Shown here: positions 1 through 64,000 of the stretch, piece after piece | Layout of the letters: the number at the start of each line of letters is the position of its first letter | Position numbering within the stretch: position 1 is the first letter of the stretch | Source of the DNA: Cerasicoccus maritimus | GTDB taxonomy: Bacteria > Verrucomicrobiota > Verrucomicrobiia > Opitutales > Cerasicoccaceae | Assembly (NCBI GenBank): GCA_031296935.1 | Contig: JAVDPD010000009.1 | Coordinates: forward strand, 102,449-166,448 | Length of the DNA stretch: 64,000 nt | Reading direction: 5' to 3' | The notes under the pieces: model-generated | Told to the model about the DNA's origin: nothing | What the model saw: only the letters and a program-made list of their open reading frames with translations | The model's database searches: none | Made by a program: the position numbers and the translations under genes

Positions 1-2
1 AG

Positions 3-437
3 GCCGGCGTTGGCGAAGTTGACTACGATGCTTACGTGGGCATGTTCACGGGCATCCTCGATTGGAAGGGTCACGCCAAACTTCTCGGCGCGATTTGGTC
101 GGGTACGGATTTGGGCAGCTTCAATGGCGGCGTCGGCCAAACGGTCAATCTCGCCAAGGGCACGACGGTCGATGCCTGGGGTGGCTGGGTGCAGCTCCAA
201 ACGTTCCCCTGGGAAGACCTCAATTGGAACATCGGCTTCGGCTACGATGACCCCAACGACGCCGATCTCAGTGCCGGCATGCGTCGCTTTAACAGCACCG
301 CGACTACCTCGGTCTATTACAAGCTCACGCCCTACCTGACCATCGCCGGCGAATACAGCTACCTGATGACCGGCTACCAGGGCAGCTCCACCGCCGACAG
401 CCAACGCATCCAAGGCTCCGTCATCGTCGAATTCTAA
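3..437 (+). CDS. C-terminal part of an outer-membrane beta-barrel protein (partial at left edge)
   Basis: The reading frame is open from the window edge, so the N-terminus is missing. About 144 residues remain. They show alternating polar/aromatic strands of the kind that build a beta-barrel (GWVQLQTFPW, NWNIGFGY, TSVYYKLTPYLTIAGEYSYL) and end in VIVEF. A terminal Phe is the usual signal for BAM-dependent outer-membrane assembly. The repeats around Y-K-L-T-P-Y-L-T-I-A-G-E-Y fit a porin or a carbohydrate-selective barrel. The exact family cannot be fixed from the tail alone. The stop is followed at once by a repeat cluster. Confidence 0.7.
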   Translation, partial: AGVGEVDYDAYVGMFTGILDWKGHAKLLGAIWSGTDLGSFNGGVGQTVNLAKGTTVDAWGGWVQLQTFPWEDLNWNIGFGYDDPNDADLSAGMRRFNSTATTSVYYKLTPYLTIAGEYSYLMTGYQGSSTADSQRIQGSVIVEF

Positions 438-438
438 G

Positions 439-566
439 CAGCGTCCCGCTGCACCGGCGGATGCTACACACCCCAGCGTCCCGCTGCACCGTCAGATGCA
501 TTGCATCCCAGCGTCCCGCTGGACCGTCGGATGCGTTGCATCCGGATTGGCGCACAGCGCCAATGG
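439..566. repeat. Three tandem 35-bp hairpin repeats plus a palindrome
   Basis: CAGCGTCCCGCTG (arms CAGCG/CGCTG, loop TCC) occurs at 439, 474 and 509, an exact 35-bp period. The units differ slightly between hairpins. The third unit is followed by a GGATGC/GCATCC stem and a palindrome ATTGGCGC-aca-GCGCCAAT at 546-564. It begins two bases after the upstream stop codon. The same modules recur across the window. Confidence 0.85.
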
Positions 567-944
567 CCAATCGAGCTGGCAACGTGCCGTTGCATCCAGC
601 TATTTGCCCATTGGCAATTGGCTGATCCAACTGGCTTAGGTGGCGCAGGCGCGTCCTCGCGCCGCACCCCATCGGAGTGGCAAAGGTGGCGCGGATCGTC
701 TCGATCCGCAGTTTCATCCGCTCACGCAAAAGGTAGGGCGCAGTCTCCAGACAAGCCGCCGCGCTGGAGTGGCAAGGTAGAGCCCGTTATCCTTAACGGG
801 CAGTTCCATTAGTAATGTAGCGCAAGCGCGCGAGCCCTACATTCAGACGAGATCCCCTGAAGGATGGAATTGGTGCAATGCGCCAAGCTCTGGGTGCAGG
901 GATTCGACAAGCTCACCCCAAGGCGGCACGTTGCCTGCCTATAG
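567..944. repeat. Gene-free repeat-rich gap
   Basis: No credible gene is seen. The stretch holds a degenerate ATTTGCCCA palindrome near 602, a module around 631-700 with GGCGCAGGCGCGTCCTCG (seen again near 38217, 38325 and 50337), and GTAGGGCGCAGTCTCCAG at 733 (seen again at 38151, 38257, 38364 and 60363). It is a mosaic of dispersed intergenic repeat modules. Confidence 0.6.
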
Positions 945-962
945 GTGATATACATAGTCTGC

Positions 963-2573
963 ATGAGTTCTTGTTGTCCGCGGAAAATCACCACTTGGCT
1001 GCGCTGGCTCGGCTGGGCGGCGTTGTGGTTAAACTTTGCAACGCAAAGTATGGCCGACGGCATGAAGATTCCGCCGGAGGGCGTGCGCGCCTACCCGGAC
1101 ATCCCGTTCCAAGAGGCGTTCATCGCGCACCGCGACGGCGTGGAAACGCTGATCATCCAATCGTCGATCGACGGCGAGGGCGCGGAGTTTGGCTGGGTGG
1201 TCCCCGTCCCCGCGAAACCGACCAACTTCGAGGCCGTGTCCCCAGGCGTGTTCGACGTGCTCAAACAGGCCGTCGCGCCACGGGTCAATGTATCGAACGA
1301 AGGGCTGGGATTATTGGGCGGGTATGTGTGCTTTGTATTGCTGTTCTTGGGTGCGCATTTTTTGTGTCCGCCGAAGATGAGAAGCTCACGGCCGGAGGTG
1401 CTCGTTTTCTTGTTAGGCATCATCGTATTGCTGGTGATGGTGATGGGCGTTTCCGCGGGAAGCGCGCGTGGCATTGGGGTATCGGGCGTCGTGGTTGAGC
1501 ACGAGGCGCAGGTGGGGAGTTATCAGGTGGTCGTGCTGAGCGGAGAAAACGCGGCGCCGCTGCATCATTGGCTGAAGGAGAATGGCTTTGCCGAGTTGCC
1601 GCCTGAGGCCGCGCCGATTGTGGATGATTACCTCCGCGAAGGCTGGGTGTTTGTGGCGACCAAGTTGCGGCGCGCCACGGACTCGGGCGAGGTGCTCGCG
1701 CCACATCCGCTGCGGATGGATTTCCCGGCGGAGCAGGCCGTTTACCCAATGCGGTTGACGGCGCTCAACGCGGACAAGATGCGCTTGGAGTTGTTTGTCG
1801 CGGCTGATGGCACGCCGGTTGCGCCGCGCGAAATGTCGCTGGAAGAGTCGAGCGCTTTCTTTGGGCCAATTAAAAATAATGAAAGGTATTGGGGTTCCGA
1901 CGCCCCACCGGTCTTCCGGGCGCGCAACGGTAATACTTCGATTGGTTGGCCAGAGATGCTTCCACTGCTGTGGAATGGCGTGCAGTTGACACGGCTAAGC
2001 GGCGTTTTTGACCGGGAGGCGATGGCTACGGATATCGAGCTGGAGATCGGCCCCGCTAAATATGTTCGCAAGGTCTACTACTCGCACGAAGCGGCTAGGG
2101 ACCGTGGCATTCGGTTCGCCGTCATCGCGGGCTCGGCATTGTTTTTGGTCGTGGCGATTGTTGAGTCTCGCCGCCGCGTGCGCCCGCGTCGCGCACAGGT
2201 AAAGGTCTGTCTGTATGGTTGGATTGTAGCGGCGGCTTTGACCTTTGGCGTGAACTATCTGAGCACGGATATTACCGATGCTGAGGAGCTGCCGCGTAGT
2301 TATCATTGGCTTTTACGTGAATACTTCGCCGTGAGTCAGTTGGCTATGTTCGAAGCTGGTGTGGAGCTCACCAACGAGAATTTGGCGGAGCAATTTCAGA
2401 CCGTGGCGTTGCCCGCATTGAAGGAAAATAGTTCGGACTACTCTCCCATGCCGCCCAACGACGCGCGGCCGGGCGGCTACGTCATCGTCGAGGAAAACGG
2501 CGAAACGATTGTACGTTTCTTCGATTGGGACGGCTCGCCGATTGACTTGCGGGCGTCGGATTTTCAACTGTAG
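963..2573 (+). CDS. DUF2330 family membrane/secreted protein
   Basis: The N-terminal half carries the block recognisable as DUF2330: FIAHRDGVETLIIQSSIDG followed by FGWVVPVPAKP. The ATG at 963 is preferred because it starts a signal-peptide-like segment (basic RKITTWLRW, then a hydrophobic stretch ending near QSMA). An in-frame ATG six codons earlier is possible. Two hydrophobic segments interrupt the DUF2330 region (around residues 125-145 and 152-175), and two more lie near residues 385-400 and 425-440. The protein is therefore probably anchored in the inner membrane with a large periplasmic part. The family has no assigned biochemical function. The DUF167 gene follows after three bases, so the two are probably co-transcribed. 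Confidence 0.75.
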   Translation: MSSCCPRKITTWLRWLGWAALWLNFATQSMADGMKIPPEGVRAYPDIPFQEAFIAHRDGVETLIIQSSIDGEGAEFGWVVPVPAKPTNFEAVSPGVFDVLKQAVAPRVNVSNEGLGLLGGYVCFVLLFLGAHFLCPPKMRSSRPEVLVFLLGIIVLLVMVMGVSAGSARGIGVSGVVVEHEAQVGSYQVVVLSGENAAPLHHWLKENGFAELPPEAAPIVDDYLREGWVFVATKLRRATDSGEVLAPHPLRMDFPAEQAVYPMRLTALNADKMRLELFVAADGTPVAPREMSLEESSAFFGPIKNNERYWGSDAPPVFRARNGNTSIGWPEMLPLLWNGVQLTRLSGVFDREAMATDIELEIGPAKYVRKVYYSHEAARDRGIRFAVIAGSALFLVVAIVESRRRVRPRRAQVKVCLYGWIVAAALTFGVNYLSTDITDAEELPRSYHWLLREYFAVSQLAMFEAGVELTNENLAEQFQTVALPALKENSSDYSPMPPNDARPGGYVIVEENGETIVRFFDWDGSPIDLRASDFQL

Positions 2574-2576
2574 GGC

Positions 2577-2843
2577 ATGTCCGTCAAAATCGCTATTCTC
2601 GCCACGCCCAAGGCGTCCCGCAGCGAAGTCGTGGGCTGGCAGGAGGGGGCGCTGAAAGTCCGCGTTGCGGCGCCGCCCGTTGACGGCAAAGCCAACGCCG
2701 AACTGGTGAAGTTCCTGGCGAAATTCCTCGGCGTGCCCAAGCGCAACATTTGGCTCGTGAGTGGGGAGGGGAGCCGTCGGAAAGTCGTTGCCGTAGAGGG
2801 AATTGAGGAAGCAGCTTTGCGGGCCAAGTTACCCGCCGCGTAG
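2577..2843 (+). CDS. DUF167/YggU family protein
   Basis: An 88-residue protein with the DUF167 signature: TPKASRSEVVGW, LKVRVAAPPVDGKANAELVKFLAKFLGVPK and a final basic VSGEGSRRKVV strand. Length and order match the family, a small alpha/beta protein of unknown function. It begins three bases after the DUF2330 stop, which implies coupled translation. The start is the first ATG and leaves the family's usual N-terminus. Confidence 0.85.
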   Translation: MSVKIAILATPKASRSEVVGWQEGALKVRVAAPPVDGKANAELVKFLAKFLGVPKRNIWLVSGEGSRRKVVAVEGIEEAALRAKLPAA

Positions 2844-2918
2844 TAGTTTTTAACCGGGCATGTCCTACCTGAATCCAGGCTGGTTGTGGCTTAAACCCAA
2901 GCGGTTGTTAGGCGAACA

Positions 2919-3088
2919 CCTGCCCTTGTGTTAGTGGTTACGTCCATGGACGTAGGCCTTTTACGTCCCGGGACGTAGCTCCCTTACGTTGGTAGACGTA
3001 GCCTATCTACGTCCATGGACGTAAATACCAACACACCCTCGGGGGTTGAGGCGACACAGCCTTAGGGATGAGTCAACACACGGGCAGG
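2919..3088. repeat. Array of four 16-bp palindromes with exact 23-bp period, bracketed by an inverted repeat
   Basis: TACGTCCATGGACGTA (2939-2954), TACGTCCCGGGACGTA (2962-2977), TACGTTGGTAGACGTA (2985-3000) and TACGTCCATGGACGTA (3008-3023) start exactly 23 bp apart. They are separated by three unrelated 7-bp spacers (ggccttt, gctccct, gcctatc). Three units are perfect palindromes, and the AT-to-CG change in unit 2 is symmetrical. The array is flanked by ACCTGCCCTTGTGTT (2919-2933) and a near-perfect inverted copy (3074-3088). It sits between two convergent genes, so it is not an obvious promoter operator. Confidence 0.85.
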
Positions 3089-3136
3089 TTTGAGGCGGAA
3101 GCTGCGTATCGTGCAGGCCAACGCATGAGCGGCGCG

Positions 3137-3949
3137 CTAAGCGTCATTCTTGGCGGCCTCGCGCTTGTCCATTTCGGCCCAATGCTCTTCGCAAAAGCCT
3201 TCGCCGTCGAGGTAGGCGAATTCCATGTCGGGGTGGCTCTGGTCGGTCTTGCCGCATACCACGCAGGTGTGGAAGGCGGTTTCTTCGACCTGCTTTTGCT
3301 CACGCTGATAGGCGACGCGGCGTTGGCGCGCCTTGGCGCCTTGGAAGAAGCTGCGGCCAAAAAAGAGTGTCACGTTCGTCACGGCGGCAAGCATGAGCAT
3401 CCAGTCCGCGATGCCTCTTGCGTTGAAGACCCACAGGCAGACCGTGAGAATGGCGATCCATTTGATCTTAACCGGCAGCACGAAATACACGCGCAGCTCG
3501 AAGTTGGGATAAAGGATCGCAAAGGCGAAGGTCACCGACGACATCAGATACCAGTTGGTGGCATAATAGAGGGGTTTCATATCGGCGGGTTTTAGGAACC
3601 AAATGGTCAGCGCCGCGATGACAGTGCAGGCCATGCCGATCAGGATAAAGACGTTGTAGCGAAACTCCCCCCAGTGCTCTTCCAGCGCAGAGCCAAAAAT
3701 GTAGAACAGCCAGAAGTAGAAAATGAGCCAGATCAGGCTGAGGCCCGGTGGCTCCCAGATGAAGGTGAATACGCGCCAGACTTGTCCCTGGAGCACCTGG
3801 TCGGGAATCAGTAACAGGCTGTCGACGGGGAACGTCGTAAACATGCCAAAGCCGAGCGTGGCGATCTGACCAATCATGATCCAGAAGGTCAGGTTAGGGA
3901 TCGCAAAGCGTCCGAAACGCTTGTCCATCTTATCCAGAAGTGTCGCCAT
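3137..3949 (-). CDS. Rhomboid-like membrane protein lacking the catalytic pair, with C-terminal zinc-ribbon
   Basis: Starting at the internal ATG (3949) gives 270 residues; GGGGGA lies just upstream. About six membrane segments occupy residues 18-200. The block YPNFELRVYFVLPVKIKW after the fourth helix is typical of rhomboid-family proteins. The GxSG serine motif is replaced by TNWYLMSS (131-138), and no histidine is present in the last helix (LMLAAVTNVTLFFG), so proteolysis is unlikely. A soluble tail carries C229-x2-C232 ... C253-x2-H256, a probable zinc site. The family call rests on topology and the IPVK-like block. Confidence 0.6.
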   Translation of the reverse strand: MATLLDKMDKRFGRFAIPNLTFWIMIGQIATLGFGMFTTFPVDSLLLIPDQVLQGQVWRVFTFIWEPPGLSLIWLIFYFWLFYIFGSALEEHWGEFRYNVFILIGMACTVIAALTIWFLKPADMKPLYYATNWYLMSSVTFAFAILYPNFELRVYFVLPVKIKWIAILTVCLWVFNARGIADWMLMLAAVTNVTLFFGRSFFQGAKARQRRVAYQREQKQVEETAFHTCVVCGKTDQSHPDMEFAYLDGEGFCEEHWAEMDKREAAKNDA

Positions 3950-4000
3950 AAAAGTCCCCCAGCAAACCCGCATTTGACGCCGGATCAAACTAAAACGGTA

Positions 4001-4080
4001 TTTTGAACAGAAGGCAGCAAAGAGAGCAAAGTGGATTTCGTAGGACAGCTTTCCTACCTTTGCTGCCTTCTGTTCAAATA
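4001..4080. repeat. 80-bp hairpin element, copy 1
   Basis: TTGAACAGAAGGCAGCAAAG at 4003-4022 is repeated as a perfect 20-bp inverted copy at 4058-4077, enclosing about 35 bp. A related copy lies at 8034-8110. The size, perfect terminal inverted repeats and dispersal suggest a small non-coding mobile or REP-like element. Confidence 0.75.
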
Positions 4081-4165
4081 TCCTTCCCGTTCTTTTCGAT
4101 CTTCCGGTTAAAAAAGATCTGGGCTCATCTGCGCGATCCGTCGTTCGAAAACTACGTCTCGTCGG

Positions 4166-5254
4166 CTAGCCGAGGCAGGCGATGGCGAGGTCGCGCATGA
4201 CGGCGTCCTGGTCCTGCGGTTTGCGCATCAGGTCTTCGAAGGCCTTGGTGAACGACACCTGGAAATCAACCAACTGCTTGAGCTTGAGTTGGCGGCAGGG
4301 CGGGGCGACTTTGTTGCCCAGATACCAGAGGTTTTGGGTGAAGACGTTGAAGTTGCTCTTGTCGTCGAAGCCCCCGAAGTGCTGCGCGTATTTGCGCTGA
4401 GCGGCCTCGAAGGTTGGCTTGGAGAAGCCACGTGGGCCGAGGGTGATTTCGCCGGAGTCCATCAGCACGCGGAGCTGGATCATCAGGCGGTTGCGGCCTT
4501 GCAGGTTGACGATCAGTGGGCGCGCCTCCTTGTGGATAAAGAAATAGCGGCGCAGCGCATCGAGGGTCCAATTCAGGTCCAGCGAGAAAAACGCTTCCAC
4601 GGGCTCGAAGAAATCACCTTCGCCAAAGTGCGGCACCATCTGGATAACGATCTCGTCCGTGACTTCGCCTTCCTCGCCGACGTAGGTGCAGAGCTTGCGG
4701 GTTTCCTCCAGGACGAGGCGGGTATTGCCGCCGACGAGGCCAATCAACGCCTGCGAAGCGCCGGTGGTAAAAGTGGTTTTCAGGCGCTTGCTCTCGGTGA
4801 AGACGAGGTCGAGCAGGAAGTCGTCGTTACTGCCGGACTTGAGGTCGGTGTATTCGGAGTTTTTGGAGAACCACTTAAACTCCTTGCGCCGGCGGTCGAC
4901 AGGGTGCGCGGTGATGAGCACATCCACGGCGCTGGGGTCGAGCTTGGCGAGTTCCTCCTGCCATTCGGTGACGAGTTTCTTGGTGCCTTCGGCGCGGCCG
5001 GTCACGCTATCGGCGAAGAAGCTGACGTCTTTGAGCCAGACGACCTTCTTGTCGCCAAACATGGACAGCGTCTGGGTGGCGGCGCGGAACTGATTGAGCG
5101 CGGTTTCGACATCGCCCATGTTCTGGGCGGCGCCATCGATGGTTTCCTTGGAGAAATCGTCCGTGATGTCCTTGGCCTTTTCGGCAAACACGGCTTGCCC
5201 CTCCCGGGTGACCAGGAAGTCGTCGTCGCCGCAAATGAACGTGAAGGGTTTCAT
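4166..5254 (-). CDS. holA: DNA polymerase III delta subunit (clamp loader)
   Basis: This 362-residue protein has the HolA plan: an N-terminal FTFICGDDDFLVTREGQAVF block, a central VVWLKDVSFF strand and DVLITAHPVDRRRKEFKWF, then a C-terminal helical domain with RPLIVNLQGRNRLMIQLRVLMDSG. Delta opens the sliding clamp and holds the clamp-loader pentamer together. The ATG at 5254 (MKPFTF) is preferred to one four codons upstream because it begins directly with the first beta-strand. Identification is from fold order and family-typical blocks; HolA proteins diverge strongly. Confidence 0.8.
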   Translation of the reverse strand: MKPFTFICGDDDFLVTREGQAVFAEKAKDITDDFSKETIDGAAQNMGDVETALNQFRAATQTLSMFGDKKVVWLKDVSFFADSVTGRAEGTKKLVTEWQEELAKLDPSAVDVLITAHPVDRRRKEFKWFSKNSEYTDLKSGSNDDFLLDLVFTESKRLKTTFTTGASQALIGLVGGNTRLVLEETRKLCTYVGEEGEVTDEIVIQMVPHFGEGDFFEPVEAFFSLDLNWTLDALRRYFFIHKEARPLIVNLQGRNRLMIQLRVLMDSGEITLGPRGFSKPTFEAAQRKYAQHFGGFDDKSNFNVFTQNLWYLGNKVAPPCRQLKLKQLVDFQVSFTKAFEDLMRKPQDQDAVMRDLAIACLG

Positions 5255-5314
5255 CGTTGCGCCCACTTTGTGCGCTTTACGCGGTCGGAGGCAAAACGAA
5301 ATTTATCTAGGTTT

Positions 5315-6217
5315 TCAATAGAAGCCGCCGAGATTGATGCCGGCATAGGCCAGGCCTAAGACCGCCACCCAGTAGGCGAAGAAGGTCAAGGGGCGGGCGA
5401 TCGCTGCAATCGTCATGGCTGTGATTGATTGCGTGACGTCGGTTATTAGGTAAATCAGCGTAGACAGGGTGACGAACTCGATGCCTTGCTCAATCATCCA
5501 GTTATGGAAATTCAGGGCGATGAAGCCACAGTCGAGCAGGAATGAAATAAAGCCTTGAGCTAAGCTTAGCATGAACAACTGTGGCATCAGCACGGGGAAG
5601 CCCTTTTGCTCGAAAGATATTTTTACGACGATTAACGTAATGATGAATTCGATGAGAAAACGTAGCGCGACGGCTATCGTCAGTTCCATTGTGGTAGGTT
5701 CATAATCTGCGTATAGCTCTTCATCATAGAACTCATCGAACTCGTCGTATTCGTAGTCGTCATACTCGTCGTAGTCCATCTCTGGCTCAACGGTGGGCTC
5801 GGCTACGGGCTCTACGGTTTCGGGTTCTGGCTCAGGTGGCGCCTCGACGGTGGGCTCGATGGCTTGCTCGACAGTTTGGTTGGCCACGGTGTAGCGATAG
5901 CTCAGGGGGACTGGTTGCCCGTTGAGCGTCCACCCGCGCCCGCTGGCGTAGGCAAACTGGGATTGTCCGTCGGGCGCGAGGTAGTCCATATCGCGGCCTC
6001 TGGCGGTGTAGAGTCGCCCAGCGCGCAACTCGACTTCGGCATCGCCATACATGAGAATTAATTTATTGGACCGTCCCATGCTGGAATTGGGGTTGCCCAA
6101 AACGGCAATCACCTCATCCTCCGTCATACCGCGGAACAAATCTGCGGCATTGGCCAAACCGGCCATACCGAAGAACAGGCACAGAAATATCACTCGTAGC
6201 AGATGGCAGCGCAGCAT
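5315..6217 (-). CDS. Signal-peptide membrane protein with acidic Tyr/Asp/Glu linker
   Basis: The first 24 residues form a signal peptide (hydrophobic core, ANA before the mature start). Residues 25-100 (FRGMTEDEVIAVLGNPNSS, then short strands) resemble the SmpA/OmlA-type fold used by envelope assembly factors; this is suggestive only. A linker of about 70 residues rich in Pro and Glu becomes a run of Asp/Glu/Tyr (MDYDEYDDYEYDEFDEF). Four hydrophobic segments follow. I do not recognise the whole protein. It lies 60 bases beyond the 3' side of holA's start, on the same strand. Confidence 0.6.
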   Translation of the reverse strand: MLRCHLLRVIFLCLFFGMAGLANAADLFRGMTEDEVIAVLGNPNSSMGRSNKLILMYGDAEVELRAGRLYTARGRDMDYLAPDGQSQFAYASGRGWTLNGQPVPLSYRYTVANQTVEQAIEPTVEAPPEPEPETVEPVAEPTVEPEMDYDEYDDYEYDEFDEFYDEELYADYEPTTMELTIAVALRFLIEFIITLIVVKISFEQKGFPVLMPQLFMLSLAQGFISFLLDCGFIALNFHNWMIEQGIEFVTLSTLIYLITDVTQSITAMTIAAIARPLTFFAYWVAVLGLAYAGINLGGFY

Positions 6218-6273
6218 AACCCAGAGCCTTAGTAATTATTCATCGCTGCGCAAATGTCTTTTAATTATCTTTT

Positions 6274-7404
6274 ATGCCCCAGGAATTGGAAACCGACGAA
6301 CACTTCATGCGACACGCTATTGCCGTGGCCAAGCGCGCATGGGGCGACACCCATCCGAATCCGATGGTTGGCGCGATCATTGTCGAGCGCGACCGCGTGG
6401 TGGCGGAAGGTTGGCATGCGCGCGCGGGTGGCGATCATGCGGAAGTGGCGGCGATCAAGGCCCTGGGGCATCGTCCCCGCTATGACGCCACGCTTTACGT
6501 GACGCTGGAGCCTTGCTCCACTCATGGGCGCACGGGGCCGTGCACGGAGGCGATTATCCAACGTGGGTTTGCCCGTGTGGTGATCGGCGCGCTGGACCCG
6601 AATCCCAAGCATGCCGGGCGCGGCATCGAGATTCTGCGCGCGGCGGACATCGAGGTGGTCGAGGGGGTGTTGGCCGACGAATGCGCCGACCTGAACTTAA
6701 TCTTTAACCACAGCATCGTGCACGAGACGCCCTTCATCGCGGCCAAGGTTGCCATGACGCTCGATGGCAAAATTGCCACGCGCACGAACCACTCCAAGTG
6801 GGTGACGGGGGAGGAATCCCGCGCCGATGTCCAGCAGTGGCGCCGGCTGTTTCCGGCCATTGCCGTGGGCGCGCGGACCGTCATTGAGGACGACCCATCG
6901 CTGACGTCGCGTCGTGAAGGCGAGCCAGTCTTCTGCCCCACACGGCTAATCTTCGACCGCGGTTTGCTGCTGGCCGATCACCTGAATCGCCGGGTCTTCA
7001 CGGATGAGCACCGGGCCAATACAATCTACATTACCCGGACGGAATGTGACCGCGCGCGCTTGGCCCGCGTGCAGGCCACCGGTGTGCAGTGCTGGGAAAT
7101 TCCCTCCGAGCCGCCACATATCTTTTACAGCATGCTCCAAAAGAAATGCATGCAGGCCGGTCTTATCGGCGTGCTGGTAGAGGGTGGTTGCGGTCTGCTC
7201 AGCGACATGCTTTCAGAGTGCCTGATCAACTACCTGATCTGCTACCGCGCGCCAAAGCTGCTGGCCGATGACCACGCGCTGCCCGCGTTTCGTGGCCTGA
7301 ATACTGACGAGATGGCCGACGCGATTATCCTCCGCGACGCGCAGCATGCGCTTTTGGGGGAAGACGTCCTGACCCGCGGTCACTTTATTTATCCAGTCGA
7401 ATGA
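6274..7404 (+). CDS. ribD: Bifunctional riboflavin deaminase/reductase RibD
   Basis: The 376-residue length fits RibD. The deaminase domain (about residues 5-145) has the zinc site H55-A-E57 and P80-C81 ... C90 in LEPCSTHGRTGPC. The reductase domain follows, starting near IAAKVAMTLDGKIATRTNHSKWVTG, with VGARTVIEDDPSLTSR and GVLVEGGCGLLSDML as substrate and NADPH elements. It carries out the second and third steps of riboflavin synthesis. The gene overlaps the next by four bases (ATGA). No other rib gene is in the window. Confidence 0.93.
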   Translation: MPQELETDEHFMRHAIAVAKRAWGDTHPNPMVGAIIVERDRVVAEGWHARAGGDHAEVAAIKALGHRPRYDATLYVTLEPCSTHGRTGPCTEAIIQRGFARVVIGALDPNPKHAGRGIEILRAADIEVVEGVLADECADLNLIFNHSIVHETPFIAAKVAMTLDGKIATRTNHSKWVTGEESRADVQQWRRLFPAIAVGARTVIEDDPSLTSRREGEPVFCPTRLIFDRGLLLADHLNRRVFTDEHRANTIYITRTECDRARLARVQATGVQCWEIPSEPPHIFYSMLQKKCMQAGLIGVLVEGGCGLLSDMLSECLINYLICYRAPKLLADDHALPAFRGLNTDEMADAIILRDAQHALLGEDVLTRGHFIYPVE

Positions 7405-8030
7405 GCCAGCCACGTATCATAGTCGCCACGGGCAACGCCCACAAAACCGATGAAATCGCCGCTGCCCTTGCCCGCGCGGGCATGCAGATCGAAGTGGTCA
7501 GCGCCAAGGCTGTTGGCGGCATGCCCGAGGTCGAGGAAAACGCCGACACCTTTGCGGGCAATGCGCGTCTGAAGGCAGAAGCTTTGCGAGACAAAGTCTT
7601 GGCGCAGGGCTTGGATGGTGCCGCCAACTGGGTGCTCGCCGATGACAGCGGTCTGGAGGTTGAGGCGCTCGACGGTGCGCCGGGTATTTATTCAGCCCGC
7701 TATGCCGGCCCGGACGCCACCGACGCCGATAACAACGCGAAGCTGCTCAATGCATTAGCGGGCAAACCGCCGCATGAGCGCGGCGCTCGGTTTACCTGCA
7801 CGCTGGTGTTGTTGGGCGATGGCGTGGACGAAACCTTTGCCGGGCATTGCCCCGGGCAAATCCTCGAAGTGCCTTCGGGTGACGCCGGCTTCGGCTACGA
7901 TCCGCTCTTTGCGCCCGATGGCTACGAAGAAACCTTCGCCCAACTCGGCGGCGCAGTGAAGGACCGCATCAGTCACCGCGCCCACGCCTGCCAGTTGTTG
8001 GGGCAATGGCTAAGCGCCAGCGAGGCGTAG
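7401..8030 (+). CDS. rdgB: XTP/dITP pyrophosphatase (RdgB/HAM1 family)
   Basis: 209 residues with the full family signature: ATGNAHKTDEI at the N-terminus, LADDSGLEVEALDGAPGIYSARYAG, FGYDPLF and a closing SHRAHA. The enzyme hydrolyses non-canonical purine triphosphates (dITP, XTP) to monophosphates and pyrophosphate and so keeps them out of DNA. It starts inside the ribD stop codon, so it is translationally coupled. Confidence 0.93.
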   Translation: MSQPRIIVATGNAHKTDEIAAALARAGMQIEVVSAKAVGGMPEVEENADTFAGNARLKAEALRDKVLAQGLDGAANWVLADDSGLEVEALDGAPGIYSARYAGPDATDADNNAKLLNALAGKPPHERGARFTCTLVLLGDGVDETFAGHCPGQILEVPSGDAGFGYDPLFAPDGYEETFAQLGGAVKDRISHRAHACQLLGQWLSASEA

Positions 8031-8033
8031 TTA

Positions 8034-8110
8034 TTTTGAACAGAAGACAGCAAAGAGAGCAAAGATTTCATTGATAATGGCCTTTCTTGCCTTTGCTACC
8101 TTCTGTTCAT
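8034..8110. repeat. Hairpin element, copy 2
   Basis: TTGAACAGAAGACAGCAAAG (8036-8055) and CTTTGCTACCTTCTGTTCA (8091-8109) are inverted copies with one mismatch. The termini match the element at 4001-4080 but the loop differs. It starts four bases after the rdgB stop. Confidence 0.75.
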
Positions 8111-8210
8111 ATTCATTTCGCTGGCATCTGCGTTCATCCGCGCCATTGGATGTTCAAAAAATTGCGTTTCGCACTTTTCGCTTGGGGAGGCATCTGTTTA
8201 GCTCGAGCGC

Positions 8211-8672
8211 ATGAAATCCCGTCCCATTCCCGGCTCCACTGGTGAAGTGTTGACCGAGCTGCCATCGCCGTATCTTCCGCATGGGGCGTCCGGCCTGCTG
8301 CATTTGCCGCGCTTCATTGCAAAGATCCGCTACACGCAAAAACACGGTGAGCTGCCCAAAAGCTACCGCAAGAATTACAAGCGCGGCTTCGATCGTTTCC
8401 TTTGCATGCACCTGGGCGTCGAGCCCGCAGATGTGGAAACGATTGTTTGCGAAAGCGCCGATGACGCCGAGATGGACCGTCGTTTACTGGAGCTGTTTCC
8501 TGATGATGTGCAGGCGGCGAAGTGGAATCGCGAAGTCGTCCAAAAGGGCATGACGGAGGCGGGACGCGAGTTCATTCGCGAGTCGTTGGAGAAAATGGGC
8601 TGCCTGGATTGGGAGACGGAAGTGAAGTCGGTGGCGGATATGATCGAGCTCGATGAGGGGCGCCTGGGCTGA
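8211..8672 (+). CDS. DUF5069 family protein
   Basis: 153 residues. HLPRFIAKIRYTQKHGELPKSYRKNYKRGFDRFLCMHLGV matches the DUF5069 layout (aromatic-Pro-R, I.K.R, GfD..fc.flgv). A paralogue lies at 53626-54045 with YFPRMLDKIRKHARGELRED. The C-terminal half is a helical segment. Family function is unknown. It follows the hairpin element and probably has its own promoter. Confidence 0.75.
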   Translation: MKSRPIPGSTGEVLTELPSPYLPHGASGLLHLPRFIAKIRYTQKHGELPKSYRKNYKRGFDRFLCMHLGVEPADVETIVCESADDAEMDRRLLELFPDDVQAAKWNREVVQKGMTEAGREFIRESLEKMGCLDWETEVKSVADMIELDEGRLG

Positions 8673-8738
8673 ATGCCCTCAATAAAAAATGTTAGTTTTT
8701 TGGGAACCGACTGACATTATGCCGTGTCATTGGGCCCT

Positions 8739-9188
8739 ATGTCTCGACGTGCTGCTGGCGACCCCTTGCCGCTGTGGGTGAAACTGTTGATGCTTGTTGC
8801 ACCGGTTTCGCTGATTGGCGGCTACCTGGCGTACGAGAGTGAGCTACAGGAATCGGACAAGGCAAAATCCCCGCAGGTGATTGATGATATGGGAATGCAA
8901 TTCCATACGGGCGCGAATCGGGATGAGGCGTCAATGGAGTCGGGACTCGCCGTTGGTTCAACTAATATCGGCAGTCAGGGCAGCGTTTATCAGGAGCGCA
9001 TGGTTGATCTTTCAGCCAGTAAATCTTTGGCATTCTCAGCAGATGATTCGGTGCAGGCATTTCTGGGGGAGAGCGATTCTGAAACCGCTCTGCTTTCCGG
9101 GGTGGGGGAGGAATCTAATTCTGTGGGTGAGGGTGCCATACGTTTTCTGCCAGCGGCGGCAGCAGAGTTCGGATCAGGGCAACCTTAA
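8739..9188 (+). CDS. Small single-span membrane protein, unknown
   Basis: About 149 residues from ATG 8739, with an alternative GTG at 8724; neither start has a clear ribosome binding site. RR...PLWVKLLMLVAPVSLIGGYLAY near the N-terminus is one membrane anchor. The rest is Ser/Gly/Glu-rich with low predicted order (ESNSVGEGAIRFLPAAAAEF near the end). I do not recognise a family. It may be a lineage-specific envelope protein. Confidence 0.45.
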   Translation: MSRRAAGDPLPLWVKLLMLVAPVSLIGGYLAYESELQESDKAKSPQVIDDMGMQFHTGANRDEASMESGLAVGSTNIGSQGSVYQERMVDLSASKSLAFSADDSVQAFLGESDSETALLSGVGEESNSVGEGAIRFLPAAAAEFGSGQP

Positions 9189-9386
9189 GTCCTCTTCATG
9201 AACGCATCGGACGGGTAAATGGCATTTGGCTCATGCGTGGATGTCTTCTTTCCCACGTAATTGATTGCATACGCTGATAATCCCCTTGCCTGGCGTCAGG
9301 GGGCATCAATGGATTTGTGCTTTCACCTTTATAAGGACAGTTAGCCTTTGGTGGATCGATTCAGCTTCAGCGCTCTGTCATTCCTA
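9189..9386. other. Intergenic spacer with a possible terminator
   Basis: CCCCT/AGGGG arms around 9281-9301 could form a weak hairpin between the converging genes. Nothing else is seen here. Confidence 0.3.
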
Positions 9387-10922
9387 TTACGGAATGGCTG
9401 CGGGCTTGGGATTTTCGACCCATTCGCCAGTGCGTTGATGCATGTCAGTCCAGATGAATTTCCAGTTGTCCTTGCCGTTGTCCTGGCTGGGAACTTGGTC
9501 GCGATACATAGCCCACATGTCTTCCACGAAGGGGTCCGCCGTACGTTTTCCGGGAATCCATTTCGGCATTTCTTGGAAGTTTTCATCGCTCATCCAATAA
9601 TCGACATAGTCAAAGAACGCGTCGTGATTCCAGTCAGCCTTTGCTCCCATGAGGAGTGCGGACAGCGCGGTGCCTACGTAGGTGGAAGAATTGATGAAGC
9701 AGTAGTTGTTGGACTTTTTATCCATCTTGGTCCACTCGCTTTTGGGCTTCTCTTGGTAGGGGGGCTTGGGGCCGGTGTGCCAGCACATTTGCCAGAGCGT
9801 GTCCTGGCCTTCGGCACCTTGGCCGTAGTAGGTGTCGAGGTCTTCCTGAAAGACGAATGTGGGGTGTGGGGCTGCCGCGCTGGGCATCACGCGCTTGTCA
9901 CTTGCTGGGATGGCGGGCCAGTCGATCATAGCTGGTTCGTCGAGCATGATGCTGGTGAACATGATGGGCCACTTCCGTCCCTGCCACCATCCACCATCGG
10001 AGAAGAACATTTCACCGCTGTCGATAACGGAGCGGAGGTCGATGCCCCACTGGATGATCTCATACATGAGTTTTTCTTTTTGCTCTCTGGGAGCATCCGT
10101 CATGAGCATCAGCGTGGCGATGTTGCCCATGCGGGAAACTTCGCGGCCATAGCCATTGCCATTCAGCGACGGGCCAAAGTATTGAACCAGCCAGCTACGT
10201 GGGATCTCCAGCCAAGGGCGTTCGTGCACACGCTCGAATGTTTCCCACTGAGGCATGGACGCGGGGGCAGGCAGGCTGGGAAGCTTGTCCCATTGAATGT
10301 TACGTGCGTAATAAGCGGGGCGAGCGGTGCCAGCGTAGGGAGGGCGAAATGCGTCCTCGGCTGGCGCCTCAGTAACACAGGTCAGCAAGGCAGCGGATTC
10401 GACGACGTAGTCGCCAGTGGGCTTCTTGTAGAAGATGCGTTGTTGGCCCAATACATCGGGTGTCGCCAGCTTATCCTTGGCACCGTATTGCTCACTGCTG
10501 ACGGATGACAGCAGGATGTCGCCGGGATTCAGCACTACTGGAAAAGCCACACTCAGTGACGCATCATAGCTCTTGGAGCGTGAGTCGAGCCCTTGGCTTC
10601 TCAGACTTTTCTGGACGCCAGGGTTGACCATTGAGCCGTTGCGCATGCTCTTGTCGTCTACGTTGGCAGTGGCTCCATAAATACTTTTGCTGCTGTCCTT
10701 GGCGTCTGATAATGATGGTCCGGGCTGTGGGGTCACGCTTACTACGTTGACCGGGCCCACGACCCAGTAGTCGCCGGATACGTATTGCCCGACCTCTTGG
10801 GGCTTGTCGAAAGTCCAGGTGATGCCGTATTGGCTGACTTCGGTGGCCATTTCGGCACAGAGTGTGGAGGAAAACGCCACACCAACGGCAAGGACGGAAG
10901 TTATTTGGGGGATTTTGAACAT
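9387..10922 (-). CDS. Secreted protein of unknown function
   Basis: The first ~23 residues are a signal peptide. The mature start YGITWTFDKPQEVGQYVSGDYWVVGPVNVVSVTPQPGPS is a beta-strand-rich block. The central part (EVSRMGNIATLMLMTDAPREQKEKLMYEIIQWGIDLRSVIDSG, then FFSDGGWWQGRKWPIMFT) looks like the paired helices of an alpha/alpha-barrel glycan-active enzyme. This fold idea is inference. A neighbouring secreted polysaccharide deacetylase and an AraC regulator support a role in polysaccharide use. I do not recognise a named family with confidence. Confidence 0.6.
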   Translation of the reverse strand: MFKIPQITSVLAVGVAFSSTLCAEMATEVSQYGITWTFDKPQEVGQYVSGDYWVVGPVNVVSVTPQPGPSLSDAKDSSKSIYGATANVDDKSMRNGSMVNPGVQKSLRSQGLDSRSKSYDASLSVAFPVVLNPGDILLSSVSSEQYGAKDKLATPDVLGQQRIFYKKPTGDYVVESAALLTCVTEAPAEDAFRPPYAGTARPAYYARNIQWDKLPSLPAPASMPQWETFERVHERPWLEIPRSWLVQYFGPSLNGNGYGREVSRMGNIATLMLMTDAPREQKEKLMYEIIQWGIDLRSVIDSGEMFFSDGGWWQGRKWPIMFTSIMLDEPAMIDWPAIPASDKRVMPSAAAPHPTFVFQEDLDTYYGQGAEGQDTLWQMCWHTGPKPPYQEKPKSEWTKMDKKSNNYCFINSSTYVGTALSALLMGAKADWNHDAFFDYVDYWMSDENFQEMPKWIPGKRTADPFVEDMWAMYRDQVPSQDNGKDNWKFIWTDMHQRTGEWVENPKPAAIP

Positions 10923-11039
10923 AATGAGTTAGGCTGATATCACTTTTCGCAACGTATTGTCATGCATTATTCGGCAAAATCTTACATTGAGCGCAAGATT
11001 GAAAGTGTAATCATCTGCTAATACTCGTTGTCTTTCGCT

Positions 11040-11469
11040 CACAGGCATCATGGCTATTGGCGTGCCACTATCGCGCCGTCGGCTTCCAGTGCTTGTCTCA
11101 TGGTCATGGCTGAGGCCTGAACGCGATAGGCGGAGTTGGCCAATTGGTCGCCGGAAATACAGTGCCCGGCGGCGAGGAAGCGGTCGATTTCCCTGGTGCA
11201 TCCAGTGCGCATCAGGGATCTATGTGAAATCCGGCAACTTCCGCCTCTCCAGTTCGACCGTTCTGCGGACCAGATCCCAGCCGATACCAGCGATGATTTG
11301 CCGTTTCCAGGCATGAAATAGGCCGGGGAAGGCGATGCGGTTGCGTGTTGTGGCTCAGCCGAGTAGTGAGCCTTTTGTCAACGAGAAGTGTTTTGGCCTC
11401 CATGCGGGCAGCTTGGATGGCGGTGGGGTAGCCAGCAGGACCTCCGCCAAAAATAATGACGTCATGCAT
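11040..11469 (-). pseudogene. Decayed FAD-dependent oxidoreductase
   Basis: On the minus strand, MHDVIIFGGGPAGYPTAIQAAR (11469 inward) is an FAD-binding Rossmann start with GGGPAG. The frame is soon lost. In another frame (11054-11200) the run FLAAGHCISGDQLANSAYRVQ and AMTMRQALEADGAIVARQ matches the C-terminal end of FAD_oxidored proteins. The middle of the gene (about 350 codons in the intact relative at 13603-14949) is missing. It is therefore a remnant with a large internal deletion and frameshifts. Confidence 0.75.
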
Positions 11470-11588
11470 GATGTTTTTTATGTAACTGATTTATTGGGTT
11501 CAGTGCAGCTTTTGCGGGCTTTAGGGAGCAGAGCGAAAACGAAGATTAGACCATTGACCTAAAGCGATAGATAGGCGAGCGTCTAGGC

Positions 11589-12695
11589 ATGAGGTATTCA
11601 CTTTGCTTGTTTCCCTTGATTGCAACGACGGCGCTTTTTGCTGGTGAAAAGCAGCTGCTCAATCTCGCTGGGATTCCGAAAGAAGAGCGCATGAATGTGC
11701 CGGTTGAGTATGTATGGCCGGAGAATCCCGGGGAGGCTGCCGTTTGTCTTTGGAAGGACGACAAAGCGGCGGCAATCAGCTACACCATTGATGATAACTG
11801 CGCGATGAACATTGATTGGTGGCTCGCCGAGGCAGGCCAGCGGGATATGAAGTTGACGTGGTTTCTCGTCACTGGAGGCATTAGCAACTCCAACCCCAAG
11901 ATGAACGGCGAGTGGTCGCAGTGGCAGGCGGTTTATGATGCGGGGCATTCGATCGAATCGCACACGGTAACGCATCTCAGTGGCGCGAGTAAGCCGGAGT
12001 GGCAGGGCATTGAGTGGGAATATGGCGACTCCAAGCAGGCTATTGATGCCAATGTCGCAGGCAACTCCGCGACTGCGCTCGCGTATCCCGGTGGGGGCAA
12101 CTCTGCTAAAAACGATCCCGAGGTGGCTCAAGGAATATACATCGCTGCCCGTGGCACGCGTGGCACGATCAATGGGGCGCGTGGGCTCAATTACATGAGC
12201 ATCAATGCGATGAGTCGGCCCAATATTGGCGATAATCCCAAGGCGAGTTTCAGTGATTGCTCGCGCCTGATCGACCCGGCGGACACGAAGGCCTATCGTG
12301 GATGGGGTGTCTTTATCTACCACTACATCAAGGGGGAGAATATGGATAAAACGCGTGAGCAAATGGACTTCTATTACAGTAATCGTGATGCCTTTTGGTG
12401 CGCTTCTTTTTCTGATGCGGCGAAGTATGCGCAGTCTCGCGACACCTCGAATCTCGAAGTCTTGGAAAACTCGAATCAGCGTATAGTCCTCAGTTTGAGC
12501 GATTGGATGAAGGACGAATATTTTAACCACCCGCTGACGGTTAAAGTGCGTCTGCCGGATGACTGGAGTGGCTTCCGCGCCAGGCAAGGAGATGGGCCCG
12601 AGCTGAACACGCGCGTTGTCGAGCATGACGGGGCACGCTATGGCTATGTCGACATCATACCCGATGGTGGTCAGGCAATTTTGATTCCGGGCTAG
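11589..12695 (+). CDS. Secreted polysaccharide deacetylase (NodB-like)
   Basis: 368 residues with a signal peptide (residues 1-19, ending LFA-G). The NodB-like domain shows the metal motif YTIDD (Asp68-Asp69) and H125-x3-H129 in SHTVTH, with ALAYPGG as a later motif. Such enzymes remove N- or O-acetyl groups from polysaccharides. The C-terminal ~80 residues (LSDWMKDEYFNHPLTVKVRLP) form a beta-rich appendage. The AraC gene lies 72 bases downstream on the same strand. Confidence 0.85.
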   Translation: MRYSLCLFPLIATTALFAGEKQLLNLAGIPKEERMNVPVEYVWPENPGEAAVCLWKDDKAAAISYTIDDNCAMNIDWWLAEAGQRDMKLTWFLVTGGISNSNPKMNGEWSQWQAVYDAGHSIESHTVTHLSGASKPEWQGIEWEYGDSKQAIDANVAGNSATALAYPGGGNSAKNDPEVAQGIYIAARGTRGTINGARGLNYMSINAMSRPNIGDNPKASFSDCSRLIDPADTKAYRGWGVFIYHYIKGENMDKTREQMDFYYSNRDAFWCASFSDAAKYAQSRDTSNLEVLENSNQRIVLSLSDWMKDEYFNHPLTVKVRLPDDWSGFRARQGDGPELNTRVVEHDGARYGYVDIIPDGGQAILIPG

Positions 12696-12767
12696 GCGGC
12701 GCCGGGTATCTAATTTGAGCATAGACTCAACGCGTGACGGTTGATACGGTTGCGCGTTTTTTGTTTT

Positions 12768-13613
12768 ATGAGCCAGGAACTGTCGCCGCCAGATGAATTC
12801 ATTGCCGCTATGTTGCGGGTGCCTTTGGATGTGGTGGAAATTGAGCGCAAGCAACATGCATCGGGCACGGTCATTCGCGATGAGGTCTTGATGACTAACC
12901 GACTGATCTTGGTCGTAAAAGGGGCGCTGAACTACCAGGTTGAGCGAAAGAAAAAGCGGATGACGGCTGGTAAGCAGCTTTTGGTGCCCAATTGGGTGAG
13001 GCGCACGTGGCGCACGTCGCAGGGCTGTGAAATTTACTACGTCGACTTTGCCGTCAAGCACCTGGACGCGAGTCCGCTGACTTTGTTTTGGCGTGACGCG
13101 AATAACATTCCACTCGAATGCTGTGCTATGGACCGGATGCGTGATGCTTTGATTCAAAGTCAGGCTGATGATGGCAGCCGTCGATTGTTAGAACTTGAGG
13201 GCGAGCTTAAGGGAATGCTTGGCCGCTTCTGGCCTACGGCGAACGCGCTGCATGAGGCGGTGTTCGCGAACACGCAATTTGCCGATGCCTTGCACCCCGA
13301 GGTGCGCCGGGCAGTAAAGTGGCTCAGCGAGCACTTTGCGCGGCCCGATGCGATTGCGGAATTCTATGAAACCTTGAGGCTGAGCCCGGACTATTTTCGA
13401 CGGCAGTTTGCTGAGGCCTACCGGGAGAGCATGCAGACGCGGCTCAATCGAATCCGGCTGCGGCATGCGCGTTTTTTGCTCCATGAAAGCAGCCTGTCGG
13501 TTAAGGAGATTGCCGGAGAGTGCGGGTTTAATGATCCGTTGTTTTTCTCACGGCAGTACCGGAAGTTTTGGGGCGTTTCGCCATCGCAGCACCGTGCCGG
13601 TGCTAAAGGATAA
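12768..13613 (+). CDS. AraC family transcriptional regulator
   Basis: 281 residues from ATG 12768. The C-terminal DNA-binding domain has both helix-turn-helix units: AEFYETLRLSPDYFRRQFAEAYRESMQTRLNRIRLRHARFLL and SVKEIAGECGFNDPLFFSRQYRKFWGVSPSQHR. The N-terminal half is a cupin-like sensor. It probably controls the adjacent deacetylase or FAD oxidoreductase genes. It overlaps the converging oxidoreductase gene by 11 bases at the 3' ends. Confidence 0.88.
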   Translation: MSQELSPPDEFIAAMLRVPLDVVEIERKQHASGTVIRDEVLMTNRLILVVKGALNYQVERKKKRMTAGKQLLVPNWVRRTWRTSQGCEIYYVDFAVKHLDASPLTLFWRDANNIPLECCAMDRMRDALIQSQADDGSRRLLELEGELKGMLGRFWPTANALHEAVFANTQFADALHPEVRRAVKWLSEHFARPDAIAEFYETLRLSPDYFRRQFAEAYRESMQTRLNRIRLRHARFLLHESSLSVKEIAGECGFNDPLFFSRQYRKFWGVSPSQHRAGAKG

Positions 13614-14949
13614 TTGAGCCACCATCGGCCAGGGTGGTTCGTAGCTTGGCGGGGCTCACTTCGCGGGCGGGGCATTCGTTTTTGAGCGCCAGGTAGGCGG
13701 CGACACCGGCGGCTTCACCGGTTTGGTTCATGTTGACCATCACGCGAATGGCACCGTGGGCAACGGTATCAGCGTCGATGAAACGACCGGCAGCGAGCAC
13801 GTTACCAAACGGGCCTTGCGGCACGAGGGAGCGGTAGGGAATCTGGTAGAAGGTTGGGCTTTGGGCCGTTGCTTCGCGCCAACGTCCATTCTCATGAGGA
13901 AGGCCGGGGCGGGTGTAAACTTCGCGCCCATCGAGATAGCGGAAGGTGATGCCTGGCTTGTCATCGTGGTGGATGTCCACGCGATAGCTGCCATTGGCAA
14001 TGGCGTCGTCAAAGCGTTTTCCGTGAAGCACTTCGTCGCCGGTCAGTTGGTGTAGGCAGCGCACATGACGGGTTTCGCGGATCCCGATGCGGGCGGGTAG
14101 GGCTTGGAGGGCTAGCTTGGACTCGGGCGCGTATTTGCGGAGGATGTCTTGAATAGCGCGGACTTGTCGTCGGCCCTCAATCTCGGCCTTCGTGAAGCCT
14201 TCGGCGGTGGAGCAGTTCTCAAAGACCCGCGTGCCGGCCAGCATGAAGACGTCGGAGCCGGGGATGTTGCCGCCCCAAGCAAAGCCGTCGGGCAGATCGT
14301 ATTCGTCGGCGTGTTCGCGAATAAGTGCTCCCCAGTTGGCGTTGCCAAGCGAGTCCCATTCACTGAAGGTGGCGCAGGTGGTGGATGGCTGGCGGCGCGC
14401 GGCCAAATAAGTGTCTAGTCCGAGGCGCTGGCAGAGATCGCCGTCGCCGGTAGCGTCGATGAAGAAACGCGCCTTGATGGCCTCACGGCCGTTCTTGTTT
14501 TCGATGGCGATTGCAGTGAGCTGTCCGTCCTGCACGATAGGCGCTACGAACGAGGTATGGAGCCAAGGCGTGATATTGTTTTCGGTAATGAGCTCATCGA
14601 GCTCGATTTGCATTTCGGCGGAGTTGAAGCCCCACGCGACGCTGGCGTTGGCTAAGTCTTCTTTGACCGAGTTACGGCGTTTTAGGCGGTCGATGACTTC
14701 CTGTGTCAGGCCGGCGAAGATGCGTTTTTCGAACACTTCATCCAGCGGCGTGTGCCAAACATTGACCAATGACAAGGTGGCCACGCCACCAAAACAGCCC
14801 ATCTTCTCAACGATGGCAACGGATAATCCCAGGCGCGCGGCGCGAATCGCCGCAAAAACGCCGGTGCAGGAGCCGCCGAGAACACATAGGTCAAATTCCC
14901 CGACTACGGGGATTTCGCGAGCCGGCTCGGAGATGAGGTTTTGAGTCAT
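13603..14949 (-). CDS. FAD-dependent oxidoreductase (FAD_oxidored type)
   Basis: 448 residues from MTQNL (a start five codons upstream is possible). The FAD site is DLCVLGGSCTGVFAAIRAARLG (GGSCTG at 25-30), followed by VEKMGCFGGVATLSLVNVWH. RFFIDATGDGDLCQRLGL and the C-terminal LAAGRFIDADTVAHGAIRVM are family hallmarks. The substrate is unknown. These proteins often occur with carbohydrate-degrading genes in Planctomycetes and Verrucomicrobia, matching the neighbourhood. A decayed relative lies at 11040-11469. Confidence 0.85.
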   Translation of the reverse strand: MTQNLISEPAREIPVVGEFDLCVLGGSCTGVFAAIRAARLGLSVAIVEKMGCFGGVATLSLVNVWHTPLDEVFEKRIFAGLTQEVIDRLKRRNSVKEDLANASVAWGFNSAEMQIELDELITENNITPWLHTSFVAPIVQDGQLTAIAIENKNGREAIKARFFIDATGDGDLCQRLGLDTYLAARRQPSTTCATFSEWDSLGNANWGALIREHADEYDLPDGFAWGGNIPGSDVFMLAGTRVFENCSTAEGFTKAEIEGRRQVRAIQDILRKYAPESKLALQALPARIGIRETRHVRCLHQLTGDEVLHGKRFDDAIANGSYRVDIHHDDKPGITFRYLDGREVYTRPGLPHENGRWREATAQSPTFYQIPYRSLVPQGPFGNVLAAGRFIDADTVAHGAIRVMVNMNQTGEAAGVAAYLALKNECPAREVSPAKLRTTLADGGSIIL

Positions 14950-15046
14950 GAGAATGAGCATCATCGAATGCAGGCGAGAAGGCTAGTCGCGACCCATAGC
15001 GGGAAGGAGCGCTTGAATGGACTCAACACGTGATTTTGTGAAAATG

Positions 15047-15075
15047 AAAAAGCCCTGGCGTTTAAGCCAGGGCTT
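15047..15075 (-). terminator. Terminator downstream of the SDR gene
   Basis: On the minus strand, AAGCCCTGGC and GCCAGGGCTT pair around a 6-nt loop and are followed by a T-run. It lies 22 bases past the SDR stop. Confidence 0.85.
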
Positions 15076-15096
15076 GGTGAACTGTAGATTTCTGTT

Positions 15097-15861
15097 TTAG
15101 GCCTCGACGGCTTCCGGCGTGACAAAGGTCTTGGCGAAGCCTTGGTATGCCTCATGGAACTGTCGCGCCACACTGTCGGGGAATACGAAAAACTCGTTGT
15201 TTTCCAGAGCTCGGATGACGCCTGTGGCGACGAGCGAGGGCGGTTCGGCGACATCGGTGAAACCGGCTTCGTCGCCCATATCCGTCGCGATCGGGCCAGG
15301 GTGAACGCTCACTAGCTGCGTGCCTTGTTCCGCCAACTTGGTGCGCAGCGCCTGTGTGAAGGAGTAAGACGCCGCCTTGGATGCGCAGTAGGTCGAGAGG
15401 CCATCGAAGTCTTTGAGCGACGCAACTGAGTTGAGCTGCACAAGCGTGCCACCGCCGTTGGCTTTGAGCACTGGCGCGAAGGCTTGGGCGACGCGGAGCA
15501 GGCCCTTCACGTTCACGTCGAAGACGGTGTCAATCTCCCCTAAAGCGGATTCGTCGAGGATGTCCAGCGAGCTGATAATGCCTGCGTTATTGATGACCAC
15601 GTCGACGTCGGTTGCGGTTTGGGCGGCCTGCTTGATTGATGCCAGATCGGAAAGGTCGGCGTAGATTGGCACAACACGGTCGCCGAATTCGTCGACGAGC
15701 GGTTGGGCTGATTTCACGTTGCGGACTGCAGCGTAAACTTTGGCTGCGCCTGCGTTGATAAACTCAGTCACGAGTGCTTTGCCGATGCCGCGATTGGCAC
15801 CAGTGATGAGGACGGTTTTGTTTTGGATCTTATTCATGGTGTTGGTTTGGTTGTTTGGCAT
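15097..15861 (-). CDS. Short-chain dehydrogenase/reductase
   Basis: 254 residues. Cofactor motif TGANRGIG (20-27), NNAG (91-94), catalytic Ser145 in LNSVAS and Tyr158-x3-Lys162 in YCASK are all present, so it should be an active NAD(P)-dependent oxidoreductase. The substrate is not evident. A start at MNKIQNK (15837) is possible. Its upstream region shares a 20-bp sequence with that of the TetR gene behind it, which indicates control by that repressor. Confidence 0.88.
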   Translation of the reverse strand: MPNNQTNTMNKIQNKTVLITGANRGIGKALVTEFINAGAAKVYAAVRNVKSAQPLVDEFGDRVVPIYADLSDLASIKQAAQTATDVDVVINNAGIISSLDILDESALGEIDTVFDVNVKGLLRVAQAFAPVLKANGGGTLVQLNSVASLKDFDGLSTYCASKAASYSFTQALRTKLAEQGTQLVSVHPGPIATDMGDEAGFTDVAEPPSLVATGVIRALENNEFFVFPDSVARQFHEAYQGFAKTFVTPEAVEA

Positions 15862-15871
15862 AAGTTAGAAC

Positions 15872-15891
15872 AATCGGTCTAGGTTGTGGGC
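15872..15891. promoter_or_regulatory. Putative TetR operator upstream of the SDR gene
   Basis: AATCGGTCTAGGTTGTGGGC matches 18 of 20 bases of the sequence at 16513-16532 ahead of the TetR gene. This kind of shared site usually marks an autoregulated repressor and its target. Confidence 0.6.
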
Positions 15892-15900
15892 AAAAAAAAT

Positions 15901-16485
15901 TTAGAGAAGGATTTCTTCCAGCTGTTTGTAGGATTGGGCCAGGTATTCGCGCCCAACGGCGGTGCGCCCAACGAGGGCGGCACCCTGCGTGAAGCAGATC
16001 AGCAGTCGGGCGGCGGAACGCGGGTCGACTTGGTTGGAGATTTCGCCTTGGCTGCGGGCTTGGGCGAAGGCGTCAAAGAAGACGTTTTCCAGTTGCTCCA
16101 GTGCTGATTTCAGGAACTCGACTTCGTTCGCATCGTTTGCATCGAAGTCCGCCATGCAGGACCCGAGTAGACAGCCGTGGCTACAATCGTCAGCATGCAT
16201 GTCGACGAATTTACTCAGCAACTTGCGGAGGTTCTCGCGCGATGAACCAGACTCTAGGAGCAGCGCGCGGAAGTTGGCGGCATTCTCAACGGCGTAGGCG
16301 TGGACACACTGTTGAAAGAGAGCGCGCTTGTTGCCGAAGGTGTCGTAGAGACTCTTCTTACCGATGCCCATCGCGGCAGTGAGCTCCGACATGCTGGCGC
16401 CCTCGAAGCCATGCGCTTTGAAAACCGCAGTGGCGGCGCTCAAGGCGATATCGGGATCAAAGCTTTTGTCGGGTCCGGGTTTCAC
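15901..16485 (-). CDS. TetR family transcriptional regulator
   Basis: 194 residues from a GTG start. The N-terminal helix-turn-helix is typical: AATAVFKAHGFEGASMSEL followed by AAMGIGKKSLYDTFGNKRALF. The C-terminal ligand domain contains a Cys-rich stretch (DCSHGCLLGSC). It is transcribed towards the SDR gene, and both upstream regions share an operator-like sequence. The predicted -10 (TAAATT) ends only about 9-10 bases before the GTG, so the mRNA may be nearly leaderless. Confidence 0.85.
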   Translation of the reverse strand: MKPGPDKSFDPDIALSAATAVFKAHGFEGASMSELTAAMGIGKKSLYDTFGNKRALFQQCVHAYAVENAANFRALLLESGSSRENLRKLLSKFVDMHADDCSHGCLLGSCMADFDANDANEVEFLKSALEQLENVFFDAFAQARSQGEISNQVDPRSAARLLICFTQGAALVGRTAVGREYLAQSYKQLEEILL

Positions 16486-16494
16486 AATGCGGTC

Positions 16495-16532
16495 AATTTA
16501 GCATAGTAAACCGATCGGTCAAGGTTGTGGGC
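16495..16532 (-). promoter_or_regulatory. Promoter and operator of the TetR gene
   Basis: On the minus strand, TTGACC and TAAATT are separated by 16 bp. The perfect palindrome ACCGATCGGT (16510-16519) sits in this promoter and overlaps the shared GATCGGTCAAGGTTGTGGGC sequence. Binding here would block RNA polymerase. Confidence 0.55.
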
Positions 16533-16576
16533 GATTTTTCAGAGGCTTTTTTTGAGCAGGAATTTGAGGGTACAAA

Positions 16577-16606
16577 AAAGTCCCGGCCGCAAACGACCGG
16601 GACTTT
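16577..16606 (-). terminator. Terminator downstream of ppdK
   Basis: AAAGTCCCGG and CCGGGACTTT form a 10-bp stem; on the minus strand a T-run follows. It lies 22 bases past the ppdK stop. Confidence 0.85.
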
Positions 16607-16627
16607 GAAAATGTTGACTAGGCAGCT

Positions 16628-19390
<2,763 letters not shown>

Positions 19391-19556
19391 CCTGTGTGAT
19401 GATATATGGGTTTACTTTTGTGCGAATTTCCTCCGCTGTATCGCTTGTAACGAAGCGGAAAAGACGTGACACAAAAGCGGTTTTCCAAACCCTGTCAATG
19501 ATTTGCCGCTCTAGCAGAGCGAGATATACACGTACGTAACGCACCTCATCTAAAAA
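19391..19556. other. Divergent promoter region between ppdK and tatC
   Basis: 166 bp separate the two divergent starts. No single -35/-10 pair stands out and no large inverted repeat is seen. Confidence 0.4.
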
Positions 19557-20396
19557 ATGAATAACGATTCGGCATCAGACGAAGACGAATTGGACACGAC
19601 AGAATCCTCGGAAACCGCTGAGGGCATCATGGGATTTTGGGATCATGTGGAGGAGTTGCGCTGGGTGTTGATCAAGAGCATGGTGGTGCTGATGATTGCC
19701 TGCGGTTTGGTCCTGGGCTTCGGGGTATGGTTTGCGGACGCCCTGCAATGGCCATTGCTACAGGCCTTCAAGCTGATTGGCGATCCCGACCGTGAAATCC
19801 TTTTGCGGACGGACGGGCCGATGAACGTTTTCACGTTTATTCTGCAACTGGCGTTTTTTGGCGGGGTGGGATTGTCGCTGCCTTTCGTGTTATATTTCGC
19901 GGTGAGTTTCATTGCGCCGGGTCTGACGGATCAGGAAAAAAATATTCTTAAACCGGTATGTCTCGCGATTTTAATTTTATTTATTTCTGGCGTGGCGTTG
20001 GCGTTTTTTCTTCTGCTCCCATTTTATTTGTATGTCTCACTGAGTTTTGAGCAGGCTTTCAATTTTGCCTCTTTGTGGACCCCGGTTAAATATTACGGCC
20101 TTGTGATTTGGACCGTACTGGGGTTGGGCATGCTGTTTCAATCGCCGCTGGTCATCATTTTGCTGATCTATTTGGATATCGTTTCAGCGGACCGGCTGAG
20201 GGCCGGGCGTCGCTACGCGATGTTTATTATCTTGGTCATTTCTGCGCTGATCACACCCGGCGGCGATCCACTCACCTTGATGGTCACCGCGCTGCCATTG
20301 TGGGGACTCTACGAGGGCTCGCTGATTGTCGGTGCCCGACTCCGCGCTCGCCGCAAGTTCGAGGAAGTTGACGAGGCCACCGAGGAGTGGAAATAG
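19557..20396 (+). CDS. tatC: Twin-arginine translocase subunit TatC
   Basis: 279 residues. MGFWDHVEELRWVLIKS is the family's N-terminal cytoplasmic helix and signal-binding site. Six hydrophobic helices follow, with FVLYFAVSFIAPGLTDQEK and YAMFIILVISALITPGGDPLTLM as recognisable TatC blocks. TatC binds the twin-arginine signal and recruits TatA for export of folded proteins. An acidic tail of about 24 residues precedes the conserved start. No tatA or tatB gene is in the window. Confidence 0.92.
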   Translation: MNNDSASDEDELDTTESSETAEGIMGFWDHVEELRWVLIKSMVVLMIACGLVLGFGVWFADALQWPLLQAFKLIGDPDREILLRTDGPMNVFTFILQLAFFGGVGLSLPFVLYFAVSFIAPGLTDQEKNILKPVCLAILILFISGVALAFFLLLPFYLYVSLSFEQAFNFASLWTPVKYYGLVIWTVLGLGMLFQSPLVIILLIYLDIVSADRLRAGRRYAMFIILVISALITPGGDPLTLMVTALPLWGLYEGSLIVGARLRARRKFEEVDEATEEWK

Positions 20397-20528
20397 GCAA
20401 ACGCCCGATTTACTCTGATGGGTAAAGTCAGCTCAGCCGCCAATTTCTCTGCGCGCATGCGCGACTGGTATAATAACCGCACGGCGCAGCATTGCCTTTT
20501 GGCGCGGGGCTGATTTGGTTCAAGGGCA

Positions 20529-21227
20529 ATGATGCCCGAATCCAAAAGCGTGTGGCGCCAAGCTCTCCTAGCGGCTTACCTGCGGCGAAAATATCGTCAG
20601 CGTTTCTATTCAGTGCGTGTGGGTGGGTTTGCGGGTTGGCAGGAATGGTTGCGCTCGGAGATGCCGTTTCCGCTGGTGTTTTTCGGCAACCACCAAACGT
20701 GGTGGGACGGGCTGCTCGACTTTTCGCTGACCCGTAGTTTTGGGATCGATCAGCGAGTGATGATGGAGGCCAAGAACCTTCAGCGTTTTCCTTACTTTCA
20801 GAAGTGCGGCGTGTTCGGCGTTGATCTGGAATCTGCTCGCGGGCGGGGGCAGGGGCTGCTGCACGCTGTGCGCTTGCTCAGTGAGGAATCGGAGCGGCGT
20901 TGCCTGATCATTTACCCGCAGGGGCGGCTGACGGCCGACTGGGACGAGGCACCGCTGCAAGGTGGGCTGGAGGCGATTTTAAAACGCGCGCCTCAGGCGA
21001 CTGCGATACCGGTGTGGCGCCATTTTCACCACGGCAAGCACGAGCTACCGGAGGTGGAAATGCAGCTTGGTGATCCTATTTTGCCGGGGCAGGCGCTAAG
21101 CACAGCTGATCTTGGGGATGCATTGGAATCTGTTCGCTTATCATTGTTCTTGCGATTAAAGAAGTCCGAGGATAAAGAGTTATTTTACATTTCCAGGCGA
21201 ATAAAGTCCTTACGTGGAGAGACTTAG
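20529..21227 (+). CDS. 1-acyl-glycerol-3-phosphate acyltransferase-like protein (PlsC family)
   Basis: 232 residues. FFGNHQTWWDGLLDF carries the HX4D acyltransferase motif (His55, Asp60), and LIIYPQGRLTADW is a variant of the EGTR block with Gln in place of Glu. The protein should transfer an acyl group to a phospholipid or glycolipid acceptor at the inner membrane. It is shorter than typical PlsC and lacks a clear N-terminal membrane anchor. The rhodopsin-like gene lies 94 bases downstream on the same strand. Confidence 0.72.
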   Translation: MMPESKSVWRQALLAAYLRRKYRQRFYSVRVGGFAGWQEWLRSEMPFPLVFFGNHQTWWDGLLDFSLTRSFGIDQRVMMEAKNLQRFPYFQKCGVFGVDLESARGRGQGLLHAVRLLSEESERRCLIIYPQGRLTADWDEAPLQGGLEAILKRAPQATAIPVWRHFHHGKHELPEVEMQLGDPILPGQALSTADLGDALESVRLSLFLRLKKSEDKELFYISRRIKSLRGET

Positions 21228-21321
21228 AGAAACAAGGAAATACCTCTCACACTTTGAGGATTTTTCTTTACGTTTTGGTTTGATCTAACGATGATCGAGG
21301 GTTCCAACTCGTATAATACCC

Positions 21322-22455
21322 ATGGCCGAAAAATCAACACTCGTAGAGAAGTTGCCACCTATTGCTAAGGGCAATAGCCCAGCGTCAACTTCTTCGTCTA
21401 CACCCACCACACCCGCGCCGTCATCTACGACGACCTCAGTCGCCAAGCAACAATCCAGCGTCAAGACCACTCCCAAGGTCGAATCCAAGACCGCTGCGCC
21501 AGTTCAGACTGCGGAGAAAAAAGATGATGTCGTCGCCGCAACTGCGGTTGAAGAGACGCCGCCTCCTGGGATGCACTCGACCGCCTTCACGCATGCGACG
21601 TATTATTCCTTTTTGGGCGATGCGATTTTATGGGGCTGTATCGGCCTGTTCCTGTTTGGCAAAGCGTTTAAAGACAAAGCCAAGGTGCGTTTCGTCTCGA
21701 TGGCGACTTACGGCGGCCTGCTGATCGCCGTCGGCTTCATGTTCTTCATCTTGAGCAAGACTTACGCGGGTTACATACGTGGCGAAGCTGCGGAGCCGGG
21801 CCTCGGTTTGCGCGGTTTCTGCTGGGCGGTGTTTGCGCCGGTGCTCTTCTACGTTATTTCGCGCATCATCAAAGTGCCGGCGGAGGACAAGAAGTTATAC
21901 CTGACGATGTTTGGGCTCGGCTCCGGCATTTTCCTTTTCATCGGGCTCTCCCATCTGGTGGGTGGACGCATGGAGCAACTGGGGCTGTCGGTTTTCCCGT
22001 TCCTGTTTTCAGCCAGCCTAACGATGCTGCTGTTCATGACTTTGGGGCAGGGTGCCAGCGCACTCCGTGGTAAGCTCAAGCAGGGGGTGTCGATTGTGGT
22101 CTTTATGATTATCGGTGGCTGGTTCCTTTACCCGGTGATCAACTTGCTGTCGCACCTGACCGAGAACATGACTTTCTATAACTTTGCGCTGAATATTTTG
22201 GACCTTGTGCTCTTGGCGGGCATTACCTACGGGTTGTGGGAAACGATGTCTTCGCGCACTGACCGCATTCTTTTCAAGCCGTCGTTTGGTAAAGCAGCCA
22301 AGGCTTCAAAGTCGCCCTTTACGGTAGATGCTCCCAAGGAAAAGGAAGCAGAGGAAGAGTTCTCTGTTGCACGCGACTCCAAGCCAGCTGCTCCATCAGC
22401 TCCCAAGCCTTCTTTTAAAAAGCCTAAGCGTCCGCCTTCATTCAGTAACAACTAA
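21322..22455 (+). CDS. Seven-helix microbial-rhodopsin-like protein lacking the retinal lysine
   Basis: 377 residues: a Ser/Thr/Pro/Lys-rich N-terminal tail (1-85), seven hydrophobic helices (about 92-310) and a basic, Pro-rich C-terminal tail. Helix C reads LRGFCWAVFAPVLF, matching the R-x3-W-x4-P spacing of bacteriorhodopsin R82/W86/P91 (here R164, W168, P173). Helix F has W267-x2-Y270-P271, like W182/Y185/P186. Helix G has D294 and G300 at the spacing of D212 and G218. The Schiff-base position (K216) is L298, the proton acceptor (D85) is C167, and the donor position (D96) is V178. It should not bind retinal covalently or pump protons in the known way. Homology is inferred from spaced motifs and topology. 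Confidence 0.6.
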   Translation: MAEKSTLVEKLPPIAKGNSPASTSSSTPTTPAPSSTTTSVAKQQSSVKTTPKVESKTAAPVQTAEKKDDVVAATAVEETPPPGMHSTAFTHATYYSFLGDAILWGCIGLFLFGKAFKDKAKVRFVSMATYGGLLIAVGFMFFILSKTYAGYIRGEAAEPGLGLRGFCWAVFAPVLFYVISRIIKVPAEDKKLYLTMFGLGSGIFLFIGLSHLVGGRMEQLGLSVFPFLFSASLTMLLFMTLGQGASALRGKLKQGVSIVVFMIIGGWFLYPVINLLSHLTENMTFYNFALNILDLVLLAGITYGLWETMSSRTDRILFKPSFGKAAKASKSPFTVDAPKEKEAEEEFSVARDSKPAAPSAPKPSFKKPKRPPSFSNN

Positions 22456-22620
22456 GAGGGCGTTTTAAATCTTAGTTGAGCTTTGCTGGTGAGCGTCTTT
22501 GAGGTCGATATTCCATTCTCAAATTCATCTCGCTGACTTTCTAGGAATGCTAGTCACCCTCTCAGCGCCTTTTGCGGCTAAGGGTTGACCTCCCATGCTG
22601 CGTCTCCCTAATGGCGAGGC

Positions 22621-23529
22621 ATGGGAAGTGAAGTTTTTCAAGATAGTTCAGTACTGATCTTAGGCTGTGGCTACGTGGGAGTAGCCGTGGGCAAAGCGCT
22701 GGCCACTGCTGGCGCTCAAGTGGATGCGCTAACCCGAAATGTCGACCGAGCAGCGGAAGCCAATGGGTTTGCGCGGCAAGTCTACCGCTGTGATCTCGAC
22801 TCCGCTGAATGGCATAGCCAGGTAGCCGAGCAGTACGACTTCGTGCTCAACTGCGTGAGCTCGGCGGGCAACGGCATGGAGGGCTACCGCAAGAGCTATA
22901 TTGGTGGCATGGAGTCGGTCATTGCCTGGGCTCAGAGTAAGTCCATCGGCACGTTTGCCTACACCAGCGCGACGAGTGTTTACCCGCACAGCGATGGACG
23001 CATCGTGACCGAGGAAGACGTGCCAGCTGACCTCACCGCGAGTGGCGATGTGCTCCGTGAAGCCGAAGAGCTGATCGAAAACGCGCCCGCTGGTTCGTGG
23101 GACCGCGCCTTCATTTTGCGCCTGGGCGCGATCTATGGCCCAACCCGTCACCACCTGCTGGATGCCCTCAAGCGTGGGACGACCACTTTCCCCGGCGAAG
23201 GTGGTTTCTATCTAAATTACATTCACCTCGACGACATCGTGAGTTCGGTGCTGGCGGCATTTGCGTCGGCGGATTCCCCGGGTGGCGCGTTCAACGTAGT
23301 CGATGGCGACTACCCGACGAAGGCCGATGTCGTTGAATGGCTGGCCGAGCAAATTGGCGCGCCGAAGCCGGTCTTTGACCCCAGCGCTCAAGGCCGCCGT
23401 GGTCCCATGCGCACCAACGCGCAAGGCAGCTTGCCGAACCGCCGGGTGTCCAACGAAAAGCTCCGTCGCGAACTCGGCTGGACCCCGAAGTTTCCAGATT
23501 TCAAAGCTGGCTACGCAGGGCTGCTGTAA
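22621..23529 (+). CDS. NAD-dependent epimerase/dehydratase-like protein (atypical SDR, YeeZ-like)
   Basis: 302 residues. SVLILGCGYVGVAVGKALATAG is a Rossmann start of the GxGxxG type, slightly different from classical SDR. FAYTSATSVYPHSDG carries the Ser/Tyr region, and FILRLGAIYGPTRH plus NYIHLDDIVSSVLAAF are extended-SDR blocks. No Tyr-x3-Lys is evident after the VYPH tyrosine. Substrate unknown. A TTGACC box at 22585 could serve as -35 for this gene. Confidence 0.75.
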   Translation: MGSEVFQDSSVLILGCGYVGVAVGKALATAGAQVDALTRNVDRAAEANGFARQVYRCDLDSAEWHSQVAEQYDFVLNCVSSAGNGMEGYRKSYIGGMESVIAWAQSKSIGTFAYTSATSVYPHSDGRIVTEEDVPADLTASGDVLREAEELIENAPAGSWDRAFILRLGAIYGPTRHHLLDALKRGTTTFPGEGGFYLNYIHLDDIVSSVLAAFASADSPGGAFNVVDGDYPTKADVVEWLAEQIGAPKPVFDPSAQGRRGPMRTNAQGSLPNRRVSNEKLRRELGWTPKFPDFKAGYAGLL

Positions 23530-23567
23530 AGTCCGTAAGCTCGTGTTAAGTTATCGCCCGTTTCGCC

Positions 23568-23637
23568 ATTTGCCCAATGGGCAAACTCTCCGGTCCAGCG
23601 AGACGCTGGGAAATCTTTCGATCCAACGGGACGTTGG
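23568..23637. repeat. Dispersed hairpin modules between the epimerase gene and ybaB
   Basis: TTTGCCCA-a-TGGGCAAA (23569-23585) is followed by CCAGCG-aga-CGCTGG and CCAACG-gga-CGTTGG. The two last hairpins have different arm sequences but keep full pairing, so the stem rather than the sequence is preserved. Confidence 0.8.
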
Positions 23638-23674
23638 CTTGACTTGGGGCAAGGTTCGCAAACGCTAGTTGATT

Positions 23675-23983
23675 ATGGCCGGAGTCGGTAAACTTTTAAA
23701 ACAAGCACAGAAAATGCAGCGCAAAATTGAAGCGCTGCAGGAAGAACTCGCGCAGACCGAGCTGGACGTTTCCAGCGGCGGTGGCGCCATCCAAATCAAG
23801 ATCAATGGCGCGGGCGAGTTCCAGTCCATCAAGCTTGACCCGGAGTTCCTGAAGGAAGACGCCGAGTTCGTGGAAGAGACGCTGCTTGAAGCGATCAAGG
23901 AAGCCGCCGCGAAGTCCAAGGCTTTCAACGAAGAGAAGATGGGCGACGCCACTGCGGGCTTCCAGTTCCCGGGGATGATGTAA
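23675..23983 (+). CDS. ybaB: YbaB/EbfC nucleoid-associated protein
   Basis: 102 residues from the ATG at 23675 (a TTG two codons upstream is less likely). GKLLKQAQKMQRKIEALQEEL is the long N-terminal helix, and GGGAIQIKINGAGEFQSIKLDPEFL the central sheet of the YbaB fold. The protein forms DNA-binding dimers. Linkage to recR, 25 bases downstream, is the classical order (dnaX-ybaB-recR) without dnaX. Confidence 0.92.
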   Translation: MAGVGKLLKQAQKMQRKIEALQEELAQTELDVSSGGGAIQIKINGAGEFQSIKLDPEFLKEDAEFVEETLLEAIKEAAAKSKAFNEEKMGDATAGFQFPGMM

Positions 23984-24008
23984 GCGCCTTGCCGCGCGCA
24001 AGTTTCTA

Positions 24009-24617
24009 ATGTCGCCGGCCTTCGAAAAAGTTCACCAACTGCTCAAGCAGTTGCCAGGATTGGGCCACCGCTCCGCCGAGCGCGTGGCGATGCACCTCAT
24101 TGTGGAAAAACCAGAGCGTTTGCAGCCGCTGTGCGACGCTTTGGAAGAGGCGGCCGAGAAGCTTCATCGCTGCCCGATAACCGGAAACTTGACTGAGGAA
24201 GAGGTGTGCGAAATCTATGCGGACATCACGCGTCGCAAGGAGATCGTCTGCGTCGTGGAGACCGTGCCCGATCTGATGGCCATCGAGCGCTCGGGCGCCT
24301 ACCGAGGTGTTTATCACGTGCTACATGGCAAGTTGTCGCCATTGCATGGCATTGGCCCGAACGATTTGAATTTTAGCCCGTTGTCCAAGCGCATCGAAGC
24401 CGGCGAGGTCAACGAAATCATCCTTGCGCTCTCGAACGACATCGAAGGCGAGGCGACCTGCCACTTTATTCAGGACGAAATTCTGGCTGGCAGGGGCGAC
24501 ATCTCGATTAGCCGCATCGGCTTCGGGCTGCCCAGCGGCGGGGGCATTGTCTTCGCCGACGCCGCAACTCTCCGCAATGCGCTTGAGGGGCGGAAGAAGT
24601 TCTCAGAGGGCGTCTAA
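24009..24617 (+). CDS. recR: Recombination protein RecR with a half-lost zinc finger
   Basis: 202 residues. The N-terminal helix-hairpin-helix (LLKQLPGLGHRSAERVAMHL), the TOPRIM domain (CVVETVPDLMAIERSGAYRGVYHVLHGKLSPLHGIGP) and the C-terminal IGFGLPSGGG Walker-like loop are all present. RecR acts with RecO/RecF to load RecA at gaps. The zinc finger is normally C-x2-C ... C-x2-C. Here it is C55-P-I-T58 and C67-E-I-Y70, so the second cysteine of each pair is gone. The rest of the protein looks intact. Confidence 0.95.
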   Translation: MSPAFEKVHQLLKQLPGLGHRSAERVAMHLIVEKPERLQPLCDALEEAAEKLHRCPITGNLTEEEVCEIYADITRRKEIVCVVETVPDLMAIERSGAYRGVYHVLHGKLSPLHGIGPNDLNFSPLSKRIEAGEVNEIILALSNDIEGEATCHFIQDEILAGRGDISISRIGFGLPSGGGIVFADAATLRNALEGRKKFSEGV

Positions 24618-24682
24618 GCCGGGATGCATCATTTGCGATTGGGTTTGATGTCCACTGTAGCACGTTGCAGTTAGCAATAACA

Positions 24683-24711
24683 AAAGGCCGCCCCACATTG
24701 GGACGGCCTTT
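24683..24711. terminator. Shared terminator for recR and icd
   Basis: AAAGGCCG and CGGCCTTT form a stem between the converging genes. A-runs and T-runs on both sides let it work in either direction. Confidence 0.75.
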
Positions 24712-24739
24712 CGGTTAAATCAATGTTCCTACGCCTCGC

Positions 24740-27022
<2,283 letters not shown>

Positions 27023-27057
27023 TCAACTCTCAAAGGAGCCTGCGGCTCCACCCAGAG

Positions 27058-27076
27058 ATTTGCCCATTGGGCAAAT
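27058..27076. repeat. 19-bp palindrome module
   Basis: ATTTGCCCA-t-TGGGCAAAT between icd and the MBOAT partner gene; one instance of the dispersed family. Confidence 0.8.
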
Positions 27077-27121
27077 GGCGGCGGGGCAGTGCTGCCTCTT
27101 GAAAAATAAACTCTGGTGCGG

Positions 27122-28102
27122 CTAGTCTACGGAGAGCTCCGGCTCTGTTGCTAATTCATCGCGCCTCATTGGTGGCTGGAGGACGGGAAGGACATCGTGG
27201 TTGAGCATGTCTACGCCAGTTTGCGGCAAGAAGTGAGTGGGGTCAGCGGCAAAGAATTTATCCGGCTTAGAATATTTGCTGTCCATTAAGTCGATGGTGT
27301 AGGGAAAGAGTGCTTTGACGTCAGCTTTCCATTGGTCGACCACGGGCTGGATGTCGGCATCTTCAATCAACTCCAGGCTCTGCTCATGCATCGGAGTGAA
27401 GACGACAATGGCCACCATGCCGCGACCGTGTAAGAACTCAGCCAGCTGCGCCAGATAGGTCATGCGCTCGGGAAGCACGGCGAAGTCCTTGAACCATTCT
27501 GCGTGCTTATTAAACTCGCGCTCAGCCATGACGGGATTGGGCGTGGACTTCTGGACGAACCAGCGGTTTGCGATGAAGGCACCATTGCGGGCGAAGGTGG
27601 GATCGGAGCCCTGCAGGTTGCGGCGTATTGTTTTAATAGAGTCATCCAGTGATTGTATGCTGAAAATGTGGTCAAGCGTCTCGGTAAAGCCGGGTGGTTG
27701 AAAGGGGTCTGGCTTGAGGGGCTCGGTTTCGCGAAAGCTCCAGAAGTCGAGCATCAGGATGGCGACGTCTCCGCTGTCGATGTAGTGATCGGCAAAGTAG
27801 TAAAGTTCTTCCGGGGTTGCCCCGCCAAAGCTGGCATTGAATACATTGTAGCCTTTTACCTTTTCCGTGGGGATCATGCCTGGTTTGCTGTTGCCAAGCA
27901 GGACCGCATTGAAGTTACCCTGCTGGTAGAGCGGAGGCTTGGTATGGCGGTCCTGGCTGGTGTAAATGCCGAGGCTGTTCTGGCCGAAGATGCCATAGGG
28001 ATCGATGAAGTAATTGATCCCGCCATCGAGGAGCAGCCCGGTGACGATCACGATCGCGAGCGTCGCCAGGTATTTGCCAAAAGTTTTCTTATGCTCACTC
28101 AT
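27122..28102 (-). CDS. MBOAT partner protein, AlgX/DltD-like (SGNH-type)
   Basis: 326 residues. One N-terminal membrane anchor (residues 10-30) is followed by a soluble periplasmic domain. AVLLGNSKPGMIPTEKV resembles the GxS nucleophile block of SGNH hydrolase-like partners, ILMLDFWSF is a later strand, and DPTHFLPQTGVDMLN carries a D..H pair. It lies eight bases after the MBOAT gene, an arrangement seen for acyl transfer to periplasmic polysaccharides. The acceptor is unknown. The SGNH call is from motif placement and context. Confidence 0.65.
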   Translation of the reverse strand: MSEHKKTFGKYLATLAIVIVTGLLLDGGINYFIDPYGIFGQNSLGIYTSQDRHTKPPLYQQGNFNAVLLGNSKPGMIPTEKVKGYNVFNASFGGATPEELYYFADHYIDSGDVAILMLDFWSFRETEPLKPDPFQPPGFTETLDHIFSIQSLDDSIKTIRRNLQGSDPTFARNGAFIANRWFVQKSTPNPVMAEREFNKHAEWFKDFAVLPERMTYLAQLAEFLHGRGMVAIVVFTPMHEQSLELIEDADIQPVVDQWKADVKALFPYTIDLMDSKYSKPDKFFAADPTHFLPQTGVDMLNHDVLPVLQPPMRRDELATEPELSVD

Positions 28103-28110
28103 CGCCGGTC

Positions 28111-29607
28111 CTAAAATTGGTAGTAGAGGAATTCACTGCGGTTGGACAGGGAGAGGAACGCCGTCAGGAAGAGCAGCGCGGTGACCACGGCCCAGATGAC
28201 CGTGGGTTGCCAGGCCAGCTTGGCTGGCTCAACATTGGGTGCGCTGTCGCCCTCGGGTGGTTGGAAGTAGTTGGCCATCAGTTGGGCGAGATTCGGGCTA
28301 AACCAGCAGAACGCGGTCAAGGCGGCCAGGAAACCGAAAATCTGTGGCTTGAACAAGGCGGTGTGCTCGGAGACATCGGCCAGCCCAAACATCGCCTGAT
28401 AAACTGCTGATGCGGCAAAAAAGTCTTCCGCGCGGAAGAGCACCCAAGCCAGCACCACGCACAAGAACGTTAAGCCGACTCCGGCAATCTTACCAACGGG
28501 GAACTTGCCGCCTGCCAGTTTGCCTGTGAAGGGCAGCTTACTCTGGAGACGGCGGAAGTGGTGGTTGATCAGGAGGAAAGCGCCGTGAAGCACACCCCAG
28601 AGCACGAAGGTCCAACCCGCGCCGTGCCAGATGCCGCCCAGGAACATCGTTGCCATCAAATTCACGTCGCGCATGACGGGGCCTTTGCGGTTGCCACCGA
28701 GGGTGATGTAAACGTAGTCACGCAGGAAGCGGGAAAGCGTCATGTGCCAGCGACGCCAGAAGTCGATGATGCTGGCAGCCTTGTAGGGGGAGAGGAAATT
28801 CAGCGGCAGGCGAATGCCAAAGAGTAGCGCCAGGCCGATGGCCATATCTGTGTAGCCGGAGAAGTCGAAGTAGATCTGCATCGTGTAGGCCAGCGCGCCG
28901 GCCCAGGCTTCCCAGCTGTAGAGCGGCAGCCCGTTGTTCGCTGCGGCAAAGACCTCGCTGGCCTGTGCGCCAATGGCGTCCGCGATGACGACTTTTTTGA
29001 ACAACCCGAAGGCGAAAAAGGTTAGGCCAATGGCAATGTTATCCCACTTCAGACGATAAGTGTCTTCGTGCTCAAATTGCGGCATCATCTCCTTGTGGTG
29101 GACGATGGGGCCAGCGATTAGCTGCGGGAAAAACACCACAAACAGCAGGTATTCGCGAAATTCATACAGCGGCGCGTTGTCCTCGTAGCAATCGACCAGG
29201 TAGGCAATTTGTTGGAAGGTGAAAAACGAGATCGCCAGCGGCAGGATGACTTTATCCAGCGTCCAGCCGACTTCGAGCACGGCATTGATGTTATCCACGA
29301 AGAAGTTCGCGTATTTGAAATAGCCGAGCAGAGCGAGGTTCATGAACACGCCGATCAGCGTGACCAAGAGGTTCGGCCGTCGTCCGCGCGTGTAGTAGCT
29401 AATCGCTGCGCCCATGCCGAAATTGACGAGCGCCGAGCCCAACACGAGGCCCAGATAAATCGGGTTCCACCAACCGTAGTAAAACAGCGACACTGCGATC
29501 AGCCAGCTTTGCGCCGTCTCTTTATTGAAAAAGCGCGCAAGCAGGTAATAGCCGATCACCGCCAATGGCAGAAAGGCGAGTATGAATTCGTAAGAGTTAA
29601 ATAGCAT
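28111..29607 (-). CDS. Membrane-bound O-acyltransferase (MBOAT; AlgI/DltB-like)
   Basis: 498 residues with about ten membrane helices. LPLAISFFTFQQIAYLVDCYE, LIAGPIVHHKEMMPQFE, SIIDFWRRWHMTLSRFLRDYVYI and LGGIWHGAGWTFVLWGVLHGAFL are the AlgI/PatA blocks; the last includes the catalytic His of WHG. It moves an acyl group, usually acetyl, across the membrane to a polysaccharide together with the partner encoded just downstream. The first gene of a two-gene operon. Confidence 0.93.
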   Translation of the reverse strand: MLFNSYEFILAFLPLAVIGYYLLARFFNKETAQSWLIAVSLFYYGWWNPIYLGLVLGSALVNFGMGAAISYYTRGRRPNLLVTLIGVFMNLALLGYFKYANFFVDNINAVLEVGWTLDKVILPLAISFFTFQQIAYLVDCYEDNAPLYEFREYLLFVVFFPQLIAGPIVHHKEMMPQFEHEDTYRLKWDNIAIGLTFFAFGLFKKVVIADAIGAQASEVFAAANNGLPLYSWEAWAGALAYTMQIYFDFSGYTDMAIGLALLFGIRLPLNFLSPYKAASIIDFWRRWHMTLSRFLRDYVYITLGGNRKGPVMRDVNLMATMFLGGIWHGAGWTFVLWGVLHGAFLLINHHFRRLQSKLPFTGKLAGGKFPVGKIAGVGLTFLCVVLAWVLFRAEDFFAASAVYQAMFGLADVSEHTALFKPQIFGFLAALTAFCWFSPNLAQLMANYFQPPEGDSAPNVEPAKLAWQPTVIWAVVTALLFLTAFLSLSNRSEFLYYQF

Positions 29608-29834
29608 CGCAGCCGGGCTTATCTAAGCAACAGCTAGGACTATGCGAATATCATAGAATGCAAAGAAAAAATACGTAAAACAGGGCGCATTCAGGTAGGC
29701 TTTTACTGTCTGAATGAAGTTTTTTGCCTATTGGAGTATTCTGATCAGGGCAAAAATCCAGCGCGTGCCTGCCGCTCAACGGCAGATGCTTAGTGCCATT
29801 GGCTAAGTGAGTAATAGCTCTTTGCGTCGGGAGC
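29608..29834. other. Intergenic spacer
   Basis: AT-rich spacer upstream of the MBOAT gene. CATTCAGGTAG near 29689 and CTGTCTGAATG near 29707 form a loose inverted repeat. No gene seen. Confidence 0.3.
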
Positions 29835-30317
29835 TTAACTCGCGGTCGCAGCGGCTTCGTCAACCCAGACCACGGACCAGCCGGACTCCTGGTCCACGTA
29901 AATGATCGGTGTCGCGCCCTCGATATCCGTTTCCACGGAGTCCACGATGTTGGGCGTTACGGCCTGAGCAGTCGCATCGTTGCCGGGCAACAGGAAGGCA
30001 ATGGCGGCGAATAAAATGATGGCCGCCGCCGCGCTGGCCGTCCAAAAGCGTGGCCAGACCAGGTTCGATTTCTTGGGTTGGCTCGGTGTGGCCGTGGGCG
30101 CGAGCTGCTCTTTGAGCGATTGCCAATCCTGCTCGATGGCAAGCTCGCTCAGCACGGGGGGCAGGTTTTCAAAACGCTCCTGTTGTGCGGCCAATGCGTC
30201 GAGCCACGGCATCGCCTCGGGCTCTTCGCGGATGAGACGGCCGGCGGCGTCCTCCTCGGCGGGGGAGCATTCCCCGTCGTAGAAGCGCATGAGCAATTGT
30301 GCGTCGGCGTCTTTCAT
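29835..30317 (-). CDS. Anti-sigma-factor-like single-span protein
   Basis: 160 residues. The N-terminal MRFYDGECSPAEEDAAGRLIREEPEAMPWLDAL resembles the helical cytoplasmic domain of anti-sigma factors but lacks the HxxxCxxC zinc motif. One membrane span lies at about residues 93-112, followed by a short acidic periplasmic tail (SGWSVVWVDEAAA). No sigma factor gene is adjacent. The function is inferred from layout only. Confidence 0.5.
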   Translation of the reverse strand: MKDADAQLLMRFYDGECSPAEEDAAGRLIREEPEAMPWLDALAAQQERFENLPPVLSELAIEQDWQSLKEQLAPTATPSQPKKSNLVWPRFWTASAAAAIILFAAIAFLLPGNDATAQAVTPNIVDSVETDIEGATPIIYVDQESGWSVVWVDEAAATAS

Positions 30318-30416
30318 CAGGGTAAAGGTTAGCTGCGGATGACAGAAAAAGGCGAGGCGAAAGGATGTCTCCCTTCGCCCGCCTTGTGGTCACTTGGGGA
30401 AGCAACTAGCGGCGGC

Positions 30417-30926
30417 TCAGCCGAAGCGGCAGTTGCTGCGGTGGCGGCCGATCCAGATACGTTCGCGGACAGTCTTATAGCAGCCGCCTTGGCGGACACG
30501 GATCTTCACGCCGCAGGAGTTGTAGCGCCAGGTGTAGGAGACGGGCACATAGACACGGCGTTCGACAACTTTCCAGCGGCCGCCGCCACAGCCGCATTTT
30601 TCGTGTCCACGGTTGTTTCGGCATTGCTTGTCGTAGCTTTTGCCAGGGCGGGGGGAGTATTTGCTAAAGCGGTCCTTGGGGCCCCGGTCAAGGTTGCGAT
30701 GCTGGTCGTAGCGGCCGTGGTCTTGCTCATAGTGGACATAGACTTCCTCGCGCACGGGTTGGTGATCGTGGAGGGACTCCGAAAGGATGACGCCGCCGAT
30801 GAAGCCGCCCAAGGCAGCCAGAGCTTCGTCGTTGTGGTTGTGGTGGCCGCCGCGGGCTTTGGCGGGTAGGGCGCTGATGCCCAGGATGAGCGCGCAGGTT
30901 GCTCCGAATTTCAGGATGTTTTTCAT
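30417..30926 (-). CDS. Small secreted His/Cys/Arg-rich protein
   Basis: 169 residues from MKNILKFG; a longer ORF upstream lacks a signal peptide. The signal peptide ends at AKA (residues 21-23). The mature part begins with GGHHNHNDEALAALGGFIGGVIL, then a charged region rich in His, Asp, Arg and Tyr, followed by CRNNRGHEKCGCGGGRWK and a beta-rich end (VERRVYVPVSYTWRYNSCG). The Cys and His could bind a metal or form disulfides. I do not recognise a family. Confidence 0.55.
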   Translation of the reverse strand: MKNILKFGATCALILGISALPAKARGGHHNHNDEALAALGGFIGGVILSESLHDHQPVREEVYVHYEQDHGRYDQHRNLDRGPKDRFSKYSPRPGKSYDKQCRNNRGHEKCGCGGGRWKVVERRVYVPVSYTWRYNSCGVKIRVRQGGCYKTVRERIWIGRHRSNCRFG

Positions 30927-31034
30927 GGTTTGCTGGGTGTTGATGTTCGCTGGTTGAACGAGCGGCGGCGGAGGTTTATTCGAATTTCGACGAAAAAAAT
31001 TTTCCGATGGCGAAATTTGCGGTAGGGAAGGGGC

Positions 31035-31667
31035 ATGCAAATCGATGTCTTCGAACTTCCGCCCATCGGCACCAATGCCTACTTGCTCAGCGACGCCAGC
31101 CGCGGCGAGGCCGTTCTAATCGACGCTCCGCTTTCTGCCTGGGAGACGATTGCTCCGCGGCTCGATGGCGACGGCCTCACGCTCAAGGCGGTGCTGCTCA
31201 CGCACGGGCACTTCGACCACGTGCTCGGCGCTGCGGAGTTTAACCGACAGGGCATCCCCGTTTACGCGCACGAGGACGACCGAGAGCTGCTCAACTACCT
31301 GCCGCAGCAGATGGCGATGTTTGGCATGCCGGGCAAGGTGGAAGTCCCGCAGGTTGACCACTGGTATGATGTTACCAAGCCGCTGGAGTTGCTGGGCCAC
31401 TCAATCGAGGTACGCCACACGCCGGGTCATTGCCCGGGCAACGTCACTTTCTACTTTGCTGATGAGGCTGCTGCCTTCGTGGGCGATGTGATTTTTGCTG
31501 GCAGTTATGGTCGCACTGATCTGCCTGGTGGGAGCACAGAGGTCCTGCGTCAAACTTTCCTCAACGAAATATACACCCTACCGGACAATACCTTACTCTA
31601 TCCGGGGCATGGGCCGTCAACTTCCGTTGGCGTCGAGAAAAAGAGCAATCCACTGGTTCAAATCTGA
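31035..31667 (+). CDS. Metallo-beta-lactamase-fold hydrolase (glyoxalase II-like)
   Basis: 210 residues. THGHFDH (His57, His59, Asp61, His62) is the first metal motif; HTPGHCPG and FVGDVIFAGSYGRTDLPGG give the third His and bridging Asp, and LLYPGHG the last. The size and the last motif fit hydroxyacylglutathione hydrolase-like enzymes of group II. The substrate is uncertain. It is divergent from the His/Cys-rich gene upstream. Confidence 0.85.
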   Translation: MQIDVFELPPIGTNAYLLSDASRGEAVLIDAPLSAWETIAPRLDGDGLTLKAVLLTHGHFDHVLGAAEFNRQGIPVYAHEDDRELLNYLPQQMAMFGMPGKVEVPQVDHWYDVTKPLELLGHSIEVRHTPGHCPGNVTFYFADEAAAFVGDVIFAGSYGRTDLPGGSTEVLRQTFLNEIYTLPDNTLLYPGHGPSTSVGVEKKSNPLVQI

Positions 31668-31811
31668 ATAGGGCTGTATGGCGGCAGAATCGGCGAATTC
31701 ACCCTAGGCGCTGATACGTTCTTGCTTAGATCGATCCGATTTCTATACTGTGCAATTCTTAAGTCTATAATAGACGCTACTATAACTATTATTGCTGCTG
31801 CAATCATGCCG

Positions 31812-31864
31812 GGGGGAGACTTGTTCTCCCCCTGGCCGTTCCCCGGGTTCTTTGGGGATTTTTT
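31812..31864. terminator. Double hairpin between converging genes
   Basis: GGGGGAG/CTCCCCC (31812-31832) is followed by CCCC/GGGG arms (31841-31857) and a run of six T. It is likely to end transcription of the MBL gene. The preceding ~130 bp are AT-rich and hold no gene. Confidence 0.6.
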
Positions 31865-31884
31865 GTGCCCCAATACCGGCTGTA

Positions 31885-34602
31885 TTATTCGTAGGAAATA
31901 CGCGTAACCTTCAGGCGGATAAACTGACCCGCCGCTAGCTCGACCGTGATCGGGCGATAGCCATCTGCAAGGGCGTCCACGCTGAAATTGGCGCTGCCGG
32001 TCCAGTCGCTGTTGGTGGTTTTGGTGAGCACCGTAGTCCAGACGCCATTGAGCGCGGGCGAAGTTTGCACTTCGTACAGCACATCCATCAAGGCGGTTTC
32101 TGGCACGGAGAATTGCAGCTCTATCTGCCCTGCATTCGTCGTGACGTCTGGCCGCCGTTGGGTGGGCTGCGCGGGGTCCATGCCCAGGGCGTATTCGAGA
32201 AAGTTGGCCAAGCCGTCGCCGTCGGGGTCGCCTTCCTCACCGGTGTCTCCGGCGCTGATGTTGTTGTCGACCCACAGCAGGAAGCCGCTGGTTAAATTGA
32301 CCACAAACGCCGCGCTGTCGGTCGAGCCGTAGTCGCTGGTGATACGCACCCAAAACGAGGAGGGGGCCGAGAGTGAGCCCGTGTCGAGTGTTGGCGAATC
32401 GCCGCCCACGGGCGTGCTCGTGTCGCCGACTGCGCCTTGATACCACTCGTAGTTGACGGGGCCCAGCCCGCCGCGGGCCACGGTCAGCGTGGCGGATTCG
32501 TTGACCCCGACATCGCCGCCGGTCGGGTCTTCGTAGATGGTGGGCGCGGCTTTCAAAGCGATGTCCGAGGCGGTGGCGGCATCGGGCGCAAAAGCCCAGC
32601 TCCACTCGTCGCTGATGCCGTTGCCAGACACGGTCACGGTGGCGCCGCTGACGGAGACGTTGCTCAGGGTGACGGTCAGCGCGCCGTGATCCCACAAATC
32701 ATAAACGCTGGCCAGTTGCAGGTTTTGCGTGGCGGCGGCGGTTAGTTGCAGCTGCTGCCAACCGAGCGAGCTGTTGCGGTTGTCAGCGGTGGAGGTCGTG
32801 ATCGCGCTGCTGAGAGATTCCGTGGCCGCGATGTCGAACTCGCAACTGGCAGCGTTTTTCACGAGCGTATATTGCAGGTTGGCGGCGTCGCGGGTGGTGA
32901 TGCCGCTGGACTGAATCAGCCAGTCGATCTGGCGGTCGACGTCGGCGCGAATGTCGTCCAGCACCAGCACGTAATCGCCGGGCTTCCAAATGAAGGAGCG
33001 CCGGTAGCGGCTCAGCGCGCCGAGATACCCGCCCTCGGCCTCGCCTTCGGTAATGACCACATCGCCGTTGTCCTCGATCCAGGTGATGTGCGCCATCTCG
33101 GTCATGTCCTGGCCGCCGGTTCCCGGCTGGGTGTAGGTCATGCCCTCGGCGCGGCCCTGGGAACGCTGGCCCACGCCGTCGACGAGGATCGTGTTGTGGT
33201 TGGAGGATTTTTTGCTGTATGAATAGCGGTCGGTTTCGGCGACCCACTCGTCTTCTTTGAAGAGGATGAAGCTGTTGGCGTTGGGGTCGTCGTGGGCGAC
33301 GTTCACGTAGGCGCCTCCGTTGGCGTTGCGATAGTCGTTGAGCCGCAGGCCGCCGAACACGGGGGCAATGAACATCGCGCCGGCGTCGTTGTTATCCCAA
33401 CCCTCGCGCATGTAGGTGAGGCCGAGGTCTTCGAAATGCGCAATGAGTGGCAGGTTGTGATAATCGCCGCCCAGGTCGCTCGTGCCGCGCCAGATGAGGC
33501 CCATCCAGCCGTAGGCGTAGGCATTGCTGTTTTGAGTGAGGTGGTAGTCGATGGCGTTTTGCAGATCGGCCTGACCGTGGCGCGCGGCGGCAAGCATTTC
33601 AAATTGGCCATAGTTGCCGGCGCTGTCTCCGCCGTCGCCAAACATGAAGTAATGCCCGAAGCCCGGCGCGATGGTGTGCATTTGGAATGACACGACGTTT
33701 TGATAGAAGGGCAGGTCGAGGTAGTTGGTGCCGAAGCAGCGGTCCGCCGCATCGAGGGCGAGGGTCAGGTGTGTGCCGCCGAAAACCTGGTAGCTCGGCG
33801 ACTCGTGGGACGTGCCATCGTCGGGCAAATACTCCGCCACGAAGGCCAACTCGTCAAAGACCTCGCGCAGCAGCCATTCTTCGTCGGGGTCGCCCTCGTA
33901 GGCGGCGAGCATGCACAATGCCAGCCCGGCATTGCGGTGCCAGCGGTGGTTGTTTTGCGGGTCCACCTGCCAGTAGCCGCCTTGGCCGCCGAGGTGCCCA
34001 AGGTGATACAGCGCGCGTGCGTGGTAAAAAATCTTTTGGCGAAACTGCTCACGGAAAGTCGGGTCAGCCGTGCCCAGGTAGTCATACATGAGGTCGTAGC
34101 AAATGGCGGCGCCGATCATCATGTTCGCCGCGGCCATGCCGGAGTTCGCCTCCGTGCCCGTTTCCCAATCGGTGTAGCTGTCGAGCCACTGCATGTAGGC
34201 GAGGGTGCGGTCGCGGGAGGTCGTGTCGCCGGTCAGCGCGTAGTGGAGGGCCACGGTGGGCATTCGCCAGAGCCCTTGGCGCTGGGCTTCGGTGGCGTCG
34301 GTTTGGAAGCTGGAACTCGCTGGAACTTTCGATGCGCCGAGGTAGCCGAGCAGCTTGTTGTAGTGCGTGAGCAGTGGCTCACTGCCGAGGTTGGCCTGGA
34401 TTTCGGCGAGCCCAATGTCGTCAAACAACAGGCGCGGATGCTCGCCGATCAGCGCGTCATCAAAGGGCGCGTAGTCGGCGGGATCGATTGTCGGATCGGT
34501 CGTTGGGACCGTGGCCGCAGGCATCAGGGATGACGCACACAGCAGCGCGGCGACGCAAAGATGCGTCCGCCAGTGGTGGCAGTTTGGTAGGAAATGACTC
34601 AT
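31885..34602 (-). CDS. Secreted heparinase II/III-type polysaccharide lyase with Ig-like domain
   Basis: About 905 residues from MSHFLPNC, with a signal peptide (CVAALLCASSLMPAA). DALIGEHPRLLF begins an alpha/alpha-toroid domain (about 45-400: LLTHYNKLLGYL, WRMPTVALHYALTGD, HRWHRNAGLALCM). The heparinase II/III beta-sandwich follows, with SSNHNTILVDGVGQ and FIWKPGDYVLVLDDI. An Ig-like segment (ESATLTVARGGLGPVNYEWYQG) and a DPDGDGLANFLEYALGMDP segment of the calcium-binding type precede a C-terminal sheet. The substrate is unknown; alginate or a glycosaminoglycan-like polymer is plausible. Confidence 0.83.
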   Translation of the reverse strand: MSHFLPNCHHWRTHLCVAALLCASSLMPAATVPTTDPTIDPADYAPFDDALIGEHPRLLFDDIGLAEIQANLGSEPLLTHYNKLLGYLGASKVPASSSFQTDATEAQRQGLWRMPTVALHYALTGDTTSRDRTLAYMQWLDSYTDWETGTEANSGMAAANMMIGAAICYDLMYDYLGTADPTFREQFRQKIFYHARALYHLGHLGGQGGYWQVDPQNNHRWHRNAGLALCMLAAYEGDPDEEWLLREVFDELAFVAEYLPDDGTSHESPSYQVFGGTHLTLALDAADRCFGTNYLDLPFYQNVVSFQMHTIAPGFGHYFMFGDGGDSAGNYGQFEMLAAARHGQADLQNAIDYHLTQNSNAYAYGWMGLIWRGTSDLGGDYHNLPLIAHFEDLGLTYMREGWDNNDAGAMFIAPVFGGLRLNDYRNANGGAYVNVAHDDPNANSFILFKEDEWVAETDRYSYSKKSSNHNTILVDGVGQRSQGRAEGMTYTQPGTGGQDMTEMAHITWIEDNGDVVITEGEAEGGYLGALSRYRRSFIWKPGDYVLVLDDIRADVDRQIDWLIQSSGITTRDAANLQYTLVKNAASCEFDIAATESLSSAITTSTADNRNSSLGWQQLQLTAAATQNLQLASVYDLWDHGALTVTLSNVSVSGATVTVSGNGISDEWSWAFAPDAATASDIALKAAPTIYEDPTGGDVGVNESATLTVARGGLGPVNYEWYQGAVGDTSTPVGGDSPTLDTGSLSAPSSFWVRITSDYGSTDSAAFVVNLTSGFLLWVDNNISAGDTGEEGDPDGDGLANFLEYALGMDPAQPTQRRPDVTTNAGQIELQFSVPETALMDVLYEVQTSPALNGVWTTVLTKTTNSDWTGSANFSVDALADGYRPITVELAAGQFIRLKVTRISYE

Positions 34603-34707
34603 AGGGGGATTTGAGTGCGTTTTCAATATATCACTTTAGGTAACGCATTTCGCCAAAGCATTCTGGCAATGGCGATGCTGCTTTTGCCCCCCTGAAACCT
34701 TTTACGA

Positions 34708-35232
34708 TCAGTTAACAGATGCTGGCTTGCTGGGCTGTTGGCTATGCGCAAAAGTAGCCGCGATTTCCTTGAACTGCGGGTAGCGCTCCAGGTCGAAGTG
34801 GCCGTCCTCCAGCTTGGTTGCGCCATTGGGTAGCACGAATGCGTCGGGCGCAGTGGTGATCGCTCCGTCAACTGCGACAATGGAAATCTCGCCACGGCGC
34901 TTGATCGGCACGAAGTGCTTTAGCTGGTCGCCCTCGGCTTGAAAGCGCACATAGCCGGTGTAGTCGGCCGGGGCGTCGTCCTTTTCCCGCCACTTGCCGG
35001 AGCTGTCGGTGAGGCGGAAATCTTCGGCCGTCACCAGCACAGCGTAGGTCAGCTGGCCCTCGGTCATGGAGAGCATACACGCCACACCGCCGCTCTCGTA
35101 TTCGCAGATGAGGGTCTGTTCGTGGTAGGCCTTCGCGTTGCCGATGCTCCGCATTTTCATGACAAACATCGCTGCGGCAAACAGCACGATGCTCAGGATG
35201 ATGACTGCGTCGGTGGATAATTTTTTGGCCAT
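34708..35232 (-). CDS. Membrane-anchored protein of unknown function
   Basis: About 174 residues from MAKKLST. One membrane segment (VIILSIVLFAAAMFVM) at residues 9-25, then a soluble periplasmic domain with two Cys (ICEYESGGVACML) that could pair, and a beta-rich end. No known family is recognised. It is divergent from the serine hydrolase gene downstream of its start. Confidence 0.5.
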   Translation of the reverse strand: MAKKLSTDAVIILSIVLFAAAMFVMKMRSIGNAKAYHEQTLICEYESGGVACMLSMTEGQLTYAVLVTAEDFRLTDSSGKWREKDDAPADYTGYVRFQAEGDQLKHFVPIKRRGEISIVAVDGAITTAPDAFVLPNGATKLEDGHFDLERYPQFKEIAATFAHSQQPSKPASVN

Positions 35233-35357
35233 GCGAAATGTCAGGTTGCGAGGCATGCTCGCCTGCGTAAATCATTTTCGACGACTTGGTGTATGCCCTT
35301 TGCGCTTGACCAATCGCGTTTGACTGGGGGTTAATTTAGCCATCCCCCAACAACGCC

Positions 35358-36518
35358 ATGTCTGATCCAAAACCTGTCATTCCCGAATCGCTCGGCCTTT
35401 GCTCCGCCCGCCTTCAACGCGCGGATGCCCACATCGCCCGCTTCATTGCGGACGGCAAACTCGTCGGAGCGGTCACGCTCGTCACTCGCAAAGACCAGCT
35501 CTGCCACTTCAATGTCCAGGGCTATGCCGACCGCGAGAAGCAAACGCCGATGAGCGACACCACGCTCTTCCGCATTTATTCGATGACGAAGATCATCACC
35601 TCGGTCGCGGCAATGATTGTTTACGAAGAGGGGCTGATCGATCTCAACGATCCCGTCAGCAAATACATTCCTGCCTTTGCCGACCAGCAGGTGCAGCTCG
35701 AAGATGGCTCACTCGTCGCCGCCAACCGCCCCACCACGATTTACGACCTGCTCCGCCACACCGGCGGCTTGCCCAACGATTACAACCTGGAAAAACTGAT
35801 CGAGTCCGACCGCACGCTGGCGACCTTTGCTGACGAGCTCGGCGCGCGCCCGCTCATTTCCCAGCCAGGCGAAAAGTGGATCTACGGCTACCAGACCGAC
35901 GTCCTCGCGCGCATCGTGGAGATCGTCAGCGAGCAGCCTTTCGCCAACTTCCTGCGCGACCGCATCTTCGACCCGCTCGACATGGTCGACACCGGCTTTG
36001 ACGTGCCAGAGGAAAAACGCGAGCGCCTCGCGGTGTGCTACCGTTACGCCAAGGACGGCTCGCTGACCCCGATCATGGGCAACGAGGCGGACAGTCTTTT
36101 TGTGCGCGAAAAAACATTCCACAGCGCGGCCGGCGGCCTGGTGTCCAGCACCCGCGATTACCTGCGCTTCGCCACGATGCTGTTGCGTCAGGGGGAGCTT
36201 GATGGCGTGCGCATCCTTGGCCGGAAAACCGTGGAGCTGATGACACTCGACCACCTACCCGAGGCGCATCCGGACCTGCAAATCGGCACCCAGCAATTTC
36301 GCTTTGGGCTCGGCGTATCCGTCGTGACCGACGTCGCCAAAACGCGCTGTCTGAGTTCGCTGGGCGACTTTGGTTGGGGCGGCGCCGCGGGCACGCAAGT
36401 ATGGATGAATCCTGAGGAAGAGATGGTCGTGATGATCATGATCCAGGTCCGGGCAGAAGTCCCCACCGGCGTCATGGACGTCTATAAACGCTTGGTTTAT
36501 CAGGCGCTGATTGGCTGA
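35358..36518 (+). CDS. Serine hydrolase of the class C beta-lactamase family
   Basis: 386 residues. FRIYSMTKIITS carries the Ser75-x2-Lys78 motif, and KWIYGYQTDVLARIVE provides the Tyr motif (Y176/Y178). No signal peptide is visible, so it is probably cytoplasmic, like many esterases of this family. FDVPEEKRERLAVCYRY and GGLVSSTRDYLRFATMLL are typical of the beta-lactamase-related esterases. A true beta-lactamase role is unlikely. glpK follows 67 bases later on the same strand. Confidence 0.85.
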   Translation: MSDPKPVIPESLGLCSARLQRADAHIARFIADGKLVGAVTLVTRKDQLCHFNVQGYADREKQTPMSDTTLFRIYSMTKIITSVAAMIVYEEGLIDLNDPVSKYIPAFADQQVQLEDGSLVAANRPTTIYDLLRHTGGLPNDYNLEKLIESDRTLATFADELGARPLISQPGEKWIYGYQTDVLARIVEIVSEQPFANFLRDRIFDPLDMVDTGFDVPEEKRERLAVCYRYAKDGSLTPIMGNEADSLFVREKTFHSAAGGLVSSTRDYLRFATMLLRQGELDGVRILGRKTVELMTLDHLPEAHPDLQIGTQQFRFGLGVSVVTDVAKTRCLSSLGDFGWGGAAGTQVWMNPEEEMVVMIMIQVRAEVPTGVMDVYKRLVYQALIG

Positions 36519-36585
36519 TTTCGACGTCGCCGGAATTTGACACGCTAGGGGAAGCGGATAGGCTGTAGGCAAACTTATCCCCGAT

Positions 36586-38088
36586 ATGCCGAAACGTTAC
36601 CTCCTTGCCCTCGATCAGGGAACGACCAGTTCCCGAGCCATTGTTTTTAACGCCGACGGCCAGGCCGTTGCCTCCGCGCAAAAGGAGTTCCCGCAATACT
36701 TCCCGGAGTCGGGTTGGGTAGAGCACGACCCGCTCGAAATCTGGTCTTCGCAAAGCGCTGTGGCCGCCGAGGCGCTCGGGCAGGCCGGTCTTCGCGGGCG
36801 CGACCTCGCCGGCGTGGGCATCACGAACCAGCGCGAGACCACCATCGTGTGGGACCGCCAAACCGGCAAGCCGATCTACCGCGCCATCGTGTGGCAAGAC
36901 CGCCGCACCGCCGACTTCTGCGCGAAGCTGAAAAAGTCCGGCAAGGCCAAGGGCATTCTCGAGAAAACCGGCCTCGTGCTCGATCCGTATTTTTCCGGCA
37001 CCAAGGTGCGTTGGATTCTGGACAACGTCGATGGTGCCCGCGCTGCCGCCGAGCGTGGCGACCTCTGTTTTGGCACCGTTGATACGTGGCTGATCTGGAA
37101 CCTGACCGGTGGCGAGGTCCACGCAACCGACCCCTCCAACGCCAGCCGCACGCTGCTGTTCAACATCCACACCGGCGAGTGGGACGACGAGCTGCTCAAG
37201 TGGCTGGGCATGCCCCGCGCCATGCTCCCCGAGGTGCGCCCGTCGTCGGGAGATTTCGGGCAATGCGCGGACTTCGGCGCCGCCGCCATCGCTGGTGTCG
37301 CGGGTGACCAGCATGCCGCGCTCTTTGGCCAGACGTGTTTCAAAAAAGGCACGGCCAAGAACACCTACGGCACCGGCTGTTTCCTGCTCCAGCAAACCGG
37401 TGAAAAGCCTGTGGCTTCGGAGAATAATTTGCTCACGACGGTAGCGTGGCAGGTCAAAGGCCGCCGCCGCAAATACGCCATCGAAGGCAGTGTGTTCGTC
37501 GGCGGCGCGGTGATCCAATGGCTGCGCGACGGCCTGCGCATGATTCACACTGCCAGCGAAAGCGAGCCCCTCGCGGCCAGCGTGAAAGACACCGGCGGCG
37601 TGATGCTGGTGCCCGCGTTCACCGGCCTCGGCGCCCCGCATTGGGACCCCGCTGCCCGCGGCACAATCGTTGGCCTGACCCGTGGCACGACCGCCGCGCA
37701 CATTTGCCGGGCCGCGCTGGAGTCCATCGCCTTCCAAAGCACCGAGCTGCTCGACGCCATGAACGCCGACAGCGGCATCCCGCTCAAGGAGCTGCGCGTC
37801 GATGGCGGTGCCTCCAACAACGATCTCCTCATGCAGTTCCAAGCCGACCTCCTTGGCGCGCCAGTCGTCCGCCCGCAAAATACCGAGACGACCGCTCTCG
37901 GCGCGGCCTACCTCGCGGGCCTCGCGACGGATGTCTTTAAGAACGAGCAAGCCATCGCAGCCCAGTGGAAAATTGACCGCACCTTCGAGCCCCAAATGGA
38001 GCGCGCGCAGGCGCTCGAAAAAATGTCCCTCTGGCGCGAAGCCGTCTCGCGCTCCAAGTCCTGGCCCAGCGTCCCGCTGGACCGCTAG
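36586..38088 (+). CDS. glpK: Glycerol kinase
   Basis: 500 residues. [19 protein letters not shown] is the phosphate-1 motif; [19 protein letters not shown], the phosphorylation site region, and [24 protein letters not shown] are all FGGY glycerol-kinase blocks. It makes glycerol-3-phosphate from glycerol and ATP. The last codons (PSVPLDR) are supplied by an intergenic hairpin repeat: CCAGCG-tcc-CGCTGG at 38066-38080 lies inside the reading frame just before the stop. Confidence 0.96.
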
Positions 38089-38130
38089 GCAACGTGCCGT
38101 TGCATCCATAAATTTGCCCAATGGGCAAAT
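38066..38130. repeat. Hairpin modules overlapping the end of glpK
   Basis: CCAGCG-tcc-CGCTGG (38066-38080) is inside glpK. After the stop come AACGTGCCGTTGCATCC (38091) and ATTTGCCCA-a-TGGGCAAAT (38112-38130). Confidence 0.85.
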
Positions 38131-38150
38131 GGCCAATCGAACTGCCTAAG

Positions 38151-38420
38151 GTAGGGCGCAGTCTCCAGACAAGCCGCCACGCTGCCTCTCAGCCCTAATC
38201 CATCACTCCAGGTAGCGCAGGCGCGTCCCCGCGCCGCACCCCATTGGAGTGGTGAGGTAGGGCGCAGTCTCCAGACAAGCCGCCACGCTGCCTCTCAGCC
38301 CTAATCCATCACTCCAGGGTAGCGCAGGCGCGTCCTCGCGCCGCACCTCATTGGAGTGGTGAGGTAGGGCGCAGTCTCCAGACAAGCCGCCACGTTGCCT
38401 CTCAGCCCTATTCCATCACC
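38151..38420. repeat. 106-bp tandem repeat, about 2.5 units
   Basis: GTAGGGCGCAGTCTCCAGAC starts at 38151, 38257 and 38364 (spacings 106 and 107). Each full unit contains the same GGCGCAGGCGCGTCC sequence and ATTGGAGTGGTGAGG. Mismatches between units are few, so the amplification is recent. Fragments of the same unit appear near 631-760, 50337 and 60363. No gene lies in this 348-bp gap. Confidence 0.9.
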
Positions 38421-38436
38421 CCTTCAACGCGCTACG

Positions 38437-38853
38437 CTACCGTTGGGCGCTGACTTCGTAAGTCCCCGTCCGGTTGCGAGTCACCGTCACGCGCTGGTCT
38501 TTATCGATGCCGCCTCGCTCGCTTTTGGCCGTAATAATCTGCTGACATTCATCGAGCCTCACTTTGCCCATCGGCAGCATGGGCGTGATTGCCGTGCCGG
38601 TTTTGCCAATCAATTCACTGGGCGGTTGAGCCTTGGTGGGGTCCACGAGCGGTGCCTGATTTTTTAATGGCTTCAGGGCCAAACCAACAGCCAACAACGG
38701 CCACGCCGCGCAAAAAGCAAGCAGGTAGAGCCTGTCGCCATCCAGCATCATGCTGAGCGGATTCTCGTCTGCGCTCCGCCCCCGCGTCAGCAGGTAGCAC
38801 ACGACGACACCAACGATCTCATAGATCAGCAGCGCGGTGAAAAATTCAGCCAT
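38437..38853 (-). CDS. NfeD-like membrane protein
   Basis: 138 residues from MAEFFTALL. Two hydrophobic helices (residues 3-20 and 38-60) precede a soluble OB-like domain: GKTGTAITPMLPMGKVRLDE, ITAKSERGGIDKDQRVTVTRNRTGTYEV. That order matches the C-terminal NfeD domain (G..G.a...L.P.G.v). Truncated NfeD proteins are thought to partner with membrane proteases or flotillins, but no such gene is adjacent. Confidence 0.7.
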   Translation of the reverse strand: MAEFFTALLIYEIVGVVVCYLLTRGRSADENPLSMMLDGDRLYLLAFCAAWPLLAVGLALKPLKNQAPLVDPTKAQPPSELIGKTGTAITPMLPMGKVRLDECQQIITAKSERGGIDKDQRVTVTRNRTGTYEVSAQR

Positions 38854-38933
38854 CGCGTCTACTAAAGCGGGAACCCGCCGCCCATGCAATGCAGCAGGGC
38901 GACTTTATGTTAGCGGGCGCAGTGTAATATATA

Positions 38934-38991
38934 AAAAAATGCTCGCGCGTTCATGTTTTTGCTTGGCGTCGGCCGTGGAATTGCTAGTGTT
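38934..38991 (+). promoter_or_regulatory. Promoter of RNA candidate A with conserved upstream box
   Basis: The box AAAAAATGCTCGCGCGTTCA (38934-38953) is identical to one at 62192-62211. TTGGCG (38963-38968) and TAGTGT (38985-38990) are separated by 16 bp and could be -35 and -10. From the T of TGCTCG to AGTGTT is 46 bp in both loci. TGCTCGCGCGTTCA is an imperfect palindrome and may bind a regulator. Confidence 0.65.
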
Positions 38992-38996
38992 AAATT

Positions 38997-39478
38997 GATC
39001 ACGCTTCTGTGGTCGGCGAGCTCCAATCAATCACTCGCATTTAACCCATCCACCGCCATGAATGACTCTACTGATATTCCACGCTGCCCGACGTAGCCTT
39101 GCGCTGCGGGTATCCCAGTCGACGCCATGCGGGGTCATCCGACCGCGCGCTTGGCGGCCGCTTGCAAACGGGCCCATTCGCCGCCTGCCTTGGTGACAGC
39201 AAGCAGGCGCCCGACGCCCAGATTTGTGCGCATCCGCTGCCTTGCGTGACGCTCTATGCCAGCCTGTCCAGCGCCGTGTCGACGTGTGAGTCGTGTCCCA
39301 ACTGATCTGCTGTTTCGTTCGGAATTTTTCCTTTGTCGTAGCGGACGCCAGTTGCGGCGCGCTCCAGCCGATGGCCCCTAAGCCGTCTGCGTTCCACCTG
39401 CGCCTCGTTTGCGGCGAGCGGGCGGGCGGGGCAGTGTTCTTTCTTAGTTAAAAAATCGGGTTTTACCCCCCCCCTCCA
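38997..39478 (+). ncRNA. Candidate structured RNA, copy A
   Basis: No protein-coding frame explains this 480-bp stretch in a 700-bp gap. It is related to 62256-62720. A 12-codon ORF starts at 39058 in the shared context CCGCCATGAAT. GCCTGC/GCAGGC with inner TTG/CAA pairs (39183-39208) closes the loop GTGACAG (39193-39199); copy B has the same loop on a different stem. CGGGC/GCCCG extends the stem. TCTATGCCAGC (39253-39263) and a 9-C tract (39466-39474) are also shared. Transcription start and end are estimates. It lies between the NfeD-like gene (divergent) and the AsmA-like gene (convergent). Confidence 0.55.
39058..39096 (+). CDS. Putative 12-codon ORF in RNA candidate A
   Basis: ATG ... 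TAG encoding MNDSTDIPRCPT. Its counterpart in copy B (62307-62345) has exactly the same length, the same ACCGCCATGAAT start context and TAG stop. Only MN-S is shared in sequence. No Shine-Dalgarno is visible. It may be a leader peptide, or the ATG may be part of the RNA structure. Confidence 0.3.
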   Translation: MNDSTDIPRCPT

Positions 39479-39558
39479 GTCTCAAATGGGGTTCTACTTG
39501 GTCTGTTCTCACGTCGTCTGGTGGCAGACAACTTTCAATGCGACCGCTTTGAGCAGCT

Positions 39559-40344
39559 TTAGTTTTCCGTGTCTTTGCTGGTTTTGTATTGTTCTTCGAG
39601 GTGCTTTTGGAGGAGCTTGAGCGTGAGGTCGTTTTCGATCTCGGAGGCGGCTTTTTCGAGGTCGCCGGCCACTTGGGGCAGGCCGCTTTGGTTGAGGTCG
39701 GCGGCGATGGCTTCGATGATCGGGCGCAGGCTGTCGACGTTGTCAAACGACTTGTCGTAGTTGAGGTCGATGGCGCGGTAAAGGGTTTCATCGCCAGCAG
39801 AGGCCACGAGCTTCACGCGTTTGAGGGCGAAGTTGAGCTGGTTGATGACGATCTTTTCGGGGACGGTTTGGTTTTCCTCGGCGGCTGCGGCGTGGATTTG
39901 CTGAACGACGAGGGCCCAGTTTTCCTCGGCGGCCTCGATAAAGGCGTCGAGGTTGGACATGTCGAAGTTGCCTTCGCTGAAGCTGAGCTCGTCGATGATG
40001 AGCGTGATCTCGCTGAGGGCAATGTGGTCGGCGTCCCAGCTTTTGCGGTCGAGGCCGACGGTCAGCTCACCGATGCGCATGAAGTCGCGGTCGGCGAAGT
40101 CTTCCGGGTTGTCGATGGTGATGTCCTTCAGGGTGAAGGACTGTTTGCGGAAGCTGACGGAGCCGTCTTTAACACTGGTCGGGAAGCCAGTGGCCTCGGT
40201 GATCGCGGACTCGGCAATCTGCGGGGCCATTTCGTCGACGGCCCAGGCGAAGCCAATGATGAGCAATACCGCCAGCACGACGAGCCCGCCAATGAGGGAT
40301 AGGATGCAGCCGATCGGCTTGGTAACGATTTTAAAGAGGCCCAT
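39559..40344 (-). CDS. AsmA-like membrane-anchored protein
   Basis: 261 residues from MGLFKIV. One N-terminal membrane span (IGCILSLIGGLVVLAVLLIIGFAWA) is followed by a domain with VSFRKQSFTLKDITIDNPEDFADRDFMRIGELTVGLDRKSW, which has the AsmA/DUF748-type pattern (thin strands, LKDITIDNP). The C-terminal part is a helical, Glu-rich segment (DLEKAASEIENDLTLKLLQKHLEEQY). Such proteins sit in the periplasm and are linked to envelope lipid homeostasis; the role here is inferred. Confidence 0.65.
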   Translation of the reverse strand: MGLFKIVTKPIGCILSLIGGLVVLAVLLIIGFAWAVDEMAPQIAESAITEATGFPTSVKDGSVSFRKQSFTLKDITIDNPEDFADRDFMRIGELTVGLDRKSWDADHIALSEITLIIDELSFSEGNFDMSNLDAFIEAAEENWALVVQQIHAAAAEENQTVPEKIVINQLNFALKRVKLVASAGDETLYRAIDLNYDKSFDNVDSLRPIIEAIAADLNQSGLPQVAGDLEKAASEIENDLTLKLLQKHLEEQYKTSKDTEN

Positions 40345-40630
40345 GCAGTGTGGTAGATTGTGTGTGGCTGAAGCGTCGGCAGGCCAGCTTTTTCGTGCGG
40401 GAATCGTTTGTCCGCCGGGTAAAAACCGCGCCAACCGGCATGCTCGGCCAGCGCGGTGGGAAGGTTTAGGACTACTTCGTTAAATTCATTTAGAACCGCC
40501 TCAGGAAGGTTCATGAGGTGGAAATGGCCGCAAAAAGGCTCAAAAAACACAAATACTTGCTGCGCTGCCTACTGGTCTTGCGCTCTTTTGCGCCTTCTTG
40601 TGGCGATCTATTCTTTATAACTAAGTGGGA

Positions 40631-41584
40631 TTAGGCTCCGGCGAAGGCGTCGGTGATCAGCACCACGCTGTCTTCGGCGGCGACAAAGGTGAAGGCCGTG
40701 TCGTAGGGCAGGAGGACGTTGGCGCCCTTGGCCACCTTGGCCCCGTCTTCGAGGTCGCGAACGCTGCCTTGGGTGACGCTGAGCAGGCGGGGCTGCTCGT
40801 TGGCGGCAAATTCCAGGCGCTCGCCGGCCTTGAGCTCAAACTTGGTCAGGTTGAAGATTTCGCTTTCGACGAGGTCTTGCTTGCCGGGGGCGGGCTTGAT
40901 GGTTTCCGGCTCGAAGTCGTCGAAGTTGATGCACTTGAGGGACTCGTCGATGTGGAGCTGGCGCGGAACGCCGTCGAGGCCGACGCGGCCCCAGTCATAG
41001 ACGCGGTAAGTGGTGTCGGAATTCTGCTGGATTTCGAGGATGAGGTTCCCGCCGTCGATCGCGTGCATGCGGCCGCTGCGGACAAACATCGACTCGCCGG
41101 GCTGCACAGACATGCGGTGGACGCATTCCTCGAGCGTGCCGTTTTTGAGGCGCTCTTCAAACTCGTCGCGGGTGACGCCGTTTTTGAGGCCCACGATCAT
41201 GCCGGCGTCGCCATCAGTTTCGGCGACATACCAATTTTCGGTCTTGGGCTCGCCGCCGAGGCTCGGTGCGATGTCTGCCGGCGGGTGAACCTGGAGGCTC
41301 AGGCGTTCCTGGCAGTCTAGCCACTTGACGAGGATGGGGAAAGGGGTGGCGGGGTCCCATTGGGGTCCCATGATCTGGGCAGCGTTCTTTTCGAGGGCCT
41401 GGCGGATGGTGAGGCCATCGAGGCCGGCGCCTTGAAGGACGCTTTGGGCCTCGGGGCGGTCAACGACTTCCCACGACTCGCCGTAGGGCTCGTTGTCGGG
41501 GAGGGTGCGCCCGAGTTTTGCTTCGAGGCCTCGGCCGCCCCAAACGCGTTGCTGGTAGATTGGCTGGAAGGTAATGAATCGCAT
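40631..41584 (-). CDS. manA: Mannose-6-phosphate isomerase, type I (cupin)
   Basis: 317 residues. PYGESWEVVDRPEAQS near the N-terminus, LSLQVHPPADIA (metal site), RMHAIDGGNLILEIQQNSDTTYRVYDW and the C-terminal LSVTQGSVRDLED cupin block are typical of short manA enzymes. It converts mannose-6-phosphate and fructose-6-phosphate. No other mannose gene is adjacent. Confidence 0.92.
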   Translation of the reverse strand: MRFITFQPIYQQRVWGGRGLEAKLGRTLPDNEPYGESWEVVDRPEAQSVLQGAGLDGLTIRQALEKNAAQIMGPQWDPATPFPILVKWLDCQERLSLQVHPPADIAPSLGGEPKTENWYVAETDGDAGMIVGLKNGVTRDEFEERLKNGTLEECVHRMSVQPGESMFVRSGRMHAIDGGNLILEIQQNSDTTYRVYDWGRVGLDGVPRQLHIDESLKCINFDDFEPETIKPAPGKQDLVESEIFNLTKFELKAGERLEFAANEQPRLLSVTQGSVRDLEDGAKVAKGANVLLPYDTAFTFVAAEDSVVLITDAFAGA

Positions 41585-41874
41585 TTCAGCTTAGACTTTA
41601 CCCCTGTCCTCAAGTGGGTCAATAGGGCGTTTGCGGTGCGCGCTACTTGCGAGTGAAACCGGTGCGCAATTGCCGGGGGCTTGTGGCTACCTTACATTTC
41701 CAGTTGATTGCAGGGGCTGACGCTGTCAGTTTGTGGGCTAAATCATTCAGTGGGAGGCAAAAAGAAGCTTTTTCTCTTTCGCCTTTGGTGGTCATGCTAT
41801 CCATAGTTTGTAGCGTTTTCGCCTAATGGCTTGTTTTCGCAATCCTACTCGGTATCTTATCTTTCGACTAACCT
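41585..41874. other. Divergent spacer between manA and ftsK
   Basis: 290 bp without a credible gene. No strong inverted repeat seen; it should contain both promoters. Confidence 0.35.
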
Positions 41875-44622
41875 ATGGCCGGATCTGGCAAAAAAAAGCA
41901 ACCTGCACCGCAAAAGAAGTCCTTCGCACCACGTGAGAAGTCGCGCCCGTTATTAGGCATCGTCCTGCTGCTGGTGGGGCTGTTTTTGTTGGTGGCGATG
42001 ATCGACTTCGAGCCACTACAGTCCGACCAGTTTGTGGTGGGCGACGTGGGTGAGGGGTCCACGAACCTTGCGGGTGAAATCGGTGTGAAGACCAGCGCCC
42101 TCATGCTGCGGATGTTCGGTCTGGTTTCCTGGCTGGTCCCGGTGGCGTTCATCTGGGTGGCGTATCTGTTGATTTTTAAGCGCGCCCATCGGGTTCGCCT
42201 GCGCCTTTATCTGTCGATGGCGTTGTTTTTTCTGTCGGTAACGGGCATCGCAATGCTCTTTGAGCAGTGGGGCGCAGTGCCGCCGGATGACGCGTCAACT
42301 GGAGTGCAGGTGGCGAAGGTCGTTGAAGCGCCGGAGTCTAGTTCGTATCCGCAGGGCCTGGGCGGCTTGTTGGGGCAGGTTTTGTGTAACAGCTACACGG
42401 TCCAATACCTGGGCAGTTTTGGCAACGCGCTCTTACTTGCGGCGACAATGTTCTTCAGCTCGCTGTTCCTCTTTACGGATAACATATCGGCCTACTTGCG
42501 TAATCGGCAGGTGAATGCCGCCGCCCGCGCCGATGCCAAGGCCAAGCAAAAGGCCGCGTTCGAAAAGCAACGTGCGCGTGACGAGCTGGAGGCCAAGCGT
42601 GTTGTCGAACAAGAGGAAAAGAAGAAGAAGACGCTGAAGAAGCCCCCGACGACTAAGAAGGCCATTCTCGCAGACGATGGTCCCAAAAACCCGCGTAAGC
42701 CCTTGGCTCTGGGGACGTCTATTTTGGGTGAGCCGGAGCCGGCAGTGGATGATTATGTGCCGGAGGCGGAGCAATTTTCGCTGGAGGAAGAAGAGATTGA
42801 GATCGAAGAAGAGATCATCGACGCGCCGCCTACCCCGCCCAAGCCGAAGCCCAAAGCTGGCGAAACTCGCACGCCGTTTTCGCTGCCGCCGCGTCCGAAC
42901 TCCACGACGCCGCCCTTTAAAAACAAGGACGGCAGCACGAATGCGCCTTTTGCCAAAAAGACTACACCGCCGTTCCGCAAAGTGGCCAATGGCGAAGATG
43001 ACGGCAAGGTCGTGCGCCGCGTGGCGGGCATTACCATTGTCGAAAGTGAAAAAACGGAAAAGGCCGACTCAAATCGCCCGGATCGTCGCGGCGACTACAT
43101 TTTCCCGCCGCTTGACCTGCTGGCCGACCCGCCCTCCAATGCGCACGAAGACCCGCAGAACTACGAGGAGATGGCCAACCAACTGGTCCAGACCCTGGAA
43201 GAGTTCAACGTGAAGGTCGCGCCGGCCGAGGTGCTCACCGGCCCCGTCATTACGCGTTACGAAGTCACGCCGGCGCCCGGCGTCCGCGTGGAAAAAATTC
43301 TCAATCTGGATAAAAACATCGCGCTTGGCCTCAAGGCGGACGCGGTGCGCATCATTGCGCCGGTGCCCGGCAAGGGCACAGTGGGCGTCGAGGTGCCGAA
43401 CCGCTTCCCGAAGCCGGTTTGCATGAAGGAGATTGTCGAGTCGAAGTCCTGGGCTGATTCCAAGGCGGAAATCCCCGTCGTGCTCGGCAAGGACGTGACC
43501 GGCAAGGCCATCGTTGAGGACCTCACCAAGATGCCGCACATGCTCATCGCGGGCTCCACCGGTTCGGGTAAAACGGTCTGTATCAACGCAGTTATTGCGT
43601 CGCTGCTTTACCACGCGGGGCCGGAAGATTTGCGCTTCATCATGGTCGACCCGAAGGTCGTCGAAATGCAGGTTTACAACGACCTACCGCATATGTTGAT
43701 CCCCGTGGTGACGGACCCGAAGAAGGTGCCCGGCGCGCTGAAATATTTGATCAACGAGATGGAGCGCCGCTACCAGATTTTTGCCAAGGTGGGCGTCCGG
43801 AACATTGCCGGCTTTAATAAGAAGCTCGCCAAGGACAAGGAAGAGCAGGCCAAGCTGGAGCAGCTCGAGCGTGAGCAGGGCGGCGATATGACCCCCGAGG
43901 AGCGCGCCGCGCAAGCCACATTGGAAGTCCCCCGCGACGACGGCGTGTTCGAAATTCCAGAAAAGAAGCTACCTTACATCGTCTGTATTATCGACGAGTT
44001 GGCTGACCTCATGATGGTCGCCCCGCAGGACATCGAAACCGGCGTCGCCCGCTTGGCGCAGCTCGCCCGCGCAGCCGGCATTCACTTGATCCTCGCGACG
44101 CAGCGCCCGTCGGTAAACGTCATTACGGGTGTCATCAAGGCGAATTTGCCCACGCGTATTTCGTTCAAGGTGGCGTCCAAGGTGGACAGCCGCACGATCC
44201 TCGACCAGCAGGGCGCGGACTCGCTGATCGGCAAGGGCGACATGCTCTTCATCCCGCCGGGCACGAGCAACCTCGTCCGCGCGCAGGGCGCGTTTGTGTC
44301 CGACGACGAAATCAACAGCATTGTCGATTACTTGAAGGAGCAAAATGGCGAGCCCGAATACGCCGAGGAAGTGCAGCAGCAGATCGAGGCCGGGGACGGC
44401 GATGGTGGTGGCGGCCCAGAGGGCGATTTCGACGACGAGCTCGTCCCCGAGGCGATCAACATCATCAAGACGCATCAGCGCGCCTCGACCAGTTTCCTCC
44501 AGCGCAAGCTCAAGATCGGCTACAACCGCGCAGCCCGCATCATGGAAATCCTCGAGGACGAAGGCATCGTCGGCCCGGACAACGGCTCCAGCCCGCGCGA
44601 GATCCTCGAGCCGATGGATTAG
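41875..44622 (+). CDS. ftsK: DNA translocase FtsK/SpoIIIE
   Basis: 915 residues. Four hydrophobic helices occupy about residues 24-200. A Lys/Pro/Glu-rich linker (about 215-395) follows. The motor domain has LIAGSTGSGKTVCINAVI (Walker A, near residue 557) and YIVCIIDELADLMMVAP (Walker B). The C-terminal gamma winged helix is FLQRKLKIGYNRAARIMEILEDEGIVGP. FtsK pumps chromosome ends at the division site and activates dimer resolution. It is the full-length form with membrane, linker and motor parts. Confidence 0.96.
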   Translation: MAGSGKKKQPAPQKKSFAPREKSRPLLGIVLLLVGLFLLVAMIDFEPLQSDQFVVGDVGEGSTNLAGEIGVKTSALMLRMFGLVSWLVPVAFIWVAYLLIFKRAHRVRLRLYLSMALFFLSVTGIAMLFEQWGAVPPDDASTGVQVAKVVEAPESSSYPQGLGGLLGQVLCNSYTVQYLGSFGNALLLAATMFFSSLFLFTDNISAYLRNRQVNAAARADAKAKQKAAFEKQRARDELEAKRVVEQEEKKKKTLKKPPTTKKAILADDGPKNPRKPLALGTSILGEPEPAVDDYVPEAEQFSLEEEEIEIEEEIIDAPPTPPKPKPKAGETRTPFSLPPRPNSTTPPFKNKDGSTNAPFAKKTTPPFRKVANGEDDGKVVRRVAGITIVESEKTEKADSNRPDRRGDYIFPPLDLLADPPSNAHEDPQNYEEMANQLVQTLEEFNVKVAPAEVLTGPVITRYEVTPAPGVRVEKILNLDKNIALGLKADAVRIIAPVPGKGTVGVEVPNRFPKPVCMKEIVESKSWADSKAEIPVVLGKDVTGKAIVEDLTKMPHMLIAGSTGSGKTVCINAVIASLLYHAGPEDLRFIMVDPKVVEMQVYNDLPHMLIPVVTDPKKVPGALKYLINEMERRYQIFAKVGVRNIAGFNKKLAKDKEEQAKLEQLEREQGGDMTPEERAAQATLEVPRDDGVFEIPEKKLPYIVCIIDELADLMMVAPQDIETGVARLAQLARAAGIHLILATQRPSVNVITGVIKANLPTRISFKVASKVDSRTILDQQGADSLIGKGDMLFIPPGTSNLVRAQGAFVSDDEINSIVDYLKEQNGEPEYAEEVQQQIEAGDGDGGGGPEGDFDDELVPEAINIIKTHQRASTSFLQRKLKIGYNRAARIMEILEDEGIVGPDNGSSPREILEPMD

Positions 44623-44624
44623 GT

Positions 44625-44757
44625 GGAAGGAAAAAGATTAAAGGAAAAAGGAAAAAGTGGGGATGCCTGCCTGTTGCGTATCAGGCTTTTGTCGATTGTC
44701 CTCAGCTCAATCCACCACTCTGAAACTTTAATTTTTAATCTTTTTCCTTTAATCTTC
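44625..44757. repeat. Inverted repeat downstream of ftsK
   Basis: AGATTAAAGGAAAAAG (44635-44650) has a perfect inverted copy at 44740-44755. The same 16-mer occurs once more at 61635-61650 upstream of ridA. The 90-bp loop holds no gene. Confidence 0.75.
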
Positions 44758-44916
44758 GGCGCACCTGCGCCGACCTCACAAGCTGCTGATCCGCTGTGGG
44801 ATAGGTTTGGGGCGGGGGGGAACATTAAAAAGTTCGCGAATTTATCCCCTGTAAACATGAGTATGATTAATTCCGTCTTGCGCCCTGCCAATATTTCCCA
44901 ACAACTCTAGGTGTTA

Positions 44917-45768
44917 ATGCCGAACATCGGGGACAGATTGGAGGAAGCGCGGAAGCGTCAGGGGGTATCGATACGGGAGGCCTCTGAGGCTACCAAAATC
45001 CGTGGCGACCTATTGCTGAGTCTGGAGAGTAATAACTTCGACTTCGATCTGCCCGATGTTTACAAGCGCGGCTTCCTCAAGCTCTACGCCCGCTACCTCA
45101 AGCTCGACACCGATAAAATCATGGCCGACTTCGAGGCCGTCATGCTCGGGCGCAGCAAGGTAAAGCGCAGTGATTCGCGTGAATTTTTCGGCCGCATGGA
45201 TTTGCCCGAGCGCACCACGCCGCTCGGCAGCAGTGAGTCCACGCCGCCCTTTGGCACCCACGACGAGGAAGGCAGCCGCCCCAATCGCGGCGAAGGCAAG
45301 CCAGCCGAGCGCATGGAGCAGCAGGCTGACACCTCGCTATACTGGAAGATCGGCGCGATCTTCGTGGGCGTCTTCATTATTTTCACTTTGCTGACGCTGC
45401 TCGTGCAGTCGATTTTCCCCGGTGACTCCGATGCTCCGGATGATTCGCCTGCCGACACCGCCATCACGGACACCACCGACACGGATTCCACGGTTGCTAC
45501 CGCCGGATCGATGAATGTGGTCCTCGTTGGGCTCGGTGACACCAGTGTGGTCGTCAATACGGTGGAGGGCAATCAGCGCATTGTCGAAGCGTCCGGTTCT
45601 CTGCAAGCCGGCGAAGAAGTGTCCTTCTCTGCCAATGGTCCGATCATGATCGTGGCGCAGAATATTCAGAACATTATGGTTCGCATCAACGGTCGCGACT
45701 ACCGCGCTGGCAGCATGACGGGCCTCGGTCGTTGGTACTTCAACGAAAACGGCCCCTATACTCCCTAA
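44917..45768 (+). CDS. rodZ: RodZ-like cell-shape protein
   Basis: 283 residues from ATG 44917 (a GTG two codons upstream is possible). The N-terminal HTH_25 domain (GDRLEEARKRQGVSIREASEATKIRGDLLLSLE, then DVYKRGFLKLYARYLKLD) is the MreB-binding part. One membrane span (YWKIGAIFVGVFIIFTLLTLLV) lies near residues 146-168. A Asp/Thr-rich linker and a C-terminal beta-rich domain (DTSVVVNTVEGNQRIVEASGS) follow. RodZ anchors MreB for rod-shape growth; no mreB is in the window. Confidence 0.85.
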   Translation: MPNIGDRLEEARKRQGVSIREASEATKIRGDLLLSLESNNFDFDLPDVYKRGFLKLYARYLKLDTDKIMADFEAVMLGRSKVKRSDSREFFGRMDLPERTTPLGSSESTPPFGTHDEEGSRPNRGEGKPAERMEQQADTSLYWKIGAIFVGVFIIFTLLTLLVQSIFPGDSDAPDDSPADTAITDTTDTDSTVATAGSMNVVLVGLGDTSVVVNTVEGNQRIVEASGSLQAGEEVSFSANGPIMIVAQNIQNIMVRINGRDYRAGSMTGLGRWYFNENGPYTP

Positions 45769-45771
45769 CCC

Positions 45772-45827
45772 CAGCCTCCGGCTGGACCGGCGGATGCCTT
45801 GCATCCGGATTTCCGCATTGCGGAAAT
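45772..45827. repeat. Hairpin modules with altered arms
   Basis: CAGCC-tcc-GGCTG (45772-45784) is the CAGCG-tcc-CGCTG module with a compensated change. GGATGC/GCATCC and ATTTCCGCA-t-TGCGGAAAT (45809-45827) follow. It begins four bases past the rodZ stop. Confidence 0.85.
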
Positions 45828-45865
45828 GGCCTATCGAACTGAAACGGGTAGGGCGCACTTGTAAG

Positions 45866-46133
45866 GCACTTTTCATCTAACTTGGCCAATCAGGTGGGGA
45901 TGAGATTGTAAGCAGCGCAAGGCGGCATTGATTGAGCGGGCTGTAAGCCCGTGATTGAAATGCCAGCGCCGCGACCTTCCAATCTGGCCCCAAGCCTTTA
46001 ACCGAGCGCTTTTCCGCGTCAGCTTCGTTGGCTTTTCTCTGACGCACTTACTTACAGCCCGCAGCCGCTCAAGCCGCCTTGCTGAACACGAAAAATCATT
46101 GCGGCCTGATCGGCCAAGTTAGATGAAAAGTGC
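45866..46133. repeat. 268-bp long-palindrome element
   Basis: Ends are a 29-bp inverted repeat with one mismatch (45866-45894 and 46105-46133, arms starting GCACTTTTCATCTAACTTGG). Internal arms also pair: CAAGGCGG...GAGCGGGCTGTAAG near 45918 with CTTACAGCCCG...GCCGCCTTG near 46050. GGGCTGTAAGCCC and GCGTCAG...CTGACGC form inner hairpins. No ORF. It looks like a non-autonomous mobile element or a very long hairpin RNA. Confidence 0.8.
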
Positions 46134-46207
46134 TCTCTAAAAACTCAATTGACCTTCCTTGAAGCGCGTCTTCGTGGTCAACATTCCATTTCTTCACCTC
46201 GACGAAG

Positions 46208-47650
46208 TTAGAATTCTTTTTCGTAGCGCACGCCGTTGGCGTCTTCGAAGTAGAGCAGGCCGAGGGCCTTATCTTCACCGATCCAGCGGATGCCTAGCTC
46301 GGGATTGACAATGGTACCGGCTGGGTAAGTTGTTCCATCGAGGATCATTTTACCACGACCCACTTGAATGCCGCGCAGATTCTCCACCCAGTCGAGAATG
46401 TTCGGGTCCTGCTGGCCATAGGTGACGGCGCGTGGGCCTTCGACTACTGCGGGCTTAGCAGTTGGCGTGGGTGCAGGCTGCGGCGCAACTACGGCAGTTG
46501 AATCCGCTGGCTTGGAATCGCCAAGGATTTCATCCGTGTTCGATTTTTCATTCACTTGTGCAACGGCGGCTTTGGCCTTGTCGATGGACTCCTTGGGTAT
46601 ATCGGCAATGCTGGTCGGTTTGGGCTTAGACTCGGGCTCGGCGCTTGCGGTTGCTGGTGGTGGCGCGGGGTCTTCTTGGTCTCCCCCGGTAAAGAGCATG
46701 ATGCCCACGAAGGCGATGCCCACGATGAGCACAAGTAAGATGCCCACTGCCATCACGATGTGTTTGGCGTGGCCCTTTTTGCTATCCAGTTCTTCGCCGA
46801 CTAAATCTTGCTTGGGCGCCGGTTTGCCGACAGGGGGTGGCGCTTTCGTACCGCCAGTCGGAGGAGGGGGTGGCATGCTGCCACCTGCTGGTGGTGGAGG
46901 AGGCGGTGTGCTTGCGCCAGGAATTGGTGGTGGACCACCCGCAGTGGGGGGAGGTGGCGGACCTCCAGCCTGCGCTCCGCCAAGTGGCGGTGGAGGTGGG
47001 GCTCCTGTGGGGGGTGGCGGCGGTGGTGCCGCAGCCGGAGCCGCGCCTGTTGGTGGAGGTGGGGTAAAGGTATTGTTGGTGGCTTGCTCCTCTTCAGAGA
47101 GGCCCCAGCTCATGTCGCTTTTGGGTTGCTCGCTGGTGGTCGCGTCGTCACTGGAAGCGGTGCGCTTTAGGCCGAGTTTGACCTTTTTACGGGGTGGTTC
47201 TTCGGGCCCGGACGAAGGAGCTTGAGGGGCCTCCGCCGCCGGTGGCGCTGGCGGCTCAGGCTCAGTCGTGGCTGGTGGAGAGGTGGGGGCGCTATCGCTT
47301 GGTTGAGCGGGTTGCGAACCACGTTTGAGGCCCAGGCGCACCTTGGGCTTTTCTGACTCGTTGGCCTGTGGCTCGGGAGCCGGGGGAGGCGTGGCCGCAG
47401 CTGGCGGTGGCGTGGGAATGGGGGGCGTGGTTGAGGCTGCTGGCTCGGCGGCAGGTGTGGCTTCCTCCGCGGGTTCTTCGCTGGACCGCTTGAAGCTCAT
47501 GCGAATGGGCTTCTTTTCCGCCGGTTCCTCAGCGGGCTGTTCGGCGGGGGAATCAGCGGGTGACGTGGCTGGTGCAGGCTCTCCCTTTTTGCGGAGAATC
47601 AGCTTACGCTTACCGCTGGAATTGCTTCCGGTATTCGACTCCTGAGTCAT
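46208..47650 (-). CDS. Proline-rich membrane protein with GspB-like C-terminal domain
   Basis: 480 residues. The cytoplasmic part (1-300) is Pro/Ala/Glu-rich and carries four short basic motifs in similar spacing: KLILRKKG, IRMSFKRS, KVRLGLKRG and KVKLGLKRT. A poly-Pro/Gly segment follows, then one membrane span (IVMAVGILLVLIVGIAFVGIML, about 305-327). The C-terminal domain (IQVGRGKMILDGTTYPAGTIVN ... FEDANGVRYEKEF) is like that of the preceding gene. The start lies 41 bases inside the preceding gene, so translation is coupled. Function unknown; a scaffold for envelope secretion is plausible. Confidence 0.65.
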   Translation of the reverse strand: MTQESNTGSNSSGKRKLILRKKGEPAPATSPADSPAEQPAEEPAEKKPIRMSFKRSSEEPAEEATPAAEPAASTTPPIPTPPPAAATPPPAPEPQANESEKPKVRLGLKRGSQPAQPSDSAPTSPPATTEPEPPAPPAAEAPQAPSSGPEEPPRKKVKLGLKRTASSDDATTSEQPKSDMSWGLSEEEQATNNTFTPPPPTGAAPAAAPPPPPPTGAPPPPPLGGAQAGGPPPPPTAGGPPPIPGASTPPPPPPAGGSMPPPPPTGGTKAPPPVGKPAPKQDLVGEELDSKKGHAKHIVMAVGILLVLIVGIAFVGIMLFTGGDQEDPAPPPATASAEPESKPKPTSIADIPKESIDKAKAAVAQVNEKSNTDEILGDSKPADSTAVVAPQPAPTPTAKPAVVEGPRAVTYGQQDPNILDWVENLRGIQVGRGKMILDGTTYPAGTIVNPELGIRWIGEDKALGLLYFEDANGVRYEKEF

Positions 47651-48845
47651 CGACGAACTGAATTTCGTTAGGATTAATAGCAGTTATTTTCAATTGATTT
47701 TGCGCCTCAACAATCGAGCCGACTTTGAACACTTGATTGTTCATCAGCACGCGACTTTTGCTGCCCGCAACCTTGATGCCTGTTATGCGGGAAGCTTGCA
47801 GAAAGGCAATGATTTTCGGATCGGCCCCTTGAGTGGCTGGCGTGGGCGCCGGTGTTGGCGCCGTGGTTTCCGGCGTGGTGACCGGCTGCTGTGGCATGGG
47901 CTGGATGGCGGGCTGTGGCGCGGGCGTGTTGTCCAGGTTCACGGTCATTGGCTCGTTCGGAATGACGACCGGCGCGGGCTTTGGAGCGGGTGTCGTGGCT
48001 GGTTGCGCCGTGACCGGGGCGGGCGCTGGTTGGGAAACGGTCGGTGCGGATGCTGCGGGCTCAGGAGTGCTGGCTGGCGTTGGAGTAGGGGCCACGGGCT
48101 GTGGCGCTGGTGTGGGTGTTGATGCAACTGAAACTGGCGCGGGTGCAGCAGTGGTTGCTGGTTCGGGAGTTGGTTGTGCCACGACAGGCTTGGGTGCAGG
48201 TTGAGCAACCTTTGGTGTTGGCGCTGTTGTTGCTGCTGGTTGGGTAGCCGGGGGTGTTGCCTGGGCTACAGTTGGTTTGGGCAATGGCTTGGGCGAGACC
48301 GGTTCCGGCGCGGGCTCAGGCAAAGTTGGCTCAGGCATTACGGGTGCCGGTGCTTGGGCAACGACAGGCGCAGGAGTGGGGTCCGGCGCTGGCGCTGGTT
48401 TGGGCGCGGGAGCAACTTGTGGCGCCACGCTAGGTGTTTCTAAGGTTTGGCTGACGGGCGTAGGCTCGGAAGCAATGCGGTCTGCGGTGCGCGGAGTGGC
48501 GTTGGCCACGGTTGGCGCGCTGGGCTTCGTGGAGGAAATTTGCTGCGGGGCGGACTCCGCATTCGCGGGCTTAATCGTGACGGGCACTTCGGTGATCGCG
48601 GGCGTCTCGGGCTCGGGACTTTTCTTCAGCGCATTGATTAAGATACCCAACGCCGCAATGAAGACTGCCGCCACCATGCCGCCGACCACGAGTGCGCGCA
48701 TCAGCTTGAAGCTGCCCTTGTCGGCTGGGTTGCCGCTTTTGCGCGGGTGGGAGCCACCGACGCTGGGGATGTTCTGCTTGGCGGGTTTATCGCCGCCCTC
48801 GCGCTCGCGCTGGGCCTTTTTCAGTGCTTCGTTGATGAGAGACAT
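47610..48845 (-). CDS. GspB-like protein, Pro/Ala-rich
   Basis: 411 residues. MSLINEALKKAQREREGG is the start typical of GspB-like proteins encoded beside ExeA-type ATPases. One membrane span (ALVVGGMVAAVFIAALGILI) lies near residues 50-70. A linker of about 250 residues is almost only Pro, Ala, Thr and Val. The C-terminal domain IKVAGSKSRVLMNNQVFKVGSIVEAQ ... FVDDSGVEYRKQF matches the GspB fold. The long linker could span the periplasm. It probably works with the ATPase upstream in type II-like secretion or exosortase-type export. Confidence 0.75.
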   Translation of the reverse strand: MSLINEALKKAQREREGGDKPAKQNIPSVGGSHPRKSGNPADKGSFKLMRALVVGGMVAAVFIAALGILINALKKSPEPETPAITEVPVTIKPANAESAPQQISSTKPSAPTVANATPRTADRIASEPTPVSQTLETPSVAPQVAPAPKPAPAPDPTPAPVVAQAPAPVMPEPTLPEPAPEPVSPKPLPKPTVAQATPPATQPAATTAPTPKVAQPAPKPVVAQPTPEPATTAAPAPVSVASTPTPAPQPVAPTPTPASTPEPAASAPTVSQPAPAPVTAQPATTPAPKPAPVVIPNEPMTVNLDNTPAPQPAIQPMPQQPVTTPETTAPTPAPTPATQGADPKIIAFLQASRITGIKVAGSKSRVLMNNQVFKVGSIVEAQNQLKITAINPNEIQFVDDSGVEYRKQFQR

Positions 48846-48863
48846 GACTAGAGAGTGCTGAGT

Positions 48864-49679
48864 TTAGCCAAGGCGTTTAAGGTCTTTAATGGCGCGGGCG
48901 ACATCGCCGTAGCCGATTTCTTCGGAGTCGCGAATATAGGCAGCCAGCAGCGCTTTGTCACACAGATTGTTGATCAGGCGCGGCGTGCCGCGGGTGTAGC
49001 GGTGGATGCGCCACTGGGCCCAGAAAGTGAAGCGCGGGCGGCCGTTGCTGCCTGCGGTGGTCAGCCGATGCTGGATGTAGTCCTGGCACTCCGCGCGGTT
49101 AAGATGTTGCAAATCGAAGTAAACCAGCACCCGCTGCCGAAACTGCCGCAAACGCTTTTCGCGCAGCTTCTCGTTGAGCTCCGGTTGGCCCATGAGGATG
49201 ATTTGCAGCAGCTTTTGGTCGTGCGTTTCGAGGTTGGACAACAAGCGCAACTGCTCCATGACCTCGAACGATAAATTCTGCGCCTCGTCGATAATCATGA
49301 CGATTTCCTTGCCGTTGAGGATCCGCTTGAGCAGCGCTTCGTTGAGCCGGGCCGTCAGGTCGATGTGGCTGCTTTCCGGAATTTCTTCTCCCAACTCGTG
49401 CAGGATATTAAACAGCAACTGCTGCTCCGAGATGCGCGGGTTGAGGATAAGGATCGTTTCGACTTCGGGCTTCTCGTCGAGCTCACCCAGCAGCGTGCGG
49501 CAGAGGGTGGTCTTACCGCAACCGACCTCGCCCGTGAGCACGATGAAGCCCTTCTTCTCCTGAATCCCGTAGCGCAGGTGGGCCAGCGCGTCCTGGTGAG
49601 TGGGACTCAAGTAGAGAAACTTCGGGTCCGGCGTCACGTTGAACGGCATTTCGCTGAGTCCGAAAAAATCCTGATACAT
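48864..49679 (-). CDS. ExeA/GspA-like AAA ATPase
   Basis: 271 residues. MYQDFFGLSEMPFNVTPDPKFLYLSPTHQDALAHL is the hallmark start of ExeA-type ATPases. GEVGCGKTTLC (Walker A, residues 50-57) and IVMIIDEAQNLS (Walker B) are intact, and ILMGQPELNEKL is the sensor block. ExeA with ExeB inserts the secretin in type II secretion of Aeromonas. Two GspB-like genes follow on the same strand. No peptidoglycan-binding domain is present. Confidence 0.87.
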   Translation of the reverse strand: MYQDFFGLSEMPFNVTPDPKFLYLSPTHQDALAHLRYGIQEKKGFIVLTGEVGCGKTTLCRTLLGELDEKPEVETILILNPRISEQQLLFNILHELGEEIPESSHIDLTARLNEALLKRILNGKEIVMIIDEAQNLSFEVMEQLRLLSNLETHDQKLLQIILMGQPELNEKLREKRLRQFRQRVLVYFDLQHLNRAECQDYIQHRLTTAGSNGRPRFTFWAQWRIHRYTRGTPRLINNLCDKALLAAYIRDSEEIGYGDVARAIKDLKRLG

Positions 49680-49980
49680 CGATTGGCTTACAAATTCTGT
49701 TACGGTCTTGGGAGTGTCGCCACGCGGTGGCTTATCGAAGGGTTGTTTAAGCGGAAGAATCCGCCGAGCACAATAGCGCGTAATTTTTTTCCAAAATTTT
49801 CAAACTTCCAGCAGATGACGTTTTGAGGCGCGCGTAACCGTCATGAAAACGGCCAGTAGCAGCATTCGTGCGCCCTTCGAGGCCTCTAGACCTAGCTAAA
49901 TGTTACGTGATGGCGAGGGTTTTTTCCTTGGCATGCCGAGCTTTGTTTTGCAAAGTCTGCTTGTCGTAACCTGTCGCGCC
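49680..49980. other. Intergenic spacer
   Basis: About 300 bp between the divergent ATPase gene and the ftsL/divIC-like gene. No inverted repeat or small gene is seen. Confidence 0.35.
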
Positions 49981-50271
49981 ATGAACGAAATGCGTAAATA
50001 TCAGATGATCCTCCCAGCCTTGGCCTTCGCCTTGGCGGGCGCTTGCGCGATTTTTGGCGTGATCTTGATGCAGTCCTGGCGCGAATACAATGCCTTCAAC
50101 GACCGCAATGCGCAGGCCCAGGCCAAGCTCATCGAGTTGAAACAGCGCAATGCCGAGCAGCAAGCTTACCTCGCGGAGTTGCAGAGCAATCCCGACATGG
50201 TCGAGCGCGCCGTCCGCGAACGCCTCGGCTATTCCCGCGAAGGCGAACTCATCTTCAAGTTCGACCGCTAG
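49981..50271 (+). CDS. Septum formation initiator, FtsL/DivIC (FtsB) family
   Basis: 96 residues from MNEMRKYQ; a longer ORF upstream lacks a plausible ribosome site. One membrane span (ILPALAFALAGACAIFGVILM) is followed by a coiled coil (NDRNAQAQAKLIELKQRNAEQQAYLAEL) and the NPDMVERAVRERLGYSREGELIFKF end typical of FtsB/DivIC. It forms the divisome core with FtsL and FtsQ. The stop is followed directly by hairpin modules. Confidence 0.82.
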   Translation: MNEMRKYQMILPALAFALAGACAIFGVILMQSWREYNAFNDRNAQAQAKLIELKQRNAEQQAYLAELQSNPDMVERAVRERLGYSREGELIFKFDR

Positions 50272-50273
50272 CA

Positions 50274-50462
50274 ACCTGCGGTTGCATCCATGGATTTGCC
50301 CAGTGGGCAAATGGCCAATCGAGCTGACTGAGGTAGCGCAGGCGCGTCCTCGATCCGCAGTTCCATTGTAGTGGCAAAGGCGAGCTTCGCCCGACCTCAA
50401 CCCCATTGGCGCAATGCGCCAATCCGGATGCAACGCATCCGACGGTCCAGCGGGACGCTGGT
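50274..50462. repeat. Cluster of hairpin modules
   Basis: ATTTGCCCA-g-TGGGCAAAT (50294-50312), GTAGCGCAGGCGCGTCCTCG (50333), ATTGGCGCA-a-TGCGCCAAT (50405-50423), a GGATGCAACGCATCC stem and CCAGCG-gga-CGCTGG (50447-50461). The two 19-mers differ in the arms but each pairs perfectly. Confidence 0.85.
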
Positions 50463-50543
50463 GGTGAGGAAATTGTAAAAAAGAGTGGGGTTATCACAGC
50501 TGGATTGCTCTAGCGGGTGTTAATGGGTAGTTTACCGGGTATC

Positions 50544-50909
50544 ATGTTACGTGAATTCAAATACGTGAAGCAGGAACCCGGGGCTGGCAAACGCCGGTGG
50601 TGGGGCGGCGACGGTTTGGAATTCACCGCATGGTATGACGCCGAAGAACGGCTAACCGGTTTTCAGCTGTGCTACCTAGAGCGCGCATTGACGTGGAAAA
50701 CGTCTGGCTACTGGAGCCACGTCACGGTGGGCTCCGGCATCAATGAGACCCAGAGCCGAGGGTATTCATCACCAATTTTGCAGGCCAATGGCGCCCCCAC
50801 GCGCCCGCCCTTCAGCTTACTGTCGCAGTTTGAAAAAGCCTCGGAAGCCTCCGTCGCTGAGCAGCTTCGTAGCGTCGTAACCGGCGTTCTGCAAATCATC
50901 GCCCGGTAG
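50544..50909 (+). CDS. Small conserved-looking protein of unknown function
   Basis: 121 residues from MLREFKYV; in-frame starts lie at 50523 and 50517. EFKYVKQEPGAGKRRWWGGDGLEFTAWYDAEERLTGFQLCY is a pattern I associate with small proteins of Verrucomicrobia and other bacteria without known function. The start was chosen because this block begins the conserved part. No membrane segment. Confidence 0.6.
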   Translation: MLREFKYVKQEPGAGKRRWWGGDGLEFTAWYDAEERLTGFQLCYLERALTWKTSGYWSHVTVGSGINETQSRGYSSPILQANGAPTRPPFSLLSQFEKASEASVAEQLRSVVTGVLQIIAR

Positions 50910-51067
50910 ACGAAACGGCGATGTTTTGGGGCGATTCTGCTGGAACTGCCAGTTGAGGGGTAGCGTGCTTCCTGGAGTCGGTATTGTGCGAGGCTGGCCA
51001 CTTTCAAATCCCGCTGAAAACGCTTGCCCGCAGTTGAATTTCGGCGTGTGCTGTTCCTCTTTTCGTC

Positions 51068-52222
51068 ATGGCTTACGACTTCACCAGCATCCTCGACCGC
51101 TCCAACACCGGCTCCCTCAAGTGGGACAAATATGCCGGCAGCGATGTGCTGCCCCTGTGGGTGGCCGACATGGACTTCGTGTCCGCGCCCGAGGTGCTCG
51201 GCGCGCTGACCGATCGCGTGAACCACGGCGTGATGGGCTACACCAAGCCGTTTGCCGAAGTCGTCGACTCCGTGCTGGGCTACCTGTCCCGCGTGCATGG
51301 CTACGAGGCCAAGGCCGAGTGGCTACATTGGCTGCCCGGCGTGGTGCCCGCGCTCAACGTAGCGGCCCGTGCCTATGGCGAACCCGGCGATGCGATCCTG
51401 ACCTGCACGCCAGTTTACCCGCCGTTCCTCTCCTGTGGCCCCTGGCAAGGCAAGGAGTGCATCACCAGCCACCTGAAGCTGACCGATGGCGAGTGGACCT
51501 TTGATTTCGAAGACCTCGAAGCCAAGGTGACGCCCAAGACGCGCACCTTCATCCTGTGCAATCCGCACAATCCGGTGGGCCGCGTTTATCGCGACGACGA
51601 GCTCCTAGCGCTGGTGGATTTCTGCAAACGCCACGACCTCATCTTGATCTCGGACGAGATTCACTGCGACCTCCTTTACGACGGCAAAAAGCACCGCATG
51701 ACGGCCACGCTCAGCGACGAGATTGACGACATGACCGTCACCCTCAATGCGCCGAGCAAGACGTATAACATCCCCGGCCTCGCGTGCTCGTTTGCGGTCA
51801 TTAAAAACCCGGAACTGCGCGCCAAGTTCCAACGCGCCGCGCGGGGCTTCATCACCGAGGTGAATCCATTTGGCTACGCTGGCTGCGCCGCTGCCTACAA
51901 CCACGGCGAGCCGTGGCGCCAGGCGTTGATCGAACAGCTGACTTCGAACCGCGACTACCTTTATAACTTTGTATCGCAAAGTTTGCCGGGCATTGAGTTC
52001 CAGCAAAAGATGGAGGCGACCTATCTTGCGTGGATGAACGTGGAAGGCTTGAAAGCCAAAGGCGTTGCCAACCCGCATGCATTCTTTGTTGAAAACGGTG
52101 TGGGCCTTTCGCCGGGTTCGGACTTTGCCGACGGCAATTACCTGCGCCTGAACTTCGGCTGCCCGCGCTCGATCCTCGAGCAGGCGCTCGATCGTATGGC
52201 GAAAGCCGTGGCGAAGCTGTAG
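51068..52222 (+). CDS. patB: MalY/PatB-type PLP aminotransferase (cystathionine beta-lyase)
   Basis: 384 residues. LPLWVADMDFVSAPEV and GYTKPFAEVVDSVLGYL at the N-terminus, then LCNPHNPVGRVY, SDEIHCDLLYDG and Lys231 in NAPSKTYNIPGLACSF (the PLP lysine) mark the MalY/PatB branch of fold-type I enzymes. These cleave cystathionine-like C-S bonds and can also transaminate. The order of motifs is complete and the size normal. Confidence 0.88.
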   Translation: MAYDFTSILDRSNTGSLKWDKYAGSDVLPLWVADMDFVSAPEVLGALTDRVNHGVMGYTKPFAEVVDSVLGYLSRVHGYEAKAEWLHWLPGVVPALNVAARAYGEPGDAILTCTPVYPPFLSCGPWQGKECITSHLKLTDGEWTFDFEDLEAKVTPKTRTFILCNPHNPVGRVYRDDELLALVDFCKRHDLILISDEIHCDLLYDGKKHRMTATLSDEIDDMTVTLNAPSKTYNIPGLACSFAVIKNPELRAKFQRAARGFITEVNPFGYAGCAAAYNHGEPWRQALIEQLTSNRDYLYNFVSQSLPGIEFQQKMEATYLAWMNVEGLKAKGVANPHAFFVENGVGLSPGSDFADGNYLRLNFGCPRSILEQALDRMAKAVAKL

Positions 52223-52236
52223 GCTGTAGGGCGCGA

Positions 52237-52414
52237 TTTTTAGCCGCGGATGGACGCGGATTAAACGCGGATGCAGTGAGGCAGGATTAGGATTTTTTAA
52301 GAAGACACGAAGGATTTAAGAATGTAATATTTCTTTGTGTCTTCGTGCCTTTGTGAGAGAGCAAAGCGTTTGACTTGCATCCGTGTTTAATCCGCGTCCA
52401 TCCGTGGCTAAAAA
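52237..52414. repeat. 178-bp long-palindrome element
   Basis: TAGCCGCGGATGGACGCGGA at 52241 begins an arm of ~38 bp that is repeated, inverted and slightly diverged, at 52377-52414. An inner pair (AAGACACGAAGGA near 52301 and TGTCTTCGTGCC near 52338) extends the hairpin. No ORF. Similar in design to 45866-46133. Confidence 0.75.
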
Positions 52415-52638
52415 ATAATACGCATTGACATGAAGCGCTCCGCTCCCATGCTCCAACTTGCAATGTTTAGCACAAAACACCTCAACCTTTGGATGGTCGT
52501 CGTTCGAATTTGGAACGACGGGGCGTCTGTTGTGCGTGTTTAACGAACACCAAACAGAGGCCTTAACTGGATGGCCTCTGTGGATTGCAAAACGCGTGTT
52601 TTCAGAGTAGCTGTTCGGTTCGGGGCCTTCCTCGACCA

Positions 52639-53574
52639 ATGATCGCAAAACACATACGAATACCCGCACTTAACCTGAGCGCCAACGCGCAGGGCGTCTC
52701 CCTGATGCTCCTGTCCGTCGTGCTTTTCAGCGCGAACTGCCTCATCGTCAAATACGTGGGCGCGAGCGGCGAGGTGTCCTTTTGGGCGGTCAACTTCTAC
52801 CGCGGCGTCGCGGGCACGGCGTTTGCCGTGATGCTGGCCGGAGGCAACTCGCGCCAGATGCTGCGGATTTTTCATCGGCCGTTGTTGATCGTGCGCGGGG
52901 TGCTGGGCGCCATTGGGCTGGCCTTGTTTTACACCACGGTCTTCCACATGGATCTCGGAACCGCGAGCGTGATCAACCTCACCTACGTGCTCTGGGCCGC
53001 GCTGTTTGCGGCGTTGTTTCTGAGCGAGCGGCTCGGGCGCATGCAGATCGTGGGCCTCGTCGTAGCGTTTGCGGGGATCCCGATTTTGTGCGGCTTCTCG
53101 CTGGACGGCGTGGGCGTTTACCACCTGGTTGCGATTGCTGGCGCGATGGTTGCCGGGATCGTGGTCGTGATGATTCGCCTGCTCGTGCGGACGGAGCGCA
53201 GCACGACCATCTACGCGGCGCAGGCGGTCTATGGCATGCTGACGGTTGTGCCGTTTATGGCGTTGGCGGACTTCGCGCCGGGCTATGGTTACGTCGCGAT
53301 GATGATTGGCGGCGGCGTGCTGGTGGCCGGCGGCCAGATGGCGATGACCGTTGCCTACGAACACCTGTCCGTGGCCAAGGGCGCGTCGATCCAACTCATT
53401 TTGCCGATCATGAATGCGGTGGGCGGCATGGCGTTTTTCCACGAAACCTACGGCCTGCCAATCATCCTGGGCAGCACGCTTATCGTTGCCGGCAGCGGCA
53501 TCGTCGTCCGGCAGCGGCAGCAGCAGCAACGTGCCGTTGCATCCGATGTTTCGCACACTGTGCGAAAGGGCTGA
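52639..53574 (+). CDS. EamA/DMT family transporter
   Basis: 311 residues from MIAKHIR. Ten helices form two EamA repeats: SLMLLSVVLFSANCLIVKYVG, FWAVNFYRGVAGTAFAVML, INLTYVLWAALFAALFLSERLG, then in the second half HLSVAKGASIQLILPIMNAVGGMAFFHETYG. The substrate, perhaps an amino acid or metabolite, is unknown. The last ~17 residues (RAVASDVSHTVRK) are encoded by an intergenic repeat, so the normal C-terminus has been extended or replaced. Confidence 0.85.
   Translation: MIAKHIRIPALNLSANAQGVSLMLLSVVLFSANCLIVKYVGASGEVSFWAVNFYRGVAGTAFAVMLAGGNSRQMLRIFHRPLLIVRGVLGAIGLALFYTTVFHMDLGTASVINLTYVLWAALFAALFLSERLGRMQIVGLVVAFAGIPILCGFSLDGVGVYHLVAIAGAMVAGIVVVMIRLLVRTERSTTIYAAQAVYGMLTVVPFMALADFAPGYGYVAMMIGGGVLVAGGQMAMTVAYEHLSVAKGASIQLILPIMNAVGGMAFFHETYGLPIILGSTLIVAGSGIVVRQRQQQQRAVASDVSHTVRKG
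53525..53567. repeat. Hairpin modules inside the end of the transporter gene
   Basis: CAACGTGCCGTTGCATCC, as found after glpK, is followed by TTTCGCACA-c-TGTGCGAAA (53549-53567). Both are within the reading frame, which stops seven bases later. Confidence 0.8.
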
Positions 53575-53625
53575 GGGGCAATGTTTACGCAGCATACGAT
53601 TACGAAATTTCCAAAATAGAACATC

Positions 53626-54045
53626 ATGAAAGAAACACCGATCTCCGCATACGAAACGACCAAGGGCATGATCTACTTCCCGCGCATGCTGGACAAGATC
53701 CGCAAGCACGCGCGCGGCGAGCTGCGCGAAGACTTCGTCGACAACCTCGGTAAAGGCTTCGACGAACGCTGTGCGGGCTTTCTCCGTGTGCCCTATGACG
53801 CACTCGTCGCCAAAACTTTGGACGGCGGCTCGGACGAGGCCGTGCTCGACTGGTGTTTTGCCACCGGCCGCGAGCTCAACGAACTCGATATCGCGATCTG
53901 GAACGACTACTTAAGCAAGCGTGGTCAAAACGATCCCGCCGCAGAAATCGTCGCCCGCCGCAAAGCAGAGAGCGGCCTCGCCGACCGCGACGAAATCCAA
54001 ACCATGATCGAATACTTCGAATACGACGAGGGCCGGAAGAGCTAA
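53626..54045 (+). CDS. DUF5069 family protein (second copy)
   Basis: 139 residues. YFPRMLDKIRKHARGELREDFVDNLGKGFDERCAGFLRVPYDALV is the DUF5069 signature; the C-terminal half holds LDWCFATGRELNELDIAIWNDYL. Closer to the family norm than the copy at 8211-8672. Function unknown. Confidence 0.85.
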   Translation: MKETPISAYETTKGMIYFPRMLDKIRKHARGELREDFVDNLGKGFDERCAGFLRVPYDALVAKTLDGGSDEAVLDWCFATGRELNELDIAIWNDYLSKRGQNDPAAEIVARRKAESGLADRDEIQTMIEYFEYDEGRKS

Positions 54046-54077
54046 AGGGAGGAGCGGTTTTTCTCCGTTTTCAATTT

Positions 54078-54533
54078 ATGGATATACCAAATAAGTGGGA
54101 CTGGGGCTACGGCCGGAATGACATTGCGCTGGATGAAGAAAGAGCGATGGAGCATTTCTATGGTCGCTCATTGGAGAGGGCAGAAGAGCTTTTTGCAGAG
54201 AACGCGCATATTTATAAGGAAGACTTGATGTGGATGCCGGTGAAACCATTTCAATTCTACATCATGGCATTTATAAATTACCTTAAGAGTGAGCGTAGTC
54301 AGAATGATTCTGGCGCCGCCAGTGCGTTCATTTCTCTCATTGATTTCAAGCTAGAGAATGAAAGCCGGTTTCTGATTGAAGTTTGGGAGGCGGTTTCTGA
54401 CGCTTTGAGTTACATCCGTGAGCGGCAATGTTGGTATGATGCTGATCTCGATATCTACGGCGATTTTACTATGAAGGTGGATGCGGTTTTGGCTTCGGCA
54501 AAGAAGAAGCGGAGATTTAAGCGAAAGATTTAA
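54078..54533 (+). CDS. Low-GC protein of unknown function
   Basis: 151 residues from MDIPNKW. It starts 33 bases after the DUF5069 stop. The composition (lower GC than its neighbours, many AT-rich codons) suggests acquisition. WGYGRNDIALDEERAMEHFYGRSLERAEELF and the later ENESRFLIEVWEAVSDALSYI are helical; it ends in a basic KKKRRFKRKI. Small, soluble and orphan in this way, it could be an immunity or accessory protein, but there is no direct evidence. Confidence 0.6.
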   Translation: MDIPNKWDWGYGRNDIALDEERAMEHFYGRSLERAEELFAENAHIYKEDLMWMPVKPFQFYIMAFINYLKSERSQNDSGAASAFISLIDFKLENESRFLIEVWEAVSDALSYIRERQCWYDADLDIYGDFTMKVDAVLASAKKKRRFKRKI

Positions 54534-54624
54534 CGCTTTTCGAAGGCTACCAATAAACCTTGCCGAGCCCAGCGCAACGCGGCTGGACAAAAGCTTTTGC
54601 GCGGGCAATTGTCATTTTGTATTT

Positions 54625-54999
54625 ATGTCAGATTTAAGCGTCATTCTGCTGCTTGCGTGGCCGACCATGTTGGCAATCGGGGCCGGGGCATTGCTGCTTA
54701 GGCGTGCGATCTTGCTTCCCGCCCGCCTGCCCGAGGAGTTTGCGCTCGCGGGGGCGTGGGTCTTCGTGGTGGGTAGCTTATTCTGGCTGGGCGTGTTTCT
54801 CAGTGGATCGACGTTCCTCGGGTTTGGTGCGCCGTGGACTTGGCTGACGGCGGCGCACTTTGCGTTTGCGGGCTTCGGTGCCTTAACGGTGACCGCGCTC
54901 TCGTGCCGGGTGGTGTCGAGCCGACGCGTTTTCGGGCAATATCTGAGCACGGCGAGTGGTTGGGGCGAAGCGATATTGTGCCCAAAGGAAGGCAATTGA
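54625..54999 (+). CDS. Probable truncated YndJ-like membrane protein
   Basis: 124 residues with three or four hydrophobic helices. WTWLTAAHFAFAGFGALTVTAL resembles the HFHFAGF block of YndJ-like proteins. The family continues with further helices, but this frame stops soon after (AILCPKEGN), 28 bases before a hairpin element. The last ~15 residues look unrelated. A truncation is likely, although a short lineage variant cannot be excluded. Confidence 0.45.
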   Translation: MSDLSVILLLAWPTMLAIGAGALLLRRAILLPARLPEEFALAGAWVFVVGSLFWLGVFLSGSTFLGFGAPWTWLTAAHFAFAGFGALTVTALSCRVVSSRRVFGQYLSTASGWGEAILCPKEGN

Positions 55000-55026
55000 G
55001 TTAGATCACATACTTGCCTTGCAAAG

Positions 55027-55111
55027 GGTAGGGACGGTTGCCCTCAACCGTCCGGTTTCAGTTACATGGCCCAGCTAACGCGGCGGACGGTTGAGGGCAA
55101 CCGTCCCTACC
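55027..55111. repeat. Nested hairpin element, copy 1
   Basis: A 27-bp unit (55027-55053) is present as a perfect inverted copy at 55085-55111. The unit is itself a hairpin (GACGGTTG-ccct-CAACCGTC). Same design at 56902-57016. It lies just upstream of hisC. Confidence 0.85.
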
Positions 55112-55167
55112 ACCTCCCAATATTCTTGCCGCTGGGCCTGCAACCGGCTACGACACAGGGTTTTTCC

Positions 55168-56271
55168 ATGAACTCCGACGTCTCCATCGAATCCCTGGCG
55201 CTGCCGCATGTGGCGGCGATGCACGCGTACGTGCCCGGTATGCAGCCGACCGATTCCGGCTGGGTAAAACTCAACACGAACGAGAATCCCTTCCCGCCGA
55301 GCCCGAAAGTCATTGAGGGCATTCAGGCCGAGCTGGCCAATGCGGCCAAGGGCCTCCGGCTTTACCCGAACCCGACCAGCGCGCCGCTGCGCAAGGCGCT
55401 CGCGGAGCATCATGGCCTCGCGCCGGAGCAGGTGCTTGCCGGTAACGGCTGCGATGACGTGCTCAACCTGCTGATGCGCGTGTTCGTGGACAAGACGAAT
55501 CCGGCCGGGATGACCGTGCCCAGCTATTCTTTATATACGGTGCTGCGCAACATCCAGGGCGCGGAGATGATCGAGGTCGAGTTCGACCGCAGCTTCGCGC
55601 TGCCGATGGACGCCATTGCGAACTCCGGCGCGAACATCTTTTTCCTGACTTCGCCGAATGCGCCCACGGGCGTCGCGTTCAAGCCGGCGCAGGTCAAGGC
55701 GCTGCTGGACAAGTTTCCTGGCATCCTCGTGGTCGATGAAACCTACGCGCCGTTTGCGGAAGAGGACTGCGTGTCCTTGCTCGCGGACAACCCGCGCTTG
55801 GTAATCGTCCGCAGCTTTTCCAAGGCTTACGCGCTCGCGGGCATGCGGGTGGGCTACGCGATGGCGAGCCCCGAGGTCATTGATCTGCTGGACCGCGTGC
55901 GCGACAGCTACAACCTCGACCGCTTGGCGCAGGCTGCGGCGGTGGCGGCAATTGGCGACCAGGCGTATTACCACGGCAAGATCGCCGAGATCAAGCAGCT
56001 CCGCGACGCGGCGACGGCGGATTACGCGCAGCGCGGCTGGTATGCGTTTCCCACCGAGGCGAATTTTCACTTTGTGGAGCCGAAGAATGCGGTGGGCGAG
56101 ACGGGCAAGGACGTCGCGCAGTACCTTTTCCAGTTCCTCACGGACAACAAAATCCTCGTGCGTGCGTTTCCGAACCACGCCTTGACTCAATCATTCCTCC
56201 GTATCAGCGTGGGCAGCGCTGAAGAAATGAACCGCCTCGGCGAAATTTTGGACCAATGGCAGAAGAAGTAA
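55168..56271 (+). CDS. hisC: Histidinol-phosphate aminotransferase
   Basis: 367 residues from MNSDVSIE; the upstream part of the longer ORF is repeat sequence. [44 protein letters not shown] and Lys219 in [16 protein letters not shown] show a complete HisC with its PLP lysine. It makes histidinol phosphate. hisB begins 16 bases before its end, so the two are coupled. Confidence 0.92.
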
Positions 56272-56867
56272 CCAACACCGCGCGCACCGCGACCATCAAG
56301 CGCGACACGAAGGAAACGCAGATCGAGCTCACCATCAATCTTGATGGTGTGGGCGAGTCGTCCATTGACACGGGCGTGCCGTTCTTCGACCACATGCTCG
56401 ACCTGTTCGCGCGCCACGGCTTGTTCGACCTCCAGGTCAAGGCCACGGGCGACATCGAGATCGACTACCACCACACGGTGGAAGACGTGGGCATCGTGCT
56501 CGGCGAAGCGATCAAGCAGGCCGTCGGCGACAAGCGCGGCATGAAACGCTACGGGTTCTTCATCCTGCCGATGGACGAGTGCCTCGCGCAGGTGGCGATC
56601 GACCTCAGCAACCGCCCGATCTTCCGCTACAAGGTGGAGGCGAGCAATGTGATGATCCGCGACTTCAACATCGCGCTGGTCAAGGAGTTCTTCCAGGCGT
56701 TCACCAACGCCGTGGGCGCTAACCTGCACATGAAGCTCGAATACGGCGAGGAGCCGCACCACATCGCCGAGTCGCTCTTTAAATGCTTTGCCCGCGCCAT
56801 CGATGTCGCGACGCAGATCGATCCGCGCTTGGGCGACCGCTTGCCCAGCACGAAGGAAGCTTTGTAA
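56256..56867 (+). CDS. hisB: Imidazoleglycerol-phosphate dehydratase
   Basis: 203 residues. [51 protein letters not shown] and [21 protein letters not shown] include all manganese-binding His/Glu of the family. Monofunctional; the histidinol-phosphatase domain of enteric HisB is absent. It overlaps hisC. Confidence 0.96.
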
Positions 56868-56901
56868 TGACGAAGCTGGGGAGTAATTCTCTGATGCTGC
56901 G

Positions 56902-57016
56902 GGTAGGGACGGTTGCCCTCAACCGTCCGCTGCGTTGTCATGTCGGGCATCATGCAAGCGCGAGCCCTACATTTATCAGAATGGAAAGCGGACGGTTGAG
57001 GGCAACCGTCCCTACC
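56902..57016. repeat. Nested hairpin element, copy 2
   Basis: The same 27-bp unit as at 55027 (56902-56928) and its inverted copy (56990-57016), with a longer loop. It separates hisB from hisH. Confidence 0.85.
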
Positions 57017-57064
57017 CGCAGGCGCGTTGGCGCACTGAAAACTCAGAACTCTGGACAATAATTT

Positions 57065-57691
57065 ATGGCGCCGAAACTTGCGATCATCGACCCCGGCATG
57101 GGCAACCTGCGCAGCGTCATGCGTGCGTGGGAGCACGTGGGCGCGGACGTCTATCTGGCCGACTCTCCGGAGAAGGTCGGGGACCCCGCTGCGCTCATTT
57201 TTCCGGGGCAGGGGGGCATGCCGCATTGCATGGAAGCGCTCCGCCAAACCGGCTTTGCGACAACTATTAGTGAATGGATTAATGCGGATAAGCCATACTT
57301 TGGCATCTGTTTGGGCATGCAGGCGCTCTTCGAATACAGCGAAGAAGGCGACTCGCCCGCGCTGGGAATTTTTTCCGGAAAGGTAAAAAAATTCCAGTTG
57401 CCGCCGGAGTATAAAATTCCGCACATGGGCTGGAACGCCGTTGAATTCAAGGATTCGGCGGATCAATCGGTTTCTGGCGTCGAAAACGGCGATCAATTTT
57501 ATTTCGTCCACAGCTATCGCGTGGAGACGGACGACGCCGACCTGGTTTGGGGTGAAACGGAGTATGGTGAGCGATTTGTGAGCGCGGTCCGGCGCGGCAA
57601 TTGCTTCGCTACGCAGTTCCATCCGGAGAAAAGCCAATCCAAAGGCTTGCAAATCTATCGCAACTTTGTGGATTCTGTTCGCTCCCGTTAG
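57065..57691 (+). CDS. hisH: Imidazole glycerol phosphate synthase, glutamine amidotransferase subunit
   Basis: 208 residues. [39 protein letters not shown], Cys82 in [12 protein letters not shown] and [11 protein letters not shown] (His-Glu of the triad) are complete. It supplies ammonia to HisF, which is not in the window. gltA starts 18 bases downstream. Confidence 0.95.
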
Positions 57692-57708
57692 CACAGCTTA
57701 TTTCTATT

Positions 57709-58995
57709 ATGGACGATACCGCCACTATTCGCATTGGAAACGAAAACTATACCCTCCCCATTCTCGAAGGCACCGAGGGCGAGCGCGCGATTGATACGCG
57801 CAAGCTACGCGCCCAGACTGGCTATGTGACTTACGACGAGGGCTACGGCAACACCGGCTCTTGCCAAAGCAAGATCACCTTCATCGATGGCGAGAAAGGC
57901 ATCCTGCGCTACCGCGGCTACCCGATCGAAGAGCTGGCCGAGAGCTCGAACTTCATCGAGTCCGCCTACCTGACCATTTACGGCGAGCTGCCCAGCGCTG
58001 AGCAGCTTCGCACCTACTCCCGTCGCATCCTGCGCGGCGCGCCGATTCACGAGGGGATGAAGAACCTCTTCAACGGCTTCCCGTCGACCGCGCACCCGAT
58101 GGCGATTCTCTCCGCGCTGCTGAACTCTCTCGGCAGCTACTACCCGGAGCTCGCCACCAACGACCGCGAGAAGGACCTCGAAAACTTTGACGACGCCGCC
58201 GCGACTCTGCTGGCCAAGGTCCGCACCGTCACCGCGATGTCCTACCGGATGAAGACCGGCAAGCCCTTCATCTACCCGAAGCACAACATCGGCTACTGCG
58301 CGAACTTCCTCCACATGATGTTCTCCGAGCCGTATCACGACTATGTCTTCCACGACGACGTGACCAAGGCGCTCGACCTGATCTTCCTCCTGCACGCCGA
58401 CCACGAGCAAAACTGCTCCACCTCCACCGTTCGCATGGTGGCCTCCGGCGGCGCCAACCTCTTTGCCTCCGTGTCCGCTGGCGTCTGCGCCCTGTGGGGC
58501 CCGCTGCATGGCGGCGCAAACATGGCTGTGGTCAAGATGCTTCAGGACATCTACGACTCCGGCGACGACGGCACCAAGTTCATCGAAGGCGCCAAGACCG
58601 GCGAAACCCGTCTCATGGGCTTCGGTCACCGTGTTTATAAGAACTACGACCCGCGCGCCAAGATCCTCGGCGCCTCGGCTGAAAAGGTGCTCGCCGCGCT
58701 CAACATCAATGACCCGCTGCTCGACATCGCCCGCCGCCTCGAAACCAAGGCCCGCGAGGACGACTACTTCGTCAGCCGCAACCTTTACCCGAACGTCGAC
58801 TTCTACAGCGGCATCATCCTGCGCGCGATCGGCATTCCGCTGGACATGTTCACGGTTATCTTTGCCATCGGCCGCATGCCGGGCTGGATCGCCAACTGGA
58901 AGGAGCTCGCCGAGAGCGGCGCCCGCATCCACCGCCCGCGCCAGATTTACCAAGGCCACACGCAGCGTCCTTACGTCAAGATGGAGGAGCGCTAA
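57709..58995 (+). CDS. gltA: Citrate synthase
   Basis: 428 residues from [40 protein letters not shown] (catalytic His), [15 protein letters not shown] (second His) and a final RPRQIYQG are hallmarks of the hexameric type. It condenses acetyl-CoA and oxaloacetate. The 3' 145 bp, with stop and terminator, are duplicated at 60116-60344. Confidence 0.96.
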
Positions 58996-59048
58996 ACGGC
59001 TTTCAGCGCGTCGCGCTGAAAGAGTTTAAAGTAAGCAAATTAAAAATT

Positions 59049-59078
59049 AAAGCCCGGTGGAAGCGCCGGGCTTTTTTT
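59049..59078 (+). terminator. Terminator of gltA
   Basis: AAAGCCCGG and CCGGGCTTT form the stem around an 8-nt loop, followed by a T-run. A copy lies at 60315-60344. Confidence 0.92.
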
Positions 59079-59129
59079 GCGTTTTGTATGATTCCCATTC
59101 TCATGAAATCTATTACATTTCACTGACAT

Positions 59130-59975
59130 ATGGCATCAGATCGAATACCTTGTATAAAATGCGGCGCAATGATTCTTGAAGTGACTCATCGTGTAAATGA
59201 TGGGCTTTGTGGTCGCTGTAAAAAGGCGGCAGCCAACTGCGAAAGGTGTGCAGCCCCTTTGGCATGGGTTTCAAGCAAATCGCCAGGGCCCTACTATTGT
59301 GTCGAGTGCGAAGAGCAGGTTCGTCGCGATCGGATGAATCAATGTGAATTGAATTCGATTGATGCTGTTGCGTCTTGGACGTTCGCAACTGACATTGTTT
59401 GGACGATCATCGAAGAAAATTTATTTTATATTCTCGATGCTCAATTAGGCGCATTTTTGGCGAAACATCCTGACGAAGAGATTTGCTCAATGCTTTTTTA
59501 TGAAGGGCCCGATTGGGATTTGAATCTCGGTCTGAATACCATAGGTGGTTTAGAAATGATGACTGAGTCATTTCGCAATCAAAACCAGAAATGGCATGGC
59601 GAGAAATCTGATGAGGAAATCATTGCAATGTATGGTCATGATGAGTGGCCATGGTCTTTCGACTATTGGGATTTCTATCCAATGGATACGCGACTAAAGC
59701 AATCAATTATCGACTATAACCGATACCACTTGGCTATGTTTGAGCGCATCGAAGTGGAGTTGGATTCGAAAGGCTACGAAGATGATGAGTATTACGAGAA
59801 AGAGGCAATTATGGATCAAATGAGACTAGAGTTTCGGCAGGCATGTTTCCGGGCGGCAACTAGACTACTTCGCTCTGATCTTATCGCTTCATTGGTCAAG
59901 GCAGATGATTTTTCGGTGCGATACTACTACGATGGTTGGGATCAGGACGCTGATTTCCAACGCTTCCTTCAGTAG
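59130..59975 (+). CDS. Zinc-ribbon orphan protein between the gltA terminator and the ridA fragment
   Basis: 281 residues. The N-terminal 65 residues hold [23 protein letters not shown] and [10 protein letters not shown], four CxxC knuckles that fit two zinc sites. The rest is a soluble acidic domain ([44 protein letters not shown]). N-terminal CxxCG...GLCxxC ribbons of this kind occur in front of immunity-type domains; a DUF4303-like domain is one possibility, not shown. The GC content is lower than in gltA or ridA. It sits between duplicated borders. Confidence 0.65.
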
Positions 59976-59978
59976 GGC

Positions 59979-60121
59979 TGCCTCTTACTCCACCTCGACG
60001 ATCATCTGGATCTCGACGGTCGTGTCCTTCGGCAAACCGCTGACGGCGACGGCGGCGCGGGCGTGCTTGCCCTTGTCGCCCAGGAGCGAGACCAGCAAGT
60101 CGGACGCGCCGTTGATCACGG
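59979..60121 (-). pseudogene. Duplicated 3' fragment of ridA
   Basis: Nearly identical to 61142-61284 (a few mismatches), the stop-side end of ridA in the same orientation. It breaks off at TCACGG, where gltA sequence begins. Confidence 0.95.
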
Positions 60122-60344
60122 TTATCTTCGCCATCGGTCGCATGCCGGGCTGGATCGCCAACTGGAAGGAGCTCGCCGAGAGCGGCGCCCGCATCCACCG
60201 CCCGCGCCAGATTTACCAAGGCCACACGCAGCGTCCTTACGTCAAGATGGAGGAGCGCTAAACGGCTTTCAGCGCGTCGCGCTGAAAGAGTTTGAAGTAA
60301 GCAAATTTAAAATTAAAGCCCGGTGGAAGCGCCGGGCTTTTTTT
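60116..60344 (+). pseudogene. Duplicated 3' fragment of gltA with terminator
   Basis: Nearly identical to 58850-59078. It includes the last ~48 codons, stop and the terminator copy (60315-60344). It joins the ridA fragment through the shared hexamer TCACGG. Confidence 0.95.
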
Positions 60345-60404
60345 GATGCCATCTGACTAGAGGTAGGGCGCAGTCTCCAGACAAGCCGCAGCGCTGTAAA
60401 GGTT

Positions 60405-61115
60405 TCACTCAGGCTTTTTAGGAGGGTAGGTGAAGTCCTTGGGGACTGTTGTAAAGCGAATCGGAGAGGTCATGCTGTCGATAGCAAAATACTCGCTTCC
60501 GGGCAGACCATTGCCCCATATGACAAAGACTTTAGAAAATCCGGGTTCTGTAGGAAATGAAAACAAATCAAAATTCTCTGAGATGAATTCATAATCTTCC
60601 TCACTAATCACATTTCTTTGGCGATAGTCAGCCAAGCTGAGATAAGCGCCGCCCTTTTTTTCATGATAATGAACGATCTTGGTGGCGATAGCTAATAGGG
60701 CATATTGCTTTTGAGATTCTTCGCGATTAAAAATCCGTACGTCACTGGTTGCGAATGAGGGCCTGACTGCTATGGCCAGCGGCCCTTCGGTGTCGGAGTC
60801 GACTTCGAGCGTTCCCCAATATTTTACGTTGTCAGAATTTACTCGGATGAATTGGGCGTAGCCGGTTTCGGTCGTTGCGAAGAACTCTCCGCTGGAATTT
60901 GTCTTTGTCGTTGCCAGAGTCTCATTCTTTACCATCGGCCACCATGAGAACTTGAGCGCTGAGCGCTCAAAGGTGACAGTGGCATTTTCGACTGGCTGGT
61001 CGGTTACTTCATTATAAACGATTCCAGAGTATGTGGAAGGTGGCAAATTTCCCCATTCTTGGGTGCAACCAGTGCAGACTAAGGCCAACATCACAAGTAT
61101 GTAAGCATGTCTCAT
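60405..61115 (-). CDS. Lipoprotein with a carboxypeptidase-regulatory-like domain
   Basis: 236 residues from MRHAYILVM. VCTGC is the lipobox. GIVYNEVTDQPVENATVTF is a CarboxypepD_reg-like beta-sandwich. The C-terminal part (SKVFVIWGNGLPGSEYFAIDSM) is a second small domain. AT-rich compared with ridA beside it. It occupies the gltA-ridA interval next to the duplicated fragments. Confidence 0.75.
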   Translation of the reverse strand: MRHAYILVMLALVCTGCTQEWGNLPPSTYSGIVYNEVTDQPVENATVTFERSALKFSWWPMVKNETLATTKTNSSGEFFATTETGYAQFIRVNSDNVKYWGTLEVDSDTEGPLAIAVRPSFATSDVRIFNREESQKQYALLAIATKIVHYHEKKGGAYLSLADYRQRNVISEEDYEFISENFDLFSFPTEPGFSKVFVIWGNGLPGSEYFAIDSMTSPIRFTTVPKDFTYPPKKPE

Positions 61116-61147
61116 GACTTGACCTTTATTGAGTAGCCGCGTGCCTC

Positions 61148-61606
61148 TTACTCCACCTCGACAATCATCTGGATCTCGACGGTCGTGTCCTTCGGCAAAC
61201 CGCTGACGGCGACGGCGGCGCGGGCGTGCTTGCCCTTGTCGCCCAGGAGCGAGACCAGCAGGTCGGACGCGCCGTTGATCACGGCCGGACTGTCGGTGAA
61301 GCCTTCGTCGGCGTTGACGAAGCCGTTGACCATCACCACTTGCTTGATCGCATCCAGGCTGCCGACGGCGGACTTCACCACGGCGAGCGAATTGAGCACG
61401 CACACGGCGGCGGCGTCCTGGCCATACTTGATGTCGCGGAGCTTGCCGACTTTGCCCGTGTGCGTCATCTCGCCCTTTTGCAGGCAGATGGCACCGGCGA
61501 GGTGCAGGATGTTGCCCACGCGGACGAAGGGCACGTAGCTGCCCGCAGGCGCCGGCGCGGCCGGCAGTTCATAACCAAGTTCAGTGAGGCGTGCTTCGAT
61601 CGACAT
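61148..61606 (-). CDS. RidA/YjgF-family protein
   Basis: 152 residues. YVPFVRVGNILHLAGAICLQKGEMTHTGKVG, AVCVLNSLAVVKSAVGSLDAIKQVVMVNGFVNADEGF and a C-terminal [13 protein letters not shown] match the RidA fold, in the longer branch near residue 150. RidA members remove reactive enamine/imine intermediates; whether this branch does so is not known. An arginine (R/K) at the standard site is not obvious. The 3' end is duplicated at 59979-60121. Confidence 0.85.
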   Translation of the reverse strand: MSIEARLTELGYELPAAPAPAGSYVPFVRVGNILHLAGAICLQKGEMTHTGKVGKLRDIKYGQDAAAVCVLNSLAVVKSAVGSLDAIKQVVMVNGFVNADEGFTDSPAVINGASDLLVSLLGDKGKHARAAVAVSGLPKDTTVEIQMIVEVE

Positions 61607-61669
61607 GCGGTGGAGGAGATAGGAAAAAGGACAAAGATTAAAGGAAAAAGGGCAGGGGCGGTGGGCTCG

Positions 61670-61972
61670 CTAACGCTTACGTCGCCGTGTTTGGGTGCGG
61701 TAGGCGAGTAGGGCAAGCGCGAAAGCGAGCGTCATTGCCAAGCCCCATATCCAGTGGGTGCAGAGTAAAGCGATTGAAACGACGATATAGGCAGTGATGC
61801 CAAGGATGCTCTCCAAGGTGAATTCAATCTGCGCTAAGGTCTTCCAGAAGCTCATTTTGCGCGGTTCCGTGCGCCGATCCCGTTCTCGGCCAGTCGGAAA
61901 ACGCGCCGATGGCGGCAGTTCCCACCGCTTGCAACGGGGAGGTGTTGGCGGTCGGTATTGAGGCGCGTCCAT
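61670..61972 (-). CDS. Small membrane protein
   Basis: About 100 residues from MDAPQYRPPTPP, or 62 from MSFWKTLAQIEF at 61858. Two hydrophobic helices (GITAYIVVSIALLCTHWIWGL and AMTLAFALALLAY) and a basic C-terminus (RTQTRRRKR). The proline-rich beginning may not be translated. Family unknown. Confidence 0.45.
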   Translation of the reverse strand: MDAPQYRPPTPPRCKRWELPPSARFPTGRERDRRTEPRKMSFWKTLAQIEFTLESILGITAYIVVSIALLCTHWIWGLAMTLAFALALLAYRTQTRRRKR

Positions 61973-62058
61973 TGAATTATAACCAGTATTATCATTGGAC
62001 GGGTTTGTCAACGTGGATGAGGAGCTTTGACGCCTCAGGCTCACGCTTGCTGGGCTAT

Positions 62059-62159
62059 GGAGTGCGCCAGTCCTCTGGCGCTTTAGGATGGAACTGTGCG
62101 GATTTGAACCTTCTCCGTTTTCGAAAAATGCTAAAAGCGCCAGTGGGCTGGCGCACTCC
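62059..62159. repeat. Paired hairpin element
   Basis: GGAGTGCGCCAGTCCTCTGG (62059) and its diverged inverted copy (62132-62159) each contain a GCGCCAG/CTGGCGC hairpin. It sits upstream of the RNA candidate B promoter. Confidence 0.75.
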
Positions 62160-62191
62160 AAACTTGCGAGGCGCAGGCTAAATTTGTCTTA

Positions 62192-62249
62192 AAAAAATGC
62201 TCGCGCGTTCACTTTTTGGGTTGCGGAATTGGCGCAAATGTTTAGTGTT
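62192..62249 (+). promoter_or_regulatory. Promoter of RNA candidate B with conserved upstream box
   Basis: AAAAAATGCTCGCGCGTTCA (62192-62211) equals the box of copy A. TTGCGG (62221-62226) and TTAGTGTT (62242-62249) mirror -35 and -10 at the same spacing. The distance from TGCTCG to AGTGTT is 46 bp, as in A. Confidence 0.65.
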
Positions 62250-62255
62250 TTCTTG

Positions 62256-62720
62256 TTTATGTATTAACTGTCCGAGTGGCAGCATTTTCCCAAGCCAAAT
62301 ACCGCCATGAATCACTCTCTCAGCCAGTTTGAAACGCCGCCTTAGCTGGGGCGTCGTAGTTAAGTCGCGCAGCGTGGACGCTTTGCGACTGCCCTTTGTC
62401 AGTGGACCGCTGGAGCGCTTGGAAAAGCGTTCTTGGACGGGGCTTATTCGACGCCTGCCGGGTGACAGCCGGTTGGTGGACGACGCCCCCAGGCCAGCCA
62501 AGTTCTTTGGCTGGACCGATGCGCGGCGACGCGCTTCCACTCCGCAGCAATGGCCAGTCTATGCCAGCAAGCGAAAGCCCGCGCGACGTCCACATTGTGG
62601 CCTACGGACCGCAATGGCCCGACCTACGCCCAAAGCCGGCGATTGGGCGGGTTGCTTGTTCTCTGACAGTTTAGGGTCTGCCTATTTACTCCCCCCCCCT
62701 GGGGGGCTCCAGTGTCCCGC
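62256..62720 (+). ncRNA. Candidate structured RNA, copy B
   Basis: Homologue of 38997-39478. Stem loops: AGTCGC...GCGACT (62363-62390), GAGCGCTT/AAGCGTTC (62413-62432), CCGG/CCGG around the loop GTGACAG (62462-62468) and CCAGCCAA-gttc-TTTGGCTGG (near 62494). GGGGC/GCCCC replaces A's CGGGC/GCCCG. TCTATGCCAGC (62558-62568) and 9 C (62691-62699) are shared; the C-run meets GGGGGG. It is longer in the middle than A. The gap has no protein-coding explanation. It converges on scpB. Confidence 0.55.
62307..62345 (+). CDS. Putative 12-codon ORF in RNA candidate B
   Basis: ATG ... TAG encoding MNHSLSQFETPP. Same length, start context and stop codon as in copy A; otherwise different. No ribosome site seen. 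Confidence 0.3.
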   Translation: MNHSLSQFETPP

Positions 62721-62750
62721 TGGACCGTTAGATTTGCACCTGATGCAAAT
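62709..62750. repeat. Hairpin modules downstream of RNA candidate B
   Basis: CCAGTGTCCCGCTGG (62709-62723; one mismatch in the stem) and ATTTGCA-cctga-TGCAAAT (62732-62750), in the usual order. Confidence 0.75.
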
Positions 62751-62779
62751 GCTAGCTTGGGAAGGGAAAGGCCAGGGTG

Positions 62780-63634
62780 CTAAGCGAGCTTCGGGGCTTC
62801 GTCCTCTGCGGATGGATTGATGGCCGGATCCTCTGGTGCTTCGCTTTCAGCGACTGCGGGCTCCGGCTCCGCGTCGAACTCACCGTCATCCACTGGCAGC
62901 TGTTGCTGTGGTTCTTCACTGGGCAGGCCGACATCTTGCTCGGTGACTTCCTGTTCTCCCTGAGTTGCCTGGCGAATCCACTCCGTTATCTGGCTCGGCG
63001 AAAGCACATCCGAGGCAGGGAGTTCTTCAATCGATTGAATACCGATGAACTCTAGAAATTTGTCCGTGCTGCCGTATTGAATCGGGCGACCGGGTAGGTC
63101 CGCGCGGCCAGTGACGACCACCAGCTCGTGCTCGAGGAGGCGATTGATGGCTCCATCGGCCGAGACGCCACGGATGGCTTCCAATTCAGCGCGGGTAACG
63201 GGTTGACGATAGGCGACGATGGCGAGCGTTTCCATGGCGGCCTGTGAAAGGCGCATGGGGCGAGCTTCGTTGCGCAGCAGGCGCACCCAATCTGCGTAAT
63301 CGGGCGCGGTGGTGATGCGGTAGCCCGCGGGGCCTTGAACGACGCGGTAAACCTCGCGTTTTTCGATTAGCTCGGCGGAAATCGCGTCCATGGCATCGCG
63401 AATTTGTGTGGCGGTGAGGAGGGCCGGCACCTGGTCCATGATGTCGTTCAACTCGCTTTGCTCGGGCTCAAACGGCGGGCGTGATCCGGGCGGTGGGTTG
63501 GTTGGCGACTCTTCTGGGTCGTCTGAGGCCTGCTGGTGGTAGCGGGTGATAACCGCTTGAATGTCCCGAATAGACAGCGGATCAGAAGTCGACAGCAGGA
63601 GCGCGCGCAGGATTTTCTTTAAATTGAAGACCAT
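62780..63634 (-). CDS. scpB: Segregation and condensation protein ScpB
   Basis: 284 residues. LKKILRALLLSTSDPLSIRDIQAVI and the two winged-helix domains (LSQAAMETLAIVAYRQPVTRAELEAIRGV, LEHELVVVTGRADLPGRPIQYGSTDKFLEFIGI) are typical. ScpB works with ScpA and SMC in chromosome condensation. Odd points: an insertion of about 30 Pro-rich residues after the first helix pair (SDDPEESPTNPPPGSRPPFEPE) and an acidic tail of about 70 residues. scpA is not in the window. Confidence 0.9.
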   Translation of the reverse strand: MVFNLKKILRALLLSTSDPLSIRDIQAVITRYHQQASDDPEESPTNPPPGSRPPFEPEQSELNDIMDQVPALLTATQIRDAMDAISAELIEKREVYRVVQGPAGYRITTAPDYADWVRLLRNEARPMRLSQAAMETLAIVAYRQPVTRAELEAIRGVSADGAINRLLEHELVVVTGRADLPGRPIQYGSTDKFLEFIGIQSIEELPASDVLSPSQITEWIRQATQGEQEVTEQDVGLPSEEPQQQLPVDDGEFDAEPEPAVAESEAPEDPAINPSAEDEAPKLA

Positions 63635-63817
63635 GAGTGAAACTCACATTCAGACGAAAACCGCAGCGAAGTTCAAGCCCAAGCCTGAGGCTGACCCTAG
63701 TTGAGTGAGGGATCGAGCATTGTAGTGTTAGTTTCAAATTTGTGCTTGCGCTTGGCTTCGATCGGCTCCTTTTTAGTCAACTTTACGCTGGATCCGTATC
63801 GCGGAAACACGGCCAAT

Positions 63818-63893
63818 GGGTCGGTAGCTCAATCGGTAGAGCAGTTGCCTTTTAAGCAATTGGTTCTGGGTTCAAGTCCCAGTCGACCCACCA
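63818..63893 (+). tRNA. tRNA-Lys(TTT)
   Basis: Cloverleaf with acceptor GGGTCGG/TCGACCC (one G-T pair), D-arm, anticodon stem GTTGC/GCAAT with loop CTTTTAA (anticodon TTT), T-arm CTGGG-TTCAAGT-CCCAG and encoded CCA. It lies downstream of scpB's start, in the opposite direction. Confidence 0.97.
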
Positions 63894-64000
63894 CTTTAAA
63901 ATCGCCTGAATCCCTATATTAAAGTGAAGTAGTTACGAGGCAATCTGACAGTTGTGTGATAGACCATGGATTATCAGTCTGGTCCTAATGCAAGAACGAC
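63894..64000. other. Right-edge spacer
   Basis: 107 bp after the tRNA. No gene, attachment-site duplication or terminator is clear. Confidence 0.3.

Follow-up and report, generated by a model that had tools for sequence, protein, structure and literature searches.

A lysine-less homologue of microbial rhodopsins with conserved terminal peptides in Cerasicoccus, a putative retinal-free membrane scaffold

In a stretch of 64,000 nucleotides from Cerasicoccus maritimus (referred to as the window), the open reading frame at positions 21322-22455 encodes what is, judging by sequence similarity far beyond chance, a true homologue of the microbial (type 1) rhodopsins, and almost certainly an opsin homologue without a Schiff base. 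With a probability of roughly 0.55, we consider that this retinal-free opsin has been recruited as a transmembrane scaffold or anchor that works via its end peptides. A descendant of type 1 rhodopsins would thus have lost the Schiff-base lysine, the proton acceptor and the proton donor, and would work without retinal or light. Its seven-helix bundle would anchor it in the inner membrane in an N-out/C-in orientation. Of the two conserved peptides, the N-terminal one would be displayed outside the cytoplasm on a flexible linker, and the C-terminal one would face the cytoplasm on a basic tail. The protein would most likely link an envelope partner to a cytoplasmic partner as a scaffold or anchor, the cytoplasmic partner in relatives being most plausibly a co-encoded pseudokinase/ParA-ATPase module. 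The conserved peptides at both ends are a feature that the first-pass annotation of the window overlooked. The features considered are as follows:

21322..22455 (+), lysine-less opsin homologue gene, 377 aa plus stop (profile homology, AlphaFold2 model, PDB fold matches)
21322..21363 (+), N-terminal conserved peptide MAEKSTLVEKLPPI, residues 1-14 (alignments of 10 and 19 members)
21364..21582 (+), N-terminal linker, residues 15-87, Pro/Ala/Ser/Thr/Lys-rich, disordered, predicted extra-membrane and outside (pLDDT mostly <50; pN/pS)
21583..22248 (+), rhodopsin-like seven-helix domain, residues 88-309 (model, Foldseek, hhalign, pN/pS)
21802..21870 (+), helix C, residues 161-183, with R164, C167, W168, F171, P173 and V178 (model and alignment)
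22072..22161 (+), helix F, residues 251-280, with W267-x2-Y270-P271 equivalent to Trp182/Tyr185/Pro186 (model and alignment)
22168..22248 (+), helix G, residues 283-309, without lysine, D294 equivalent to Asp212 (model and alignment)
22213..22215 (+), codon of Leu298, at the position of the retinal-binding lysine (alignment; hhalign independently)
22249..22404 (+), C-terminal linker, residues 310-361, basic, disordered, predicted cytoplasmic (pLDDT, pN/pS, charges)
22405..22452 (+), C-terminal conserved peptide KPSFKKPKRPPSFSNN, residues 362-377 (alignments of 10 and 19 members)
20529..21227 (+), upstream acyltransferase-like gene (Pfam Acyltransferase just below cut-off; neighbour in 5/9 family genomes)
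22621..23529 (+), downstream NAD-dependent epimerase/SDR gene (Pfam Epimerase; neighbour in 9/9 family genomes)

In the ORF table of the window, the frame starts with ATG and encodes 377 aa, and no minus-strand ORF of at least 80 aa in the list overlaps it. A pseudogene is ruled out by purifying selection and by open frames in nine genomes of the family. Elsewhere in the window, two minus-strand genes at 27122-29607 resemble, by eye, a polysaccharide O-acetylation pair (AlgJ-like and MBOAT).

The relationship to rhodopsins, which the first-pass annotation had proposed together with profile searches as a check, was confirmed by such searches, as well as by an AlphaFold2 model and fold matches in the PDB. 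Using hhalign, a nine-row core of the window's family (f1), from which the tails were removed and the distant member L012 was left out, scored 49.5 against 37 canonical rhodopsins of the same class (E 3.4e-9, probability 95.8). Shuffling the columns within each helix or loop gave, over 200 trials, a mean score of 2.9 (sd 1.8) and a maximum of 11.3, by which a chance resemblance of seven-helix proteins is rejected, and the reversed f1 core scored 1.9. The core alignment also set L298 on the canonical lysine unprompted. A profile of ten relatives (A1) matched a profile built from nine canonical rhodopsins of the order (A2) with an E-value of 8.4e-8 and a probability of 94 and, when run over 372 genomes of the order, matched lysine-bearing rhodopsins of G210 (E 3.9e-14) and G294 (E 5.9e-14) and, more weakly, the PF01036 gene of G061 (E 2.6e-4). 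Against all PDB sequences, a 19-row profile (A3) returned rhodopsins in 14 of 15 rows (best E 1.8e-4), while A1 returned 13 rows (6 rhodopsins, 6 dopamine transporters and 1 lipase; best E 0.0077) and phmmer with the protein itself reached a bacteriorhodopsin-type chain only at E 0.11.

The protein is not matched by the Pfam Bac_rhodopsin model (PF01036) and would thus escape automatic annotation. The best Pfam match, EpsG, and the likewise weak DUF996 both fall below their cut-offs and were rejected as leads, and an NCBIfam match to exosortase XrtC is noise (12.8 bits against a cut-off of 300). Membership of the heliorhodopsins was also rejected, as PF18761 is unmatched and the loop charges favor an N-out/C-in topology.

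At the retinal-binding position of helix G, all 39 canonical rhodopsins aligned (2 of them partial) carry lysine, whereas the nine f1 members carry Leu (4), Val (4) or Met (1), and the helix-G window is free of lysine in all 19 relatives aligned, a comparison that the first-pass annotation had proposed. Nor does another lysine appear to take its place: within helices B-G, K146 is the only one located more than four residues away from the end of a helix, and it sits near the outer end predicted for helix B; an alternative pocket lysine was thus rejected. The residues that the first-pass annotation named (R164, C167, W168, P173, V178, W267, Y270, P271, D294, L298 and G300) all stand where it placed them, including Leu298 for the Schiff-base lysine, Cys167 for the acceptor and Val178 for the donor. 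In bacteriorhodopsin numbering, Arg82, Trp86, Pro91, Trp182, Tyr185, Pro186 and Asp212 are kept in 9/9 f1 members, with R164, W168 and P173 of the window protein as the equivalents of the first three. The window protein has C167 at the position of Asp85, F171 at Thr89 and V178 at Asp96. Across f1, these positions hold C/T/S, F/L and V/I/M/L, respectively. The distant L012 (of G011) retains hardly more than the W and P of helix C; its helix-G residue reads F in one alignment and V in another, and its alignment there is thus unsure.

The protein is predicted to adopt the seven-helix rhodopsin fold, in agreement with the first-pass annotation. AlphaFold2, run with A1, placed helices at residues 88-117, 124-152, 161-183, 187-212, 216-247, 251-280 and 283-309, with pLDDT values of 73-96 for ten-residue blocks in the helices. 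The tails at both ends, claimed earlier to be long and disordered, are indeed so in the model, and it is because of them that the mean pLDDT is only 68.4. Foldseek of the model against the PDB yielded 17 matches at E <=0.001, the best being kin4B8 (8.2e-5). The best 50 rows listed are rhodopsins by title or, presumably, by name, except for 5jsi, which is titled only as a membrane protein. These E-values are modest, with TM-scores by target of 0.59-0.85. The distribution of loop charges favors the N-terminus outside and the C-terminus inside, which is the usual rhodopsin topology and the one that we infer, with the helix E-F loop breaking the positive-inside pattern in five more distant members. 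An N-out topology would require translocation of the 87-residue tail, and a signal peptide is not evident.

Light-driven work by the known route is very unlikely, as neither a canonical rhodopsin (PF01036) nor blh (PF15461) was matched in genome-wide profile searches of the window genome (97.6% complete, 66 contigs). This includes the blh part of the search for retinal genes that had been proposed earlier, and the earlier claim that such photochemistry is impossible thus holds as far as sequence can say, the lysine also being absent. Both models were matched in relatives and gave no match in the named control genomes. Among 19 chosen genomes, a blh match coincided with a PF01036 match in 7, and the remaining 12 gave no blh match (for PF01036, absence covers 11 of these 12, namely all but G094). 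Of the ten f1 genomes, G002 is the single one that encodes a canonical rhodopsin and blh, which it does alongside the lysine-less gene; the other 8 of the 9 f1 genomes with this gene, that of the window included, have no PF01036 match.

With the single sequence as query, the gene turned up in 10 of 54 genomes, namely in 9 of the 10 of f1 (four of the genus and five others, but not G006) and in G011 of f3. The A1 profile extended this range to a second family of the same order (f11), and in a draw of 387 genomes of the phylum, the 10 with the gene all belong to f1, f3 or f11. In a tree of 46 sequences, from which L012 and the short L022 and L040 were left out, the nine lysine-less proteins form one clade (UFboot 100) that groups with L020 (the nearest, UFboot 87) and L061 (99 for the group), which we take to be DTK-type rhodopsins of the Exiguobacterium type. 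These keep the Lys, Asp and Thr and match PF01036, in which the lysine-less clade differs from them. DTK-type rhodopsins are therefore the likely source of the lysine-less clade, although the placement is tentative because the stem to the clade, at 4.6 substitutions per site, is very long and long-branch attraction is possible. It should also be noted that the L064 row in the tree, as in the alignment of 39 canonical rhodopsins and in the hhalign core comparison, is a second, ordinary rhodopsin of that genome rather than its DTK-type one, so that the DTK placement is carried by just L020 and L061. DTK-type canonical rhodopsins were seen in f11 genomes at L061:8642-11582 and L064:11159-11881. 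Just upstream of that in L061, two small proteins are encoded, one of which gave a weak, sub-threshold match to Roadblock/LC7, and a gene downstream resembles, by eye, a lycopene cyclase; this neighborhood is possibly a light-signalling unit.

The termini of the protein are conserved beyond the genus. The start reads M[ASP]E[KRQP]..[LF][VIL]..[LIV]PP over 19 relatives, M[AS]E[KRP]..L[VI]..LPP in nine of f1 and M[AS]E[KQ]..[LF][LVI]..[IV]PPV in nine of f11. The C-terminal end reads KP.F[KR][RK]P in 8/9 of f1 and [KR]AP.KPK in 9/9 of f11, while L012 has the start peptide and lacks the end peptide. Over four genomes of the genus, pN/pS is lowest within the gene in residues 1-14 (0.07), followed by the seven-helix domain (0.155), the last 17 residues (0.23), the N-terminal linker (0.51) and the C-terminal linker (0.61), synonymous sites being near saturation and short segments noisy. 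For comparison, the values are 0.10 for RecR and 0.105 for YbaB (both named by eye), 0.24 for the epimerase and 0.31 for the acyltransferase-like gene.

In f11, most of the rhodopsin residues are lost, although both end peptides are kept. The equivalent of R164 is T or A in 7/9 members and those of W267, Y270 and D294 are changed in 9/9, with W168 kept in 9/9 and P173 in 8/9 of the alignment. The f11 model was matched best by Foldseek to psXR (2.5e-4) and PsFAR (3.6e-4); the best 50 rows listed include two GPCRs (ranks 21 and 49) and the unnamed 5jsi, and the rest are rhodopsins by title or, presumably, by name. The f11 loci share a gene order of opsin-like, kinase-like and c1 genes in 9/9 (the opsin-like genes of L051 and L052 being known from tblastn rather than from ORF tables), followed by a ParA-type ATPase in 8 and by c6 in 7, as ParA or c6 lies past the contig end in the others. 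Neither NCBIfam nor Pfam gave a name to c1 or c6. In the kinase-like protein, DFG reads ELG or EFG in 9/9, and HRD reads HAD or HGD in 7 and HAN in 2; from these altered motifs, it is predicted to be a pseudokinase.

Some genomes have lost part of this arrangement. In G210 of f11, a 265-aa protein (L157:7664-8461) has the f11 end peptides and one membrane helix and is encoded at the usual locus, beside the kinase-like gene. The f11 profile matches it over 1-101 and 316-408, i.e., the N-terminal tail with helix A and the C-terminal tail. Helices B-G are gone, with tails and cluster kept and the remaining helix only loosely alike; the topology would survive the loss of six helices. G114, which belongs to the same genus as G210, has its opsin-like gene in two frames (L158:4803-5944), and in G234 this gene is a 108-aa remnant (L156:5584-5910), both adjoining an intact c1-ParA pair. 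A kinase-like gene was not found in G234, and neither an opsin-like nor a kinase-like gene was found beside c1 in G200. These losses suggest that the shared function resides in the tails rather than in the bundle, and that, in f11, an opsin-like gene and a kinase-like gene belong together. The more distant G030 has kinase-like, c1, ParA and c6-like genes together (L159:4678-9425), with a 317-aa multi-helix protein that contains a Lys/Arg-rich stretch, a putative counterpart, at the opsin position.

The module of ParA-type ATPase, c1 and c6 (L054:5367-9144 and equivalents) is also seen in the window genome, at L077:4005-7654 (G000:C30). We found c1 in 10/10 f1 genomes, away from the opsin gene, as well as in 13 of f11, in G030 and in G145, where a direct search found only c1. 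Beside c1, the f1 ORF tables list ParA in 9/10 and a c6-like gene in 8/10, the c1 region of G009 (L086) having been missed by ORF calling. In f1, c1 is divergent from ParA, and a coiled-coil-like protein then follows in 8 loci. Within the sample of 372 genomes, c1 occurs in 19 of the 20 with an opsin-like gene and in 6 of the 352 without; the significance of this association is overstated (Fisher p 1e-25), as two families supply almost all of the cases. Opsin-like genes were here defined as the A1 matches plus G114 from A3, which covered part of the 372, leaving out the canonical matches (G061, G210 and the second of G294) and counting the one-helix gene of G210 and the remnant of G234 as without. 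As exceptions, G011 has an opsin-like gene and no c1, and G006 has c1 and no opsin-like match. By synteny, the f1 opsin gene is instead followed by the epimerase gene in 9/9 and preceded by the acyltransferase-like gene in 5/9, and a 318-aa kinase-like query gave only distant f1 matches, the best in frames of ~900-1,060 aa, with no clear counterpart. As the f1 opsin gene is not next to the ParA module, their link in f1 rests on f11 and on co-occurrence.

The first-pass annotation had guessed from the tails at a scaffold or signalling role, and this guess is strengthened by the end peptides, by the pseudokinase/ParA cluster in relatives and by the relative without helices B-G. That the partner is the ParA/pseudokinase module is a tentative assignment. 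Similarly tentative is the wider idea that a rhodopsin lineage became the membrane landmark of a ParA-ATPase/pseudokinase positioning module, in which a light machine would have been blinded, then hollowed to the bare fold and then, in one lineage, reduced to one helix, with the two peptide handles that do the work kept throughout. Were this true, the rhodopsin fold would be used purely as a scaffold organizing the cell. Nonetheless, since the seven-helix domain of Cerasicoccus is conserved (0.155) and an inert anchor would not need the Arg-Asp-Tyr network, there is room for a ligand or conformational role, even if this network is most simply structural in f1.

The main rival, which we consider somewhat doubtful, is a sensory receptor for a stimulus other than light, in which the empty retinal pocket would bind a small molecule and the C-terminal tail would signal. 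The purifying selection on the seven-helix domain, the retention of R, W, P, W, Y, P and D in 9/9 of f1 and the kinase-like gene next to that of f11 are in its favor, and a similar proposal was made for the opsin-related proteins (ORPs) of haloarchaea (PMC4915679). Against it stands f11, where the end peptides persist although R is replaced in most members and W267, Y and D in all; G210, too, retains the cluster without the bundle, and no chemoreceptor or transducer is found among the few neighbors named by Pfam.

The other alternatives are considerably weaker. Cerasicoccus is known for carotenoid pigments, and several of the top fold matches are carotenoid-binding rhodopsins (8i2z, 3ddl), such that light might be sensed via a carotenoid or another non-covalent chromophore, as with the antennas of xanthorhodopsin. 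This is improbable, as lysine, acceptor and donor are all lost, as the Foldseek ranks are close (8e-5 to 1e-3 over the first 20), without setting the antenna type apart, and as relatives have lost core residues or the bundle. Even less probable is a modulator or assembly partner of a canonical rhodopsin, as suggested for the betaproteobacterial Rh-noK; although G002, of the same genus, has a canonical rhodopsin and blh together with the lysine-less gene, the partner rhodopsin was not found, by PF01036, in 8/9 of the f1 genomes. Finally, the missing Pfam rhodopsin match, the sub-threshold EpsG and DUF996 and the A1 search of the PDB (best E only 0.0077, 6/13 rows rhodopsins) could speak for an unrelated seven-helix membrane protein whose residues agree by chance. 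This is scarcely credible, given the agreement of the shuffles, the whole-genome rhodopsin matches, hhalign, AlphaFold2 and Foldseek, and is refuted at the sequence level by the shuffles.

Lysine-less rhodopsins are numerous in databases, with Rh-noK accounting for ~600 of the 5,558 microbial rhodopsin genes known at the time, according to PMC7714340. A survey of Verrucomicrobiota rhodopsins restricted its phylogeny to lysine-bearing sequences (PMC10284914); together with the Pfam model that misses the present protein, such filtering shows a blind spot. This lineage offers handles on what such proteins do, namely two short conserved peptides for deletion or use as bait, a conserved cluster in relatives and a genus with named species. 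It also offers a natural series in which an intact rhodopsin, a blind opsin, a bare fold and a single helix follow one another.

ParA/MinD positioning ATPases work with membrane or cargo adaptors. Similarly, the relatives studied here co-encode a ParA-type ATPase with a KGGVGKT motif and a membrane protein with short conserved basic peptides. We know of no ParA/MinD adaptor with a rhodopsin fold, and the interaction considered here is putative.

The haloarchaeal ORPs (Becker et al. 2016) are, like the window protein, type 1 opsin homologues without the helix-G lysine, and are expressed. According to the excerpts of that paper, eight species with ORPs and no canonical opsin also lack crtY and brp, and 17 of the 32 ORPs in group B are linked to HAMP/MCP transducers; non-light sensing was proposed (PMC4915679). 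The window protein differs from the ORPs as described there in its long tails with conserved end peptides and in the ParA/pseudokinase cluster of its relatives. The neighbors named at the f1 loci are the downstream epimerase (9/9) and the upstream acyltransferase-like gene (5/9). The Rh-noK of marine betaproteobacteria (Yamauchi et al. 2019) is likewise a bacterial lysine-less rhodopsin. It is reported to be encoded in tandem with a proteorhodopsin gene and to pump once the lysine is restored (PMC10308929, PMC7714340), whereas the present protein lacks the acceptor and donor as well, and no partner rhodopsin was matched in the window genome. No tandem with a canonical rhodopsin was found at the window locus, its neighbors being the acyltransferase-like and epimerase genes.

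FArhodopsins also have lysine-less bacterial members, and, for the f11 model, PsFAR ranks second among the fold matches. In the available sections of their account, the freshwater ones are mostly lysine-less, with Q/T/L/R at the site, they are linked to flotillin, the marine ones always have a proteorhodopsin in the genome, and membrane organization is one idea for their role (PMC10308929). By Pfam, the immediate neighbors in the window are not flotillin, and the tails with conserved end peptides that are present here are not seen in those sections (PMC10308929). The first-pass annotation had mentioned lysine-less opsins from fungi; such proteins are known, but they are not confined to fungi, as they are also found in haloarchaea, betaproteobacteria, freshwater FArhodopsins and a cryptophyte. 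Among the matches listed in our search of the open-licence literature, no description of a lysine-less rhodopsin in Cerasicoccus or other Verrucomicrobiota was found. As lysine-less rhodopsins have been published elsewhere, the novelty of the present protein therefore lies in its lineage, its tails and its gene context.
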